Assembly: GCA_947641735.1 (NCBI GenBank)
Contig: CANRQR010000006.1
Coordinates: 1-55,311 of the forward strand
Direction of reading: 5' to 3'
Length of the DNA: 55,311 bases
Source: an uncultured Lactobacillus sp.
Lineage (GTDB): Bacteria > Bacillota > Bacilli > Lactobacillales > Lactobacillaceae
A program made the position numbers and the translations under genes. Every line of letters begins with the position of its first letter. The stretch's first letter is position 1. Shown here piece by piece: positions 1 to 55,311 of this stretch. The notes under the pieces were generated by a model. The model searched no databases and had not been told where the DNA came from. It worked only from the letters and a program-made list of their open reading frames with translations.

Positions 1-934
1 TATGCTTCATTGCAAAGAATGTAAAACGCATAAAGATAAAATCACGGAACCAGAAGGATAGAGTCATGTGCCATCTATTCCAGAAATCTTTAATATTTTG
101 AGAAATAAATGGTTTATTAAAGTTCATAGGAGTTCTAATTCCCATAAAATATGACGTACCTACCGCAAACAAGGAGTATCCTGCAAAGTCAAAGAATAAA
201 TACATACTGTAGCAGTACATATAACCAAGCAGAGCCCAAGATAAGCGTAATCCCCCATTAGCTTGCCCATAAAAAATTGCATCTTTAGCTAATTGAGGAA
301 GCCATAAGGTACCAAATACATATCCAATAATAAATTTATATAAGAATCCTTGAAAAATATATCTTGTACCAAACTTTAAATTTTCAATATACTTATCTCT
401 TTCAGGGGCTTTATCGTAATCTTCTTTAAATCTTCGATAGCGGTCAATAGGACCTGATGAAATAGTTGGGAAGAAAAGTAAAAACCTTGCATAAGTAATT
501 GGATCAACTTTCTTAATTGTTTTATCACGAAGTTCCATAATAACTTGTACTGTTTTGAAAGTTAAATATGAAATTCCGAAAAATCCAATCAAATCAGCAG
601 TTTTATTTGGTACTAATGGTGCAATCTTTACTGCCGCTAGTGGCAAAATTGCTAGGATAACTGCTAAACAAAAGACAGAGGTTTTATTCCTTCCAGAATT
701 AACATATTTTTGATAAGCAAAAGTAACTATAAATTGGAAAATGATGTATCCAATTAATTGAACTCCCTGTAGCCAGTCTTTACCATTAAACATTAAAAAC
801 AAGAATAGTAAGGAAACGAAAGCTTCGTATGTTTTAAAGCGCCGTCCATGATATAAACCAATAATTAATGGCAAAAGCGCAATAAAAAGAATAACAAAGT
901 AACGCGGATTACTATAGGGTTGAATATTGATCAC
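1..934 (-). CDS. dltB: D-alanyl transfer protein DltB, MBOAT family (3' end cut by window)
   Basis: This is a multi-pass membrane O-acyltransferase that, in known dlt systems, passes D-alanine from the carrier protein toward teichoic acids. The GTG start at 932-934 overlaps the TGA stop of dltA (GTGA), and a GGAGGT site lies inside the dltA 3' end. About 311 residues are visible before the window edge, out of roughly 400 usual for the family. Translation gives many hydrophobic segments and, near the edge, the MBOAT signature FWNRWHMTL with the conserved histidine. The final MBOAT histidine region, and any dltC and dltD, lie outside. The overlapping start implies translational coupling to dltA. 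Confidence 0.93.
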   Translation of the reverse strand, partial: MINIQPYSNPRYFVILFIALLPLIIGLYHGRRFKTYEAFVSLLFLFLMFNGKDWLQGVQLIGYIIFQFIVTFAYQKYVNSGRNKTSVFCLAVILAILPLAAVKIAPLVPNKTADLIGFFGISYLTFKTVQVIMELRDKTIKKVDPITYARFLLFFPTISSGPIDRYRRFKEDYDKAPERDKYIENLKFGTRYIFQGFLYKFIIGYVFGTLWLPQLAKDAIFYGQANGGLRLSWALLGYMYCYSMYLFFDFAGYSLFAVGTSYFMGIRTPMNFNKPFISQNIKDFWNRWHMTLSFWFRDFIFMRFTFFAMKH

Positions 935-2439
935 GCGTTATTTACCTCCTTAATTACTTGTTTAATATCTACTTTACCGTTTTGAGAGATTGGCATTTCA
1001 TCACGGTAGATAAAGCGTTGAGGAAGCATATATGGCATAATATCTTGACTTAATGATTCGCGTAATTTCTTAGTTAGTTCAGCATCAGTATACTTCTCAC
1101 GTACACCGTCTGCTAATTCTACTACAGCAACTAGTTGTTGAACTTTATGATCCTTATTGTATTTTGGAGCAACAACGCCATAACGCACTAATGGATTCTT
1201 AGCAAGATAGAAGTTAATTTCTTCAAGTTCAATTCGATAACCATTAAACTTAACCTGAAAATCAATTCTTCCACGGTAGAAAAGCATGTCGCCATCTAAA
1301 AATCCTAAGTCACCAGTACGATAACTTCCATGTTCACTTTCTTTAAAGAAAGCAGCCTCAGTCTTTTCTGGATTATTTAAGTATCCCTTAGAGACACTTG
1401 GACCTTCAATAACAACTTCGCCTTGGTTATCTTCTTCACCCTTGGAAGTATCAATTGAAATCTTTGTGTCATCTTTAGAAACACCAATTGGCAATCGATC
1501 ATACTTATTTAAAATTTCATCAGTAATTTCTACCTGAGTAACAGCAACAGTTGTTTCAGTAGGGCCATAGGTATTAAAGATATGGCTATCTGGGAATTTC
1601 ATCTTAAGCATTTTAGCTGTCTTATGACTTAATTCTTCACCACAGAATAAGAAGTGAGTTAATTCAGGATGATGCTTAGCATCAAAAGTAGGATCTAAGA
1701 AACTCATTTCTACAAATGATGGAGTTGAAACCCAAACATTGAATTTTAATTGAGGTAAAGTTTTGAAAAGCTGCCCGATATTTTCAGTTACATCATGAGG
1801 TAAAACTACTAACTTACCACCGGCAGTTAAAGCAGGATATAAACTCATTACAGATAAGTCAAAAGAATATGGTGCTTGAGCTAAGAAGCTAGGATGTTCT
1901 GGAAGTGAAAAGTCATTTAACTCCCAATTTACAAAACTAAGCAGATTATCATGACTAATTTGTACACCCTTAGGCTTACCTGTTGTCCCTGAGGTAAAGA
2001 TAATGTAAAAATTGTCATCCCCACTTACAAACTTACTTTGATCAATTTCTGGATGATTATCAGAAACTTCTTCAGGAGTTAAAACTTTGATATTATCCAT
2101 TTCAATAGGAAGTTTATCAATTGCAATTACCAAAGGAGCTTCAGAAACTTCTTGAATCATCAATAAACGTTCGCTATTAGAATAACTAGCAATCGGAATG
2201 TAAGCATGTCCTGCTTTAACAGCACCAATAAAACTAGCAATCATTTCAAAGTTTTGACCACCCCAAATCATTACTGGAGCTTTTTCAGGAAGATCTAGTT
2301 CGTTGATCTTAGCTGCATATGCATCTGATCTAGCCTTTAGATCTCCATAAGTATTAGTTTCGCCAAGATAATCATAAGCGATCCGTTGTGGATCTTCAGT
2401 AGCAATTTGATCGATTGTCTTGATTACATCTTTAATCAT
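931..2439 (-). CDS. dltA: D-alanine--D-alanyl carrier protein ligase DltA
   Basis: This cytoplasmic adenylate-forming enzyme activates D-alanine with ATP and loads it on the carrier protein DltC for teichoic acid alanylation. It has 502 residues, the usual DltA length. The AMP-binding loop SGTTGKPKG is at residues 150-158 and YGPTE at 291-295. A cysteine in FCGEE (about residue 266) matches the one used for D-Ala selection in DltA proteins. The C-terminal adenylation lysine sits in NGK (about 489). AAAGGG precedes the ATG. It follows dltX by 20 bases and overlaps dltB, so the three genes form one minus-strand operon. Alanylation lowers negative wall charge and usually gives resistance to cationic peptides. 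Confidence 0.97.
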   Translation of the reverse strand: MIKDVIKTIDQIATEDPQRIAYDYLGETNTYGDLKARSDAYAAKINELDLPEKAPVMIWGGQNFEMIASFIGAVKAGHAYIPIASYSNSERLLMIQEVSEAPLVIAIDKLPIEMDNIKVLTPEEVSDNHPEIDQSKFVSGDDNFYIIFTSGTTGKPKGVQISHDNLLSFVNWELNDFSLPEHPSFLAQAPYSFDLSVMSLYPALTAGGKLVVLPHDVTENIGQLFKTLPQLKFNVWVSTPSFVEMSFLDPTFDAKHHPELTHFLFCGEELSHKTAKMLKMKFPDSHIFNTYGPTETTVAVTQVEITDEILNKYDRLPIGVSKDDTKISIDTSKGEEDNQGEVVIEGPSVSKGYLNNPEKTEAAFFKESEHGSYRTGDLGFLDGDMLFYRGRIDFQVKFNGYRIELEEINFYLAKNPLVRYGVVAPKYNKDHKVQQLVAVVELADGVREKYTDAELTKKLRESLSQDIMPYMLPQRFIYRDEMPISQNGKVDIKQVIKEVNNA

Positions 2440-2459
2440 TTAATGCGACCCTTTCAGTT

Positions 2460-2618
2460 TTAGAAATCTTTATAAATAAATTTTGCAGCTCCAATGCCAC
2501 TATATGAATACAAGTAAACTAGCACTACAAGCACTGCAAAGTAAAAGAGAGTTTTAGCAATAAACAAGCCTACCTCTTTTTTCTTTGTATTGCTTTGTTT
2601 ATCTTTATCTTCTGCCAT
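2460..2618 (-). CDS. dltX: DltX, small teichoic acid D-alanylation membrane peptide
   Basis: A 52-residue ORF directly upstream of dltA, with AGGTGT five bases or so ahead of its ATG. The N-terminal third is very charged (MAEDKDKQSN, then a KKKE cluster), followed by one hydrophobic helix around residues 17-40 and the C-terminal ending YKDF. Size, topology, the aromatic/basic C-terminus and position before dltA match the DltX family, whose C-terminal motif is needed for transfer of D-alanine across the membrane. The gene is too short for standard ORF cut-offs and is easy to miss. Confidence 0.9.
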   Translation of the reverse strand: MAEDKDKQSNTKKKEVGLFIAKTLFYFAVLVVLVYLYSYSGIGAAKFIYKDF

Positions 2619-2716
2619 GCTTACACCTCGTAATCTTTTTTCTAAATTTTACAACAATGTTATAAAATAGGTTATGATTTTTACTATTTCTTAGAAAAAT
2701 AGCATGAACTGAAGTA

Positions 2717-2722
2717 ATTATA
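2717..2722 (-). promoter_or_regulatory. possible -10 box of the dlt operon
   Basis: A perfect TATAAT (minus strand) lies about 100 bases upstream of dltX, following a T-rich stretch. I see no good -35 at 17 bases, so this is only a candidate. It would leave a leader of about 90 bases ahead of dltX. Confidence 0.3.
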
Positions 2723-2752
2723 CCAAAAATAGCCGTAGTTATGGATAGTTCA

Positions 2753-3043
2753 CTAATGTTGGTTACGTTTTCTTTCGATAAAATAACCTATCCCTAAGAA
2801 AATTGTCGGTAGAATTGAAACAAATACCAACACTATTAAAATAACTCGTAAAAGCCAATCAGTATTTGTCCACCTTTTATCATTAGCAGTAGCAAGAGCA
2901 TATGCTGAAAATAAGATAATTGTAATTAAATTTATTAAGAACATAATATTGTGTGTATATTGATACAAGACCAACACACTACTACCGGATATCAAACCAC
3001 TCCAACCTGCTAATCGTACCCAAAAAGATATTTTCTTAATCAT
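2753..3043 (-). CDS. small membrane protein of unknown function
   Basis: 96 residues with three or so hydrophobic helices (about 9-28, 32-52, 65-90) and a short basic tail (ERKRNQH). A GGGGG site precedes the ATG. It starts two bases after the stop of the larger gene upstream, so the two are very likely cotranscribed. I do not recognise the family. Its position between that gene and the dlt operon suggests an envelope role, but this is only context. Confidence 0.6.
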   Translation of the reverse strand: MIKKISFWVRLAGWSGLISGSSVLVLYQYTHNIMFLINLITIILFSAYALATANDKRWTNTDWLLRVILIVLVFVSILPTIFLGIGYFIERKRNQH

Positions 3044-3045
3044 TT

Positions 3046-4197
3046 TTAACCCCCTAATAAGGCATTTATATTCGCCGATAGAATTCGGTCAACAATCATT
3101 ATTTGATCACGCGCATATGCTTTTGATCCTGATTCAAATAACATCAGTAGCTGCCCATTTTGAACATAAATTTGTTCTAGATATGGCGGCATAATAACAA
3201 CTTTTTCCGCATTTCCTTCATCTAAGTTATTCAAAGCTGAAATTGGGAAAAAATACAACTTAGAATCTTTGCTTCCATAGGATTGACTTAAAATAATCCA
3301 ATTCTGATAAAATGCAATTCCTTGAATCTGTCGGTCCATTGAAGCACTTCCTGAACCTAAGGCCCAAGATACTTGGCCTGTTACTGCTTTGATTTGATCA
3401 CTAGTAATTGTTCCTTTAAAATTTCCCGAACGAGCAATAGGATAGCTAGCAATTTGCCCTTGTCCATCAGTATTAAAAAAGCCAACAAATAATTGATTAT
3501 CATAATAAGTTACACAAGATGCTCTTTCAATTGTTGGTAAAGAAATTACATTATCATATTTAATAGGTTGCTTTTTCTTATTATAACTATACTTTTCCAA
3601 TTTCTTTAACGAAAAAGACATTAGTGCCGATGAATCATCTTGACTACCCGTTACCCAAATATTTTTAGCAATTGGATCATAAGCAACCCCTCCTAAATGA
3701 GGTGCTCCCGGAACTTGAATAGTCTTTAAATATTTTCCCGTTTTTTTATCTAAACAATAAATGACCGAGCGATGATTATGAGTTGAATCGTAAGCCGAAA
3801 TTAATAAATATTTTCCCGCTACAGTTAGGCCTTGCGGAGTCATTGAATCTGCATCAGTAATCTTCTTTTTATTAAAATCATAACTTGGCGTTACAACTTG
3901 GCCTGGTATTACTACACTACTGCCAATTTTACTTGCACGTGGCGTTTCATAAGCTGCACTATAAACATCAGGATATTTTTCATTTAATTGGCGTTTGAAA
4001 TAAGCCAAATTATGATGACCAGGACTAATACTTGTTCCATCTTTTGCTTTTTCTACATCAGGTCTAGAAGTAAAAGTAGCTTTTGCCTGCTCCCGTTTTT
4101 GGTATTGTTGATAACCATAATATCCTCCGTATGCCGCTCCTGCAGCAATTCCGAGAATCAAAACCAACTTAAATAAAATCTTTAAAAATTTCTTCAT
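3046..4197 (-). CDS. membrane-anchored extracellular beta-propeller-like protein, unknown function
   Basis: 383 residues. A basic N-terminus and one hydrophobic segment (about 6-28) form an uncleaved anchor or signal, with no lipobox. The rest is hydrophilic with repeated short patterns such as GLTVAGKYLLISAYD, GGVAYDPIAKNIWVTG and GIAFYQNWIILSQ, which look like blades of a YncE-like or NHL-like propeller (inference from pattern, not a database match). The start has AGGG seven bases ahead. A TATAAT box lies about 40 bases upstream at 4237-4242. No enzyme motif is visible. Confidence 0.6.
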   Translation of the reverse strand: MKKFLKILFKLVLILGIAAGAAYGGYYGYQQYQKREQAKATFTSRPDVEKAKDGTSISPGHHNLAYFKRQLNEKYPDVYSAAYETPRASKIGSSVVIPGQVVTPSYDFNKKKITDADSMTPQGLTVAGKYLLISAYDSTHNHRSVIYCLDKKTGKYLKTIQVPGAPHLGGVAYDPIAKNIWVTGSQDDSSALMSFSLKKLEKYSYNKKKQPIKYDNVISLPTIERASCVTYYDNQLFVGFFNTDGQGQIASYPIARSGNFKGTITSDQIKAVTGQVSWALGSGSASMDRQIQGIAFYQNWIILSQSYGSKDSKLYFFPISALNNLDEGNAEKVVIMPPYLEQIYVQNGQLLMLFESGSKAYARDQIMIVDRILSANINALLGG

Positions 4198-4337
4198 TAG
4201 CTTTCCCTACCTAATAAATAATTTTCTCAATTCGATATTATACCTGAATCCTTTCCTTGCTACCGAAAATAAAAAATGAGCATCTCTCTTATATTTCTTT
4301 TGGTTTTGTACTATAATATATAAATTGTAGTAGTGGA

Positions 4338-4388
4338 TTACTTATGATCCATTGCTATTAGCATTAACATCCAACTTTTTATTTTCAT
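4338..4388 (-). CDS. tiny hydrophobic ORF antisense to sRNA copy 1 (16 residues, doubtful)
   Basis: On the minus strand the 61-bp core reads GGAGG, seven bases, then ATG, followed by MKIKSWMLMLIAMDHK and a TAA. The ribosome binding site is excellent and is shared by copy 2, where the same N-terminus opens into 29 residues. A basic start followed by a hydrophobic run is the general layout of type I toxins or small membrane peptides. At 16 residues it may be truncated or not translated. Confidence 0.3.
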   Translation of the reverse strand: MKIKSWMLMLIAMDHK

Positions 4389-4414
4389 TCTTACTCCTCC
4401 AAGTAGATTGAATA
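4354..4414 (+). repeat. 61-bp invariant core, copy 1
   Basis: Identical base for base to 6187-6247 and in the same orientation, 1,833 bp apart, flanking the bacteriocin genes. It starts GCTATTAGCATT and ends AGTAGATTGAATA. Flanking sequence diverges sharply on both sides. Confidence 0.95.
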
Positions 4415-4455
4415 ATAACAAGATCAGCTTAACGCTGATTATCTATCTTTGAAAG

Positions 4456-4487
4456 AACCTATGCACTTCCCAGCATAGGTTTTTTCT
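4456..4487 (+). terminator. terminator of sRNA copy 1
   Basis: AACCTATGC/GCATAGGTT, a 9-bp stem with loop ACTTCCCA, followed by a T run on the plus strand. Confidence 0.8.
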
Positions 4488-4501
4488 TTTGCAATAAAAA
4501 C

Positions 4502-4538
4502 AAAAAAAAGGTTCCTTTCACATTTGGATACCTCTTTT
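4502..4538 (-). terminator. terminator of the bacteriocin operon
   Basis: On the minus strand AAAGAGGT pairs with ACCTTTTTT around an inner TCC/GGA, followed by a long T run, about 15 bases past the last immunity-like gene. Confidence 0.6.
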
Positions 4539-4552
4539 AATTGTCTGTTCAT

Positions 4553-4864
4553 TTATCCCCAATGGATAAAGTCTAATGCATTTTTATCTTGAGTATATCT
4601 AGCATAAACTGAATTTCTTAATTGATTCCAGATCTTGCTTTGAAAATCATTTAACTTAAATTCATTTAATGCCATCGAATTTTCAACTAGACTAACAACA
4701 TTAAATAGTTCGGAAGTCAAAGCAACTGCATGATATTTTCCTGTTTTTAAATTAGTAATTGTTTTGTTTATTTGCTCAATAACTTGAATTTTCTCAGGTG
4801 ACTTATTATCAGCTAAACTTAGTTTAAATGCTTCAAGTAAGCTGATATATTCTTGGATACTCAT
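4553..4864 (-). CDS. bacteriocin immunity-like helical protein
   Basis: 103 residues, no signal peptide, all-helical composition with the layout of the enterocin A immunity family: an N-terminal helix rich in LL, a central LKTGKYHAVAL segment, and a C-terminal LNDFQSKIWNQLRN segment, where family members typically have an LS..Q..IW..L pattern. Proteins of this family sit at the cytoplasmic face and protect against pediocin-like bacteriocins by binding the Man-PTS receptor complex. It lies four bases from the upstream immunity-like gene and is the last gene of the bacteriocin operon. Family assignment rests on pattern and context. Confidence 0.65.
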   Translation of the reverse strand: MSIQEYISLLEAFKLSLADNKSPEKIQVIEQINKTITNLKTGKYHAVALTSELFNVVSLVENSMALNEFKLNDFQSKIWNQLRNSVYARYTQDKNALDFIHWG

Positions 4865-4868
4865 TTAA

Positions 4869-5213
4869 TTACCAAACACCAAATTGATTAATTAATTTAA
4901 ATATTATTTCGTTTTTTTGCAAATTTTTATCCGTTGGATGCAAAAATAAATTCCATGCTTCAGATTGTTTTTTAGAAAAACGCAATCCTCTAAAAGCAAG
5001 AGCATCATTGATATAACTCATCGTTTTTCCGACTCGAATAGATAAAGTTATTCCCTCATACTTTTTATTTTGTAAATCAAATAATGTTTCATCAATGACT
5101 TGATATAGTTCAGTAAAATTAGTGAATGTATTCAAATCACCATATGGTTCATGTTTTAGTTGATATTCTAAGTTTTTAAGTAATACAATTGCTTGTTTAA
5201 CTTCTGATTCCAT
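4869..5213 (-). CDS. bacteriocin immunity-like protein next to the bacteriocin
   Basis: 114 residues from the ATG at 5211-5213, which follows the bacteriocin stop codon by a single base. A longer upstream reading overlaps the bacteriocin and lacks a ribosome site, so I chose this start. It is helical and hydrophilic, with LKNLEYQLKHEP near the N-terminus and RFSKKQSEAWNLFLHP near the C-terminus, echoing the immunity-like proteins at 4553-4864 and 5789-6073. Immediate position after the bacteriocin makes it the most likely cognate immunity protein. Function is inferred from family pattern and placement. Confidence 0.7.
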   Translation of the reverse strand: MESEVKQAIVLLKNLEYQLKHEPYGDLNTFTNFTELYQVIDETLFDLQNKKYEGITLSIRVGKTMSYINDALAFRGLRFSKKQSEAWNLFLHPTDKNLQKNEIIFKLINQFGVW

Positions 5214-5214
5214 A

Positions 5215-5502
5215 CTATCTTGGCCATCCTCTACCACCACTAATAAATCCCGTAGCAACACTATTAGCCATATTATTAATAGTGCTACTTACTACACCGC
5301 CCCAGTTAACTCTACATTTACCATTTTTTAGTGTAGCTGGTCCATACGAGTAGCCCTTTCTGCATTCCACATTAGATCCCCACGGCATAGGATCATACCA
5401 GCCAGGAGTAGCAGCAGAAGCCGTATTACTACTAAAGTATAAGGCAGCTCCTGTCATAACAGGAATAAATGCTGTTGCTAAGAATAATTTACCCTTTTTC
5501 AT
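5215..5502 (-). CDS. Sec-exported pediocin-like (class IIa-like) bacteriocin precursor
   Basis: 95 residues from an ATG preceded by TTGGAGG at eight bases. A Sec signal peptide covers residues 1-30 (MKKGK start, hydrophobic core, NTASA|A cleavage site) rather than a double-glycine leader. The predicted mature peptide is 65 residues. WGSNVEC (41-47) stands where class IIa peptides have YGNGVxC, and CRVNWGG (63-69) matches their CxVNWG element. The two cysteines are separated by 15 residues instead of the usual four, a wide loop like that of acidocin A. The C-terminal ATGFISGGRGW is glycine-rich, as in class IIa tails. No dedicated transporter or processing gene is nearby, which fits Sec export. 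Confidence 0.8.
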   Translation of the reverse strand: MKKGKLFLATAFIPVMTGAALYFSSNTASAATPGWYDPMPWGSNVECRKGYSYGPATLKNGKCRVNWGGVVSSTINNMANSVATGFISGGRGWPR

Positions 5503-5566
5503 GATGTTTACCTCCAAGTTTAGAAAAAAATTTTTATTTTTTTGGAAAGCGCCTTCATCTAATTAA

Positions 5567-5594
5567 ATTTTATCATACCAATTATAAATTTCAA
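5567..5594 (-). promoter_or_regulatory. bacteriocin operon promoter
   Basis: On the minus strand TTGAAA, 16 bases, then TAAAAT, with an extended TGA directly ahead of the -10. It sits about 65 bases upstream of the bacteriocin ATG. Confidence 0.6.
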
Positions 5595-5788
5595 TTATTT
5601 TTCCAAATATATCTTAGTATTCATACAGCTAATGCATAAGAAGTTTACGTGTTAAGATCACATTTTAATGTTAGTGGTATACCAATTTTATATTTTTCAA
5701 AAAAATTGTATAAAGTATGCTTCCATAATACGATTATCTTACAGAAAATCATTTCTAAATTTATCGAAAGATCCAGAAGGTGAAAAAG

Positions 5789-6073
5789 ATGGTTTCTAAA
5801 GATGAAATTATTACAATAATGTCTGAGTTAGTTAACTCACTTAATAATACAAATCCTCATTCAGAATTTACTAACTTCCTTACAGATAGTCTAAACACAA
5901 TTAAATCTAGCAATGGGGTTGCTTTCACAGGTCAACTGCAATATTTTTTTAATCACGCCCCTGTTGTAAAGTTTTCCGATAATATCACATTTACTTCGCA
6001 AGAAGAAAAACTATGGAATAAACTCCTCTCTCTAAACGAGCTAGAAAATAATCTTTGGGGTGCAAGTTTATAA
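5789..6073 (+). CDS. third immunity-like protein, divergent from the bacteriocin
   Basis: 94 residues from the ATG at 5789, which has AGAAGG eight bases ahead; a GTG nine bases earlier overlaps that site and is rejected. The protein is helical, with an N-terminal MSELVNSLNN, a central SSNGVAFTGQLQYFFN and a C-terminal FTSQEEKLWNKLLSL that resembles the SQ..LW..L element of immunity proteins. It is transcribed away from the bacteriocin operon. It may be an orphan immunity gene giving resistance to a competitor's bacteriocin, as is common in lactic acid bacteria. Assignment is by pattern only. Confidence 0.55.
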   Translation: MVSKDEIITIMSELVNSLNNTNPHSEFTNFLTDSLNTIKSSNGVAFTGQLQYFFNHAPVVKFSDNITFTSQEEKLWNKLLSLNELENNLWGASL

Positions 6074-6127
6074 TTCATTTCCAACTTCTTAATCAAATTT
6101 AACTTTTTTAATAAAAAACGTCACAAT

Positions 6128-6156
6128 TTGTTCACATTTTCATTCTAATATATAAA
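6128..6156 (+). promoter_or_regulatory. promoter of sRNA copy 2
   Basis: TTGTTC, 17 bases, TATAAA. The -10 lies 36 bases ahead of the core, the same distance as the equivalent TATAAA in copy 1 (35 bases). Confidence 0.5.
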
Positions 6157-6221
6157 CCATAGCAACGGGGAAGACAAAACCCCATCGCTATTAGCATTAA
6201 CATCCAACTTTTTATTTTCAT
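6132..6221 (-). CDS. tiny hydrophobic ORF antisense to sRNA copy 2 (29 residues, possible small membrane peptide)
   Basis: The same GGAGG-7-ATG start as copy 1 opens a 29-residue frame: MKIKSWMLMLIAMGFCLP, then a polar tail with R, Y and K, ending in TGA. Basic N-terminus, hydrophobic middle and basic tail suit a small membrane peptide. It lies wholly antisense to sRNA copy 2, so it resembles a type I toxin with a cis-encoded antitoxin RNA. No clear minus-strand promoter was found, so this remains a hypothesis. Confidence 0.35.
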   Translation of the reverse strand: MKIKSWMLMLIAMGFCLPRCYGLYIRMKM

Positions 6222-6247
6222 TCTTACTCCTCCAAGTAGATTGAATA
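6187..6247 (+). repeat. 61-bp invariant core, copy 2
   Basis: Identical to 4354-4414, same orientation. Confidence 0.95.
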
Positions 6248-6288
6248 CATTTATCAGTCTTTGACTGATCCTATACTTATATATTTTG

Positions 6289-6320
6289 AAATCCGCGTCT
6301 TTCCCAGCGCGGATTTTTTT
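6289..6320 (+). terminator. terminator of sRNA copy 2
   Basis: AAATCCGCG/CGCGGATTT stem with a pyrimidine-rich loop, followed by a T run. Confidence 0.85.
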
Positions 6321-6399
6321 GTGGGCTTATTTTCGAGACTTTCATATAATGATAATAGAATACAAAGTAATAAATTCAATTAACTTAGGAAGGATTATT

Positions 6400-6894
6400 A
6401 TGTTTTCACCAGTGATTCAGTCTTTGATTGCAGAAAAAGCAGGTTCATTTATTATTCCTGCTTCTAGGATTGCATTTGTGGAAGACGAAAACCCACTCTA
6501 CCATGCTTTTTTAGTTCTTACTAAAATGAAATATTCAAAAATTCCAGTTTTGGATAAAGAGCAAAAAGTAGTTGGCTTAATCAGCTTATCGATGATTACA
6601 GACACGATGCTGACGCCTGATAATATTGTGATTGAACCTCTATCGGACTTAAAAGTTAAAGATGTAATACAGACAAAATTTGAAACAATTAACTTTGCCC
6701 GCACTAATCTTGAGACGCAGCTCCATCTTCTAGTTGATAATCCTTTTATTCCAGTTGTAAATGACAATAATATTTTTCAGGGATTGCTGACTAGGCGAGA
6801 ATGGATTAAGGCCTTTAATTATGTAACTCATTCAATTGAGGAAAAATACAACATTACTAAGAAAACTTTACAGAAAGAAAACCCAATAACTTAA
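6400..6894 (+). CDS. CBS-domain protein, CbpB-type cyclic-di-AMP-binding candidate
   Basis: 164 residues from the ATG with AGGAAGG upstream; an earlier in-frame start at 6286 would run through the sRNA terminator and is rejected. Two CBS repeats are visible: ENPLYHAFLVLTKMKYSKIPVLD with VVGLISL, then INFARTNLETQLHLLVDNPFIPVV with FQGLLTR. Length and the lone CBS pair fit the YkuL/CbpB family, members of which bind c-di-AMP and in Listeria stimulate the alarmone synthase Rel. No enzyme domain is fused. Cytoplasmic. Confidence 0.75.
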   Translation: MFSPVIQSLIAEKAGSFIIPASRIAFVEDENPLYHAFLVLTKMKYSKIPVLDKEQKVVGLISLSMITDTMLTPDNIVIEPLSDLKVKDVIQTKFETINFARTNLETQLHLLVDNPFIPVVNDNNIFQGLLTRREWIKAFNYVTHSIEEKYNITKKTLQKENPIT

Positions 6895-6912
6895 ATTCAA
6901 TAAGTTAAGTTG

Positions 6913-6918
6913 TATAAT
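6913..6918 (+). promoter_or_regulatory. possible -10 box of the P-type ATPase gene
   Basis: TATAAT 47 bases upstream of the ATPase start codon; the -35 is weak. Confidence 0.35.
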
Positions 6919-6964
6919 AGTAATGTTTTAGTATTATTGATTAAATTAGTTGGAGGGAAAGCTA

Positions 6965-8842
6965 ATGAGAAATCAATGGAAATTTTTCACAATCCTTGGG
7001 ATTGGTGTTGTTGCAGCAATCTTAGACTTCCTATGTGGAGCACCTAAGATTGGTGGGTGGCCAATTTCCGGTATCTTAATTGATATCTTCGGAATTTTTA
7101 TGGCTATTACCATGCTTCGAGAAATGATTGAAACCCTTGAATCTGGTCGTTGGGGCGTAGATATCTTGGCAATCATCGCTGTTGTTTCAACAATGATTGT
7201 CGGCGATTACTGGGCTGCTTGGATGATTTTAATCATGTTGACTGGTGGTGAATCACTTGAAGATTACGCTACAAGTCAAGCTGATAAAGAATTACGCTCT
7301 TTACTAAAAAATTCTCCAAGAATTGCTGATAAGTTAGTCGACGGTAAAATTGTAGAGGTTAAAGTTGATGAGTTAAAAATTGGCGATATCGTTTTAATTA
7401 AGCCTGGTAGTCAGGTGCCTGTCGATGGAGAAATTATTAAGGGAAACTCTAGTTTTGACCAATCTTCTTTGACAGGTGAATCAGTTCCTGTTGATAAAAA
7501 AGTTGGCGATGATTTAATGTCAGGATCAATTAATGGGGATGCAGCTGTAGAAATGAAAGTTACTAAGGCTGCTAAAGATTCTGAATATCAGTCAATTGTT
7601 GCTTTGGTTAAATCTTCTGAAGCTAAACCAGCTAAATTTGTTAAAATGGCTGATCGCTACGCTGTACCATTCACTATTGTTTCTTTAATCATTGGTATTG
7701 CTGCTATGATTACCTCAGCTGTAACTAATCCAGCTCTTGGCTGGCAAGCACACTTTTTACGTTTTGCTCAAGTTATGGTTGTTGCCTCTCCTTGCCCATT
7801 GCTAATTGCGGCACCAGTAGCAATGGTTTCAGGAATGAGCTCAATGTCAAGAAGCCACATTATTGTTAAATCTGGTACCACTCTTGAAAAGTTATCCCGT
7901 ACCTTAACTTTTGCTTTTGATAAAACTGGAACCTTAACTGAAAATCAACTAGTTATTGATCAAGTTGTTTTACCAGAAAATAGTTCTATTTCAAAAGAAG
8001 AGTTACAAAGCTTGGCAGCTAGCGTTGAACAACAATCGAGTCATGTTATTGCTACTTCATTAGTTAAAAGTACCAATAAGGATTTAATTAAGCCAGTTAC
8101 CAACTTAAAAGAAGCTACTGCTAAAGGAGTTAGCGGTGAAGTAGACGGTAAATTAGTTAAAGTTGGTAAGCTTTCTTATGTTGATCCGGATCAAGAAAAA
8201 ATCACTGTTCAATCAACTGCTGTCTTTGTTTCAATTGATAATAAGTTCGCTGGATATATTACTTTCCAAGATCAAATTAGAAAGAATACACCAGAAACAA
8301 TTGCTCGTTTGCGTCGTCAAGGTGTAAAGCAAATCATGATGTTAACTGGGGACCGTAGATCTGTCGCTGATAAAGTTGCCAAAGAAGCTGGAATTAAAGA
8401 AAGCGAAGTTCATGCAGACTTACTTCCAGCTCAAAAGATTCAAGCCATTAGAGATGTTAAACCTGACTTAAGACCGGTTGCAATGGTGGGTGACGGTGTT
8501 AATGATGCACCAAGTTTAATGGCTGCTGATGTTGGTATCGCTATGGGTGCTAAAGGAGCAACTGCAGCTAGTGAAAGTGCGGATGCTGTTATTATGGTTA
8601 ACGACATTTCTAAAGTTAATGATGCTGTTGCTATCTCTAAGCACACAATGAAAGTAGCACACGTTGATATTATTACGGCTATTTGTATTGTTATCTTGAT
8701 TGAATTAATCGCCTTCACAGGTATAATTCCAGCATTTTGGGGAGCAATTTTACAAGAAGTAGTTGATTTAATCACCATTTTATTAGCTCTTCTTGCTAAA
8801 ACTAAGCCAACTAATCCTAAACAAACAGGACTAGAAAAATAA
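6965..8842 (+). CDS. P1B-type heavy-metal-translocating ATPase with SPC motif
   Basis: 625 residues from the ATG; the TTG at 6950 is part of the ribosome site TTGGAGGG. Catalytic features are the TGES loop, the phosphorylation site DKTGT (Asp319), MLTGD and GDGVNDAP. The membrane metal site is SPCP (275-278) instead of the CPC of copper pumps, which points to the P1B-4-like set (Co, Zn or Fe substrates). The last membrane helix has LQEVVDL, not the HEGG of classic P1B-4 enzymes, so the metal cannot be read from sequence. There is no N-terminal HMA domain or His-rich tail. It may be monocistronic. Confidence 0.85.
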   Translation: MRNQWKFFTILGIGVVAAILDFLCGAPKIGGWPISGILIDIFGIFMAITMLREMIETLESGRWGVDILAIIAVVSTMIVGDYWAAWMILIMLTGGESLEDYATSQADKELRSLLKNSPRIADKLVDGKIVEVKVDELKIGDIVLIKPGSQVPVDGEIIKGNSSFDQSSLTGESVPVDKKVGDDLMSGSINGDAAVEMKVTKAAKDSEYQSIVALVKSSEAKPAKFVKMADRYAVPFTIVSLIIGIAAMITSAVTNPALGWQAHFLRFAQVMVVASPCPLLIAAPVAMVSGMSSMSRSHIIVKSGTTLEKLSRTLTFAFDKTGTLTENQLVIDQVVLPENSSISKEELQSLAASVEQQSSHVIATSLVKSTNKDLIKPVTNLKEATAKGVSGEVDGKLVKVGKLSYVDPDQEKITVQSTAVFVSIDNKFAGYITFQDQIRKNTPETIARLRRQGVKQIMMLTGDRRSVADKVAKEAGIKESEVHADLLPAQKIQAIRDVKPDLRPVAMVGDGVNDAPSLMAADVGIAMGAKGATAASESADAVIMVNDISKVNDAVAISKHTMKVAHVDIITAICIVILIELIAFTGIIPAFWGAILQEVVDLITILLALLAKTKPTNPKQTGLEK

Positions 8843-8920
8843 TAACTTAATTTGCAACTAACCATATTTTTAGCTAAACTAATTTTTAGTTAAATATTTT
8901 TATTAGTGGTTGGGTTTTAT

Positions 8921-8976
8921 AAAAACTTTCAAGATTTGCTTATTTGGGTCAATAAGTGCTTGAAAGTTTTTTTATT
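8921..8976 (+). terminator. terminator or attenuator ahead of the antiporter gene
   Basis: AAAAACTTTCAAG pairs with CTTGAAAGTTTTT across a 25-base loop that has its own TATT/AATA pairing, followed by T-rich sequence. It ends about 30 bases before the antiporter start, so it could end the ATPase transcript or attenuate the antiporter's. Confidence 0.7.
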
Positions 8977-9007
8977 TTGTCACAAAGTTATAGAAAGCTG
9001 GAAGAAA

Positions 9008-10168
9008 ATGCACTTTTTAGGAGAATTAATTTTAATTCTGCTGGCTACAACGTTATTAGGACAATTATTTTCACGTCTTAATATGCCAGCAGTTATTGGA
9101 CAATTATTATCAGGAATTTTACTCGGACCGGCAATTCTAGGCTGGGTTAAGCCAAATGAAATTGTCTCCCTCTTTTCAGAGTTTGGAGTAATTCTATTAA
9201 TGTTTTTAGCTGGTTTAGAGAGTGATTTAGACTTATTAAAGAAGTATTTTAAATTAAGTTTTACTGTCGCTGGCATCGGGGTTGTTTTACCTGTATTTTT
9301 CACGGGGATAGCCAGTTACTTATTTGGGATGCAGTTCCTCGAAGCACTATTCATCGGAATTGTTTTTGCCGCTACTAGTGTTTCAATTTCCGTTGTAGTT
9401 TTACAAGAAGCTAACCAAATCCATACTCGTGCTGGTACTGCTATCTTAGGAGCAGCAGTTGTTGATGATATCTTAGCAGTTATTGTTTTAAGTTTATTTA
9501 CTACTTTTAGTCATGAAGGTGGAAAAAGTGGTTTAACGAATAACTTTTTCCTCAATTTACTTATTGAAGTAATATACTTTGTTGCCGTTTGGGTTGTCTT
9601 CAAATTCATTGCACCACATTTTATGAAACTAGCTGAAAAAGTGGAAGTCGATTATGCAGTAGTTATAGGCTCCCTAGTTCTAGCCCTCTTAATGGCCTGG
9701 GCAGCAGATTTTGTAGGCTTAAGTGCTGTTGTTGGAGCATTCTTTGGTGGTTTAGCAATTAGACAAACTCCACAATATAAGGAAGTCCAATCTTCTGTTA
9801 GTGCAATTGGTTACTCCATTTTTATCCCTGTTTTCTTTGTAAATATTGGACTATCCATGACATTTGCTAGCTTTATCAAAGATATCTGGTTCATTATTGT
9901 TATGACTATCCTAGCCGTATTATCGAAATTCTGGGCTGGTAAATATTCAAGTGAATTATTTGGTTTTACCAAGAATGAAGGAAATATTGTCGGAGCAGGG
10001 ATGGTATCACGTGGTGAAGTAGCGCTGATTGTAGCACAAATTGGAATTACTCATCACTTATTCCCAGAAGACATTTATTCAAGTTTGATTTTGGTAATTA
10101 TTATTACCACAGTTCTTTCACCATTTATTTTGAACTACTATATTAAGCGTGAAGTAAAGAAGAACTAA
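9008..10168 (+). CDS. cation:proton antiporter, CPA2 (NapA/KefB-like) family
   Basis: 386 residues from the ATG at 9008, preceded by GGAAG. The protein has about 12 hydrophobic segments and the Na_H_exchanger fold hallmarks: GQLLSGILLGPAILGW near the N-terminus, FLAGLESDLDLLKK, and GAAVVDDILAVIVLS, the paired-aspartate site that carries ion and proton. No TrkA-N nucleotide domain follows, which makes it NapA-like (Na+/H+) rather than a full KefB/C. An upstream in-frame extension to 8906 crosses the terminator hairpin and is not credible. Confidence 0.88.
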   Translation: MHFLGELILILLATTLLGQLFSRLNMPAVIGQLLSGILLGPAILGWVKPNEIVSLFSEFGVILLMFLAGLESDLDLLKKYFKLSFTVAGIGVVLPVFFTGIASYLFGMQFLEALFIGIVFAATSVSISVVVLQEANQIHTRAGTAILGAAVVDDILAVIVLSLFTTFSHEGGKSGLTNNFFLNLLIEVIYFVAVWVVFKFIAPHFMKLAEKVEVDYAVVIGSLVLALLMAWAADFVGLSAVVGAFFGGLAIRQTPQYKEVQSSVSAIGYSIFIPVFFVNIGLSMTFASFIKDIWFIIVMTILAVLSKFWAGKYSSELFGFTKNEGNIVGAGMVSRGEVALIVAQIGITHHLFPEDIYSSLILVIIITTVLSPFILNYYIKREVKKN

Positions 10169-10200
10169 TAAAAACGAGGTCATCATGACCTCGTTTTTTT
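10169..10200. terminator. bidirectional terminator (twin of the one at 13379)
   Basis: AAAACGAGGTCAT/ATGACCTCGTTTT palindrome with A run before and T run after. It serves the antiporter and the convergent DUF4097 gene. It differs by one central base from the hairpin at 13379-13408. Confidence 0.9.
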
Positions 10201-10204
10201 GTAT

Positions 10205-10858
10205 TTAATTTACTTTAATACTTCCTAGAGATGTATTGGCTTCTAATACATTTTCAGTGTTACTGTTATTCTCAAAAGAATCTCCCCGCTTTTTGCCACC
10301 AACCGTAATTTTACCCAAAGAAGTATCTAAATCATATCCACTTGCATTACATTTATTAACCTCAATGTTTCCCTTAGCGGTATCAAAACTGACTCCTTTT
10401 CGTGTCTTTAATTCTTTAATAGAAATATTTCCATTGGCTAAATCAATATCTCCATTCTTAGTTGCCAAATAATCAGCACTGACATTGCCATTTGCACTCT
10501 CAATATTTAAATCAGTCAACTCTTCTTTTGGCATTTCAATTATAATTTTAGAATTTAACTGCTTAAGATTAAACACATTTACATGAACACCAACTTTAGA
10601 AAATGAAATCTTTAAATTTCCGTTCTTTACTTTAACGTCAGGAGCAATTTTTTCTAAGCCAGAATAACTAACACTATATTTACTACTAGTTTTAAAAATT
10701 ATATCTCCTGTTGGAATATCTACACTTACCTTATTAAATTTATTAAAAGAATAAGCGTAATTTACTATTTTTTTATTTGTCCTATTAAACATTACTATCC
10801 CTCCGCCTACAATTACGGCAGTAATGATTATAATTAAAAATATTTTTTTCCAATTCAT
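10205..10858 (-). CDS. membrane-anchored DUF4097-type beta-repeat protein
   Basis: 217 residues: an N-terminal membrane anchor (about 5-24) followed by short repeating beta strands with patterns such as ANGNVSADYL, NGDIDLANGNISIKEL, AKGNIEVNKC and SLGKITVGG. This is the ladder typical of DUF4097/putative adhesin beta-helix domains. It is probably displayed outside the membrane. Its ATG overlaps the stop of the ABC transporter gene (TAATG), so the two are translationally coupled. The role is unknown; similar proteins sit in envelope-stress loci. Confidence 0.75.
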   Translation of the reverse strand: MNWKKIFLIIIITAVIVGGGIVMFNRTNKKIVNYAYSFNKFNKVSVDIPTGDIIFKTSSKYSVSYSGLEKIAPDVKVKNGNLKISFSKVGVHVNVFNLKQLNSKIIIEMPKEELTDLNIESANGNVSADYLATKNGDIDLANGNISIKELKTRKGVSFDTAKGNIEVNKCNASGYDLDTSLGKITVGGKKRGDSFENNSNTENVLEANTSLGSIKVN

Positions 10859-12426
10859 TAAATATAGTCCTCTAAATCTAATATTTTGTCGTATCTATTT
10901 AAATCATCTTTTTCATAATGATGAATCACTTCAATAAAAGTTAGGTTTGAATTTAATAAGTACTGATGAATAAGCTCAGACGTTTTTTTATCAAGAGAAG
11001 CATTAATCTCGTCAAGTAATAAAACAGGACGAGCCATCAAAATTGCCCTTGCTAATTCAATCCGCGCTAGCTGTCCACCCGACAATTTATCTGCTTCTTC
11101 ACCCAATTGATAATTGAGTCCTTTTTCTTTAATGAGATTTTTCAAATCTAACTTATTGCAAATTTTCTCTACCTTTTCCCAGGAAATACTTTCTCCTAAA
11201 GTTAGATTAAACAACAAACTATCAGCAAAAATCACTGGTGCTTGACTTGCATATGAAAACAAGCCCGAAAAGTTACCTGCATTTGTCTTTTTGCCGTTTA
11301 GTTTAATTTCTTTTGCTTGTCCATATTTTCCATATAATAAAAATTGTAACAAGGTTGATTTTCCGGTTCCAGACGGTCCAATAATCGCAATCTTCTCTCC
11401 TGATTTAATCTCTATATTAACCCCAGTAGCTAACTGCTTTCCATCCCTCTTTAAAGTTAAATTTTCTATACTCAAATCCTGCAAACGTACTGTTTTGCTA
11501 CCTTTATGATCTTTTTCATTATTTAAAAAGTGATCTACATTCTCAACTATTTTTTTAGTAGTAGCTAGCTTATTTCGATCATCTAAAATGTATAAAATTG
11601 GATTTACAAAAGAATTGGCAAGTTGCACAATAGCAAACAATGCTCCTAAAGTTGTTTGTCTTTTTACAACTAAATATATTCCAAATAAGAATGGCATCAA
11701 AAAAGTAATGATATGTGCAATAAAGTTGATCCATGAATTAGTATCAAGATTCAATAAATTCATTCTGCTTAATTCTTGTTCTAATCTTGCTACAGTTTGC
11801 TTATTCTTCAATACTGCTTGCCTTTGACCACCATATAGCTTTAGAGTTTCAACACCAGCCAAAAAATTCTTTGTTTGATTAACATATCTACTATTTGCCT
11901 TAGTCCACTTTTCAGAAGATTCTTGAATTGGTTTTTGAAAAATATTGGAAACAAACATCGGAACAAAAGAACCAAATAAGAATAAAAGAGTAATTAACCA
12001 ATTAACAGCTAGAGCATATCCTAGGGCTAAGATCAAAGAAAAACTTTGCATAATAATTTCAATCTGCGCATCAAAACGATTAGTTTCTAGCAATTTAAAA
12101 TCATTAGTTAGAAATCCTAAGCTATTATTATTTTTATCTTTGTCTTCTTCTAACATACCACCAAAAATACGAGTTCTAAGATAAATATTTACCTCTTTAA
12201 TAATAGTTGTTTTTAAGCGATTAAATGATAAACTCGCAACTAATGTAACAGTTAAGGCGGTTACAATCACGACTAAAAACTGTGTAATCTTATCCCAGCT
12301 CTTATTGCTAGCAATATTAGTCAGAGTTTGAACAATGTTGGCCATAATAATATTTTGAAAACTGGCAATCAAACCTAAGACAATCATCAAGATAAACTTG
12401 AATTTATTTGAATACCTAAATAGCAT
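10858..12426 (-). CDS. ABC transporter, fused permease and ATPase (exporter type)
   Basis: 522 residues: an N-terminal six-helix membrane domain (to about 290) and a C-terminal ATPase with Walker A GPSGTGKST (about residue 350), signature LSGGQ and Walker B LLLDEINASLD (about 467). It is somewhat shorter than the usual 570-600 residues of half-exporters. The H-loop histidine is in IEVIHH. It would work as a homodimer. It has GGGAGA before its ATG and is divergent from an Rgg-type regulator, which suggests it is that regulator's target. The substrate is unknown; a peptide or drug is likely. Confidence 0.85.
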   Translation of the reverse strand: MLFRYSNKFKFILMIVLGLIASFQNIIMANIVQTLTNIASNKSWDKITQFLVVIVTALTVTLVASLSFNRLKTTIIKEVNIYLRTRIFGGMLEEDKDKNNNSLGFLTNDFKLLETNRFDAQIEIIMQSFSLILALGYALAVNWLITLLFLFGSFVPMFVSNIFQKPIQESSEKWTKANSRYVNQTKNFLAGVETLKLYGGQRQAVLKNKQTVARLEQELSRMNLLNLDTNSWINFIAHIITFLMPFLFGIYLVVKRQTTLGALFAIVQLANSFVNPILYILDDRNKLATTKKIVENVDHFLNNEKDHKGSKTVRLQDLSIENLTLKRDGKQLATGVNIEIKSGEKIAIIGPSGTGKSTLLQFLLYGKYGQAKEIKLNGKKTNAGNFSGLFSYASQAPVIFADSLLFNLTLGESISWEKVEKICNKLDLKNLIKEKGLNYQLGEEADKLSGGQLARIELARAILMARPVLLLDEINASLDKKTSELIHQYLLNSNLTFIEVIHHYEKDDLNRYDKILDLEDYI

Positions 12427-12495
12427 TTAATTATCTCCCATCAATTAAATTTGTTGATAAGAGTATATGATGAGATAATACTTAAAAATAAATCT

Positions 12496-12511
12496 CTTGC
12501 AGATCTGCAAG
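12496..12511. promoter_or_regulatory. perfect 16-bp palindrome in the Rgg/ABC intergenic region
   Basis: CTTGCAGATCTGCAAG, centred about 27 bases before the regulator start and 77 bases before the divergent ABC transporter start. It is a good candidate operator for the adjacent Rgg-type regulator; it could also form a small hairpin in the regulator's leader. Confidence 0.5.
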
Positions 12512-12530
12512 TTAAATTTCGAGGTAAAAA

Positions 12531-13394
12531 ATGTACGGTCATGAATTTAAAGAATTACGTTTAGAACAAGGTATTACACAAAAAGAAGCTTGCAAAGGTA
12601 TTTGTTCCGAATCAAAATTATCTCGCTGGGAAAATGATCAAATTGAAGTTGCGTTCAGTACAGCAATGAGGTTATTGAACAGGATTCACATTACTAGTCA
12701 TGAATTTATGGGATGGTCAAAATTTTCACCTCAACCTGAAACAGACAAAGAAGTAACTGAGGCCTGGCACAAAGAAGAGATTCCTTTGATTAAACATGTT
12801 GCTAAAAAGCAGCTCGATAAATACCACCAATCAAAAAATCCTTTTGATCTTTTATCAACCGTAGCTTTATTTAACCAGCTGGTAATTTTAGAAAATCATA
12901 ATTATCTTCCCGAAGTTGATCAAATTAAATTAGCTAATATTTTTTCGAAGGTGGTAATTTGGTCAGAATATTATTTAGCACTTTTCGGGAGTTCAATCTT
13001 TCTTTTAACTCCCAAACAAGTATATGGAATTTCTAAACTAGTTTTAAAAGATGTTAGCCGAATTACTGAAGCTACTACAACCTATGACTTAGAGGTAATG
13101 CTTGGTGTTCTGGGGGACGCTACTATTAAATTAATTCTAAGTAATGATATTAAACATGCTACTTCACTAATTAAAGAGATCAAAAAAATTGAGCTTCCGC
13201 ATTATATGATGTTTTTCACTCTAACATTTAATTATTTAGACAAGATTGCAAATTATGTTACCACGAAAAATGAACAACCTATTTTAAATTTGATCAATAC
13301 GATGGTTCAAATAGGTTGCCCGATTCAAGCAGAAATATATTTAGATGTATTTAAACAAGTTAAAAACAATTTGGATAGAAAAACGAGGTCATGA
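12531..13394 (+). CDS. Rgg/GadR/MutR-family transcriptional regulator
   Basis: 287 residues. An N-terminal XRE helix-turn-helix (about 5-60, FKELRLEQGITQKEACKG and SKLSRWENDQIEV) is followed by an all-helical domain of about 220 residues, the layout and length of Rgg regulators, which sense short peptides in streptococci and relatives. The start has GAGGT ahead. It is divergent from the ABC exporter/DUF4097 pair, with only 104 bases between them. I found no convincing short hydrophobic pheromone ORF next to it. Its stop codon lies within the following terminator hairpin. Confidence 0.85.
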   Translation: MYGHEFKELRLEQGITQKEACKGICSESKLSRWENDQIEVAFSTAMRLLNRIHITSHEFMGWSKFSPQPETDKEVTEAWHKEEIPLIKHVAKKQLDKYHQSKNPFDLLSTVALFNQLVILENHNYLPEVDQIKLANIFSKVVIWSEYYLALFGSSIFLLTPKQVYGISKLVLKDVSRITEATTTYDLEVMLGVLGDATIKLILSNDIKHATSLIKEIKKIELPHYMMFFTLTFNYLDKIANYVTTKNEQPILNLINTMVQIGCPIQAEIYLDVFKQVKNNLDRKTRS

Positions 13395-13408
13395 TGACCT
13401 CGTTTTTT
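13379..13408. terminator. bidirectional terminator (twin of the one at 10169)
   Basis: AAAACGAGGTCAT/ATGACCTCGTTTTTT palindrome overlapping the end of the Rgg gene. It also serves the convergent pcp operon. Confidence 0.9.
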
Positions 13409-13418
13409 ACTATTCTAC

Positions 13419-13658
13419 TTAAAAGTAACGGTATAAGTAACATGCTTCAATTATGAAGATAATTACTAAATACCCATACCACTCAAAACTTACAACTGGA
13501 TTATTAAATTCCACCATACACATAAAACTACAAATTATAGTGCCTAATAGGCAATAGATAAAGGGAATTTCAGGCTTTACAATCTTTCGTTTTACCATTA
13601 CGCATAGAAGAATGCCAATTAAACACAAACCTAGAAAAATCCAAATCATAAAAACCAC
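13419..13658 (-). CDS. small membrane protein of unknown function, end of pcp operon
   Basis: 79 residues with three hydrophobic segments (about 2-19, 31-47, 55-75) and a basic KRKIVK loop between the first two. AGGTGG lies five bases before the ATG, and the gene starts seven bases after the pcp stop. It is the last gene before the terminator. I do not recognise the family. Confidence 0.6.
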   Translation of the reverse strand: MVFMIWIFLGLCLIGILLCVMVKRKIVKPEIPFIYCLLGTIICSFMCMVEFNNPVVSFEWYGYLVIIFIIEACYLYRYF

Positions 13659-13665
13659 CTATACT

Positions 13666-14313
13666 TTAGTGATTTGCTCCCTCAACGGCCTTAATATCGC
13701 CCTTACCATCACGTTCAACAATTGCACTAAGTGCAGCTGTTAATCCCTTAACAATATCACCAAGAGCCATCGATGGAGTATTAGGACGATTTACAACTTG
13801 TTCTGGCAAGAAAGGAATATGGATAAAGCCAGCCTTAATATTTGGAAATTCCTTGTCTCTCATATATTGAACTTGATACATAATGTGATTACATACATAA
13901 GTACCAGCTGTATTTGAAACACTAGCTGGCAAACCTGCATCCCTAATTGCTTTTGCTTCTGCCTTAATTGGCAATTGTGTAAAGTAGGCAGTTTCTCCAT
14001 CTTCATGAATTGGTTCACCTAGTGGCTGATAGCCTTCATTATCAGGAATACGGCCATCATTAATATTAATTGCAACACGTTCAGGAGTTAATCCAAAACG
14101 ACCACCAGCTTGCCCAACATTTAAAACATAGTCTGGCTTTTCTTTTTCAATTGCCTTTTTAACAACTTCAGCTGACTTATTAAAGACAGTCGGAATTTCC
14201 AATTTAATAATTTCAGCTCCATTAATTTCAGCTGGTAATCTCTTTACCGCTTCAATTGCAGGATTAATTTTATCTCCACCAAATGGATCAAAGCCTGTTA
14301 CTAAAATTTTCAT
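13666..14313 (-). CDS. pcp: pyroglutamyl-peptidase I
   Basis: 215 residues, typical of the cysteine peptidase C15 family that removes N-terminal 5-oxoproline from peptides in the cytoplasm. The N-terminal VTGFDPFGG motif is present. The catalytic triad is visible as Glu79 (TPERVA), Cys141 (TYVCNH) and His165 (GFIHIPFLP). A ribosome site AAAGGA precedes the ATG. It follows the two DUF979/DUF969 genes in one operon, a pairing that points to uptake or handling of 5-oxoproline. Confidence 0.96.
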
Positions 14314-14332
14314 AATTTTATCCTTTCAATAA

Positions 14333-15256
14333 TTAAAATGCTAAAAAGTACATTAAGCCAATTTGAACAATTAACAAGATAACGGCAATCGGAGCTTGTT
14401 GCTTAATAACACCCATCTGATCTTTCATCTCTAAAAGCGCTACGGGTAAAGTATTAAAGTTAGCAGCCATTGGAGTTACTAAAGTTCCACAATAACCTGA
14501 GGTCATTCCGATTGCTGCTACAACTACAGGATTAGCACCTTGTGCAATTACAAAAGGAATTCCAATTGCTGCAGTAATTACCGCAAAAGCAGCAAAAGCA
14601 TTACCCATAATATAAGTAAATAAGGCCATCGCAATACAGTATAGCGCTACGCCTAAGAAGTGATTCCCAGCTGGGAAAACATGACTAATCATATCAGCTG
14701 TTAACTTACCAACACCACAAGTTGTAAAAACAACCCCAAGCATGGCTAATAGTTGTGGTAAAACGCCAGGTGCTCCTACACTTCTAACCATTCTCTGGGA
14801 ATCCTTGAAAACTTGCTTTGCTGGCGCTTTAGTCAAGATAATGGCTAAGATTAGCGAGACAACTGCACCAATACCAATTCCCACCTGACCACCAAGTGGA
14901 GTAAATTGTGCAATTATAATAGATGTTAATGCCAAAACAATGCTTGGTAAAAATACCTTTGCTCCTAAACGTTTAGCACCTTCTTGAGCAGTTTTAGGAT
15001 TTACGGTTGGCAATTTACCAACTTGAATTTGCTTAAACAAAGCTAAAACTCCGATTACTAAAACCATTGCTCCGGACACTACGGCAGGAATCAAATCTCC
15101 AAAAGCAAAAATAATTGCTAAAAAGAACCAGAAAATTGCTGTTCCAATTCTTGCTTTATTAGTTTTGTCACGCAATGTTTCAATTCCAGCAATTGCCATA
15201 CATAAACCAATTAATGCATAAAGAATGGCAAGTAAAAAGTTAATCGTATTTTGCAT
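14333..15256 (-). CDS. 5-oxoproline transporter, DUF979-family subunit
   Basis: 307 residues from the ATG at 15256, with GGAAGG upstream; longer in-frame starts overlap the preceding gene. About nine membrane helices are visible, with conserved-looking GVLPQLLAMLGVVFTTCGVG and GMTSGYCGTLVTPMAANFN loops. It starts one base after the DUF969 gene stop. DUF969/DUF979 pairs next to pcp or 5-oxoprolinase genes are annotated as a two-subunit 5-oxoproline transporter; that specificity is from family knowledge and context. Confidence 0.8.
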   Translation of the reverse strand: MQNTINFLLAILYALIGLCMAIAGIETLRDKTNKARIGTAIFWFFLAIIFAFGDLIPAVVSGAMVLVIGVLALFKQIQVGKLPTVNPKTAQEGAKRLGAKVFLPSIVLALTSIIIAQFTPLGGQVGIGIGAVVSLILAIILTKAPAKQVFKDSQRMVRSVGAPGVLPQLLAMLGVVFTTCGVGKLTADMISHVFPAGNHFLGVALYCIAMALFTYIMGNAFAAFAVITAAIGIPFVIAQGANPVVVAAIGMTSGYCGTLVTPMAANFNTLPVALLEMKDQMGVIKQQAPIAVILLIVQIGLMYFLAF

Positions 15257-15257
15257 A

Positions 15258-15932
15258 TTATTTTCCTTCCCATTTAGCCATTTGACGGTCAAAGTATAGG
15301 TTATAAGCAAAAACTAAAACGAAAGTAATAATCGCAATAGGAATCGTGTTAACAACAATTCCTACTGGATCAACCTTATAACCAAGTGATTTCATTGTTG
15401 AAGAAATCAAAAGTACACCACCAGATGCTACAAACAAGTTTTGGGCAAAAAAGTTACCAAAGTTGTCAATTGCTGCACTGCGTCCCTTTATTAGATCAAT
15501 CTCTGATTCGCTTAGTTTCTTTTTATCTTGATCTTCTGCAGCAGCAATTACCATCGGTGCAACTAATGGACGAACAAATTGAACCTGTCCCTGCAAAGAA
15601 ATCCCAAATACACCAGCAAGTTCACGAATTAAAAGATAGATATTTAAAATCTTTCCCGCAGTTAATTTTTTCAGTTTTTTTATTGCATTAACCGCATAGT
15701 CTCTTAATCCATGTGATTCTACTAGCCCAATCATTGGCAAGGTTAGGAAAAACAAACTTACCATTCGATTTTCCACAAAACTCTTTCCAATTACTTCCAG
15801 CAATTTAACAAAATCCATCCCTGAAAACAGACCTGTGACAATTTCTGCAATGACTACAACTGCAGTCGTATCCCACTTTAAGACAAAGCCGACCACAATT
15901 ATCAATATTCCTAACAACTTTAAATATTCCAT
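15258..15932 (-). CDS. 5-oxoproline transporter, DUF969-family subunit
   Basis: 224 residues with about five to six membrane segments (3-30, 40-70, 100-125, 160-180, 195-215). An internal cytoplasmic stretch EDQDKKKLSESEIDLIKGRSA is followed by NFGNFFAQNLFVASGG, typical of DUF969. It is the first gene of the operon with the DUF979 subunit and pcp. A TATAAT box lies about 50 bases upstream on the minus strand. Confidence 0.8.
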   Translation of the reverse strand: MEYLKLLGILIIVVGFVLKWDTTAVVVIAEIVTGLFSGMDFVKLLEVIGKSFVENRMVSLFFLTLPMIGLVESHGLRDYAVNAIKKLKKLTAGKILNIYLLIRELAGVFGISLQGQVQFVRPLVAPMVIAAAEDQDKKKLSESEIDLIKGRSAAIDNFGNFFAQNLFVASGGVLLISSTMKSLGYKVDPVGIVVNTIPIAIITFVLVFAYNLYFDRQMAKWEGK

Positions 15933-15993
15933 ACTACCTATTCCTTAAATAAAAAATAAAAAAATACTATAAAAATATTATACAGAATATAGT

Positions 15994-16023
15994 AAAAAAA
16001 TACGAAGGTAAACTTACCCTCGC
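15994..16023 (-). terminator. terminator after the DUF805 gene
   Basis: On the minus strand CGAGGGTAA pairs with TTACCTTCG around GT, followed by ATTTTTTT. Confidence 0.75.
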
Positions 16024-16049
16024 ATTTCTAAATATATATTTTTATTCAA

Positions 16050-16538
16050 TTAGTCAGTAAACAGATAGCTGCCCCATCTTACTGGTTCTTCAACAGTAGG
16101 TAGCAATAAGAAAATAACTACAATAATCCAGCCAAATGGAATAATAATTAACCATAGCCACCAACCACTATAGTTCGCATCATGTAGTCTTCTTACTGCA
16201 TAGCCCAAAAGACCTAATTTTATCCAAACTAGTAAGATGAATAAAATTAATTCAATTAGCCAAACTCCGAAACTAATATGTGTCAAAACCCAACTCATAT
16301 CATTTCTAGAAATTGACAGAACACCGTTTGGAATAAAAATGGCTACTGAAATTACTCCAATTACAATTGTTAATAAGAACTGAATAACAAATGCAACCCA
16401 AAAGGCTTTTCGTGTACTACGCGCTGCCCAAGTGAACGGATAGAGAAATAATCCCTTAAAAATTTCTCCAACTGATGGATCGGGAATATCACTTTCTGGT
16501 GCATGATATTCTTGCTCATAATAAGGTTTATCAGACAT
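16050..16538 (-). CDS. DUF805-family membrane protein
   Basis: 162 residues. A polar, acidic N-terminus (about 1-30) precedes FTWAARSTRKAFWVAF, matching the DUF805 pattern in which R.sRk.FW precedes the first helix. Four hydrophobic segments follow, and RRLHDANYSGWWLW is the family's second hallmark. Function is unknown. It begins 22 bases after the upstream small soluble protein gene and ends in a terminator. Confidence 0.8.
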   Translation of the reverse strand: MSDKPYYEQEYHAPESDIPDPSVGEIFKGLFLYPFTWAARSTRKAFWVAFVIQFLLTIVIGVISVAIFIPNGVLSISRNDMSWVLTHISFGVWLIELILFILLVWIKLGLLGYAVRRLHDANYSGWWLWLIIIPFGWIIVVIFLLLPTVEEPVRWGSYLFTD

Positions 16539-16560
16539 AAAATTTACCTCATACTAATTT

Positions 16561-16983
16561 CTAATTATTTTCTGCTTTCGTAATTAGTTTATCAAAATTT
16601 TGATCCTGATGTTTTTTAGCTTGGTCAGGTGTCTTCCAGTAAACTTGATCCGTTATTTTTCCTTGGCCACTAGCTAAAATAACTACCGGATGACCGTCCA
16701 AGATTGTATAACCATAAGACGTTTGGTGTTCATCTTTAGCTGTCCAACCAATTAACGTAATATAATTGACCCCTTTTAAAGCTTCAGTATTATTAAAGAC
16801 TTTAACCCAAGTATGAGTATCGTTCAGATAGTCATTAGAAAATTGTTGATGCTTTTCAAAATATTCTTTATCTGGGATATGAATCTCGTATTGATGATCT
16901 TCCGTTGTGAGCGTATGAGCACCAAATTCAATTTCTCTTAATTGATTATCATCTTTACTATGTGTACGACGATTATTATCCAT
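16561..16983 (-). CDS. hypothetical soluble protein
   Basis: 140 residues, hydrophilic, no signal peptide or membrane helix. It begins with a very polar N-terminus (MDNNRRTHSKDDNQLRE) and contains an alternating beta-like core, HTWVKVFNNTEALKGVNYITLIGW then TSYGYTILDGHPVVILASG. I do not recognise it. It sits between a lipoprotein gene and a DUF805 gene, and the three may be one transcript. The ribosome site is weak (GGGTGAG at a long spacing). Confidence 0.55.
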   Translation of the reverse strand: MDNNRRTHSKDDNQLREIEFGAHTLTTEDHQYEIHIPDKEYFEKHQQFSNDYLNDTHTWVKVFNNTEALKGVNYITLIGWTAKDEHQTSYGYTILDGHPVVILASGQGKITDQVYWKTPDQAKKHQDQNFDKLITKAENN

Positions 16984-17047
16984 ACTGTACCACTCACCCT
17001 GCAGTTTTGCGGGGACAGCATATAGGCCTTTATCTCCAGCAATCTTT

Positions 17048-17572
17048 TTAGTTTTTACTCGCTGTCTTTCTTTCGTCTACTACTTTGACATTTTTAATGA
17101 TCTTATTTACTTTATTACCGTCGTTATGATTGTTGAGGTACTTAATCATCATTTTAATATCAGATGAACCAACTTCTTTATTTTTGTGATAGAAGAAAAT
17201 AGTTGGGTCATTCTTGGTGTAGTAGAAATATTTGTCTCCATTAACTGTGGCAATCTCATATGCAACATCACTGCCATTTTGCATATATGAAAAATCTTTC
17301 CGATTATGAAGGCGTACAGTCACAGTATTATTTTGAGCTTGCTTAAAAGTCTTCTTCCAAATATTTGGATATTTTTCACCAGCATATGCAATTGTAATTG
17401 CCGTTTGTTTTTTAGTATTCATATTAGTTGCTGTAAGCTTACTACTCTTCTTAACTGTTGTTGTCTTCTCAGTTGATGAACTAGAACTATTATTTTGTGA
17501 ATTACTACATGCGGTTAACATCGTACAACTTAACAAACCAATTAAGCCAATTGAAACTAATTTTTTCATCAT
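17048..17572 (-). CDS. lipoprotein of unknown function
   Basis: About 174 residues. GGAGG precedes a double ATG (17572 and 17569); either can start. The signal peptide ends in LTACS, a lipobox with the modified cysteine near residue 22, followed by a serine/asparagine linker and KKSSKLTATN. The remaining 120 residues are a mixed alpha/beta domain with many basic residues (YPNIWKKTFKQAQNN, YFYYTKNDPTIFFYH). It is anchored on the outer face of the membrane. No family is recognised with confidence. Confidence 0.7.
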   Translation of the reverse strand: MMKKLVSIGLIGLLSCTMLTACSNSQNNSSSSSTEKTTTVKKSSKLTATNMNTKKQTAITIAYAGEKYPNIWKKTFKQAQNNTVTVRLHNRKDFSYMQNGSDVAYEIATVNGDKYFYYTKNDPTIFFYHKNKEVGSSDIKMMIKYLNNHNDGNKVNKIIKNVKVVDERKTASKN

Positions 17573-17714
17573 CGATACCTCCAAAATAAGTTACCTCTCA
17601 TTGTCTATTAAAACACTCTGTTATTTATTTCCCAAGCAATATCTTCCTAATTATTAGACTTTGTTTTTCTTGTTTTTTATACTAAAAATATGGAACGAGA
17701 AAAGAGGCAATCAA

Positions 17715-19169
17715 ATGCTAAATAACATCCATAATTTCTTTAATGCCTTTGGGGCAAGTGTCATTGTCCCTATTATGATTTTTATCATTTCTTTGTTTTT
17801 AAAGGTAAAACCAAAGAAAGCAATGATGTGTGCATTTTATGCTGGTGTAGGTCTAACTGGTTTTTCTTGGATTATTAATGAATTTACTCCAGTAGTTACT
17901 AAAATAGTCCGTCAAATGGTTAATAATACCGGCATAAAGCTACCAGTCGTTGATATCGGTTGGCAAGCTGGAGCATTAGCGAGTTTTAGCGCACCAATTG
18001 GATTAACTTTTTTTGTATTCGGACTAGTGGCTGAATTTGTTTTATTTGCTATTGGAATTACAAAAGTTTTTATGCCGTCAAATCTTTGGAACAACTTTGG
18101 TTTCATGATTTGGGGAACTCTTGCTTTTTATGTAACACATAATTGGTGGATTTCTTTAGGCTTATCTTTTTTTATGCTTCTCTATACATTACTGCTGGCC
18201 GAAATTCAGGCAGATCGTTGGTCTACGTATTATAAGATTGACAATACCACTGTCTGTGCACTTCAAAATATTGTTCAAACTATTCCAGCCATTTTGTTAG
18301 ATCCACTTTGGAATTTACTTGGTTTTAATAAAGCTAATTTGACTCCAACTGCATTTAAAAATAAATTTGGTGTTTTTGGTGAACCAACGACTTTAGGAGC
18401 CATCTTAGGGCTTTTAATTGGAATATTAGGTAATATTAAAAATTTAGCCACAGTAGCAGCATGGGGACAAATTTTTCAATTCTCTATTCAGCTTTCAGCT
18501 GTCATGACGATTTTCCCTTTAGTTACAAAAGTCTTTAGTAAAGCATTCATTCCTTTAGCTAAACAAATTAACCAAGAACGTAAACAAAATAAAAATACAA
18601 AATCAGGAATTGACTTAATACAAGATAGTAAACATTGGTTTTTAGCAGTTGATGATGGTGTCGGTTACGGAGAACCAGCTACAATTATTTCAGGAATTAT
18701 TTTAATTCCAATCATGGTAGTCATTGCTTTTGTTTTACCGGGAAATAAAACTTTACCTGTTGTTGATTTAATTGCTCTCCCTTACATGGTTGAATCAATT
18801 GTCGCTATTACTAACGGTAATATTCTCAAAGTCATTGCAAATGGAGTTATTTGGTTTAGTTTAGGGCTTTATGCTTCAAGCTGGTTAGGTTCTATTTACA
18901 CAAATACGATTTCTCACTACGGAGCTGCTATTCCAGCAGGCATCGTTTTAGTCACTAGCTTTAACTTAATGGCTCACCCCTTGAATGCAGCAGTGTTTGC
19001 CGCCTTCATCTCAAAAAATCCTTTTTGGATTAGTTTGTGCATTATTATTTACTTAGTACTGCTCATTGTATTAAGAAAATATCGTCCACAGATTTGGACC
19101 TACTTAAATAAAATGGCTGCTAAGAACGTGCAAGCAACATCAAGCCTTAAAGCCTCTACCAAAGAGTGA
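17715..19169 (+). CDS. PTS galactitol-type EIIC membrane component (orphan)
   Basis: 484 residues from the ATG with AAGAGG upstream. It has about 10-12 membrane helices and the layout of the EIIC-GAT family: FGASVIVPIMIFIISLFLKVKPKKAM-like N-terminus, an IGWQAGALASFSAPIGL segment, GEPTTLGAILGLLIGI, and LMAHPLNAAVFAAF near the C-terminus. Such subunits carry a polyol or sugar across the membrane with EIIA and EIIB partners. No EIIA, EIIB or catabolic gene is adjacent, so it must use partners elsewhere or have another role. Confidence 0.82.
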   Translation: MLNNIHNFFNAFGASVIVPIMIFIISLFLKVKPKKAMMCAFYAGVGLTGFSWIINEFTPVVTKIVRQMVNNTGIKLPVVDIGWQAGALASFSAPIGLTFFVFGLVAEFVLFAIGITKVFMPSNLWNNFGFMIWGTLAFYVTHNWWISLGLSFFMLLYTLLLAEIQADRWSTYYKIDNTTVCALQNIVQTIPAILLDPLWNLLGFNKANLTPTAFKNKFGVFGEPTTLGAILGLLIGILGNIKNLATVAAWGQIFQFSIQLSAVMTIFPLVTKVFSKAFIPLAKQINQERKQNKNTKSGIDLIQDSKHWFLAVDDGVGYGEPATIISGIILIPIMVVIAFVLPGNKTLPVVDLIALPYMVESIVAITNGNILKVIANGVIWFSLGLYASSWLGSIYTNTISHYGAAIPAGIVLVTSFNLMAHPLNAAVFAAFISKNPFWISLCIIIYLVLLIVLRKYRPQIWTYLNKMAAKNVQATSSLKASTKE

Positions 19170-19219
19170 ATTTGTTACAATAAAAAATGAAAGAACTAAT
19201 TAAAAGGACGTGAAGTTTA

Positions 19220-19729
19220 ATGTCAAAATTTAATTGGAAAAATGTATTAGTAGCTGGAACTGCTGCTGGTGTTATCTCGGGATTAGTTAAATTGGGCTGG
19301 GAAAACATTCTCCCTCCAAGAACACCAGAAAGAAATAAGACTAATCCTCCACAAAAATTACTAGAGCAAATGGGTGTTCCAGCCCACTTAACTCATGCAA
19401 CTTATACTTATTCAGGAGAAAAACTACCTTGGGTTAGTTATCTTGTTCACTTTGGTTTTTCAATTTCTTTTGCTACTGCCTATGCGGCTCTTCTTGAAAA
19501 GAAAGTTAAGTGGTTAACAATAGATCAGGGCGTTCCATTTGGCTTAGGAGTTTGGATCGCTTTTCACCTAGTAATTATGCCATTAATGAAAACTGTCCCT
19601 TCTCCAAAGAACCAACCAATGGAAGAACATATTTCTGAGGCTTTAGGACATATAGCATGGATGTGGACTAATAACGAAATTGCTGAAATTGTTTTACAGC
19701 AATTAGGACAAAGAAAAAAAGAGCATTAA
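19220..19729 (+). CDS. YagU-family inner membrane protein (DUF1440)
   Basis: 169 residues with three hydrophobic regions (about 10-28, 72-92, 102-122) and the YagU-like start VLVAGTAAGVISGLVKLGWENILPPRTP. It follows the PTS gene by 50 bases with its own AAAGGACG site, and its stop codon is built into the following terminator. Function in the family is poorly defined (acid tolerance has been proposed in E. coli). Confidence 0.82.
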   Translation: MSKFNWKNVLVAGTAAGVISGLVKLGWENILPPRTPERNKTNPPQKLLEQMGVPAHLTHATYTYSGEKLPWVSYLVHFGFSISFATAYAALLEKKVKWLTIDQGVPFGLGVWIAFHLVIMPLMKTVPSPKNQPMEEHISEALGHIAWMWTNNEIAEIVLQQLGQRKKEH

Positions 19730-19741
19730 TGCTCTTTTTAT
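19714..19741. terminator. bidirectional terminator between yagU-like and CPBP genes
   Basis: AAAAAGAGCAT/ATGCTCTTTTT with the yagU-like stop codon in the loop. Confidence 0.85.
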
Positions 19742-19745
19742 TTTG

Positions 19746-20393
19746 CTATAAAATTGACAGGATATTGTTTAACATATGAGTCAAAATCGAATATCTTACA
19801 TCTTTTGTAGTGACGTACGTCCAAGCTAGGATCATTCCCATTACCCAATATAAATAAATAAATTTACTAAACATCGGATCATGTCCATAAGCAAAAATAA
19901 AACCACTTACTACAATTCCAACCCATTTATTAAATACATTTTCTACTGGGAAAAATGTGTTGAAAAATAGCGCTCTAAAGATAAATTCCTCACAGATTGG
20001 TGCCACTATCACTAATAAAACATTGAACATTGGCGAGGCAACTTTTCTAATTGCATCTAGTTCTTCTTGATTCTTTGAAATTGTATTACCACCAAATAAT
20101 CGCACAAAGGCTATTTGGAAGATTACTAAAGTAAAGAAAGCCGCTACAGCAATAATAATTCTTTTTGTATCCCAGTGAGGCTTCGCATTGAAAAACCAAT
20201 CATTTTCTTGTTTAAGTTCTCGTTTATAAATCCAATACATCCAATAAATTACTGCAACAGTTAAAACTGCCAAAATAACCGCAAACAATAGGTTAACTTT
20301 CTTTTGTACATAACCTAATTGCAAAATTGTATAAAATACAAAAGCAATGATCACTGTTGCTAGATTTCCTAAAAAGCGTAAAAAAGTCTTCAT
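19746..20393 (-). CDS. CPBP-family intramembrane metalloprotease (Abi/CAAX-like)
   Basis: 215 residues, about six membrane helices. The family motifs are present: EEFIFRALFF (EExxxR, about residues 136-145) and FAYGHDPMF, with the second metal-binding histidine in a late helix; another His is in LTHMLNN. Lactic acid bacterial members include self-immunity proteins for bacteriocins and peptide maturation proteases; nothing nearby defines the substrate. It is a single gene, convergent with the yagU-like gene. Confidence 0.85.
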   Translation of the reverse strand: MKTFLRFLGNLATVIIAFVFYTILQLGYVQKKVNLLFAVILAVLTVAVIYWMYWIYKRELKQENDWFFNAKPHWDTKRIIIAVAAFFTLVIFQIAFVRLFGGNTISKNQEELDAIRKVASPMFNVLLVIVAPICEEFIFRALFFNTFFPVENVFNKWVGIVVSGFIFAYGHDPMFSKFIYLYWVMGMILAWTYVTTKDVRYSILTHMLNNILSIL

Positions 20394-20472
20394 CCGAACA
20401 CTTCCTCTAATTGAAATTATTTATTTCTTTTCATTATAATTGTTTATTAAAAAGACATAAGGACATTTAATC

Positions 20473-21594
20473 ATGCAATCACAACTCATGCAATCTCTGC
20501 ATCAATTTTTTAACTTTATTGTTCATAATCAAGTAACGATTACCTCTTTGATTATGTTCGTATTTTTTATTTTATTTTTGCTTTCTTGGCTGATTGAACC
20601 ACGTCGTTTAATCAATGGCCTTATTTTCACAATATTTGGGATTAGTTTTTTAGTATGGTCTGCTATTTTAATTATTTCTCAACACAATCCTTTACTAACC
20701 ACCTCATTTTCTTTCCTTGCTTTGGCTATCTTATTTGGAATCTTTTTCTTAGTAACCTTTTCTTGGATTTTCTTTCTCTGGAATGCCTATTTTGTCTGGA
20801 AATATGAAAGCCATTCTCTGCCAAATCTTTTAACTTTGATTATTGGTTTATTTTTAGTAGGAATATGGACTTTAAATAGATTAGGTGTATTTCACCGCCT
20901 ACCGGACTGGCTTCATTCTCTAGTTGCTGGAGCAACTTTGATTGCCTTTTATCTTCTATTTGTAATGTATAACTTTTTACTCAATTTAGTTCTGTATCAA
21001 ATTACTCCTCGTCGCTACAAGCAAGATTACCTAATTGTTCTCGGCGCAGGATTAATTGATGGAAAGAAAGTATCACGCCTGTTAGGTGCACGAATCGACC
21101 GAGCTATTGCTTTTTCTAATAAACAATATGATAAAGGACATAAACGTCCCAAACTAATTATGTCAGGTGGACAAGGAAAAGACGAGGATCTCTCTGAAGC
21201 AGCCGCAATGAAAGATTACGCTGTTAAACATGGCTACGATCCTAACTTGATTTTATTAGAAGATAAATCAACTAATACCTACCAAAATATGCTCTACTCT
21301 AAAAAAGTAGCTACTAGTGATTGGGGAAATCCAAACTTTAAAGCTAAGTTTTTTACTAATAACTATCATCTTTTTAGAGCAGGCCTTTATGCAAAAATGG
21401 CTCATTTAAAGGCCAATGGTGTCGGAGCAACTACACGTTTTTATTTTTTACCTAATGCTACAATTCGTGAATTTGCTGGGGTCTTTATTATGCATAAGAA
21501 ACGCCATTTTGTTATCATTGGTTTAATTGCAATTTTATTTATAATCCAAGCAATATTTGCAGTATTAGGCTGGGGCAAATATATAATTGCTTAG
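20473..21594 (+). CDS. YdcF/SanA-like membrane protein (DUF218)
   Basis: 373 residues. The N-terminal half has six hydrophobic segments; from about residue 186 the DUF218 domain begins with DYLIVLGAGLIDGKKVSRLLGARIDRA, followed by PKLIMSGGQGKDEDLSEAAAM, LEDKSTNTYQNM and FTNNYHLFRA. These are the conserved blocks of the YdcF fold. A final helix closes the protein. The biochemical role is not established. It is followed after 12 bases by a MacB-like ABC exporter and the two are probably an operon. Confidence 0.85.
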   Translation: MQSQLMQSLHQFFNFIVHNQVTITSLIMFVFFILFLLSWLIEPRRLINGLIFTIFGISFLVWSAILIISQHNPLLTTSFSFLALAILFGIFFLVTFSWIFFLWNAYFVWKYESHSLPNLLTLIIGLFLVGIWTLNRLGVFHRLPDWLHSLVAGATLIAFYLLFVMYNFLLNLVLYQITPRRYKQDYLIVLGAGLIDGKKVSRLLGARIDRAIAFSNKQYDKGHKRPKLIMSGGQGKDEDLSEAAAMKDYAVKHGYDPNLILLEDKSTNTYQNMLYSKKVATSDWGNPNFKAKFFTNNYHLFRAGLYAKMAHLKANGVGATTRFYFLPNATIREFAGVFIMHKKRHFVIIGLIAILFIIQAIFAVLGWGKYIIA

Positions 21595-21606
21595 AAAGGA
21601 AAAAAT

Positions 21607-23946
21607 ATGCTACAACTCTTACACTTAAAAAAGACCTATCACGTAGGTGACACCGTCACACATGCATTAGATGACGTTACGATTAATTTTCGTAACAGTG
21701 AATTCGTTGCTATCTTAGGTCCTAGTGGGTCCGGTAAGACGACTCTTTTAAACGTAATTGGTGGATTAGATCATTACGATTCTGGAGACATTATCATCAA
21801 TGGTAAGTCGACGAAAAATTTCTCTCAAACTGACTGGGATGCTTACCGCAATAATTCTGTCGGCTTTATTTTTCAAAGTTATAATCTTATTTCTCACCTT
21901 TCTATTATTGAAAATGTAGAGCTTGGTATGACGCTCTCAGGCGTAAGCAGTAATGAACGCCACGAGAAGGCAATTGCGGCGCTAAAGCGTGTTGGGCTAG
22001 GCGATCATTTAAAGAAGCGTCCTAATCAACTATCCGGAGGACAAATGCAACGAGTAGCTATTGCCCGGGCAATAGCTAATGATCCTGATATTCTTCTATG
22101 TGACGAGCCAACAGGAGCTTTAGATACTAAAACCAGTGAAAGTATTATGGAGCTAATCAAGGAACTCAGCCACGATAAATTAGTCATCATGGTTACACAT
22201 AATCCTGAACTGGCTGAAGAATATGCAAGTAGAATTGTCCATTTCCAGGATGGAAAAATTCTTAGTGATTCAAATGCCTTTGAGCCTAAAAAAGAAGTAA
22301 AGGATACTTTTAAACTCAAAAAGACAAAAATGTCTTACTGGAATGCTCTAAAACTTAGTTTTACTAACATTATGACTAAGAAAGGTAGAACTTTTTTAAC
22401 TGCCTTTGCTTCAAGTATCGGAATTATTGGTATTGCTATTGTTTTAGCTTTGTCACATGGTTTTCAAAAACAAATTAATGAAACGCAAAGTAAAACACTA
22501 GCTAAATTTCCAATTTCTATTTCTCAAACGGCAACAGATATGAACGCCGCTACAAGCCGAACTGAATCTGACAAAAATGTCAAAAATAAGGGATATCTCG
22601 TTGCCGCAAAACCAGACAATGAGAAAAATACGCATGAAAATAAGATTACTCAGTCTTATATCAATTATGTTAAGAAAATTAATCCTTCATATGCTAACAA
22701 CATCTCCTTTATTCGAGGAACCCAGCTTAATCTTTTAACTAATGATAATGGCAAAATTAAGCATGTAGAATTTTCTAATGTTAACAACTCTGGTTCTGCT
22801 ATTGCTAGTGCTCAACTTCAAGGAATGAATAGTGTAGGGATTAACACAAGTGTCTTTCCTAAAACACTTGATTCAAAGCAAGGAACTTTTTTAAAGGATA
22901 ATTACCAACTACTTGCTGGTTCCTGGCCTAAGTCAAATAATGAAGTAGTTCTTGTTTTAAATAATAAAAATCAAGCTAATATTAACGCACTTAAGAATTT
23001 AGGTATTTCAATTAAAGATGGTCAAAAAATTGATCTAAACAAACTTGTCGGCCGTACTTTTAAGGTGATTAGTAACAACAATTACTATCAAGAATTGCCT
23101 ACTGGAAATTTTGTTCCACAAAAAGCTTCTAAATCAATGTATGATTCTAGCAACTTAACCTTAAAGTTAAGTGCCGTTATTCGGGGTAAAAATAATAGTC
23201 AAATGGCCCTGCTAGATAACGGAATTGCTTACAGCGATGGCTTAACTCAAGAAATTATTAAGCAAAATGAAAATTCGAATATTGTTAAGGCACAAAAGAA
23301 TAGTACTACCAATGTAATGACTAATCAGCCAATGAACCAAACTCAAAAAGAGCAATTTATTGCATCTCTTGGTGGTTCTAGCATCCCTAGCGGTATTCTT
23401 ATCTATCCAAATTCATTTAAGTCTAAAGATAAAGTTCTCGATTACTTAGACAAATACAATAAAGGTAAAGCTAAAAAAGATCAGGTTATCTACACTGATA
23501 TGTCAGGTACTGTTACTAAGTTAACTGGTGGTCTGCTTGACGGAATTACTGACGTTTTAGTTGCTTTTGCTGCTATTTCTTTAGTTACTTCCATGATTAT
23601 GATTGGTATTTTAACTTATACTTCTGTTTTAGAGCGTACAAAGGAAATTGGTGTGCTAAAGGCTTTAGGTGCTAGAAAACGGGATATTACCCGTGTCTTT
23701 GATGCTGAAACCTTTATTCTCGGCCTCTTTTCTGGTATTTTAGGTATCTTAATTGCTTACTTATGCACTTTCCCAATCAATGCAGTATTATACGCAATTA
23801 CTAATATGAGTAACGTTGCGCAACTCGACCCTATGCAAGCCTTAATTTTAGTAATTATTAGTACTGTTTTAACAATGCTTGGTGGTCATATACCAGCTCG
23901 AATGGCTGCTAAAAAGGACGCCGCAATTGCTTTAAGAAGTGAATAA
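21607..23946 (+). CDS. MacB-like ABC exporter, ATPase fused to FtsX-type permease
   Basis: 779 residues. The ABC domain (1-225) has Walker A GPSGSGKTT (38-46), signature LSGGQ and Walker B ILLCDEPTGALD. One helix follows at about 265-285, then a large extracytoplasmic region (about 290-640), then three helices with the FtsX core VLERTKEIGVLKALGARKRDI. Single-chain ATPase-permease proteins of this form in lactobacilli are linked to export of, or resistance to, antimicrobial peptides. The substrate is not visible. AGAAAGGA precedes the ATG; a terminator follows. Confidence 0.88.
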   Translation: MLQLLHLKKTYHVGDTVTHALDDVTINFRNSEFVAILGPSGSGKTTLLNVIGGLDHYDSGDIIINGKSTKNFSQTDWDAYRNNSVGFIFQSYNLISHLSIIENVELGMTLSGVSSNERHEKAIAALKRVGLGDHLKKRPNQLSGGQMQRVAIARAIANDPDILLCDEPTGALDTKTSESIMELIKELSHDKLVIMVTHNPELAEEYASRIVHFQDGKILSDSNAFEPKKEVKDTFKLKKTKMSYWNALKLSFTNIMTKKGRTFLTAFASSIGIIGIAIVLALSHGFQKQINETQSKTLAKFPISISQTATDMNAATSRTESDKNVKNKGYLVAAKPDNEKNTHENKITQSYINYVKKINPSYANNISFIRGTQLNLLTNDNGKIKHVEFSNVNNSGSAIASAQLQGMNSVGINTSVFPKTLDSKQGTFLKDNYQLLAGSWPKSNNEVVLVLNNKNQANINALKNLGISIKDGQKIDLNKLVGRTFKVISNNNYYQELPTGNFVPQKASKSMYDSSNLTLKLSAVIRGKNNSQMALLDNGIAYSDGLTQEIIKQNENSNIVKAQKNSTTNVMTNQPMNQTQKEQFIASLGGSSIPSGILIYPNSFKSKDKVLDYLDKYNKGKAKKDQVIYTDMSGTVTKLTGGLLDGITDVLVAFAAISLVTSMIMIGILTYTSVLERTKEIGVLKALGARKRDITRVFDAETFILGLFSGILGILIAYLCTFPINAVLYAITNMSNVAQLDPMQALILVIISTVLTMLGGHIPARMAAKKDAAIALRSE

Positions 23947-23949
23947 ATC

Positions 23950-23984
23950 TATAAGGATTTCAACATTGAAATCCTTATTTTTTT
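23950..23984 (+). terminator. terminator after the MacB-like gene
   Basis: ATAAGGATTTCA/TGAAATCCTTAT 12-bp stem and a T run. Confidence 0.9.
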
Positions 23985-24033
23985 GCTCTAAACTTACCTA
24001 AGAAAAAAGTTATGAACTTATTCTTATATTTTA

Positions 24034-24062
24034 TTGAAAACGGCATCAATAAAGTATATGCT
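24034..24062 (+). promoter_or_regulatory. cydABCD promoter with overlapping cre-like box
   Basis: TTGAAA (24034) and TATGCT 17 bases later. TTGAAAACGGCATCA (24034-24048) matches the CcpA-binding cre consensus WTGNAANCGNWNNCW at all but one position and covers the -35, so carbon catabolite repression is likely. Confidence 0.5.
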
Positions 24063-24110
24063 TAAGGTAACAGATGTTATATATGTGGAAATAGAAATAG
24101 GTGAATGAAA

Positions 24111-25502
24111 ATGTTATCGGGTGTAACAATGTTAGATCTTGCCCGCTTCCAATTCGCAATGACTACAGTCTTCCACTTCTTCTTTGTTCCCTTCTCCATC
24201 GGGATGGGATTCATTGTATCAATCATGGAAACACTCTACGTCGTTAAAAAGGACGAAGTATATAAAAAGATGGCTCAATTCTGGGGAAAAATTTATCTAT
24301 TGAGCTTTGCTGTCGGGGTAGTTACAGGAATTATTCAGGAATTTCAATTCGGAATGAACTGGTCTGACTACTCTCGTTTCATGGGTGATATTTTTGGTGC
24401 TCCATTGGCCATTGAAGCTTTGTTAGCTTTCTTTATGGAATCTACCTTCATTGGTTTATGGATGTTTACATGGAACAAGTTTAAGCCAGCGTTGCACTGT
24501 GCCTTAGTTTGGATCTCTTTTATCGGTTCAATGTTGAGTGCAATTTGGATTTTAACCGCTAATGCCTTTATGCAACATCCAGTTGGCTATGTCATTAAAA
24601 ATGGTAAGGCACAAATGGCTAGTTTTTGGGCTTTAATTGCCAACGAACAACTATGGGCTAGTTTCCCACACGTAGTAATCGGTGCCATTGTTACGGCTTC
24701 ATTTGTCGTAATTGGGATGGCTGCTTTTGGCTTACTTAGAAAACGTGATGTTAACTTCCATAAAAAGTCCATGCGTATCGCTCTTTGGGTTGCCTTATTT
24801 GCCTCAATTGCTGAAATTGGTGCTGGTGACTATCAAACTCAAGTTGAAATTCACGAACAACCAATGAAGTTTGCAGCAACTGAAGGTGTTTATGAAACAA
24901 CAGGCGATCACGCTCCATGGGATATAGTTGCTAATTTAAATACTAAAGAACATAAAAATGAAGGTGCAATTTCTATTCCTGATGTTCTAACCATTCTTAC
25001 TTATCACAGTACTAGTGGTTCCATTAAAGGAATGAATCAAATCAATAAAGAATTGCATGCAAAATATGATAAAAAGTTTGGCAAAGACATGAGCTATTAT
25101 GTTCCGGTTAAGACCTTATTCTATAGCTTTAGAATCATGGCCGGTTTTGGTGCATTATTTGCCTTGCTTGCAATTTTAGGCTTAATTTGGACTCGTCCAA
25201 AGAAGAATACAATTGAAAACAAGCGCTGGTTCTTATGGATTTTAGGTATTTCAACCTTCCTTCCATTTATTGCTAATACTTGTGGTTGGTTCATTACAGA
25301 ACTTGGTCGTTTTCCATGGACTGTCTATGGCCTATTTACAATTGCAGATTCAATTTCTGCAAGTACAACCACTGGTGAGCTCTGGTTCACAAATATTATG
25401 TACTTCCTAATCTTCTCAACTCTTGGCGGAGTAATGATCTATTACTGTAAACGTCAACTTGATATGGGTGTAGCTGGTGCACTTGAAAGGGGTGCATACT
25501 AA
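24111..25502 (+). CDS. cydA: cytochrome bd quinol oxidase subunit I
   Basis: 463 residues from the ATG at 24111; the ATG six bases earlier touches the AGGTGA site and is less likely. Heme ligand region VFHFFFVPFSIGMG puts the conserved histidine at residue 22, and ELGRFPWTVYG is the GRxPW block. The quinol-binding loop is short, as in Firmicute enzymes. It reduces O2 to water with menaquinol. Lactobacilli lack heme synthesis, so activity should need external heme. Followed directly by cydB (stop and start share one base). Confidence 0.96.
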   Translation: MLSGVTMLDLARFQFAMTTVFHFFFVPFSIGMGFIVSIMETLYVVKKDEVYKKMAQFWGKIYLLSFAVGVVTGIIQEFQFGMNWSDYSRFMGDIFGAPLAIEALLAFFMESTFIGLWMFTWNKFKPALHCALVWISFIGSMLSAIWILTANAFMQHPVGYVIKNGKAQMASFWALIANEQLWASFPHVVIGAIVTASFVVIGMAAFGLLRKRDVNFHKKSMRIALWVALFASIAEIGAGDYQTQVEIHEQPMKFAATEGVYETTGDHAPWDIVANLNTKEHKNEGAISIPDVLTILTYHSTSGSIKGMNQINKELHAKYDKKFGKDMSYYVPVKTLFYSFRIMAGFGALFALLAILGLIWTRPKKNTIENKRWFLWILGISTFLPFIANTCGWFITELGRFPWTVYGLFTIADSISASTTTGELWFTNIMYFLIFSTLGGVMIYYCKRQLDMGVAGALERGAY

Positions 25503-26524
25503 TGATCGATGGAATTGATTTTTTACAGTTGCTTTGGTTCCTATTAATTGGCCTTCTGTTCATGATCTTCTACTTTACTGAAGGTTTTGACTATGGTGTA
25601 GGAATGGCAACACAGTTTTTAGCAAAAAATGATCAAGAAAAACATGTAATGATGGAAACCATTGGACCACACTGGGATGGAAATGAAGTATGGCTTATCA
25701 CAGCTGGCGGTGCCATGTTTGCGTCATTCTCTGATTGGTATGCAAGTCTATTTAGTGGATATTACATCTTACTATTCTTTACCTTATTTGCCCTAATTAT
25801 CAGAGGAGTATCCTTTGAATTTTCTGCTCATGCCGAAACTGAACGTGGATTTAGAATTTGGACTAGAGCCCTATTTTGGGGTAGTTTATTAGCTCCATTT
25901 TTCCTTACAATGATGTTCGGTAGCCTAATTCAAGGTGTTCCAATCGATGCTCAAGGAAATATGAGTTTAAGTTTTTGGAATATTGTTAACCCATTATCAG
26001 TAGTTGCAGGAGTAGCAGGAGTGCTCCTTTGCTTAATTCATGGAATTAACTTCTTAAGATTAAGAATTGATGATCCAGAATTAAGTAAGCGTGCTGCTAA
26101 CTTAAACGAGAAGCTCTATCTTGTAGCTTATTTAGGAGAAATTGTCTTTGCTTTATTGATTTTCTTCCAAACTGATTTCTTTAAGTTAAGACCAATCTCT
26201 TCAACAATTATCACTTTACTTATTGTTGTTCTAACTGCTTGGTCAGATATTGCCTTAATTAAAAATAAGCAAGCAGCAGCCTTTGTAACGAGTGGATTAA
26301 CTTTAGTAGCTGTTGTTGGGCTTTTATTCAATGGACTCTTCCCTCGCGTATTAATCGCTACTGATCCAGCACACTCACTTTTAATTAAAAATGCAGCCAA
26401 CTCTAAACTAACACTTGAGGTAATGACAATTGTTGCTCTAATCCTTTTGCCAATCGCTTTAGCTTATATCATCTGGTCATATGTAGTCTTTAGACACCGG
26501 ATTAAGGTAAATCAAAACGCCTAA
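25502..26524 (+). CDS. cydB: cytochrome bd quinol oxidase subunit II
   Basis: 340 residues, eight to nine membrane helices. The N-terminal block LLIGLLFMIFYFTEGFDYGVG and the GPHWDGNEVWLITAGGAMFASF segment are CydB hallmarks. The ATG shares its first base with the last base of the cydA stop (TAATG), so translation is coupled. It forms the oxidase core with CydA. Confidence 0.96.
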   Translation: MIDGIDFLQLLWFLLIGLLFMIFYFTEGFDYGVGMATQFLAKNDQEKHVMMETIGPHWDGNEVWLITAGGAMFASFSDWYASLFSGYYILLFFTLFALIIRGVSFEFSAHAETERGFRIWTRALFWGSLLAPFFLTMMFGSLIQGVPIDAQGNMSLSFWNIVNPLSVVAGVAGVLLCLIHGINFLRLRIDDPELSKRAANLNEKLYLVAYLGEIVFALLIFFQTDFFKLRPISSTIITLLIVVLTAWSDIALIKNKQAAAFVTSGLTLVAVVGLLFNGLFPRVLIATDPAHSLLIKNAANSKLTLEVMTIVALILLPIALAYIIWSYVVFRHRIKVNQNA

Positions 26525-26542
26525 TCTAGAACAGGAATGAAA

Positions 26543-28360
26543 ATGATTGATAAACGACTTTTTAAATTACCAAAAGCCAAAATCATGCTCCCAATGCTTG
26601 CAGGACTAATGTTCTTGCAAGCATTTGCTATTTTAGGACAAGGTATTTTCCTTGCTCGAGCAATTGTCGGCTCTTGGAAACGACAGTCTTTTGCTAATAT
26701 TGCAGAAGACGTTTTAACTTTTTTGATCTTCTATTTATTAAGACAGGGAATTAACTGGTTTCAAAAATGGTATATGAATCGTTATGCAAATCAGACAACT
26801 GCTCTTTTACGCCAGCAATTACTTAATAAAACCTATAATGGTGGAATTGCATTAGTCTCAAGAATTGGAACAGGAAACTTAGTTTCTACTCTTTTAGATG
26901 GAATGGACGAAATTTCCAATTATCTGTCGCTAATTTTTCCAAAATTAATTGCCCTAGCAATTGTTCCATGGGTGATTTTAATTTATATCTTTACTCTAAA
27001 TGCCCTCTCTGGATGGATTTTACTCTTAGTTTTTCCTTTACTGATCTTATTTATGATTATTTTAGGAACTGCTGCTCAAAGTAAAGCTAGTAAACAGTAT
27101 GCTGGATATATTAAATTGCAAAATCACTTTGTTGATGCTTTACGTGGCTTAAGTACCTTAAAAGTTTTGGGTCTTGCTAAAAAATATGGAAATATTGTTT
27201 ATAAAAATAGTGAAAACTACCGTAAAAAGACAATGGGTGTCTTAAGAGTAGCAATCCTATCCACCTTTACGCTAGATTTCTTTACCACATTATCCATTGC
27301 AATGATTGCCATGTTTCTTGGAATTGGCTTAATCAATGGTAACTTAATTCTTTATCCTTCATTAGTGATTTTAATCTTATCACCAGAATACTTTTTACCA
27401 ATTCGGGATTTTGGTAATGATTTCCATGCTACTCTAAATGGTAAAAATGCCTTAGGACAAATTTTTGATATTCTGGTTTTTCCTACTACTCCTCAAGAAA
27501 ACCAATTATCTAGTTTCACGTGGAACAAAGATAGTGTCTTTATAGCCAATAATGTTTCTTTTAACTATAGTCATATTGATCAAGATCATTTTAGTATTAA
27601 TAAAAATGCAAAAATGAGTGCCGTAGTAAAAAAAGAACAAGCAAGTACAGATAAGACTCATACAGCTGATGAGTTACGTAATGTTAATCTAAATCTTACC
27701 GGATTTCAAAAAGTTGGCATTATTGGCCCAACAGGTGCTGGAAAAACAACATTAATGAGAATTTTAGCTGGCTTTCTTACTCCCCACCTTAAAGAAGATA
27801 ATTTTACAATTAATGGGCAAAATCTTGCCCAATTAAATCAAAAGAATTGGCAAAATCAAATTACATATATTCCACAAGATCCTTTCATGTTCGCAACTAG
27901 CATTAAAGAAAATCTAACTTTTTATAATCCAAATGCTAGTCAAAAAGAAATTGATACCGCATTAAAAGCAACTGATTTGAATAATTTTGTTGCTAGTTTA
28001 AAAGATGGTTTAAACACTAGAATCGGTGAAAATGGACGCGGCATTTCTGGCGGACAAAAACAACGCATTGCATTAGCCCGCGCTTTCTTAGCAAAAGATC
28101 GAAAGATATTATTTTTCGACGAACCAACTGCTCACCTAGATATTGAGACTGAGTATGAATTAAAGGAACCGATGAAGAAATTAATGGAAAATCATTTGGT
28201 CTTCTTTACGACACACCGCTTGCACTGGCTAAATGACATGGATTGGTGCCTAGTCATTGAAAATGGAGAAATTGTAGAACAAGGTACTCCTAGTGACTTA
28301 GCTAAAAACGGAACCTTATTCAAAAAACTTACTCAGCCATTGAAAGAAGACCTACTATGA
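26543..28360 (+). CDS. cydD: ABC transporter CydD, cytochrome bd assembly
   Basis: 605 residues: six-helix membrane domain (to about 320), then an ATPase with GPTGAGKTT, SGGQKQRIALARA and ILFFDEPTAHLD. I chose the second ATG because the first directly abuts the AGGA site. CydDC exports thiols (glutathione, cysteine) or moves heme-related cargo and is needed for bd oxidase assembly. It is the third gene of cydABCD and overlaps cydC by four bases (ATGA). Confidence 0.93.
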   Translation: MIDKRLFKLPKAKIMLPMLAGLMFLQAFAILGQGIFLARAIVGSWKRQSFANIAEDVLTFLIFYLLRQGINWFQKWYMNRYANQTTALLRQQLLNKTYNGGIALVSRIGTGNLVSTLLDGMDEISNYLSLIFPKLIALAIVPWVILIYIFTLNALSGWILLLVFPLLILFMIILGTAAQSKASKQYAGYIKLQNHFVDALRGLSTLKVLGLAKKYGNIVYKNSENYRKKTMGVLRVAILSTFTLDFFTTLSIAMIAMFLGIGLINGNLILYPSLVILILSPEYFLPIRDFGNDFHATLNGKNALGQIFDILVFPTTPQENQLSSFTWNKDSVFIANNVSFNYSHIDQDHFSINKNAKMSAVVKKEQASTDKTHTADELRNVNLNLTGFQKVGIIGPTGAGKTTLMRILAGFLTPHLKEDNFTINGQNLAQLNQKNWQNQITYIPQDPFMFATSIKENLTFYNPNASQKEIDTALKATDLNNFVASLKDGLNTRIGENGRGISGGQKQRIALARAFLAKDRKILFFDEPTAHLDIETEYELKEPMKKLMENHLVFFTTHRLHWLNDMDWCLVIENGEIVEQGTPSDLAKNGTLFKKLTQPLKEDLL

Positions 28361-30102
28361 TGAACAAAAAATTTTCTTGGAAACATGAACATTGGGTTAA
28401 ACCTTACCTCGCAAAATATAAATGGAATTTTCTCTTAGCGATTTTTCTTGGCATCGTTATGTTCTTTTGTGGTGGTGCGCTTATGTTTTATGCAGGCTAT
28501 ACAATTGACAAAGCGGCGACACGTCCAGAAAACATCTTAATGATTTATGTTCCAATCGTCTTAATGCGTGCTGTCGGAATCGGACGACCATTATTTAGAT
28601 ATTTAGAGCGCTTAGTCTCTCATAATTGGATTTTACGGGTCACAAGTTCCTTAAGAAGACGACTTTTTTATATCGCTGAAAAAAATACTTCAGCAGTCGG
28701 CTCAGCTTTTCAAACAGGAAGTATTCTTTCTCTCCTAACTGATGATATTGGTCACCTACAAAATCTTTATTTGAGAACCATCTTTCCAGCCATTCTCAGT
28801 TACCTAGTAGGATTTATTGTTATAATTTTGATTGGCTTATTCTCATGGCCATTAGCGGGTATTATCGCAATTTTATTGATTATGGAACTTATTCTCGTTC
28901 CATTCTTCTCACTACTAAAACAAGCTAGTGTACGTAGCAAGGAAAAAAAAGAAAAAGCACAACTTTATACAGAATTTACTGACCAGGTTTTAGGAGCTGG
29001 CGACTGGAAAATTTCTGGTCGCAAGGATGCATTTTTCGACCAAACTAAAACCACTTTAAAGTCTTTAGGGAAGCATGAAAAGAAATCTGGCAAGTTTGAT
29101 TGGGCACGCGATTTTGTTCTTGAATTTATTTTTGGTTTAATGGCGGTTGCTATTCTTTATTTCACTAACAAGAACCTCACCTATAATCAAGAAGCAGCAA
29201 ATTACGTTGGTGCTGTTGTTTTAGCCTTATTCCCTCTATCTGATGCTTTTATTCCTGTTGGACAAGGTATTGAGGAATGGCACACCTATAGCGATTCCGT
29301 AAAGCATTTAAATGAATTAACAGTACCTGAAAACCATTTACCTCATCAAGAATATCTTGACCCAGTTTTTGCAGGAACTTTAAAAGCTACTGATATTTCA
29401 TTCACTTATCCTGGAGAAGATTATCCAATTATTCAAAATTTCTCTCTTACATTAAAAAGAGGTCAAAAAGCTGCTTTAATTGGACCATCTGGGGCTGGAA
29501 AAAGTACTATCCTACAATTAATTCTTGGAGATTTAAAGCCAAATACAGGCACTGTCACTTTGGATAAGATTAATGTTTTGTCCTTACAAAAAGAGCGTTC
29601 AAAATTATTCTCTGTGCTGAACCAGGAACCATTTTTATTCAACACTACTATCTATGAAAATCTTAAAATGGCTAATCCAGATGCCACTGCTGACCAAATG
29701 ATGGAAATTTTAGAAAAAGTACAGCTAGCTGATTTCATTAATTCCCTCCCTAAAAAACTGAATACAGAAGTCGCAGAAGCTGGCGCACGTTTTTCTGGCG
29801 GTCAAAAGGAACGTTTAGCATTAGCACGTGTACTTTTACAAGATACCCCCATTGTCCTCTTAGATGAACCAACAGTGGGTCTAGATCCGCTCACAGAACA
29901 AAAATTATTAAATTTAGTATTTGATGTTTTAAAGAAAAAGACAGTAGTTTGGGTAACTCACCACTTACAAGGTGTAAAATATATGAACGAAGTTCTCTTC
30001 TTTAAAGATGGAAAAGTGACCATGCAGGGCAATCCTTACGAACTATTTGAACACAATGAGCATTTTCATCAACTTTATTTAATGGATCAAGGACTAATTT
30101 AA
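28357..30102 (+). CDS. cydC: ABC transporter CydC, cytochrome bd assembly
   Basis: 581 residues, half-transporter with an N-terminal membrane domain and C-terminal ATPase: GPSGAGKST, FSGGQKERLALARV and VLLDEPTVGLD. It forms the heterodimer with CydD; the genes overlap (ATGA). The order cydA-B-D-C matches other Lactobacillales. Confidence 0.93.
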   Translation: MMNKKFSWKHEHWVKPYLAKYKWNFLLAIFLGIVMFFCGGALMFYAGYTIDKAATRPENILMIYVPIVLMRAVGIGRPLFRYLERLVSHNWILRVTSSLRRRLFYIAEKNTSAVGSAFQTGSILSLLTDDIGHLQNLYLRTIFPAILSYLVGFIVIILIGLFSWPLAGIIAILLIMELILVPFFSLLKQASVRSKEKKEKAQLYTEFTDQVLGAGDWKISGRKDAFFDQTKTTLKSLGKHEKKSGKFDWARDFVLEFIFGLMAVAILYFTNKNLTYNQEAANYVGAVVLALFPLSDAFIPVGQGIEEWHTYSDSVKHLNELTVPENHLPHQEYLDPVFAGTLKATDISFTYPGEDYPIIQNFSLTLKRGQKAALIGPSGAGKSTILQLILGDLKPNTGTVTLDKINVLSLQKERSKLFSVLNQEPFLFNTTIYENLKMANPDATADQMMEILEKVQLADFINSLPKKLNTEVAEAGARFSGGQKERLALARVLLQDTPIVLLDEPTVGLDPLTEQKLLNLVFDVLKKKTVVWVTHHLQGVKYMNEVLFFKDGKVTMQGNPYELFEHNEHFHQLYLMDQGLI

Positions 30103-30121
30103 AAATAGAAAGAAGTTTATT

Positions 30122-31048
30122 ATGTCTGCTGAAGCAAAGCAAGGCTACTATGAATTAGTTGAACCACGTACCCTATTTAACTCCATAATTCCTGTCCTAT
30201 TAGGAATCATGTACACAGAATATAATTTTCAGTTGTTTAGAATTTTTCCAACAATTGAAATGTGTATTGCCACAATTGTTCTACAAATTTTCATGAATGT
30301 GAATGATGGTTATTGGGATTATAAACGTGAAAAAGCTGCTAAAACTGGCGATCATAAAAAGAATCCGATTGGGAAGTACCATCTTAACCCCAAACATGTT
30401 TTAGTTCTTATTTGGATCCTATTTATCATTTCAGCTACGTGTGCTTTTATGATTGGTTTTCAAACTAATTTATATATTTGGATTCTAGGAATTATTTGTT
30501 ACGCAATCGCTATTTCCTATTCAACAGGATCTCATACAATTTCTGCCGGACCTTTTGGAGAAATAGCTGCTTGTTTTGCAATGGGATTTGGAATTTTTCT
30601 AATTATGGTCTACATTAATGTGTATCCCCATGTACCATTTAACTGGAATTTTGTTTGGCCAATTATCCTTGCTGCCGGCATTCCTGAAATTTGTAACTTC
30701 ACTTTAATGCTTGGAAATAATCTGTGTGATCATGATGCAGATATCGCAAATGGAAGACATACTTTAGTTTCTTATATTGGAATTAAGGGTGGACTTTACT
30801 TATTCGTATTTAACTACTTACTTGGATTCTTTTTAACAGGTTGGGCAATTTGGGTTGGAGTCCTTCCTTGGAGCGTCGCTTTAATTTTGATTTGTATTCC
30901 AACAATCTACAAAAACATGCGCTTTCTTTGGAAAATACAAACTAAGCCAAAATCTTTCCCTAAAGTAGTTCAAAATACCCAAGTTTTATTTGTGACCGAA
31001 GCCGTAGGTTTCTTTATCGGTTTGATGTTAAATCTTAGAATTAAATAA
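30122..31048 (+). CDS. menA: UbiA-family prenyltransferase, MenA-like (DHNA polyprenyltransferase)
   Basis: 308 residues, nine or so membrane helices. The two Asp-rich sites of UbiA enzymes are present: NVNDGYWDYKRE (prenyl diphosphate/Mg2+) and NNLCDHDADIANGRHTL. It follows cydC by 19 bases with AGAAAG upstream, so it is likely the fifth gene of the respiratory operon and would make demethylmenaquinone for the bd oxidase. No other men gene is in the window; members of this group often take up DHNA or quinones. The symbol is by context. Confidence 0.82.
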   Translation: MSAEAKQGYYELVEPRTLFNSIIPVLLGIMYTEYNFQLFRIFPTIEMCIATIVLQIFMNVNDGYWDYKREKAAKTGDHKKNPIGKYHLNPKHVLVLIWILFIISATCAFMIGFQTNLYIWILGIICYAIAISYSTGSHTISAGPFGEIAACFAMGFGIFLIMVYINVYPHVPFNWNFVWPIILAAGIPEICNFTLMLGNNLCDHDADIANGRHTLVSYIGIKGGLYLFVFNYLLGFFLTGWAIWVGVLPWSVALILICIPTIYKNMRFLWKIQTKPKSFPKVVQNTQVLFVTEAVGFFIGLMLNLRIK

Positions 31049-31054
31049 CCTTTT

Positions 31055-31085
31055 GATCCAGATGTTAATCATCTGGATTTTTTAT
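31055..31085 (+). terminator. terminator of the cyd-menA operon
   Basis: GATCCAGATG/CATCTGGATT stem and T run. Confidence 0.9.
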
Positions 31086-31262
31086 TGTTTTTAAATTCGT
31101 ACTTTCAGTATGCAAAATTATTGATTTTACTAGTTTTATTTAATAAAACACGAACAATATTTTTGATATATTACAAAAATATACATGTTTTCTATTGAAT
31201 TCACGCTCATAGTTTGCTATCTTTATATCGTCAACTTCATTAAATAGTTTCTGGAGGAAAAA

Positions 31263-32195
31263 ATGAAGATAAAGAAATTTTTAATCGGCGCTGCTATGGT
31301 TTTACTTGCTGCATCAACTGCTGCATGTTCCAACAATAAGTCTGCTTCTAAAACAAGTGATGGCTATACTCCTAAAGAATTAAACGTTCAGTTTGTTCCT
31401 AGTGTCCAAGCTTCTAAACTTGAAGCTAAAGCTAAGCCATTACAAGGCTTGCTTGAAAAGCAATTGCATATGCCTGTTCATGTAACTGTTTCAACTGATA
31501 ACTCAGCTTTAGTTGAAGCAATGGCATCAAAGAAAGTTGATGTCGGTTTCTTACCACCTGATGCTTATGTCTTAGCCCACAAACGTGGTGTTGCTGACGT
31601 TTTGCTCCAAGCACAACGCTATGGCTATGACGAACCAAGCGGTAAGCAAAATCACAAATTAATGGATAGCTACCGTTCAATGATCGTAGTTAAAAAGGGC
31701 TCTAAGATCAAATCTTGGAAAGATCTAAAAGGTAAGACAATTGCCGTTCAAGATCCAACCTCTACTTCTGGTTACGTTCTTCCAATTGCGGAACTTCACA
31801 AGAAAGGTTTAAATGTACCAAAAGATTGTAAATTAGTTCAAGTTAAGGGCCACGATCAAGCTGTTTTATCAGTTTATAACGGTGATGCCGATGCTGCCTT
31901 TGTCTTCTCTGACGCTCGTCCTCTTGCTGCTAAAGATGCACCTGCTGTAATGAAGGATGTTGTTCCAATTTACTTTACTAAATACATTCCAAACGATACT
32001 GTTGCTGTTAGAAGCGGCATGTCTAAGTCATTTAGAAAGAAACTTGCTACTGCCTTTAAGGATATTGCTAAGACCAAGAAGGGTAAGAAGATCCTTGAAA
32101 ATATTTACCAACACTATGGTTATGTAGATTCTAAAGATTCTAACTTCAATATTGTTCGTGAATACGAAGCTGAAGCTAAAAAGGCTGAAAAATAA
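31263..32195 (+). CDS. PhnD-like phosphate/phosphonate-type substrate-binding lipoprotein (orphan)
   Basis: 310 residues. The lipobox STAAC places the lipid-modified cysteine at residue 22. The mature part shows the PhnD layout: LNVQFVPSVQASKLEAKAKPL, KKVDVGFLPPDAYVLAH, KTIAVQDPTSTSGYVLP and NGDADAAFVFSDARP. It would bind an oxyanion such as phosphonate or phosphite outside the membrane. No PhnC ATPase or PhnE permease is adjacent, which is unusual. GGAGG precedes the ATG; a terminator follows. Confidence 0.85.
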   Translation: MKIKKFLIGAAMVLLAASTAACSNNKSASKTSDGYTPKELNVQFVPSVQASKLEAKAKPLQGLLEKQLHMPVHVTVSTDNSALVEAMASKKVDVGFLPPDAYVLAHKRGVADVLLQAQRYGYDEPSGKQNHKLMDSYRSMIVVKKGSKIKSWKDLKGKTIAVQDPTSTSGYVLPIAELHKKGLNVPKDCKLVQVKGHDQAVLSVYNGDADAAFVFSDARPLAAKDAPAVMKDVVPIYFTKYIPNDTVAVRSGMSKSFRKKLATAFKDIAKTKKGKKILENIYQHYGYVDSKDSNFNIVREYEAEAKKAEK

Positions 32196-32208
32196 ATTTA
32201 ATATTTTT

Positions 32209-32248
32209 AAAAGACCACCCTACTTTGACTTGTAGGATGGTCTTTTTC
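32209..32248 (+). terminator. terminator after the PhnD-like gene
   Basis: AAAGACCA...TGGTCTTT with inner CTAC/GTAG, then T run. Confidence 0.85.
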
Positions 32249-32288
32249 TCGTTTAAAATTAGAATAGATTTTTAATCGAGGTTTTCAA

Positions 32289-33359
32289 ATGAAACTAAAT
32301 AAAAAATTTAATCTATTATTGATCACAAGTGCTATCTTTTTAATAGCAAGTGCTTGTAGCAAGCCTAATCATGAGGAAACAATAAATAAAAAGACAGACA
32401 ATCATATCGCTCTGATATCTGACATTAACGGCATTAAAGATAATTCTTTAAATCAATCTGTCTGGAATGGTTTAAAAGATTATGGTACTAAAAATGATCT
32501 TCCAGAAGGAAACAAAGGCTATAACTATTTTGTACCTAAAGATCCGAAAAACTATCAAACCACTATCAATGAAGCGTTAGATAAAAATTTCTCAACTATT
32601 ATTGGTGTTGGCTATACTCTTAAGCCAAATATTATTAAAGCAGCTAAAAATAATCCGAAAAAAAATTTTGTTGTTATTGATGCCCATACTCCAAAACTAA
32701 AAAATTTAACCGGTATCTCCTTTAAGAATCAAGAAGGAGCATATTTAGCTGGTGTAGCAGCTGCTTACACGACTAAAAGTCAAATAGTTGGTTTAGTCTT
32801 AGGTCAAAATAGTAAAGAAATGGCCTCATTCAAAGCAGGTTTTATTCAAGGCGTAAGAACAACAAATCGTAAACTTCATAAACATATTAAAGTAGTAAGC
32901 CAGACAGTTGGAAACTTTTCGGATGCTAATAAAGCACACGATATTGCCCAGGAAATGTACAATAAAAAAGCTGACATCATTTTTCAAGCAGCAGGTAAAA
33001 GTGGACAAGGTGTATTCAAAGCAGCTCAGGAAATCAATCAAGCTCGACCTGTAGGGCAAAAAGTATGGGTTATAGGATCTGATGAAGATCAATCAAAATT
33101 GGGCGACTACCTTGCAAAAGGCGGACAACCATCTAATTTCACTCTTACTTCAGTTATCAAAAGTGCCGATCTTGCTGTTGAAGATATTGCTACCCAAACT
33201 GCTAGTGGGAAATTCCCAGGTGGTAAAACTCTGAAGTATGGTCTTAAAAACAAAGGTATTTCTTTAGTTCAAGGGAATTTATCCTATCATACCTGGATTA
33301 AAGTTCAAAAAGCTAAGCAAAAAATCATTGACGGGAAGATTAAGGTTGATACAGATTAA
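32289..33359 (+). CDS. BMP-family (PnrA-like) substrate-binding lipoprotein
   Basis: 356 residues. The lipobox IASAC gives a lipidated cysteine at residue 23. Bmp-family blocks are visible: HIALISDINGIKDNSLNQSVWNG at the N-terminus, GTGLTGIS-like KNLTGISFKNQEGAYLAGVAAA, and KADIIFQAAGKSGQGVFKAA, where PnrA proteins bind the nucleoside ribose. It likely binds a purine or pyrimidine nucleoside for an ABC importer, but no ATPase or permease is adjacent. It is the only gene of its transcript and converges on the RpiR regulator. Confidence 0.85.
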   Translation: MKLNKKFNLLLITSAIFLIASACSKPNHEETINKKTDNHIALISDINGIKDNSLNQSVWNGLKDYGTKNDLPEGNKGYNYFVPKDPKNYQTTINEALDKNFSTIIGVGYTLKPNIIKAAKNNPKKNFVVIDAHTPKLKNLTGISFKNQEGAYLAGVAAAYTTKSQIVGLVLGQNSKEMASFKAGFIQGVRTTNRKLHKHIKVVSQTVGNFSDANKAHDIAQEMYNKKADIIFQAAGKSGQGVFKAAQEINQARPVGQKVWVIGSDEDQSKLGDYLAKGGQPSNFTLTSVIKSADLAVEDIATQTASGKFPGGKTLKYGLKNKGISLVQGNLSYHTWIKVQKAKQKIIDGKIKVDTD

Positions 33360-33365
33360 TAGATT

Positions 33366-33402
33366 GAAAAAAGAGAGGTAGTTATTTACCTCTCTTTTTA
33401 TT
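33366..33402. terminator. bidirectional terminator between Bmp-like and RpiR-type genes
   Basis: AAAAAGAGAGGTA/TACCTCTCTTTTT; the stop codon of the RpiR-type gene lies in the right arm. Confidence 0.85.
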
Positions 33403-34242
33403 TTTATGAATTAAAGTCGTCTTATTAGAGCGTTTTAAGTTTTCAAACACCTTATCTGAACACCGTGAAATATAGGCAAATACTAAAACATCTACTACAA
33501 AGAGTTGACTTATCATCGATGTAGTAGCACCAGACCTAATTTTGGGCTCCCCAATATCTTGGGTAAGTAATACAAGATCAGCTTTTTTAGCTATTGCAGT
33601 TCTAGGCTGTGCTGTTAGTAACACAGTTTTTATACCAACTGATTTCCCCACTTCTAAAAGATCACTAATTTCAGTCGTCATTCCCTGATTACTGATTAAG
33701 ATTAAAATATCATTAGGGGTAAAGTTTCCAATTTCTGTAGCTGCAATATGAAAATCAGTAGTATAGGTGATAGCTTTTCCTAAACGAAGAAATTTCTGGT
33801 ATAGGTCATTAGCTACTAGACCGGATGCTCCAACACCATATGCTAAAATCCGTGAAGCCTGATTAATTTCTTTTACTAGTTTAGAAATTGTTTTTTCATC
33901 GATTCCACTTTTAGTTATGTCTATCACTGACTTAAACCTTGTGGCCATTTTATCCTTTATTGATGAAACATCTTCTCCAATATCTATTTCATCATATTCA
34001 GCAGGTTCTTTGGGTAACTGTAGTGCAGCTAGTTCTAATTTTAATTCACTAAATCCATCAACCCCAATTTCTTGGCAGAATCGAACAATCGTTGCTGTAC
34101 TAATACCAGTATCTTTAGATAATTTTTGAATAGAAGACTTTATAACTGTTTTAATGTTATTACTTATGTACTCTGCTAAAAATTGTTCTTTTTTTGGCAT
34201 CTGAGCCTTCTTAGAATGAATGATATTTAAAATATCTGCCAT
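33382..34242 (-). CDS. MurR/RpiR-family transcriptional regulator
   Basis: 286 residues. N-terminal RpiR-type helix-turn-helix (about 1-75: KLSKDTGISTATIVRFCQEIGVDGF) and a C-terminal SIS sugar-phosphate domain (about 115-250: RILAYGVGASGLVANDLYQKFLRLG and ILISNQGMTTEI). It is the last gene of the MurNAc operon, two bases after the mupG-like gene. By analogy with MurR it should sense MurNAc-6-phosphate and control the operon. Candidate operators are the direct repeats at 38301-38338. Confidence 0.88.
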   Translation of the reverse strand: MADILNIIHSKKAQMPKKEQFLAEYISNNIKTVIKSSIQKLSKDTGISTATIVRFCQEIGVDGFSELKLELAALQLPKEPAEYDEIDIGEDVSSIKDKMATRFKSVIDITKSGIDEKTISKLVKEINQASRILAYGVGASGLVANDLYQKFLRLGKAITYTTDFHIAATEIGNFTPNDILILISNQGMTTEISDLLEVGKSVGIKTVLLTAQPRTAIAKKADLVLLTQDIGEPKIRSGATTSMISQLFVVDVLVFAYISRCSDKVFENLKRSNKTTLIHKNKKRGK

Positions 34243-34244
34243 TT

Positions 34245-35315
34245 TTACTCCTTCATGGTACGAAGTAAGATAAATTCCTGGCTAGGCTTTATCAAATTAA
34301 TCAAAGGTATATCTTTTTCTATAATTTTTCCTACTATATTTACTTTTTCACTAGCTGGTAAATTTACCTTAAGTATTTGAATTTCTCCCATATACCGTTG
34401 GTACTTATCATTATTGATTGTAATATCTCCAATATATCTTTTGCCAGTATTATTTTTCTTAATTACCGGTACCGGATGTAATCTCGAATCTTCACATCTC
34501 ACTACATATTCAGCTGGATCAGGCCGCTGATTATGTTTTCCTAATACATAATCATATAAATCTTTATCTCCATTTTCGCATTTTTTTGTATGAAGTAATA
34601 TTTGTTTTTTATTTTTATAAGTATCTATTTGCTTTAACGAATCTTCACTAATTCCCCCATCCCCGACATAAACTAAATCTACTCCCATATTTTGTAATTC
34701 TAAAATACTAGCTAACGGACTATAATACCGCTGCTTTTCAAGAGTTGGCAGTCCCTCGTATAAAGGACCTCTTAAATTTTCATCCCCAGCAAAAAATGCC
34801 TGAGTAGTAAAGCCATATTTTTTAAACATACGAACTTGCTGCTCTAAAAACTGCTGACTAATTCCTGTATCAGGAGAAGGGTAAAAATTGAACCATGCTT
34901 GCACGTTTTCTCTTTTTACATTTAACAAAAGCAATTTTTTTAACTCTTCTTCACTAAAAGTACTAGCATTTATCCCAATTTCTATTAAGTTAGACAACTC
35001 AGCAATTTTTTTAATTGGCAATTTATCATCTATTCGCAAACCAGTTATACCGGCTTTCTTCAAGTTAGGGATTGTATCCATTGATATTTTTAATTTTTTC
35101 AAACTACTTTGATCAATATCAACCATTACACTAAGATTCTGTTCTTTTGCTATTTTTCCTAATTCTTGTAGATTTTGTTTATAGCTAGTTATATCTTCTT
35201 CGGGAATATGAATCGACGTAAAGATTCCTTCAAAGCCATTATCCTTCATTTTCCTAATATATTCTCGAGTCTCAGCATCAATTTTTTTATTTAAATATAC
35301 AGAAAAGCCTAACAT
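34245..35315 (-). CDS. MupG-family TIM-barrel protein (DUF871), 6-phospho-N-acetylmuramidase-like
   Basis: 356 residues. An N-terminal TIM barrel (MLGFSVYLNKKI, GFEGIFTSIHIPEED, LSVMVDIDQSS, GLRIDD, QAWFNFYPSPDTG) is followed by a beta-rich C-terminal domain (about 240 onward: YVVRCEDSRLHPVPV, KRYIGDITINND). This is the DUF871/MupG layout; in S. aureus MupG cleaves MurNAc-6P-GlcNAc in the cytoplasm. It sits between murQ and the RpiR regulator in a MurNAc operon, which supports that role strongly. Confidence 0.88.
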   Translation of the reverse strand: MLGFSVYLNKKIDAETREYIRKMKDNGFEGIFTSIHIPEEDITSYKQNLQELGKIAKEQNLSVMVDIDQSSLKKLKISMDTIPNLKKAGITGLRIDDKLPIKKIAELSNLIEIGINASTFSEEELKKLLLLNVKRENVQAWFNFYPSPDTGISQQFLEQQVRMFKKYGFTTQAFFAGDENLRGPLYEGLPTLEKQRYYSPLASILELQNMGVDLVYVGDGGISEDSLKQIDTYKNKKQILLHTKKCENGDKDLYDYVLGKHNQRPDPAEYVVRCEDSRLHPVPVIKKNNTGKRYIGDITINNDKYQRYMGEIQILKVNLPASEKVNIVGKIIEKDIPLINLIKPSQEFILLRTMKE

Positions 35316-35330
35316 TTATTCACTCTTTCC

Positions 35331-35366
35331 AAAAGAAGGCCAAAAAGCATATTACTTTTTGACCTC
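35331..35366 (-). other. intercistronic hairpin between murQ and mupG-like genes
   Basis: On the minus strand AAAGAAGG...GGTCAAAAAG pairs with CTTTTTGGCC TTCTTT, a long stem with a few mismatches. It is followed by TTTTGG, not a proper T run, so it may be a leaky terminator or an mRNA processing or stability site rather than an operon end. Confidence 0.45.
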
Positions 35367-35371
35367 CTTCT

Positions 35372-36268
35372 TTAATAATTATTAACTACCGAACTAATAT
35401 TACCGTTACATTCTTTCAAAATATCCATTGCTTTTTCTTTATCAACACCTGTTTTCAACATAGTAATAGCAACTGCAACGTTCATATCTGCTTTTTCTAA
35501 TGTATCGCTTGCTACTGACTCTGAAACACCTGTCGCAACTTCTATAATTCTACATGCTCGATCTACTAGCTTAGAATTTGTTGGCATAACATCTACCATT
35601 ACGTTTTCATAAACCTTACCTTGTTTGATCATAACGCCTGTTGATATCATATTCAGAATCATTTTTTGAGCTGTACCAGCCTTCATTCTTGTTGACCCAG
35701 TTATTACTTCCGGACCTACTACAGCTTCAATTGCTATATCAGCATATTTTCCAATTTCTGATTTTTTTACACATGCTATTGAAATAGTAAGAGCTTTTAC
35801 CTGATTTGCATATTTCAAACATCCTATTACATAAGGTGTACGTCCACTAGCTGCAAGCCCAATTACAATATCTTTCTCATTTAATTTAAGGTCCTTTAAA
35901 TCTTTCTCTCCTAGTTGTGGATCGTCCTCGGCACCTTCTACAGCGCGGAACATAGCACTTTGGCCACCGGCAATTAATCCAATCGCTCTTTCAGGATTGA
36001 TTCTATAAGTGGGAACTAATTCAACTGCATCTAATATTCCTAATCTTCCGCTAGTTCCTGCTCCAACATAAATTAATCTCCCACCCTCTCTATATCTTTT
36101 TGATGCATATTCAATGGCTTTGGCAATTTCTTTATCTTGAGTACCAACTGCATCTGCGATTTTTTTATCTTCTTGGTTTATTATTTTAACTATTTCAAGA
36201 GGAGTGGCGCTATCAATGTGTAGAGACTTTGGATTTCGTTGTTCCGTTGTTAAATCTTTAATATTCAT
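35372..36268 (-). CDS. murQ: N-acetylmuramic acid 6-phosphate etherase
   Basis: 298 residues from the ATG at 36268, with AGTGAGG ahead; the upstream GTG lies in that site. Sequence matches MurQ well: TEQRNPKSLHIDSATPLEIVKIINQED, the SIS signature YVGAGTSGRLGILDAVE and GGQSAMFRAVEGAEDD, where the catalytic glutamate sits. It converts MurNAc-6P to GlcNAc-6P and D-lactate in the cytoplasm. It starts eight bases after the PTS gene. GlcNAc-6P would then pass through NagA and the nagB product at 40405. Confidence 0.96.
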   Translation of the reverse strand: MNIKDLTTEQRNPKSLHIDSATPLEIVKIINQEDKKIADAVGTQDKEIAKAIEYASKRYREGGRLIYVGAGTSGRLGILDAVELVPTYRINPERAIGLIAGGQSAMFRAVEGAEDDPQLGEKDLKDLKLNEKDIVIGLAASGRTPYVIGCLKYANQVKALTISIACVKKSEIGKYADIAIEAVVGPEVITGSTRMKAGTAQKMILNMISTGVMIKQGKVYENVMVDVMPTNSKLVDRACRIIEVATGVSESVASDTLEKADMNVAVAITMLKTGVDKEKAMDILKECNGNISSVVNNY

Positions 36269-36276
36269 TTTTATCC

Positions 36277-38280
36277 TCACTTACTAGTTATCTTTAATAC
36301 GGGCATATCGGCCTTAACGGTACCTGTAGCAATTAGCTTAAAATTAGAAACATCATCCATGTTAGTAATAGTCATAATTACGATTGGATCCTTTCCAGCT
36401 TCTTTTATTTTTCCAATATCCATTTGTGCAACAGGTTGTCCGGCTTTTACTATGTCATTTTCTTTTACTTTGATATCAAAAGGACGGCCCTTTAGTTCTA
36501 CAGTATCCAAACCCATATGCAATAAGATCTCCAAATTTCCTTTAGTTGATTTTAAAGTTAAGGCATGTTTTGTAGACATTACACTAACTACTTTTCCATC
36601 AACAGGAGCAACAATTTTCCCATCTTTTGGAATAATAGCAAATCCTTCTCCAAGCATTTTTTGTGAAAATACTTGGTCTTCAACTTCATCTAACTCTTCA
36701 ATTTGTCCATCTACTGGAGCAACAATTTCTTGTGTTGTTAATTTAGCGTTATCTTTTACCTCATTTTCACCTGAAGTAGACATATTCAAATTATATGCTT
36801 GCTCCTCAGCTTCTCTTCGTTCTTTAACTTCAGCATCAGCCTCATCTGCAGGAAGCATAGCCTCTTTCGGAACACCCCAGAAGTAAGTAGCAATAAAACC
36901 ACCAACATAAGAAGCTAACAAACCTAATATATAAGCCCACCACATGTTATGAGCAATTAATGGAATCAAGGCTACACCTGAAGGCCCGATAGCTATTGAG
37001 CCAACTTGACCAAAAGCAGCAACTACAGCACCACCAATACCACCACCAACACAAGCAGTAATAAATGGACGTCCTAATGGTAATGTAACACCATAGATTA
37101 ATGGCTCTCCGACGCCTAAGATACCAACTGGTAAGGCACCTTTAATCATATTTACTAATTGTTTATTTTTACGACACTTTACCCATAAAGCAATTGCAGC
37201 TCCTACTTGACCACCTCCGGCCATAGCTAAGATAGGGAGAAGAGGAGTAAATCCAAGTTTTTGAATCATTTCTAGATGGATAGGGGTTAAAATTTGATGT
37301 AAACCTAGCATTACCATAGGAAGGAAGAATAATCCTAAAATAAATCCTGAGATTGGTCCACCAACTTTTAACACCCAATTAATTCCACCTACAAGAGAAT
37401 TAGAAAACCATCCTGCCAAGGGCATAATTACAAAAATTGTAAATAATCCCATTATTAGTATTGTTAAAAATGGTGTAAAAATAATATCTACAGAGTCAGC
37501 AATATGCTTATGGAAAAATTTTTCAACATAAGATAATAGCCAAACGCCTAATAGGACACCGATAATACCACCCTGACCAGCAGCTAGAGGTTTTCCATCA
37601 AAAATATTAGGAATGCTTACTGGAGCAACAATCCCAGGTAAGTAAACAATACCACCAATGATACCACCCAAGCCTGGAGTAGCCCCAAATTCTTTTGCTG
37701 TATTAATACCTACATAAATATTCAAATATGCAAATAAAGCACTAGAAATCATTGCTAATACTGTTACGCCAAGATTCCAGGACATCGGCAATACTTTAGC
37801 AGTTAACAAGTTTCTCAGAATTCCCGCAACACCGGAAATTAGTCCGGCACCTACAAATGCAGGTATTAATGGTACAAAAATTGCCGAAATATGTTGAAGA
37901 GCTGACCGCCACCGGGTCTTTTTTAAAGAAGCTTTGTGAGCTGCATGCACTTCAGCTGCTTTCTTTTCAACTTCACTTTTATTAGATTGATATGAATTTG
38001 TTTCAGGAAAAGTTTCTCCTTCCTTTACGCCAGCCTCATTATTCATTATCGTGGCAACCTTAGTATTAACGCCTGGTCCTAAAACAATTTCCAGTGTATC
38101 AGCTTCAACTACTCCTAATACACCATTTATCTTTTTCAATTTCTCCATATTTACTTTAGACATATCTCTGATTTTAATTCTGAGTCTTGTCATACAATGG
38201 ATCAATGATTCAACATTATTTATACCACCAATTTCTTGGTAGATTTCATCGCTTAGAATTTGATACTTATCCTTTGACAT
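36277..38280 (-). CDS. PTS EIIBCA permease, glucose/MurNAc superfamily (MurP-like with fused EIIA)
   Basis: 667 residues from the ATG with AAGGAG upstream. EIIB (1-85) carries the phosphocysteine in HCMTRLR; EIIC (about 110-465) has about ten helices; EIIA (about 515-667) is Crr-like with the histidine in LLHMGLDTVEL. Domain order B-C-A resembles beta-glucoside PTS proteins, but the operon partners murQ, mupG-like and RpiR show the substrate is MurNAc or MurNAc-GlcNAc disaccharide. First gene of the operon, with a perfect cre box 68 bases upstream. Confidence 0.9.
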   Translation of the reverse strand: MSKDKYQILSDEIYQEIGGINNVESLIHCMTRLRIKIRDMSKVNMEKLKKINGVLGVVEADTLEIVLGPGVNTKVATIMNNEAGVKEGETFPETNSYQSNKSEVEKKAAEVHAAHKASLKKTRWRSALQHISAIFVPLIPAFVGAGLISGVAGILRNLLTAKVLPMSWNLGVTVLAMISSALFAYLNIYVGINTAKEFGATPGLGGIIGGIVYLPGIVAPVSIPNIFDGKPLAAGQGGIIGVLLGVWLLSYVEKFFHKHIADSVDIIFTPFLTILIMGLFTIFVIMPLAGWFSNSLVGGINWVLKVGGPISGFILGLFFLPMVMLGLHQILTPIHLEMIQKLGFTPLLPILAMAGGGQVGAAIALWVKCRKNKQLVNMIKGALPVGILGVGEPLIYGVTLPLGRPFITACVGGGIGGAVVAAFGQVGSIAIGPSGVALIPLIAHNMWWAYILGLLASYVGGFIATYFWGVPKEAMLPADEADAEVKERREAEEQAYNLNMSTSGENEVKDNAKLTTQEIVAPVDGQIEELDEVEDQVFSQKMLGEGFAIIPKDGKIVAPVDGKVVSVMSTKHALTLKSTKGNLEILLHMGLDTVELKGRPFDIKVKENDIVKAGQPVAQMDIGKIKEAGKDPIVIMTITNMDDVSNFKLIATGTVKADMPVLKITSK

Positions 38281-38300
38281 GATGAATCTCCTTATATAAA

Positions 38301-38338
38301 TGTAAAAATGTTTCATTTAAATATGTAAAAATTTATCA
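38301..38338. promoter_or_regulatory. direct repeats upstream of the MurNAc operon, possible RpiR operators
   Basis: TGTAAAAATGTTTCA (38301-38315) and TGTAAAAATTTATCA (38324-38338) match at 13 of 15 bases with a 23-bp period, about two helical turns. They lie 20-60 bases before the PTS start. Confidence 0.45.
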
Positions 38339-38347
38339 CAGTAATTA

Positions 38348-38362
38348 ATGTAATCGCTTTCT
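38348..38362. promoter_or_regulatory. cre box (CcpA) of the MurNAc operon
   Basis: ATGTAATCGCTTTCT satisfies every position of the cre consensus WTGNAANCGNWNNCW. The rest of the 38281-38598 gap is AT-rich, with the direct repeats on the left and the TauE leader on the right; I see nothing else in it. Confidence 0.65.
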
Positions 38363-38598
38363 ACATCTAAAATATTAGATCCTATTAGTATTTATGTCAA
38401 TAATTTATCCTTAATAAACCAAATATATTTAATCTATAGTTTTATGTAAAAATAAAATATTGTTACATTTATTAAAAATGCTTATTTACTAATCTTAAAG
38501 ATATTACCCTTCAAGATTACTCCTACTTGCTAACTAAACGTAAGGGGCTTATAATACCTACCATTGTAATGTTTAAATCTACAAGGAGAGGTGAATTC

Positions 38599-39354
38599 AT
38601 GGGTCCTTTTTTCTTATTCGTTTATTTAATTTTGGGTGGGATCTTAGGAGGTTTGCTATCAACCATTGCTAGCATGGCTTCGCTAGCAACTTACCCAATA
38701 CTTTTATCAGTTGGAATTCCGCCCGTATATGCCAATACAACCAATGATGCTGCTTTAATTTGGACTGGAGTTGGTTCAACTGCATCATCCCTGAAAGAAT
38801 TAAAAGGACATTGGAAAGAAGTAATTTTCTATTCAATCTTTACAATTGTTGGATCAGCTTTAGGATGTATGCTTTTAATACAATTTCCCGGGAAAATATT
38901 CGAAAAAATTGTTCCGTTTTGTATCGCTTTTTCTGGTCTAATGATTTTATTCAGTGGTGAAATTCATCTGGAAAAAGATGGTAATAACCGCCTTCTTCAG
39001 ATTATATCTTTACTTTGCTTAGTGATTACTGGTATCTATGCAGGATATTTCGGAGCAGCAAGTGTCGTTTTAATGCTCGTTATCTTGAACGCCATTAGTG
39101 ATGATGATTTTTTGACAGTTAATGCTATGAAAAATATAATTGGGGCTCTTTCAAACTTAGTTGCCCTAATCATCTATATGTTTACTGCAAAAATTTATTG
39201 GGATTCCGCCATTCCATTGGCTATTGGTGCCTTAATTGGGAGTTATTTCGGTCCTCGAATCATGCTGCACATTTCCGTTAAAGTTATTCGCTTAGGAATT
39301 GCCGTTTTAGCTCTTATTCAAGCAGCTTACTTTGCTTATACTGCATATAGGTAA
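38599..39354 (+). CDS. TauE/SafE-family membrane exporter
   Basis: 251 residues from the ATG with AGGAGAGG upstream; an earlier in-frame TTG at 38527 has no ribosome site. Eight or so helices in two halves, each with the TauE-type signature: GGILGGLLSTIASMASLATYPILL with NTTNDAA in the first, and AGYFGAASVVLMLVILNA with AMKNIIGALSNLVA in the second. The family moves small anions such as sulfite or organosulfonates; the substrate here is unknown. Divergent from the MurNAc operon, followed by a terminator. Confidence 0.87.
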   Translation: MGPFFLFVYLILGGILGGLLSTIASMASLATYPILLSVGIPPVYANTTNDAALIWTGVGSTASSLKELKGHWKEVIFYSIFTIVGSALGCMLLIQFPGKIFEKIVPFCIAFSGLMILFSGEIHLEKDGNNRLLQIISLLCLVITGIYAGYFGAASVVLMLVILNAISDDDFLTVNAMKNIIGALSNLVALIIYMFTAKIYWDSAIPLAIGALIGSYFGPRIMLHISVKVIRLGIAVLALIQAAYFAYTAYR

Positions 39355-39370
39355 AACATTTGTAATACGT

Positions 39371-39405
39371 AAAAAGCTCTACCTGCGTAAAGGTAGAGCT
39401 TTTTC
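39371..39405 (+). terminator. terminator after the TauE/SafE gene
   Basis: AAAAAGCTCTACCT/AGGTAGAGCTTTTT stem, usable in both directions. Confidence 0.9.
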
Positions 39406-39438
39406 AGTTACTTTTAAATAATTTTCTTTCATTTCAGT

Positions 39439-40278
39439 TTATATCATCGCAAGCGGCATTTTTTCAGTCGGCTGCGGAAAGTCATTATCAATTAATTTTA
39501 TTTCATCGGGAGTCAATTTAATATCCTTAGCAGCAATATTTTCTTTCATGTGTTTAACATTGCCTGCTTTTGGAATAGATAAAATATTACCCTTTCTCAA
39601 AGTCCAAGCAAGCATCACTTGATGCGGCGTTACATGGTGAGCGCGAGCAACAATCTTAAGATTATTAGTAATTCTGATTGAATCACCCTTACCTGAATTA
39701 AATGGAGAATATCCAATAAAGCCAACGCCGTGCTTTTCTTGCCGAGGTAAGACGGCGTACTCTACCCCTCGCTCAGAGAGATTATATAGATCTTCATTAG
39801 CAAAGCAGTCTTTTCCGCCAGGAACGCTAAATAATTCTTCTAAATCAGCCACATCAAAATTTGACACACCCCAATGACGAATTAGTCCTTCTTTTTGTAA
39901 TTCTTTAAGTCCACGAACCGTTTCAGATAAACGCTTGTCTCCGCGCCAGTGGAGTAAATATAAATCTAAATAATCAGTTCCTAGTCTTTTTAAACTTTTT
40001 TCTAAGCTTTGCCGCTCTAATTCTGGAGAAGCATGATATGGATAAAATTTCGAAATTAAAAAGATTTTACTCCGGTCATATCCTCTAATTGCCTCGCCAA
40101 TTAGCTTTTCACTTTTTCCTTCACCATACATTTCCGCAGTATCGATTACTTTAATTCCATGATCCAAACCATAGCGAAGGGCAGCAAGTTCATCTTTTTT
40201 CTTTGAAGCGTCTTCGCCGATTCCCCAAGTTCCCATACCTAAACCTGATAGATTACTTTCCTGAAAACTCTTCTCCAT
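39439..40278 (-). CDS. aldo/keto reductase
   Basis: 279 residues, a single NADPH-dependent TIM barrel. The catalytic tetrad appears as Asp (VIDTAEMYG), Tyr of the same block, Lys (IFLISKFYP) and His (LYLLHWRG). The C-terminal cofactor motif IPKAGNVKHMKEN is also present. It reduces aldehydes or ketones in the cytoplasm; the substrate is not predictable. It is a single gene, convergent with the TauE/SafE gene and divergent from nagB. Confidence 0.92.
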   Translation of the reverse strand: MEKSFQESNLSGLGMGTWGIGEDASKKKDELAALRYGLDHGIKVIDTAEMYGEGKSEKLIGEAIRGYDRSKIFLISKFYPYHASPELERQSLEKSLKRLGTDYLDLYLLHWRGDKRLSETVRGLKELQKEGLIRHWGVSNFDVADLEELFSVPGGKDCFANEDLYNLSERGVEYAVLPRQEKHGVGFIGYSPFNSGKGDSIRITNNLKIVARAHHVTPHQVMLAWTLRKGNILSIPKAGNVKHMKENIAAKDIKLTPDEIKLIDNDFPQPTEKMPLAMI

Positions 40279-40343
40279 CTCTTCTCACCTCACCTAAATT
40301 TTACCGCAGAAAAAAATAAAATTAAAAATGTTAGCGGTTTAAT

Positions 40344-40383
40344 TTGACTAGACCGATTTTATATTTTATAATGGACTAGACCA
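40344..40383 (+). promoter_or_regulatory. nagB promoter with two dre-like (NagR/GntR) operators
   Basis: TTGACT (40344-40349), 17 bases, TATAAT (40367-40372). TTGACTAGACCG at 40344 covers the -35 and TGGACTAGACCA at 40372 begins at the end of the -10; the latter differs by one base from the palindromic TGGTCTAGACCA core of DasR/NagR operators. Repression relieved by amino-sugar phosphates is the expected control. Confidence 0.7.
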
Positions 40384-40404
40384 ATGAATGAGGAGGTATA
40401 TATT

Positions 40405-41124
40405 ATGAAAATCATCGTAACTAAAGATAATATTGAAGGCGGCACTAAGGCATTTGAAATTATTAAAAAGGGAATGGAAGATGGCGATAAAGTTTTAGGT
40501 TTAGCTACTGGCTCTTCTCCAATTCCACTATATGACGATATGTGCGACAGCGACTTAGACTTCTCTGATATGACTAGTATTAACTTAGATGAATACTATG
40601 GCTTAAATCCAGATAATGATCAAAGTTATCATTACTTCATGCAAAAGCACTTATTTGATAAGAAGCCATTTAAGCATTCTTATATTCCAAACGGAATGGC
40701 AAAGGATATTGATGAAGAAGTTGATCGTTATAACGACATTATTGCTGCTAATCCTATTGATATCCAAATCCTAGGTATCGGTAGAAACGGCCATATCGCT
40801 TTTAACGAACCAGGTACTCCATTTGGCAGTTTAACTCATAAAGTTCAATTAACTGAGAGCACCATTAAGGCCAATTCACGTTTCTTTGATAACGAAGATG
40901 AAGTTCCTCGTCAAGCCATTTGTATGGGAATTAAATCCATTATGCAAAGTAAAAAGATTGTTTTACTTGCATTTGGCGAATCAAAACAAGATGCAGTTAA
41001 AGCCTTAGTTGAAGGCCCTGTTACTGAAGAGGTACCAGCATCTATCTTACAAGATCACCCAGATGTAACAGTTATTTGTGATGAAGTTGCTGCCGCAAAA
41101 CTTGATCCAAAATATAGAAATTAA
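40405..41124 (+). CDS. nagB: glucosamine-6-phosphate deaminase
   Basis: 239 residues from the ATG with AGGAGG upstream. Converts glucosamine-6P to fructose-6P and ammonia. Family motifs: [26 protein letters not shown] with the active-site Asp, [14 protein letters not shown] with the catalytic His, and a short C-terminus as in Gram-positive NagB. It completes the route from MurNAc and GlcNAc into glycolysis. Single gene with its own regulated promoter. Confidence 0.97.
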
Positions 41125-41149
41125 TCCTCATTAATCAGACCGTTTACTT

Positions 41150-41186
41150 GAACGAATTAATCTTTTTAGATTAGTTCGTTTTTTAT
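41150..41186 (+). terminator. nagB terminator
   Basis: AACGAATTAATC/GATTAGTTCGTT stem with T run. Confidence 0.85.
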
Positions 41187-41333
41187 TTGGTAGAATTCTT
41201 TTACCTTTAATCTACATTTTTTCAGATCTACTCTTGACTTTTTCACTTAACTCTTTTTTCAAAAATAGCTTGCCTACCTACCAGATATTGAATTACACTA
41301 TTAAAGCAAACTATATATTGTAGAAAGAACGTG

Positions 41334-41981
41334 ATGACAGTTATTGTATTGAGCGGGCCCATTGGAGCCGGAAAATCCAGTTTAACCAGTCTTCTTGCCG
41401 AACATTTAGGCACTCAAGCCTTTTATGAGGGTGTAGATAACAATCCAATTTTGCCACTTTATTATAAAGATATGGCTCACTATACTTTTCTTTTAAACAC
41501 TTATCTTTTAAACCATCGTTTGGCTCAAATTAACCAAGCTATTCGCGATCATAACAGCGTGTCTGATCGTTCCATTTATGAAGATGCCCTATTTTTCAAA
41601 ATGAATGTTGATAGTGGTATTGCTGATCCTACAGAATTCAAGATTTATGATAGTTTACTTGAGAATATGATGGAGCAAGCACCTGGTAATCCAAGTAAGA
41701 AACCAGATCTTTTAATTTACATTCATGTTTCTCTTGATACTATGCTTCACCGAATTCAAAAACGTGGTCGTAAGTTTGAACAATTATCAACCGATCCAAG
41801 TTTAAAAGATTACTATGCTCGCCTTTTATCATATTACGAGCCTTGGTACGAAAAGTATAATGCATCCCCTAAGATGATGATTGATGGTGATAAATACGAC
41901 TTTGTTGCCAATGAAGACGCAAGAAGGAAAGTTATTAACGCAATTGATCAAAAACTTATTGATATAGGGAATTTAAACTAG
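41334..41981 (+). CDS. deoxynucleoside kinase (dAK/dGK type), first of a tandem pair
   Basis: 215 residues from the ATG; the overlapping GTG three bases earlier is less likely. P-loop GPIGAGKSS (8-16), [11 protein letters not shown] with the DRS motif, and the LID segment [11 protein letters not shown]. It phosphorylates purine deoxynucleosides for dNTP salvage. Lactobacillus acidophilus R-26 carries such kinases as a tandem pair forming a heterodimer; this gene and the next match that picture. Which acts on deoxyadenosine and which on deoxyguanosine cannot be told by eye. Confidence 0.9.
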
Positions 41982-42002
41982 TTAACGAATAGAAGGAACG
42001 TG

Positions 42003-42677
42003 ATGACAGTTATTGTATTAAGCGGGCCCATTGGAGCCGGAAAATCCAGTCTAACAGGTATCTTATCTAAATATTTGGGTACTAATCCCTTTTATGAAAG
42101 TGTAGATGACAATCCTGTTTTGCCATTATTCTATGAAAACCCTAAAAAGTATGCCTTTTTACTGCAAGTTTATTTCTTAAATACTCGTTTTCGGAGTATT
42201 AAGTCAGCCTTAACTGATGATAATAATGTACTTGACCGTTCTATCTACGAAGATGCTCTTTTCTTCCAAATGAATGCAGATATTGGGCGTGCTACTCCAG
42301 AAGAAGTCGATACTTACTATGAGCTCTTGCACAATATGATGAGTGAACTAGATCGGATGCCTAAGAAGAATCCTGATCTCCTGGTTCATATCGATGTCTC
42401 ATATGATACAATGCTCAAGAGAATTCAAAAACGTGGTCGTAACTATGAACAATTGAGTTATGATCCGACTCTAGAAGATTACTACAAGCGTCTACTTCGT
42501 TATTACAAACCTTGGTATGAGAAGTATGACTATTCACCAAAAATGACTATTGATGGTGATAAACTTGATTTCATGGCAAGTGAAGAAGATCGTCAAGAAG
42601 TCCTAAATCAAATTGTGGCTAAGCTCAAAGAAATGGGTAAACTTGAAGACGACTGGAAACCTAATTTAGTTAAATAA
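42003..42677 (+). CDS. deoxynucleoside kinase (dAK/dGK type), second of a tandem pair
   Basis: 224 residues. Same motifs as its neighbour: [35 protein letters not shown]. It begins 21 bases after the first kinase stop with AGAAGGAACG ahead, so the two form an operon and probably a heterodimer. The 5' ends of both genes, from the ribosome site to about codon 18, are nearly identical in DNA, while the rest has diverged, which suggests gene conversion or constraint. Confidence 0.9.
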
Positions 42678-42679
42678 AG

Positions 42680-42718
42680 CAAAACTGCGGTCCAATATGG
42701 ATCGCAGTTTTTATTTTT
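42680..42718. terminator. bidirectional terminator between kinase and lactate oxidase genes
   Basis: AAAACTGCGGTCC/GGATCGCAGTTTTT stem with flanking A and T runs. Confidence 0.85.
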
Positions 42719-42730
42719 TAATCCTAACAA

Positions 42731-43969
42731 TCAATGTCTTGATGCACCACTTACAGCATCAGCTGCTTCACCTGTTAACTGATTTTCCTTAGTAACAGGA
42801 TATGGTTTCATCACACTTCTGCTCGTTGAAGAAATGCCCCAGTCAGCACTGTAATTAATATGATCAATCTTAGCATGTTTAATATCTTCAATTGTCTTAC
42901 AGCCGGTTAATTGCATATCAATCAATAATTCCTTATTTAATTGCTCAATAACTGATTGAACACCTTGTGCACCACCAAGTGCTAAGCCATATAAGAATGG
43001 GCGGCCAATACCGACTAAGTCTGCACCTAATGCTAATGCTTTAAAGACATGAGAGCCGCGACGAACGCCGCCATCAAGAATAATTGGAACACGATGATTT
43101 GAGCTTCTTACTGCCTTAGCAATTTCAGGTAAAACATCAATCGTCGCAGGAGCGCCATCTACTTCACGTCCGCCATGATTAGAAACTACGATCCCATCTG
43201 CTCCAGCCCCAATAGCAAGCATAGCATCTTCAGCACATTCAACTCCTTTAACAATTACAGGAACATCAGCAATTTCCTTTATTTTACGAATATCATCTGG
43301 TCCAATATTTTGAGCCGATGAAGCATACATTTGTGCAACGCTTTGTCCTTCACCCTTTCCACCGTTCCATTCATTAAAGAAAGCCAACGGTACCGGATAA
43401 GTAAAGTTAGTTCGTAAGTTAGCTTCACGATAGCCACTAACTAAAGCATCTACTGTTAGGAAAAATCCCGTAAAACCTGCTTTAACTGATTCTTCAATTA
43501 CCATCTTATTAAAGTCCCAGTTTTTGCTTAAATATAGTTGCATAAATCTAGGAGAATCCCCTACTGCACTTTGTACTTCTTGTACACTCTTATTTGCATA
43601 GGTACTCATCGCAAATAAGGCCCCAGCAGCTTTTGCACCTTTTGCAGTATCAATTTCTGCTTCAGCGTTTGCAATACCGTGGCATGCAATTGGACAAATC
43701 ATAACCGGGGTCTTTAACTTCATCCCTAAAAACTCAGTATTAAGTTCAGGGTTTTGCATTCCAGTCAAAGCTCGAGGAACTATTTGAAAATGATTAAATG
43801 CTTGAGTGTTATTTCGCCAAGTCCATTCATTTTCAGCACCACTAGCTACATAGTAATAAGCAGCTTCTGGCATCACATATTTTGCCTCATTTTCCAGTTC
43901 ATCTAAGTTAACCATATGTAACTTTTCTTCTCTTGTACTTTGTGGAAAGCCCTTATAGTAAGTTGTCAT
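42731..43969 (-). CDS. FMN-dependent alpha-hydroxy-acid oxidase, L-lactate oxidase type
   Basis: 412 residues from the ATG with GGAGGA upstream. The family fold is plain: N-terminal YYYVASGAENEWTWRNN, PVMICPIACHGIAN, the FMN/substrate segment IVVSNHGGREVDGAP with the catalytic histidine, and IILDGGVRRGSHVFKALALGADLVGIGRP. Oxidises L-lactate with O2 to pyruvate and H2O2; length and sequence resemble lactate oxidases of lactic acid bacteria. Such enzymes contribute to peroxide output in this group. Divergent from the first NCS2 gene. Confidence 0.88.
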   Translation of the reverse strand: MTTYYKGFPQSTREEKLHMVNLDELENEAKYVMPEAAYYYVASGAENEWTWRNNTQAFNHFQIVPRALTGMQNPELNTEFLGMKLKTPVMICPIACHGIANAEAEIDTAKGAKAAGALFAMSTYANKSVQEVQSAVGDSPRFMQLYLSKNWDFNKMVIEESVKAGFTGFFLTVDALVSGYREANLRTNFTYPVPLAFFNEWNGGKGEGQSVAQMYASSAQNIGPDDIRKIKEIADVPVIVKGVECAEDAMLAIGAGADGIVVSNHGGREVDGAPATIDVLPEIAKAVRSSNHRVPIILDGGVRRGSHVFKALALGADLVGIGRPFLYGLALGGAQGVQSVIEQLNKELLIDMQLTGCKTIEDIKHAKIDHINYSADWGISSTSRSVMKPYPVTKENQLTGEAADAVSGASRH

Positions 43970-44181
43970 CGTACATTCCTCCAAATTTTATAACGCATGT
44001 TTCTTTACACTTTAATTTTAAGACTATTTTTTTAAATGAGTAACTAATAGCCCTTACGAAATAATTCACTATCTCTTATAAGATTTACTTTCAGAAAGTT
44101 TTTACAACCTTTCATCGCTAAAATTCGCGTTTACATTTATTTATGGGAATGCTACACTATAAAAGTTGCTTATTTAAAGCT

Positions 44182-44195
44182 TAAAAACGAACATT
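44182..44195 (+). promoter_or_regulatory. degenerate PurBox-like site before the first NCS2 gene
   Basis: TAAAAACGAACATT differs at two positions from the lactococcal PurR box AWWWWCCGAACWWT. It lies 17 bases before the start codon, at the same place as the perfect box of the second NCS2 gene. Confidence 0.35.
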
Positions 44196-44211
44196 ATGTC
44201 TGGAGGACAAA

Positions 44212-45522
44212 ATGAATTTTATAAAAAACTACTTTCATTTAGAAAAGTTAGGAACTAATGTTAGAACTGAATTTATTGCTGGGTTAACTACTTTTATTAG
44301 TATGTCATATATTCTTTTCGTTAACCCTAGCGTTCTTGGTGCTAGTGGAATGAATACCGGCGCTGTCTTTACCGCTACTGCTTTAGCAGCTGCTCTTGGT
44401 ACAGCAATCATGGGAATTGTTGCCAACTACCCGATCGGTGAAGCACCTGCCTTAGGTATTAACGCGTTCTTTGCTTACACAGTATGTATTGGCATGAAAG
44501 TATCCTGGGAAACTGCTTTGGCCAGTGTTTTTGTTGCATCAATTATCTTTATTTTAATTACCTTATTTAAGCTAAGAGAAAAGATTATTGATTCAATTCC
44601 TTCAGACTTAAAATTTGCCATTTCTTCTGGTATTGGTTTATTTATCGCCTTTCTTGGATTACAAAACGGTGGCTTAATCGTTGCTAATAAATCAACTTTA
44701 GTTGGTTTAGGATCACTTCATAATCCACTCGTTTGGATTACTATTTTTGGTTTAATTGTTACGGTAATCTTGATGATCTTAGGCGTTCCAGGTGCTATTT
44801 TTATTGGAATGATTGCCGCATCAATCTTTGGAATTTGTACCGGTCAAATTGCCGTTCCTCATAAGTTTATCTCTTTAGCACCAAGCTTAGCTCCAACTTT
44901 TGGTCAAGCAATCTTCCACGTTAAAGATATTAACTCTTTGCAGATGTGGGTTGTTGTTTTAACTTTCTTACTTGTTACATTCTTTGATACTGCCGGTACT
45001 TTAATCGGTCTTGCTCAACAAGCTGGCTTTATGAAAAATAATAAAATGCCACGTGTCGGTAAAGCATTAGCTGCTGACTCAACTGCTATGATGTTTGGTT
45101 CAATCTTCGGTACTTCACCAGTTGGTGCCTTTGTTGAATCAAGTGCTGGTATTGCTGTTGGTGGTCGTTCTGGTTTAACTGCTGTCTTTGTAGCCATTTT
45201 CTTCTTGATCTCAATGATTTTTAGTCCACTACTTGGTGTCTTTACTACACAAGTAACTGCTCCTGCGTTAATTATCGTCGGAGTTTTAATGGCACAAAAT
45301 ACCGCACATATTCACTGGAACAAGTTAGAAATTGCCGTACCTGCATTTTTAATCTTACTTGGTATGCCTCTTACTTACTCAATTTCCGACGGTTTGGCAT
45401 TAGGAATGATTACTTACCCAATTTGTATGGTTTCTGCAAAGCGTGGTAAAGAAGTTAGCCCAATGATGTGGGTACTGTTTGTAGTATTTATCATCTTCTT
45501 ATGGGTATTGAATTTTAAATAG
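44212..45522 (+). CDS. NCS2-family purine permease (AzgA/PbuG type), first of three
   Basis: 436 residues, 12-14 helices. Hallmarks of the guanine/hypoxanthine/adenine branch: EFIAGLTTFISMSYILFVNP at the N-terminus, GEAPALGINAFFAYTV, FFDTAGTLIGLAQQAG and GAFVESSAGIAVGGRSGLTA. It imports a purine base with protons. GGAGGAC lies seven bases before ATG. Two related genes follow downstream, each with its own control region. Substrate preferences of the three cannot be separated by eye. Confidence 0.92.
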   Translation: MNFIKNYFHLEKLGTNVRTEFIAGLTTFISMSYILFVNPSVLGASGMNTGAVFTATALAAALGTAIMGIVANYPIGEAPALGINAFFAYTVCIGMKVSWETALASVFVASIIFILITLFKLREKIIDSIPSDLKFAISSGIGLFIAFLGLQNGGLIVANKSTLVGLGSLHNPLVWITIFGLIVTVILMILGVPGAIFIGMIAASIFGICTGQIAVPHKFISLAPSLAPTFGQAIFHVKDINSLQMWVVVLTFLLVTFFDTAGTLIGLAQQAGFMKNNKMPRVGKALAADSTAMMFGSIFGTSPVGAFVESSAGIAVGGRSGLTAVFVAIFFLISMIFSPLLGVFTTQVTAPALIIVGVLMAQNTAHIHWNKLEIAVPAFLILLGMPLTYSISDGLALGMITYPICMVSAKRGKEVSPMMWVLFVVFIIFLWVLNFK

Positions 45523-45537
45523 ATTGAAACTCAAGAG

Positions 45538-45567
45538 AAAAGCTCGTGCTGATGCACGGGCTTTTTT
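45538..45567 (+). terminator. terminator after the first NCS2 gene
   Basis: AAAGCTCGTGC/GCACGGGCTTT with T run. Confidence 0.88.
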
Positions 45568-45607
45568 GGTTAATCAAAAAATTTTCTGTCAATTTTAAAT
45601 ATTGTTT

Positions 45608-46342
45608 TTACTCTCTACTAATTTCCAAACAATAAGATCTTTTACCGCATTTTGGACAAGTCAATTTTCTAAACTTAGGCGTATGCGGGGCTAAATTAAA
45701 TGCCAGGAACGATGGAATAAATACATCTCCGCAATTAGGACAAACATATTCAACATGGTCATAGTAATATCGCGACAATCCCAATGCCATCATAAAAATA
45801 ATAACTACTAGTGCAAGAACTTCAATTACAAAGCTAGTTATCTGGTTTAGATGATATAAATAAAATGCTATGCCGATCCCTAATATTTCAATTATTGACA
45901 AAAGCCCTCCAAAAACTAACATCTTATCTCTTAAAGCTGAAAGTCTATTTTCTTTTCTCGTAATATCTGTAATGCCAGAGTGATTGGTTAATACAGCACG
46001 CGACAACTTTATTTTTTGCAAATGTTTTATTTGTGCTTGTTTCTTACTTATCTCCTCAATTTTCCGCTGATTCTCCTGGTATTGTTCTTTAAGCAATAAC
46101 TCCACTGACTGATTCCCATGCTCATCTTGAATGAGCATTTTTATCTGCTTCAATGAAAATCCCAATTCTTTTAGAAAAAGAATTAATTCAAGTTGTCTTA
46201 TCTGATCTTTTTCATAAAAACGATAGCCATTTTCTTCAGTATAAGCTGGCCTCACTAGATCTTTTTCCTCATAAAACCTTAAAGTCCGTGTACTCACTTG
46301 TAATTTCTTTGCTGCTTCTCCGATGGTATATCTCTCTGACAT
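45608..46342 (-). CDS. MerR-family regulator with membrane segments and zinc-ribbon tail
   Basis: 244 residues from the ATG with GGGAGG upstream. The N-terminal MerR helix-turn-helix (1-75: YTIGEAAKKLQVSTRTLRFYEEKDLVRP) is followed by a coiled coil (about 85-115), two hydrophobic helices (about 145-195) and a C-terminal Cys4 zinc-ribbon-like tail (YVCPNCGDVFIP and LTCPKCGKRSYC). A DNA-binding domain tethered to the membrane and ending in a zinc ribbon is an uncommon combination. Its promoter has a MerR-type 19-bp spacer. Confidence 0.85.
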   Translation of the reverse strand: MSERYTIGEAAKKLQVSTRTLRFYEEKDLVRPAYTEENGYRFYEKDQIRQLELILFLKELGFSLKQIKMLIQDEHGNQSVELLLKEQYQENQRKIEEISKKQAQIKHLQKIKLSRAVLTNHSGITDITRKENRLSALRDKMLVFGGLLSIIEILGIGIAFYLYHLNQITSFVIEVLALVVIIFMMALGLSRYYYDHVEYVCPNCGDVFIPSFLAFNLAPHTPKFRKLTCPKCGKRSYCLEISRE

Positions 46343-46362
46343 TACTTTCACCTCCCAGCTTT

Positions 46363-46393
46363 AAGATATCAATTGACGTAAGGTTAAAGTCAA
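46363..46393 (-). promoter_or_regulatory. MerR-type promoter (19-bp spacer) of the MerR gene
   Basis: Minus strand TTGACT (46388-46393), 19 bases, TATCTT (46363-46368); TTGAC and GTCAA form an inverted repeat within the spacer region (46373-46393). An overlong spacer with dyad symmetry is characteristic of MerR-controlled promoters, so autoregulation is likely. A weak plus-strand promoter could overlap it. Confidence 0.55.
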
Positions 46394-46429
46394 CTTCTAA
46401 ATTATAAAATATTCTATTTCCTTGGAAAT

Positions 46430-46443
46430 ATTGTTCGGCTTTT
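46430..46443 (-). promoter_or_regulatory. inverted PurBox-like site
   Basis: ATTGTTCGGCTTTT is the reverse complement of the PurBox consensus with one mismatch. It lies about 170 bases upstream of the perfect box at 46614. The stretch between them is AT-rich and otherwise empty. Confidence 0.35.
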
Positions 46444-46613
46444 AAACCAATTTTCTTATTTTTGTACCTATTATTTTATATTTTTTTGATTTAATCGAAT
46501 AATTATAGTTTTTATTCTTGAAATAGTTAATAATTTAGATATAATTTTAGTTGAAGATTCGCTTTTAAATGATTAAACACATAAATTAATCATTTAAAAT
46601 TATATTTTCCCTT

Positions 46614-46627
46614 AAAATCCGAACATT
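46614..46627 (+). promoter_or_regulatory. PurBox (PurR-binding site) before the second NCS2 gene
   Basis: AAAATCCGAACATT fits AWWWWCCGAACWWT at every position and lies 20 bases before the start codon. Confidence 0.55.
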
Positions 46628-46646
46628 ACCATTCTTGGAGGGCTAC

Positions 46647-47957
46647 ATGAATTCAATTGGTAAATTTTTCCATTTAAATGAAAACCATACTTCATTTAAA
46701 ACTGAGTTTTTAGCTGGATTAACTACTTTTGTAAGTATGTCTTATATTCTTTTTGTTAACCCAGCTGTTTTAGGAGCAAGTGGCATGAACAAGGGAGCGC
46801 TATTTACCGCTACTGCCTTATCTGCTGCTTTCACTTGTATTGTAATGGGAGTAATTGCCAATTATCCTATTGCCTCTGCACCAACTTTAGGACTGAATGC
46901 ATTCTTTACTTATACGGTCTGCTTAGGGATGCATGTAAAATGGCAGACTGCTTTAGCTGCCGTTTTCGTTGCTTCAATTCTTTTCATCTTACTGACCGTA
47001 TTTAAAGTACGTGAGATGATTATTGATGCTATTCCTAGTGATATCAAATATGCTATTTCTGCTGGTATTGGTTTATTTATTGCCTTCATTGGTCTTCAAG
47101 GTGGTAATTTAATTAGTAAAAGTGATTCAACTTTAGTTACTGTTGGTTCCTTAAATAATCCACTTGTTTGGATTACAATCTTTGGTTTAGTAGTAACGAT
47201 TTTCTTAATGATTGCCAAGGTTCCTGGTGCAATCTTTATCGGAATGATTGTTGCGGCTATTTTCGGTATTATAATTGGTCAAATTCCAATGCCAAAAGCA
47301 TTTATTTCAGGCATTCCAAGTCTTTCACCAATTTTTGGCCAAGCTATTTTTCATATTAGTGATATCAATACAGTTCAAATGTGGATTGTCGTCTTTACAT
47401 TTTTACTAGTCACTTTCTTTGATACTACTGGTACTCTAATCGGTCTTGTTCAACAAGCTGGCCTTATGAAAGATAACAAAATGCCACGTGCTGGTGAAGC
47501 TTTAGCCGCTGACTCATCCGGTATGTTAGTAGGATCTGTTCTTGGTACTTCCCCAGTTGGTGCCTTTGTTGAATCAAGTGCTGGTATTGCAGTCGGTGGT
47601 AGAACTGGTTTAACCGCTGTTTGGGTTGGTATTTTCTTCTTGATTTCTACTATTTTTAGTCCAATCTTGAGTGTCTTCACTACTCAAGTAACTGCTCCTG
47701 CTTTGATAATCGTTGGAGTATTAATGGCTGAAAACTTGGCGCACGTTCACTGGACTGATCTTGAAATCGCAATTCCATGTTTCTTAATTGCTCTTGGTAT
47801 GCCACTTACCTACTCCATTTCAGATGGACTTGGCTGGGGACTAATCATTTACCCAGTATCTATGCTAGCAGCTAAGAGATTTAAAGAAATTACGCCAATG
47901 ATGTGGATCCTGTTCTTTATTTTTGTTATTTACTTCGTTGTTCTGAATGTTAAATAG
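46647..47957 (+). CDS. NCS2-family purine permease, second of three
   Basis: 436 residues from the ATG with CTTGGAGGG ahead; an in-frame TTG 12 bases upstream is within that site. Same blocks as its neighbours: TEFLAGLTTFVSMSYILFVNP, APTLGLNAFFTYTVCLG, FFDTTGTLIGLVQQAG, GAFVESSAGIAVGGRTGLTA. It is clearly paralogous to the genes at 44212 and 48232. Expected control is by PurR through the upstream PurBox. Confidence 0.92.
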   Translation: MNSIGKFFHLNENHTSFKTEFLAGLTTFVSMSYILFVNPAVLGASGMNKGALFTATALSAAFTCIVMGVIANYPIASAPTLGLNAFFTYTVCLGMHVKWQTALAAVFVASILFILLTVFKVREMIIDAIPSDIKYAISAGIGLFIAFIGLQGGNLISKSDSTLVTVGSLNNPLVWITIFGLVVTIFLMIAKVPGAIFIGMIVAAIFGIIIGQIPMPKAFISGIPSLSPIFGQAIFHISDINTVQMWIVVFTFLLVTFFDTTGTLIGLVQQAGLMKDNKMPRAGEALAADSSGMLVGSVLGTSPVGAFVESSAGIAVGGRTGLTAVWVGIFFLISTIFSPILSVFTTQVTAPALIIVGVLMAENLAHVHWTDLEIAIPCFLIALGMPLTYSISDGLGWGLIIYPVSMLAAKRFKEITPMMWILFFIFVIYFVVLNVK

Positions 47958-47968
47958 TATACGCAGGT

Positions 47969-48006
47969 AAACCAATCAGCTCTAGTAGCTGATTGGTTTT
48001 TTATTT
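47969..48006 (+). terminator. terminator after the second NCS2 gene
   Basis: AAACCAATCAGCT/AGCTGATTGGTTT with T run. Confidence 0.9.
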
Positions 48007-48073
48007 CCTAGGAAATTCTCTGGCTTATTTGCCTATCTACTGAATTTCTGCTAGAATACTTAACAATCAAGTT

Positions 48074-48138
48074 ATCTATATATCGTCGAAATAAGGTCGA
48101 CAGTATCTACCCTGAGCCATAAATTCAGGACTATAGGT
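48074..48138 (+). promoter_or_regulatory. purine (guanine-type) riboswitch aptamer
   Basis: P1 arms ATCTATA (48074) and TATAGGT (48132-48138); P2 GTCGA/TCGAC with loop AATAAGG; joining strand GTATCTACC; P3 CTGA/TCAG around GCCATAAAT; then GACTAT. All conserved parts of the purine riboswitch are present in order. The specificity base (position 74 of xpt) is C, at 48131, which indicates guanine/hypoxanthine rather than adenine. Confidence 0.9.
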
Positions 48139-48161
48139 ATCAGACGTCATAAATTGCTTTA

Positions 48162-48210
48162 AAGGACATCTTTTACCCGTGGCTCTTGGGTAAACTGTGT
48201 CCCTTTTTCA
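48162..48210 (+). terminator. riboswitch expression platform (terminator)
   Basis: GGACA plus TTTACCC pair with GGGTAAA plus TGTCC, followed by CTTTTTC. It lies 24 bases downstream of the aptamer and just before the third NCS2 gene, so ligand binding is expected to cause termination. Confidence 0.85.
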
Positions 48211-48231
48211 TTTTTATTTTATATTGGTGAA

Positions 48232-49548
48232 ATGATGCAATTTTTAGACAAAATCTTTCATTTAGAGGATGCTCATACTAATGTCAAACGTGAATTAATT
48301 GCAGCCTTAACCACGTTTGTTTCATTGTCATACATCCTTTTTGTTAACCCGAATATTTTAAGTGCAGCTGGTATTAATAAAGGAGCTGCCTTTACTGTTA
48401 CTGCTATTGCAACAGCAATTGGTTGTTTCTTAATGGGATTTATTGCGAATTATCCTATTGCCTTAGCACCGACACTTGGTAGTGCAGCCTTTTTCTCATA
48501 TAACGTTGTTATCGGAATGCATATTAATTGGCAAACTGCCCTAGCTAGTGTGTTAGTAGCTTCAATTTTATTCATTTTGATTACCGTTTTAAAGCTTCGT
48601 GAAAAAGTTGTTGATGCAATTCCTCAAGATTTAAAATATGCAATTTCTGCTGGTATTGGTTTGTTCATTGCCTTTATTGGATTGCAAAATGGTAAATTGA
48701 TTGTCGACAATAAATCATCTCTTGTCGGTCTTGGTTCATTTAACAATCCAGCCGTTTGGATCACATTATTTGGTTTAATCTTAACTGTCATCTTAATGGC
48801 AGCTAAAGTACCAGGCTCAATTTTCATCGGAATGATTGCAACTGCTATTTTCGGAATGATTATTGGTCAAATTCCAATGCCACATGGTATTGTTTCAGGT
48901 GCTCCAAGTATTGCTCCAACCTTTGGTCAAGCAGTTTTTCATTTAAAAGATATCAATACACCACAACTATTTATGGTTGTTTTAACATTCTTACTTGTTA
49001 CATTCTTTGATACTGCTGGTACCTTAATTGGTATGACACAACAAGCTGGAATGGTTGATAAAAACGGCAAAATTCCACGGATTGGAAAAGCTTTCTTGTC
49101 AGATTCCCTAGCTATGGTTGAAGGGTCTGTTCTAGGTACCGCTCCACTTGGTACCTCTGTTGAATCAAGTGCTGGTATCGCAATGGGCGGTAGAACTGGT
49201 TTAACTGCTATTTTCGTTGGTATTCTATTCTTAATCTCAATGATCTTCAGTCCACTTTTAGCAGTAATCCCAACCACTGTAACGGCTCCTGCTTTAATCA
49301 TAGTCGGAGTTCTGATGGCAGGTAATCTTAAATACATCCATTGGGATAACTTTGAAATTGCCTTTCCATCTTTCCTAGTAGTAGTTGGTATGCCGTTAAC
49401 TTACTCCATCTCTGATGGTTTAGCCTTAGGAATGATCGCTTATCCAATTACCATGATTGCTTCTAAGCGCTATAAAGAAGTATCTCCAATGATGTACATT
49501 TTATTTGTAATCTTTGTTATCTTCTTCTTAATTACTAATATGGGCTAA
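48232..49548 (+). CDS. NCS2-family purine permease, third of three, riboswitch-controlled
   Basis: 438 residues (a second ATG follows at once and may be used). Family blocks: RELIAALTTFVSLSYILFVNP, APTLGSAAFFSYNVVIG, FFDTAGTLIGMTQQAG, GTSVESSAGIAMGGRTGLTA. It is somewhat more divergent from the other two (SAAFFSYN instead of INAFFAYT or LNAFFTYT in the substrate-site helix), which may mean a different base preference. The guanine-type riboswitch upstream suggests uptake of guanine, hypoxanthine or xanthine. Confidence 0.93.
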   Translation: MMQFLDKIFHLEDAHTNVKRELIAALTTFVSLSYILFVNPNILSAAGINKGAAFTVTAIATAIGCFLMGFIANYPIALAPTLGSAAFFSYNVVIGMHINWQTALASVLVASILFILITVLKLREKVVDAIPQDLKYAISAGIGLFIAFIGLQNGKLIVDNKSSLVGLGSFNNPAVWITLFGLILTVILMAAKVPGSIFIGMIATAIFGMIIGQIPMPHGIVSGAPSIAPTFGQAVFHLKDINTPQLFMVVLTFLLVTFFDTAGTLIGMTQQAGMVDKNGKIPRIGKAFLSDSLAMVEGSVLGTAPLGTSVESSAGIAMGGRTGLTAIFVGILFLISMIFSPLLAVIPTTVTAPALIIVGVLMAGNLKYIHWDNFEIAFPSFLVVVGMPLTYSISDGLALGMIAYPITMIASKRYKEVSPMMYILFVIFVIFFLITNMG

Positions 49549-49563
49549 TTAATAATCTTTTTT

Positions 49564-49615
49564 CAAGCTAGTAACGCTATCTCTTAAGATGCAAGCATTG
49601 CTAGCTTGTTTTTTT
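49564..49615 (+). terminator. terminator after the third NCS2 gene
   Basis: CAAGCTAG/CTAGCTTG with long loop and T run. Confidence 0.75.
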
Positions 49616-49655
49616 GACTCAATTTTCATTAAATCAAATTATGAGGTGAGACAAA

Positions 49656-50140
49656 ATGGAATTCAACGAACAAATAAAATGCCTTAGAGAAGAAAATAAC
49701 TTAACTCAGGAAGAGATGGCCAAGAAACTGAATATAACTAGACAGGCGATCTCTAACTGGGAAAATAATCGTAACCTTCCAGATTTTGAAATGATTATTT
49801 GATTGCAGAAACATTTGATGTTTCCCTCGATGAATTAATTTTAGAAGATAAAAAGATGAATAAAATTGAGCAAATTTTGATTAATGATGGTAAAAGAACA
49901 CGTGTGGAAAAATTTAATATGGTCACTACTATCATCGGGAATGTATTCATTATTTTAGGAATTATTTTCTTCTTAATTAGTGCTATTTCTGTTTCTTACA
50001 TTGATCGTAGCGGTGTTTTACACGAAAACTTTTTCTTAGTTCCATTAGGCTATCTTTCATTATTTGTAGGGATATTGATCATTATTGCCCGGGTAATAAA
50101 TTCGATTCGTCTTGCAATTAAAGAAAGAAAAAATAATTAA
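49656..50140 (+). pseudogene. frameshifted XRE-type regulator with membrane tail
   Basis: The ATG at 49656, with AGGTGAG ahead, opens an XRE helix-turn-helix (LREENNLTQEEMAKKLN, TRQAISNWENNRNLPDFEM) that stops at TGA 49800-49802 after 48 residues. The rest continues in another frame (IAETFDVSLDELILEDKK..., two helices, KERKNN end) to 50140. Adding one T to the TTT just before the stop restores the usual reading of this family (EM-II-LIAETF). So a one-base deletion, real or a sequencing error, splits the gene. Confidence 0.8.
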
Positions 50141-50204
50141 GCTTAAATTTTCTGTAAGTAATATGCGATAATTAGGATAAAAATAACAATGGAGAATTAT
50201 TTTT

Positions 50205-50618
50205 ATGGCAGTCAAACCTATTATTCATGATGAACTTTCTTTAAAATTTAAGTCTCTACCAGCAACTAAACAAGATTTAGGAGCAGCTACTGATTTAAAG
50301 GACACTTTACTCGCTAATAAGGATAGAGCAGCCGGTCTAGCCGCAAATATGATTGGTGTTCAAAAGCGAATTATTGCTTTATTTGTTGGACCACTCCCAA
50401 TTATGATGCTTAACCCAATCATTGTGACCCAAGATGATAAATATTTAGCGTACGAGGGATGTCTTTCTTTAACTGGCGAACGCCCAACTGAAAGATACAA
50501 GAACATTACAGTTAAATATCAAAATGAAAATTTAGAAACTCGGCAACAAAGTTTCTCTGATTTTACTGCTGAGGTAATTCAACATGAGATTGATCATTGT
50601 AATGGAATTTTGATTTAA
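50205..50618 (+). CDS. peptide deformylase-like protein with altered motif 1
   Basis: 137 residues, about 30-50 shorter than a housekeeping deformylase. Motif 2 EGCLSLTG and motif 3 QHEIDHCNGILI keep the metal ligands Cys, His, His and the catalytic Glu. Motif 1, normally GxGxAAxQ, reads AAGLAANM: the first Gly and the catalytic Gln are replaced. That Gln helps position the formyl group, so activity may be low or changed. Probably a second, specialised deformylase homologue; the main one should be elsewhere. Confidence 0.85.
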   Translation: MAVKPIIHDELSLKFKSLPATKQDLGAATDLKDTLLANKDRAAGLAANMIGVQKRIIALFVGPLPIMMLNPIIVTQDDKYLAYEGCLSLTGERPTERYKNITVKYQNENLETRQQSFSDFTAEVIQHEIDHCNGILI

Positions 50619-50650
50619 TTAAAAAATTTTTACGTATAGTATTTTTCACA

Positions 50651-50698
50651 AAAAAGGTAGAGTACTCGACCTGAAAATCGAATACTCTACCTTTTTTT
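50651..50698. terminator. bidirectional terminator after the deformylase-like gene
   Basis: AAAAAGGTAGAGTA...TACTCTACCTTTTT long stem with inner TCGA/TCGA. Confidence 0.9.
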
Positions 50699-50701
50699 AT
50701 T

Positions 50702-51247
50702 TTAGAATTGTCGATTCGTTGGACCACGTTCGATTTTAATTCTAACTATCAAATGGACTAAATTATATAGCAAAGTTAATGCTAATAAAATTATCCAAAA
50801 CGCAATAAACGCATAAATAATTAGTAAAATAGCTGGAAAAACGCCTAAAAAAGTTGCTACTAAACTATCAGCTAGCTTCAGCTTCTTATTAAGAATTTCC
50901 TCTCTAACTAATTGATAGAACTTAAATCCTAAATAGCCTGAGCCCGCAATTCCAAATAGTCTTAGTAAAAGATCAACGTTTACAAAAGCAAAAATCATAC
51001 TAAATACAATGTAAAAAATATCAATTACAACCATAAAAATTCGCACTATTTTCGTAATCACATGGTCTTCTTCTAATTTTTGTTCCATATCAATAAGATA
51101 ATAAATAATTCCACATACGCCCACTAATCGATACAACCAACTTAAATTTTTTAAGGCTAAGAAGATTATGACTATACTCAGAATGATCCCAATCACACCG
51201 ATCATATGGTTTAACTTTCTATTTTTAATAATTAAGTCTGGGCGCAT
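50702..51247 (-). CDS. membrane protein, tandem paralogue A
   Basis: 181 residues with six hydrophobic segments and a basic N-terminus. It ends in LLYNLVHLIVRIKIERGPTNRQF, almost the same tail as the next gene upstream. A mid-protein GSGYLGFKFYQLVREEILNKKLKLADS block is also shared. No known family recognised. The two genes are 21 bases apart and cotranscribed. Confidence 0.65.
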   Translation of the reverse strand: MRPDLIIKNRKLNHMIGVIGIILSIVIIFLALKNLSWLYRLVGVCGIIYYLIDMEQKLEEDHVITKIVRIFMVVIDIFYIVFSMIFAFVNVDLLLRLFGIAGSGYLGFKFYQLVREEILNKKLKLADSLVATFLGVFPAILLIIYAFIAFWIILLALTLLYNLVHLIVRIKIERGPTNRQF

Positions 51248-51268
51248 CTAATCATTCCTTTCCTTTTC

Positions 51269-51826
51269 CTATAGTTTTCGGTTAGTTCCGTCATGTTCAA
51301 CCTTAATTCTGACAATTAGGTGAATCAGATTATAGGCTAAAGCAAAAATCAAAAGGAAGAGCCAAAGAATGTCTTTAGGAGTAAGTAATATAAGCAAGAT
51401 TGCAGCTCCAAGTCCGAGACAAATTGCGACTATACTTTCCCCAAATTTCAGTTTTTTATTCTTCAAATCTTTACGAAATACCGTATTTGTCTTAAAGCCT
51501 AAATATCCTGCACTTATAATGCCAAAAGCTAGTAATAAATAATTTAAATTAATGAAAGCAAAAACAATACTAGTCAGCTCATAAACTATTCCAAGGATAA
51601 TAAAAATAATCTTCTGCGTCCTATTAATTGCCTTACTGTCTTCAAGCATCTGTTCCACATCAATCCAGTAGTAGAGAATAACTGCTACGACAATGAAAGT
51701 AAGTAGCCAACCAATATTTTTCAATGTAAAGAAAACCATCATCAAAGCAATCAATAAGCTGATAATGCCAAAATACTTATCTTGCTTTCGTCTTTTAGCT
51801 AGTTCAATCCATCTTTTATCGTCCAT
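51269..51826 (-). CDS. membrane protein, tandem paralogue B
   Basis: 185 residues, six hydrophobic segments. Shares with paralogue A the block GYLGFKTNTVFRKDLKNKKLKFGES and the tail ALAYNLIHLIVRIKVEHDGTNRKL, and also the YYxIDxEQ-like loop (YYWIDVEQMLED versus YYLIDMEQKLEE). First gene of the pair, divergent from the copper operon. Function unknown. Confidence 0.65.
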   Translation of the reverse strand: MDDKRWIELAKRRKQDKYFGIISLLIALMMVFFTLKNIGWLLTFIVVAVILYYWIDVEQMLEDSKAINRTQKIIFIILGIVYELTSIVFAFINLNYLLLAFGIISAGYLGFKTNTVFRKDLKNKKLKFGESIVAICLGLGAAILLILLTPKDILWLFLLIFALAYNLIHLIVRIKVEHDGTNRKL

Positions 51827-51925
51827 CTACTCACCTTCTTAACTTATTTGTCTAGATTTTACTATGAAATGAGTATTTTAACAATAATTTAATTATATTT
51901 TTATTAAGTGCATCAATCTTTATTG

Positions 51926-51965
51926 TTGACAAATGTAAACATAAAATTATATGATTACATTCGTA
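51926..51965 (+). promoter_or_regulatory. copper operon promoter with two cop boxes
   Basis: TTGACA (51926-51931), 18 bases, TATGAT (51950-51955). GACAAATGTA (51928-51937) and TACATTCGTA (51956-51965) each match the CopY box TACANNTGTA with one mismatch and cover the -35 and the region just after the -10. Confidence 0.75.
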
Positions 51966-51983
51966 AACGAAAGGAATATATAA

Positions 51984-52418
51984 ATGAATGAAAAGAATTT
52001 ATCTTCAATTTCAGACAGTGAATGGGAAGTAATGCGCATTGTCTGGACATTAGGTGAAACAAATACGAAACAAATTTTAAACGAGTTTCAGACTAAAAAA
52101 GATTGGACAGATTCTACTATCAAAACTTTAATTAGACGTCTCGTTCAAAAAGGATGGTTAAATGCTAAGCAAGATGGACGCCGGTACATCTACACGGCTA
52201 CGGTTAATCAAACCGAAATGATGTACAACGAAGCTAAAACCTTACTAAATAGAATGTGTGACATGCACAAGGGAGAGGTAATTTTGAAACTTTTAGAAGA
52301 CTCTCCCGTTTCTAAAGGTGATTTAATGAAGATGAAAAAAGAGATCAGTCAAAAAGAAAAAACGGCACCTAAGATGGTTCCCTGCAATTGCTTAAAAACA
52401 GGTTCTACTATTTGTTAG
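51984..52418 (+). CDS. copY: CopY/TcrY-family copper-responsive repressor
   Basis: 144 residues. N-terminal winged helix of the BlaI/MecI/CopY type (SDSEWEVMRIVWTLGETNTKQI, DWTDSTIKTLIRRLVQKGWL), and a C-terminal cysteine tail PCNCLKTGSTIC. E. hirae CopY has CxCxxxxCxC; here the pattern is CxC-x7-C with Ser at the third Cys place, so the metal site is altered. First gene of the copper operon, with cop boxes in its promoter. Confidence 0.9.
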   Translation: MNEKNLSSISDSEWEVMRIVWTLGETNTKQILNEFQTKKDWTDSTIKTLIRRLVQKGWLNAKQDGRRYIYTATVNQTEMMYNEAKTLLNRMCDMHKGEVILKLLEDSPVSKGDLMKMKKEISQKEKTAPKMVPCNCLKTGSTIC

Positions 52419-52430
52419 GAGGAAATAAGA

Positions 52431-52808
52431 ATGAGCGTTAGTCAGATCGTCGCCTTAATCGTAGGAGTAATTTTAATCGGCTTTATTATTTGGTGGTTCT
52501 TTGGCAAACATAAGGAAGCTGCCGGTACGAGCACAATTGTTAATGATGAACAAACTGCAACAATTGTTGTAAATGGTGGTTATTCACCTTCAACAGTAAT
52601 TCTTAAAAAAGGGGTGCCGGCGCAAGTTAACTTTGACATGCGGGACACAACAGCGTGTTTATCCCATGTTGTTTTCGAACAATTAGGAGTTAATGAGGAC
52701 TTAACCAAACAAAAAATTACTACTGTCAATATTCCGACAGACAAGGCCGGAACTTATAACTTTGCTTGCGGAATGGATATGTTCCACGGAAAAGTCATCG
52801 TTAAATAA
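52431..52808 (+). CDS. membrane-anchored cupredoxin-domain protein
   Basis: 125 residues. One N-terminal helix (about 4-24) anchors a cupredoxin-like beta domain outside: TIVVNGGYSPSTVILKKGVPAQVNF, then TACLSHVVFEQLGV and [17 protein letters not shown], giving candidate copper ligands Cys, His, Cys, Met and His. It starts 12 bases after copY. It may hand copper to, or take it from, the P-type ATPase. Confidence 0.88.
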   Translation: MSVSQIVALIVGVILIGFIIWWFFGKHKEAAGTSTIVNDEQTATIVVNGGYSPSTVILKKGVPAQVNFDMRDTTACLSHVVFEQLGVNEDLTKQKITTVNIPTDKAGTYNFACGMDMFHGKVIVK

Positions 52809-52825
52809 AGAAAGGATCTATTAAA

Positions 52826-53113
52826 ATGAGCATTTTTTCAAAAAATCAAACCAAAAAAGTTGTTGTCAATGCAGAAAATCATGGCTATAAACCAGATACC
52901 ATTACTTTTAAGCAAGGTAAACCTGCCCAATTAAAATTTATTCCATCTGACAATATGGGCTGTATGAACGAAGTAGTTTTTAAAGACTTGAATATAGATG
53001 ATAAACTTGATGGCAAAAAAGAAGTTATTGTCAATATCCCGACCGACAAGCCGGCTACTTATAATTGGAGTTGCGGAATGGACATGTTTCATGGGAAGGT
53101 TGTTGTTAAATAA
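52826..53113 (+). CDS. small cupredoxin-domain protein without membrane anchor
   Basis: 95 residues, homologous to the preceding protein but lacking the N-terminal helix and any signal peptide, so probably cytoplasmic. Shared core: [41 protein letters not shown] and [17 protein letters not shown]. Candidate ligands are Cys, Cys, Met and His; the first His of the anchored paralogue is Asn-Glu here. Its stop shares a base with the ATPase start (TAATG). It may play the chaperone role that CopZ has in other operons. Confidence 0.85.
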
Positions 53114-55038
53114 TGAAATTATCAAATATTAAGCGATTTTGGATATCGTTTATCCTCTCTATCCCCATGCTTATTCAAATGTTTGCAATGCCTTTCCATT
53201 GGATGATGCCAGGATATAATTGGATTGCTCTTATCACAACCACAATCATTATGGCAATCTCTGCACTTTCTTACTGGAAAAGTGCTATTGCCGCTTTCAT
53301 AAAGCATAGTGCTAATATGAATACCTTAGTAGCTACTGGTACAGCTGTTGCGTATTTCTATAGTATCTTTGCTATGATTACTAACCGTCCAGTTTACTTT
53401 GAAAGTGCAGCATTTGTTACTGTCTTCGTCTTACTAGGTGACGCTATGGAAGAAAAGATGCATGATAACGCGTCAAATGCCTTAGGTAAATTAATGGGTT
53501 TACAAGCAAAAGATGCGGAAGTTCAAAGAGATGGTAAATTTGTAAAAATTCCACTTGATCAAGTTCAAGCTGGCGACATTATTCGCGTTAAGCCAGGTGA
53601 AAAAATTCCAGTTGATGGTGAGATTCTAGAAGGTGTTACTACACTGGATGAATCAATGGTTACCGGTGAAAGTATGCCGGTAGTTAAAAAAGTTGGTGAC
53701 ACCGTTGTAGGGTCAACTATTAATAGTAACGGTACAATCACTTTCAAGGCTACTAAAGTTGGTTCTGACACCATGCTTGCTCAAATTGTTGATTTAGTTA
53801 AAAAAGCTCAGACTAGTCATGCTCCAATTCAAAACTTAACGGATAAAATTTCTAATATTTTTGTCCCTGCTGTTATGATTATTGCCATTTTAACTTTTAT
53901 CATTTGGTACTCATTCCTTGGAGCAACCGCTGTTGAAGCAATGCTTTTTGCAGTTAGCGTGATCGTTATTGCCTGCCCATGTGCTTTAGGACTTGCTACT
54001 CCAACCGCTTTAATGGTTGGTACTGCTCGTAGCGCTAAAATGGGAGTTTTGATCAAGAATGGTGAAGTTCTTCAAGAAGTTAGTGACTTAAATACTGTTG
54101 TCTTTGATAAAACAGGTACTATCACTGTTGGTAAACCTGAAGTTACTGATATTGTCGGTGACAAAAAACAAGTTTTAAGAATTGCTGCAAGTCTTGAAGA
54201 GTCGTCTGAACACCCGCTTGCTACAGCGATAGTTAAAAAAGCAGATTCTGAAAAATTACAAATCGAAAAAGTTAGCGACTTTGAAGCAATTGAAGGTAAA
54301 GGCGTTAAAGCTAATTACCATGATCAAACAGCTTTTGTTGGAAGCAATCGATTACTAGCCGACGTCAACATTTCCCAGGAAATGAACCAGCAAGCTACAA
54401 AATTACAAGAAGAAGCTAAAACAGTTGTTTATGTCGGCTTAAATGGTGAAATTATTGGCTTAATTGCTATTCAAGATATTCCTAAATCAAGCTCTAAAGA
54501 AGCTATCAGTGAACTTAAGAAACGTGGATTAAAGACAGTAATGCTTACCGGTGATAATGAAAAAGTTGCTCAAGCCATTGCTAATGAAGTTGGCATTGAC
54601 CAAGTTATTGCCGGCGTTTTACCAAATGAAAAAGCTGAACATATTCAAGAGCTTCAACAAAATGGCGATAAGGTAGCCTTTGTTGGGGATGGTATCAATG
54701 ATGCTCCTGCTCTTTCAACAGCTGATGTAGGAATTGCTATGGGATCTGGTACAGATATTGCTATTGACTCGGGTGGTATCGTCTTAGTTCAAAATGATTT
54801 AAGAGGTGTTGTTCGCGCTCTTGATATTTCAAAGAAGACCTTTAATCGTATTAAATTAAACCTCTTCTGGGCTCTTATCTACAATACAATTGGTATCCCA
54901 ATTGCAGCTGGCTTATTCGTTGGTTTAGGTTTTACGCTAAGTCCTGAACTAGCCGGTTTAGCTATGGCATTTTCATCTGTTTCAGTTGTTGGCAGTTCCC
55001 TACTTTTGAATAAAACAAAAATTGCTGGAACTAATTAA
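53113..55038 (+). CDS. copA: copper-translocating P1B-type ATPase, CopA-like
   Basis: 641 residues, with no N-terminal HMA domain; it begins directly with membrane helices. Metal site CPC at 288-290 ([11 protein letters not shown]), phosphorylation site DKTGT (Asp332), TGES, HPLA in SSEHPLATA (the P1B nucleotide-binding HP), MLTGD and [12 protein letters not shown] in the seventh helix and [12 protein letters not shown] in the eighth mark the P1B-1 Cu+ exporters. Coupled to the cupredoxin gene and controlled by CopY. Confidence 0.94.
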
Positions 55039-55078
55039 TGTAATTTATTTTTATAGTGATAACTAGTTTTTCTCAAGT

Positions 55079-55120
55079 AAAAAATCAGTTCTATCTTAAC
55101 GATATGAGCTGATTTTTTAT
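55079..55120 (+). terminator. terminator of the copper operon
   Basis: AAAAAATCAGTTC/GAGCTGATTTTTT with inner TATC/GATA and T run. Confidence 0.88.
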
Positions 55121-55216
55121 TTTCTTAATTTTTGCTCCAATTTGTTATTCATCTCATTTTTTGCAACCCTTTTCATTTTATGAGTGGTTTTATTTAAAGT
55201 TTGGATACCCTTCTCC

Positions 55217-55222
55217 TATAAT
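55217..55222 (+). promoter_or_regulatory. -10 box of the gene at the right edge
   Basis: TATAAT 45 bases before the ATG at 55267; -35 is weak (TTAAAG at 17 bases). Confidence 0.45.
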
Positions 55223-55266
55223 GAAGCTGGTAGTCAAAATCAATGGATGTTAAAAAGGAGAATAAT

Positions 55267-55311
55267 ATGTTGTCAAAAAACAATTTTAAAGAACGTCTCC
55301 GTAAAATGGAG
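55267..55311 (+). CDS. start of a probable YSIRK-type surface protein (cut by window)
   Basis: AAAGGAG precedes an ATG that opens MLSKNNFKERLRKME before the window ends. This opening is typical of large cell-wall-anchored proteins of the gasseri/johnsonii group (mucus-binding or Rib-type), where it leads into a YSIRK signal peptide. Only 15 residues are visible, so the call is tentative. Confidence 0.5.
   Translation, partial: MLSKNNFKERLRKME

Follow-up and report, generated by a model that had tools for sequence, protein, structure and literature searches.

Tandem small RNA genes of Lactobacillus with a near-invariant core, probably antisense to translation-initiation regions

Two units in contig CANRQR010000006.1 of an uncultured Lactobacillus sp. 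(assembly GCA_947641735.1; the stretch analyzed, 55,311 nt, is referred to as the window) are probably genes for trans-acting sRNAs, with a core that is antisense to the whole translation-initiation region. This reading draws directly on conservation, structure, tandem arrangement, terminators, a promoter repeat and complementarity. A first-pass annotation of the window had noted 61 identical bases in the same orientation; the identity is exact and not due to chance. Each 61-base core sits in an RNA-like unit composed of a -10 box, a 5' hairpin, a second hairpin and an intrinsic terminator (Table 1).

Table 1. Features of the two sRNA units and of the genes around them (window positions).
Feature	Position	Strand	Basis
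sRNA copy 1	4327..4486	+	start predicted; fold and genus-wide homologues
sRNA copy 2	6158..6321	+	start predicted; fold, genus-wide comparison
Core of copy 1, 61 bases, complementary to translation-initiation regions	4354..4414	+	repeat identity, conservation, pairing scans
Core of copy 2, 61 bases	6187..6247	+	repeat identity
ACUCCUCC in copy 1, Shine-Dalgarno complement	4393..4400	+	fold, pairing; invariant in alignments
ACUCCUCC in copy 2, Shine-Dalgarno complement	6226..6233	+	fold, pairing
Likely -10 box TATAAT, copy 1; without upstream TTCACA repeat	4312..4317	+	sequence, upstream comparison
Likely -10 box TAATAT, copy 2; 9 bases past direct repeat	6146..6151	+	sequence, upstream comparison
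GTCACA-N5-TTCACA direct repeat, 11-bp period, upstream of copy 2	6120..6136	+	sequence; other genera with control
5' hairpin, copy 1, 14 pairs	4327..4358	+	predicted fold; z -6.4
Second hairpin, copy 1	4423..4439	+	fold; type I covariation
Second hairpin, copy 2	6253..6269	+	fold; type I covariation
Intrinsic terminator, copy 1, loop ACTTCCCA	4451..4486	+	predicted fold, terminator scan
Intrinsic terminator, copy 2, loop TCTTTCCCAG	6288..6317	+	predicted fold, terminator scan
103-aa ORF, possible immunity gene (gene order only), variable cargo	4553..4864	-	ORF list; variable in relatives
114-aa ORF, possible immunity gene (gene order only)	4869..5213	-	ORF list, relatives compared
Small secreted bacteriocin-like peptide (by appearance), no predicted target	5215..5502	-	ORF list, pairing
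Variable-cargo ORF; 3' end seems kept in G016	5789..6073	+	read by eye
cbpB, cyclic-di-AMP-binding CBS protein	6400..6894	+	NF041630, 178.6 bits vs cut-off 125

The first-pass annotation had also placed TATAAA upstream of each core, and this hexamer is indeed found at 35 (copy 1) and 36 bases (copy 2). However, TATAAT and TAATAT are likelier candidates for the -10 boxes of copies 1 and 2, respectively, so that TATAAA would lie close to where the RNA begins. The second hairpins and the terminators with their C-rich loops, described at the same stage, are present in the predicted folds; the 5' hairpin proposed there is strong in copy 1 and weaker in copy 2. In the predicted fold of copy 1, CCUCCA of the core lies open in a hairpin loop. 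The two window copies are not near-identical over the whole RNA and have only the core in common.

Structural conservation was assessed on 56 distinct copies, of which 48 were left after filtering at 93% identity (31 in alignment A1, 16 in alignment A2 and L015 in neither; for a few copies, the ends were defined manually following the terminator scan). In every one of the 48 copies, the stability of the 5' hairpin exceeded that of mononucleotide-shuffled sequences (z -1.5 to -8.1), and all 48 possess a terminator-type hairpin (L012_1790 as read by eye). The claim of two paralogous structured RNAs with covarying stems is supported, and covariation was followed into 20 copies of type I and 16 of type III. 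Compensatory changes affect 11 of the 28 predicted pairs in type I (2 in the second hairpin, 9 in the terminator) and 9 of 28 in type III, 3 of them in the 5' hairpin; type III also carries anti-AUG repeats (CATTCATT). While the stems covary, the core is near-invariant across the genus. The C-rich terminator loop showed no conservation among the genus-wide copies compared.

A homology search for further copies, as suggested by the first-pass annotation, matched the core in 55 of 61 Lactobacillus genomes including that of the window (E<=0.001), and in all 49 genomes of good quality (completeness >=90%, contamination <=5%). Two copies are present in 48 of the 55 carriers, with a range from one to four per genome. 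In the 55 genomes with copies, 46 of 55 distances between neighbors amount to 190-270 bp, mostly with nothing in between; wider gaps occur in the clade of the window and in L. colini. When a covariance model was run on 1.95 Mb of a related genome, it detected the two copies plus, at 34.1 bits, a stretch complementary to the start of one gene; no other match exceeded 19.7 bits. Outside the Lactobacillaceae, 3 of the 62 named stretches were found, in Paenibacillus, Sporosarcina and Peribacillus. These lack the promoter repeat described below and were left out as members; the Sporosarcina stretch is complementary to the start of a lipoprotein-like gene.

Predicted targets were assessed by a duplex scan of a complete relative (G045). 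Outside the sRNA loci, the best site was the start of a gene for an LPXTG surface protein of the SEC10/PgrA type (-46.7 kcal/mol), followed by -36.8 for the next independent site and -33.6 for the runner-up among 1882 start regions. Twelve control queries, in which the anti-SD block was kept and the rest shuffled, reached -36.2 at best anywhere, and at the strong target 0 of 2000 shuffles of this kind reached -46.7 (mean -29.9, lowest -46.0). Genes in further relatives gave -50.9 (G012) as well as -54.9 and -46.9 (G016); the homologous gene in the window's own genome pairs only moderately (-31.2; -23 to -24 in co-folding). The pattern GGAGGA-N0-2-GTAAGAATGA had 61 matches in the 61 genomes, of which 57 fell in sRNA loci; the other 4 all coincide with the start codon of a gene of secreted or surface type. 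The backward control had 0 matches. An early BLAST match outside the sRNA loci, in genome G047, lay over the start of a membrane transporter and not of a surface protein. Candidate targets of types II and III are weak matches, 20 of 25 of which were read; for type III, 10 of these 20 were located near a start codon.

A homologue of the strong target (E<=1e-20) is present in 5 of 61 genomes only, while the core is genus-wide; whatever maintains the core must thus act for the most part through targets other than those found. A core invariant far beyond the range of its long-match target would also be expected of a general Shine-Dalgarno-binding sRNA, which pairs over short stretches with many unrelated messages and for which the long surface-gene match is a special case. 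The anti-AUG repeats of type III could tolerate several SD-to-AUG spacings, in keeping with such an RNA, and at weak cut-offs the core pairs with more start regions than any of the 12 controls (469 vs 276-436 below -20; 249 vs 138-237 below -22). However, this excess may only reflect that CAU complements every AUG, and at -24 and stronger the core is within the control range (25 vs 9-28 below -28). We consider this explanation rather unlikely, albeit the strongest of the alternatives.

Upstream of copy 2, a direct repeat overlaps the -35 region. Among 67 Lactobacillaceae copies in one set, a relaxed form of the repeat was found in 63 (1 of 2143 control windows) and the strict form in 52 (0 of 2143). 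Of the 56 Lactobacillus copies, only 30 carry the strict form. Copy 1 lacks the repeat, and in G045 it is free of mismatches at copy 2 only. When up to 2 mismatches were allowed and a -10 box was required, G045 had 16 sites, of which 1 precedes a called gene start and none points to a regulator. Loci L218-L220, which have the promoter in common, carry no pairing score; a gene start is present in L218, the promoter alone in L219 and L220. The response regulator governing streptococcal csRNAs reportedly acts via TTTAAG-N5-TTTAAG, i.e. direct hexamers five bases apart (PMC8186281). Copy 2 resembles the csRNAs in having two direct hexamers at this spacing upstream of a small RNA gene, but the box differs and the likeness is one of promoter layout. 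The repeat suggests that copy 2 may be under response-regulator control.

From these features we infer transcription of the units, repression of targets, control by a response regulator and decay of the paired RNA. The products would be trans-acting regulatory RNAs of ~160 nt, in which the 5' hairpin, second hairpin and intrinsic terminator frame the core. CUCCUCC would pair with the Shine-Dalgarno sequence and CAUUC with the start codon, while UUUUU and CAUUAACAUC upstream would pair with the first codons of signal-peptide genes. First contact is probably made by the loop-displayed CCUCCA; the duplex would then extend over 40-50 nt, block ribosome binding and open the message to decay. In the clade of the window, messages for SEC10/PgrA-type and SH3-domain surface proteins are the main predicted targets. 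The GTCACA-N5-TTCACA repeat, which is also located at the -35 region of many relatives, is read as a putative response-regulator site; as copy 1 lacks it, the two RNAs may respond to different signals although their targeting core is identical.

The impression that no named family has this layout is correct insofar as no Rfam family reached its gathering score on the window RNAs; nonetheless, relatives of the core exhibit below-threshold similarity to Ref84 (RF02846) and LhrC (RF00616). Up to E=10, the LhrC model had no match in window positions 4200-6400 and the Ref84 model none in the window, nor did the latter match ten Lactobacillaceae loci up to E=1. Among 198 sampled genomes of the order, RF00616 matched 35 (with stricter filters) and RF02846 matched 68, in both cases none from the family of the window. 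Conversely, model R1, built from Lactobacillus only and with a chance ceiling of 19.7 bits in 1.95 Mb, scored 13.3-26.1 bits on LhrC loci, with three matches above this ceiling, and 19.5-31.1 bits on the Ref84 loci, of which it was given 7. It scored 21-42 bits on loci of families f9 and f2, which is partly circular as these were picked by the core pattern; RF02846 also finds core-bearing loci of both families, mostly below its cut-off. For a further alignment (A4), 26 of 39 loci offered passed, and 23 of these, one with a hand-set end, were combined with 10 Lactobacillus copies.

LhrC is reported to repress a cell-wall adhesin message by binding near the start, in dependence on a response regulator, and to display CU-rich motifs in loops and linker (PMC4132741). 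Likewise, the window RNAs hold UUCCC and UUUCCC in the terminator loops and ACUCCUCC in the core, and both systems have tandem copies ~200 bp apart, which in LhrC are near-identical. In contrast, LhrC RNAs are 111-114 nt long with UCCC motifs, whereas the window core covers the whole initiation region as an antisense of 50 nt. Ref84 (Enterococcus sRNA 84) has the same order of elements, i.e. CCAACAACAACCUUUUUAUUUUUCAUUUUACUC, hairpin, ACUCCUUUU linker and terminator, but its Rfam consensus lacks the 5' hairpin and has a different loop. Judged by these sequence relationships, the present sRNAs may represent, in lactobacilli, a family with known members in Enterococcus and perhaps in Listeria; the resemblance could also reflect convergence on an anti-SD core. 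In the open literature surveyed, mostly titles and the first lines of abstracts, no account of these RNAs in lactobacilli was recognized.

We tentatively propose, while regarding the opposite as somewhat more probable, that LhrC, Ref84 and the present sRNAs all belong, as separate branches, to a single ancient family of envelope-responsive RNAs in the Lactobacillales. Its core would mirror the complete initiation region (Shine-Dalgarno sequence, AUG and Lys-rich first codons), allowing one RNA to silence secreted and surface proteins as a class. Some surface genes of the L. johnsonii group would have drifted or been selected into a near-perfect mirror of 40-50 nt, and the two paralogues would differ mainly in the switching signal. 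Should the two units act as predicted, gut and food lactobacilli would have a genus-wide sRNA system that is linked to the envelope and resembles listerial LhrC in this respect, without an Rfam family at threshold and with surface adhesin-type proteins as predicted targets.

The genes adjacent to the units bear on whether these are free sRNAs or 5' leaders (attenuators) of cbpB or the island genes. cbpB is located downstream of copy 2 and, as judged by eye, also adjoins the sRNAs in 4 of the 5 further loci inspected, and the Rfam Leu_leader model matched weakly over the last hairpins (6241-6320), which at 26.6 bits against a threshold of 50 was taken as chance. Copy 1, however, faces opposite-strand genes, each unit ends in a strong terminator of its own, cbpB is absent downstream in G009, and in another family the pattern matches at scattered loci, up to 12 per genome, all of which makes leaders very improbable. 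Scarcely credible is a type I toxin-antitoxin system, in which the minus strand of the core would read as a ribosome-binding site followed by the beginning of a small peptide, and the sRNA would be the antisense antitoxin. Many copies do show GGAGG, a short spacer and ATG AA on the minus strand; yet among the frames listed these comprise 2-70 residues without a conserved small peptide, the frame stops after two codons in five Lapidilactobacillus copies, conservation ends at the hairpin border and not at a stop codon, and complementarity to messages elsewhere accounts for the same sequence.

Least probable of all is a link to the bacteriocin island through regulation or mobility, as put forward in the first-pass annotation because copies flank the island in the window, as they also do in G045: the close pair found genus-wide contradicts it, the spacer content varies and the island starts are no predicted targets. 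Indeed, 232 of 1882 gene starts pair with the core more strongly than the bacteriocin-like start, which in co-folding yielded -9.7 and -10.6, near the random-start means of -7.7 and -9.5 (the sample of 300 start regions includes the strong target, which is its minimum). Protein family searches gave no match for the bacteriocin-like peptide and none above its cut-off for the 103-aa ORF. The sRNA pair, closely spaced and with a near-invariant core throughout the genus, therefore predates the island, and the bacteriocin-like genes inside it seem to have been acquired late; tandem sRNA genes separated by an insertion can thus mislead. Among close relatives, the content of the gap between the copies differs: the same island or parts of it, genes for sugar uptake that are unrelated, or a remnant of 290 bp.

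The two predicted sRNA genes of the window, copy 1 and copy 2, belong to a genus-wide set of RNA-like genes, which most likely encode regulatory RNAs antisense to surface-protein messages; the complementarity is read directly from the DNA, while we infer the steps beyond it. The first-pass annotation had described two identical 61-base segments in a common layout. The identity was confirmed with ends exactly as stated there, and each segment, here called the core, is indeed surrounded by a -10 box, a 5' hairpin, a second hairpin and an intrinsic terminator. The absence of a named family, also suggested there, was borne out by an Rfam search, which detected no family at threshold on either unit and, with an E-value limit of 10, returned weak, unrelated models alone.

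Using copy 1 as query, a DNA search detected the repeat in 55 of the 61 Lactobacillus genomes and in all 49 genomes with 90% or higher completeness and no more than 5% contamination. A type III query (see below) detected 56 of 61 genomes at E-values of at most 0.05, again including 49 of the 49 good-quality genomes. Two copies are present in 48 genomes, one in four, three in two and four in one, and neighbouring copies are 190-270 bp apart in 46 of 55 cases, a few second copies in these counts being supported by weak matches and position. Spacing falls outside this range in seven members of the window's clade (404 to 6133 bp), in L. colini (20 kb) and, at 274 bp, in one further case. The 56 distinct extracted copies fall into three types: type I, which comprises the window copies; type II, in which the AU stem around the anti-Shine-Dalgarno (anti-SD) loop is longer; and type III, in which the second hairpin is absent. 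Hairpins vary between copies and the core is almost invariant. The stem covariation originally claimed for the window pair extends beyond it, as compensatory changes were observed in 11 of 28 predicted pairs in type I (20 copies) and in 9 of 28 in type III (16 copies). Stability of the 5' hairpin was above that of shuffled sequences in 48 of 48 copies.

On the side opposite to cbpB, the window pair is flanked by opposite-strand genes ending in what we take, by names assigned from sequence, to be DltX and DltA. Inspection of five other loci by eye revealed cbpB next to the sRNAs in four (it is absent in G009) and a DltA-like gene in three; G056 carries a different gene at this position and the stretch from G016 does not reach far enough. 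The island between the copies, encoding a bacteriocin-like peptide and possible immunity genes, is present in the window and in its complete relative G045. Most of it is found in G011, a single possible immunity gene in G031, truncated pieces in L. johnsonii G012 and a 290-bp remnant in G016. The gap in G036 contains what are presumably transposase-like, PTS permease-like and glycosidase-like genes, from which this gap appears to be a repeatedly used insertion site. As gap content differs among the window's relatives, the sRNA pair appears older than its cargo.

At copy 2, the repeat GTCACA-N5-TTCACA is located 9 bases upstream of the -10 box; comparison of upstream regions showed that it is absent from copy 1 of the window's clade. 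The strict repeat precedes 30 of the 56 Lactobacillus copies, and type III copies mostly retain the second hexamer alone. Within a pattern-matched set from named Lactobacillaceae, 63 of 67 copies carry the relaxed and 52 the strict repeat, as compared to one and none, respectively, of 2143 random windows from the same loci. The four copies without the relaxed repeat comprise two with insufficient upstream sequence and two representing copy 1 of the window's clade. According to PMC8186281, streptococcal csRNAs are driven by CiaR via TTTAAG-N5-TTTAAG, and by this precedent copy 2 may fairly be assumed to be controlled by a response regulator. A search of G045 for further sites pointed to no regulator of GTCACA-N5-TTCACA.

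Outside their own loci, the sRNAs yielded five BLAST matches (G045, G012, two in G016, and G047), each lying on the opposite strand across a gene's Shine-Dalgarno sequence and start codon. The genes are of secreted or surface type in four cases, and the fifth encodes a membrane transporter. A duplex scan of one complete relative, G045 (1,951,416 bases), placed the best duplex outside the sRNA loci at the start of a SEC10/PgrA surface-protein gene (-46.7 kcal/mol), followed by -36.8 at the next independent site and by -33.6 at the second-best of 1882 start regions defined by a crude gene caller. Twelve shuffled queries with preserved anti-SD reached -36.2 at best, and none of 2000 such shuffles attained -46.7 on this strong target (mean -29.9; one at -46.0). 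The L. johnsonii orthologue scored -50.9. Of two genes in G016, one that matches PgrA weakly, at 37.8 bits and under the cut-off, scored -54.9, and one with SH3 domains (50.3 bits) scored -46.9; other target-type members ranged from -36.8 to -27.9, with -31.2 in the window's own genome. Modelled co-folding at full length agrees with the duplex scan on target-type starts, yielding -36 to -37 in G045, -37 to -38 in G012, -35 to -44 in G016 and -23 to -24 in the window's genome; values were about -10 for the bacteriocin-like gene and averaged -7.7 and -9.5 for 300 random starts. The strong target alone does not explain genus-wide invariance of the core, because its homologues occur in only 5 of 61 genomes and because the core, compared with 12 controls over all G045 start regions, exceeded every control at weak cut-offs only. 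Possible further targets with starts complementary to the core are a gene for a small secreted protein in G033 (locus L321, -37.4) and an MFS-transporter-like gene in G048 (locus L316, -33.3). The target-type surface genes (loci L210-L218) have a common promoter, represented in G012 by GGGAGGGG, in which 7-9 consecutive G residues stand in the spacer from TTGAC(A) to the -10 box. It precedes the start codon by 53-77 bases in the eight genes measured, and the G run could confer phase-variable expression.

Beyond the genus, a pattern scan of named genomes recovered 62 stretches, 59 in Lactobacillaceae (including Lactobacillus, Lacticaseibacillus, Lapidilactobacillus, Holzapfeliella and others) and 3 in other Bacillota. 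R1, a covariance model built from 31 Lactobacillus copies, matched 48 of 201 family genomes, from 12 of 40 genera, under filters that drop weak matches, and an order-wide pattern search found matches in 49 of 295 genomes, which represent 11 of 74 genera. In f9, another Lactobacillales family, up to 12 pattern matches occur per genome, and loci L351, L352 and L353 are tandem arrays of three or four related sRNA copies spaced by 195-213 bp. By eye, loci of f9 and of a further family, f2, display the element order of the Lactobacillus sRNAs and no evident 5' hairpin. RF02846 (Ref84) matched 68 of the 198 genomes sampled from the order, its hits extending to core loci of f9 and f2, mostly below its cut-off, and RF00616 (LhrC) matched 35; the window's family is absent among the genomes matched by either model in this sample. 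One f2 locus scored 40.1 bits with the Ref84 and 38.9 bits with the LhrC model, both below threshold. Relative to a chance ceiling of 19.7 bits (1.95 Mb of G045), R1 gave 19.5-31.1 bits for Ref84 and 13.3-26.1 bits for LhrC loci; in G045, apart from the two sRNA copies, only the complement of the target start exceeded this ceiling, at 34.1 bits. On f9 and f2 loci R1 reached 21-42 bits, a result that is in part circular, as these loci were chosen by a core pattern. Taken together, kinship of the Lactobacillus sRNAs with Ref84 is likely and with LhrC possible; convergence on an anti-SD core may instead explain the similarity. That all three are branches of one ancient Lactobacillales family silencing secreted and surface proteins is a tentative proposal, weakened slightly by the fact that the f9 and f2 scores are not independent. 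LhrC, which as described in PMC4132741 has five copies, depends on LisRK and represses the cell-wall adhesin LapB, would provide a close functional parallel.

Features with coordinates or model scores
Feature	Location	Model or score
Na+ riboswitch	window 8908-8957	RF03071, 53.5 bits
Na+/H+ exchanger ORF as called	window 8906-10168	
Purine riboswitch	window 48056-48153	RF00167, 63.3 bits
Exact repeat pair	window 45118-45155/47553-47590	
Exact repeat pair	window 41352-41381/42021-42050	
cbpB	flanking the window sRNA pair, then P-type ATPase	NF041630
Strong target, 1000-residue protein with SEC10/PgrA domain	G045, start at position 452,590	TIGR04320, 194.8 bits (cut-off 70)
LPXTG anchor of the strong-target protein	G045	TIGR01167, 18.0 bits (cut-off 15.9)
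Gap between sRNA copies in G036	locus L033, 2218-7740	
T-box-like leader	locus L060, 2985-3152	73.9 bits (Rfam threshold 93)

Elsewhere in the window, exact repeats of at least 30 bases form the pairs listed in the table. The two Rfam matches at threshold, a purine and a sodium riboswitch, are both located away from the sRNA units. The sodium riboswitch overlaps the start of the Na+/H+ exchanger ORF, which is therefore probably called too far upstream.
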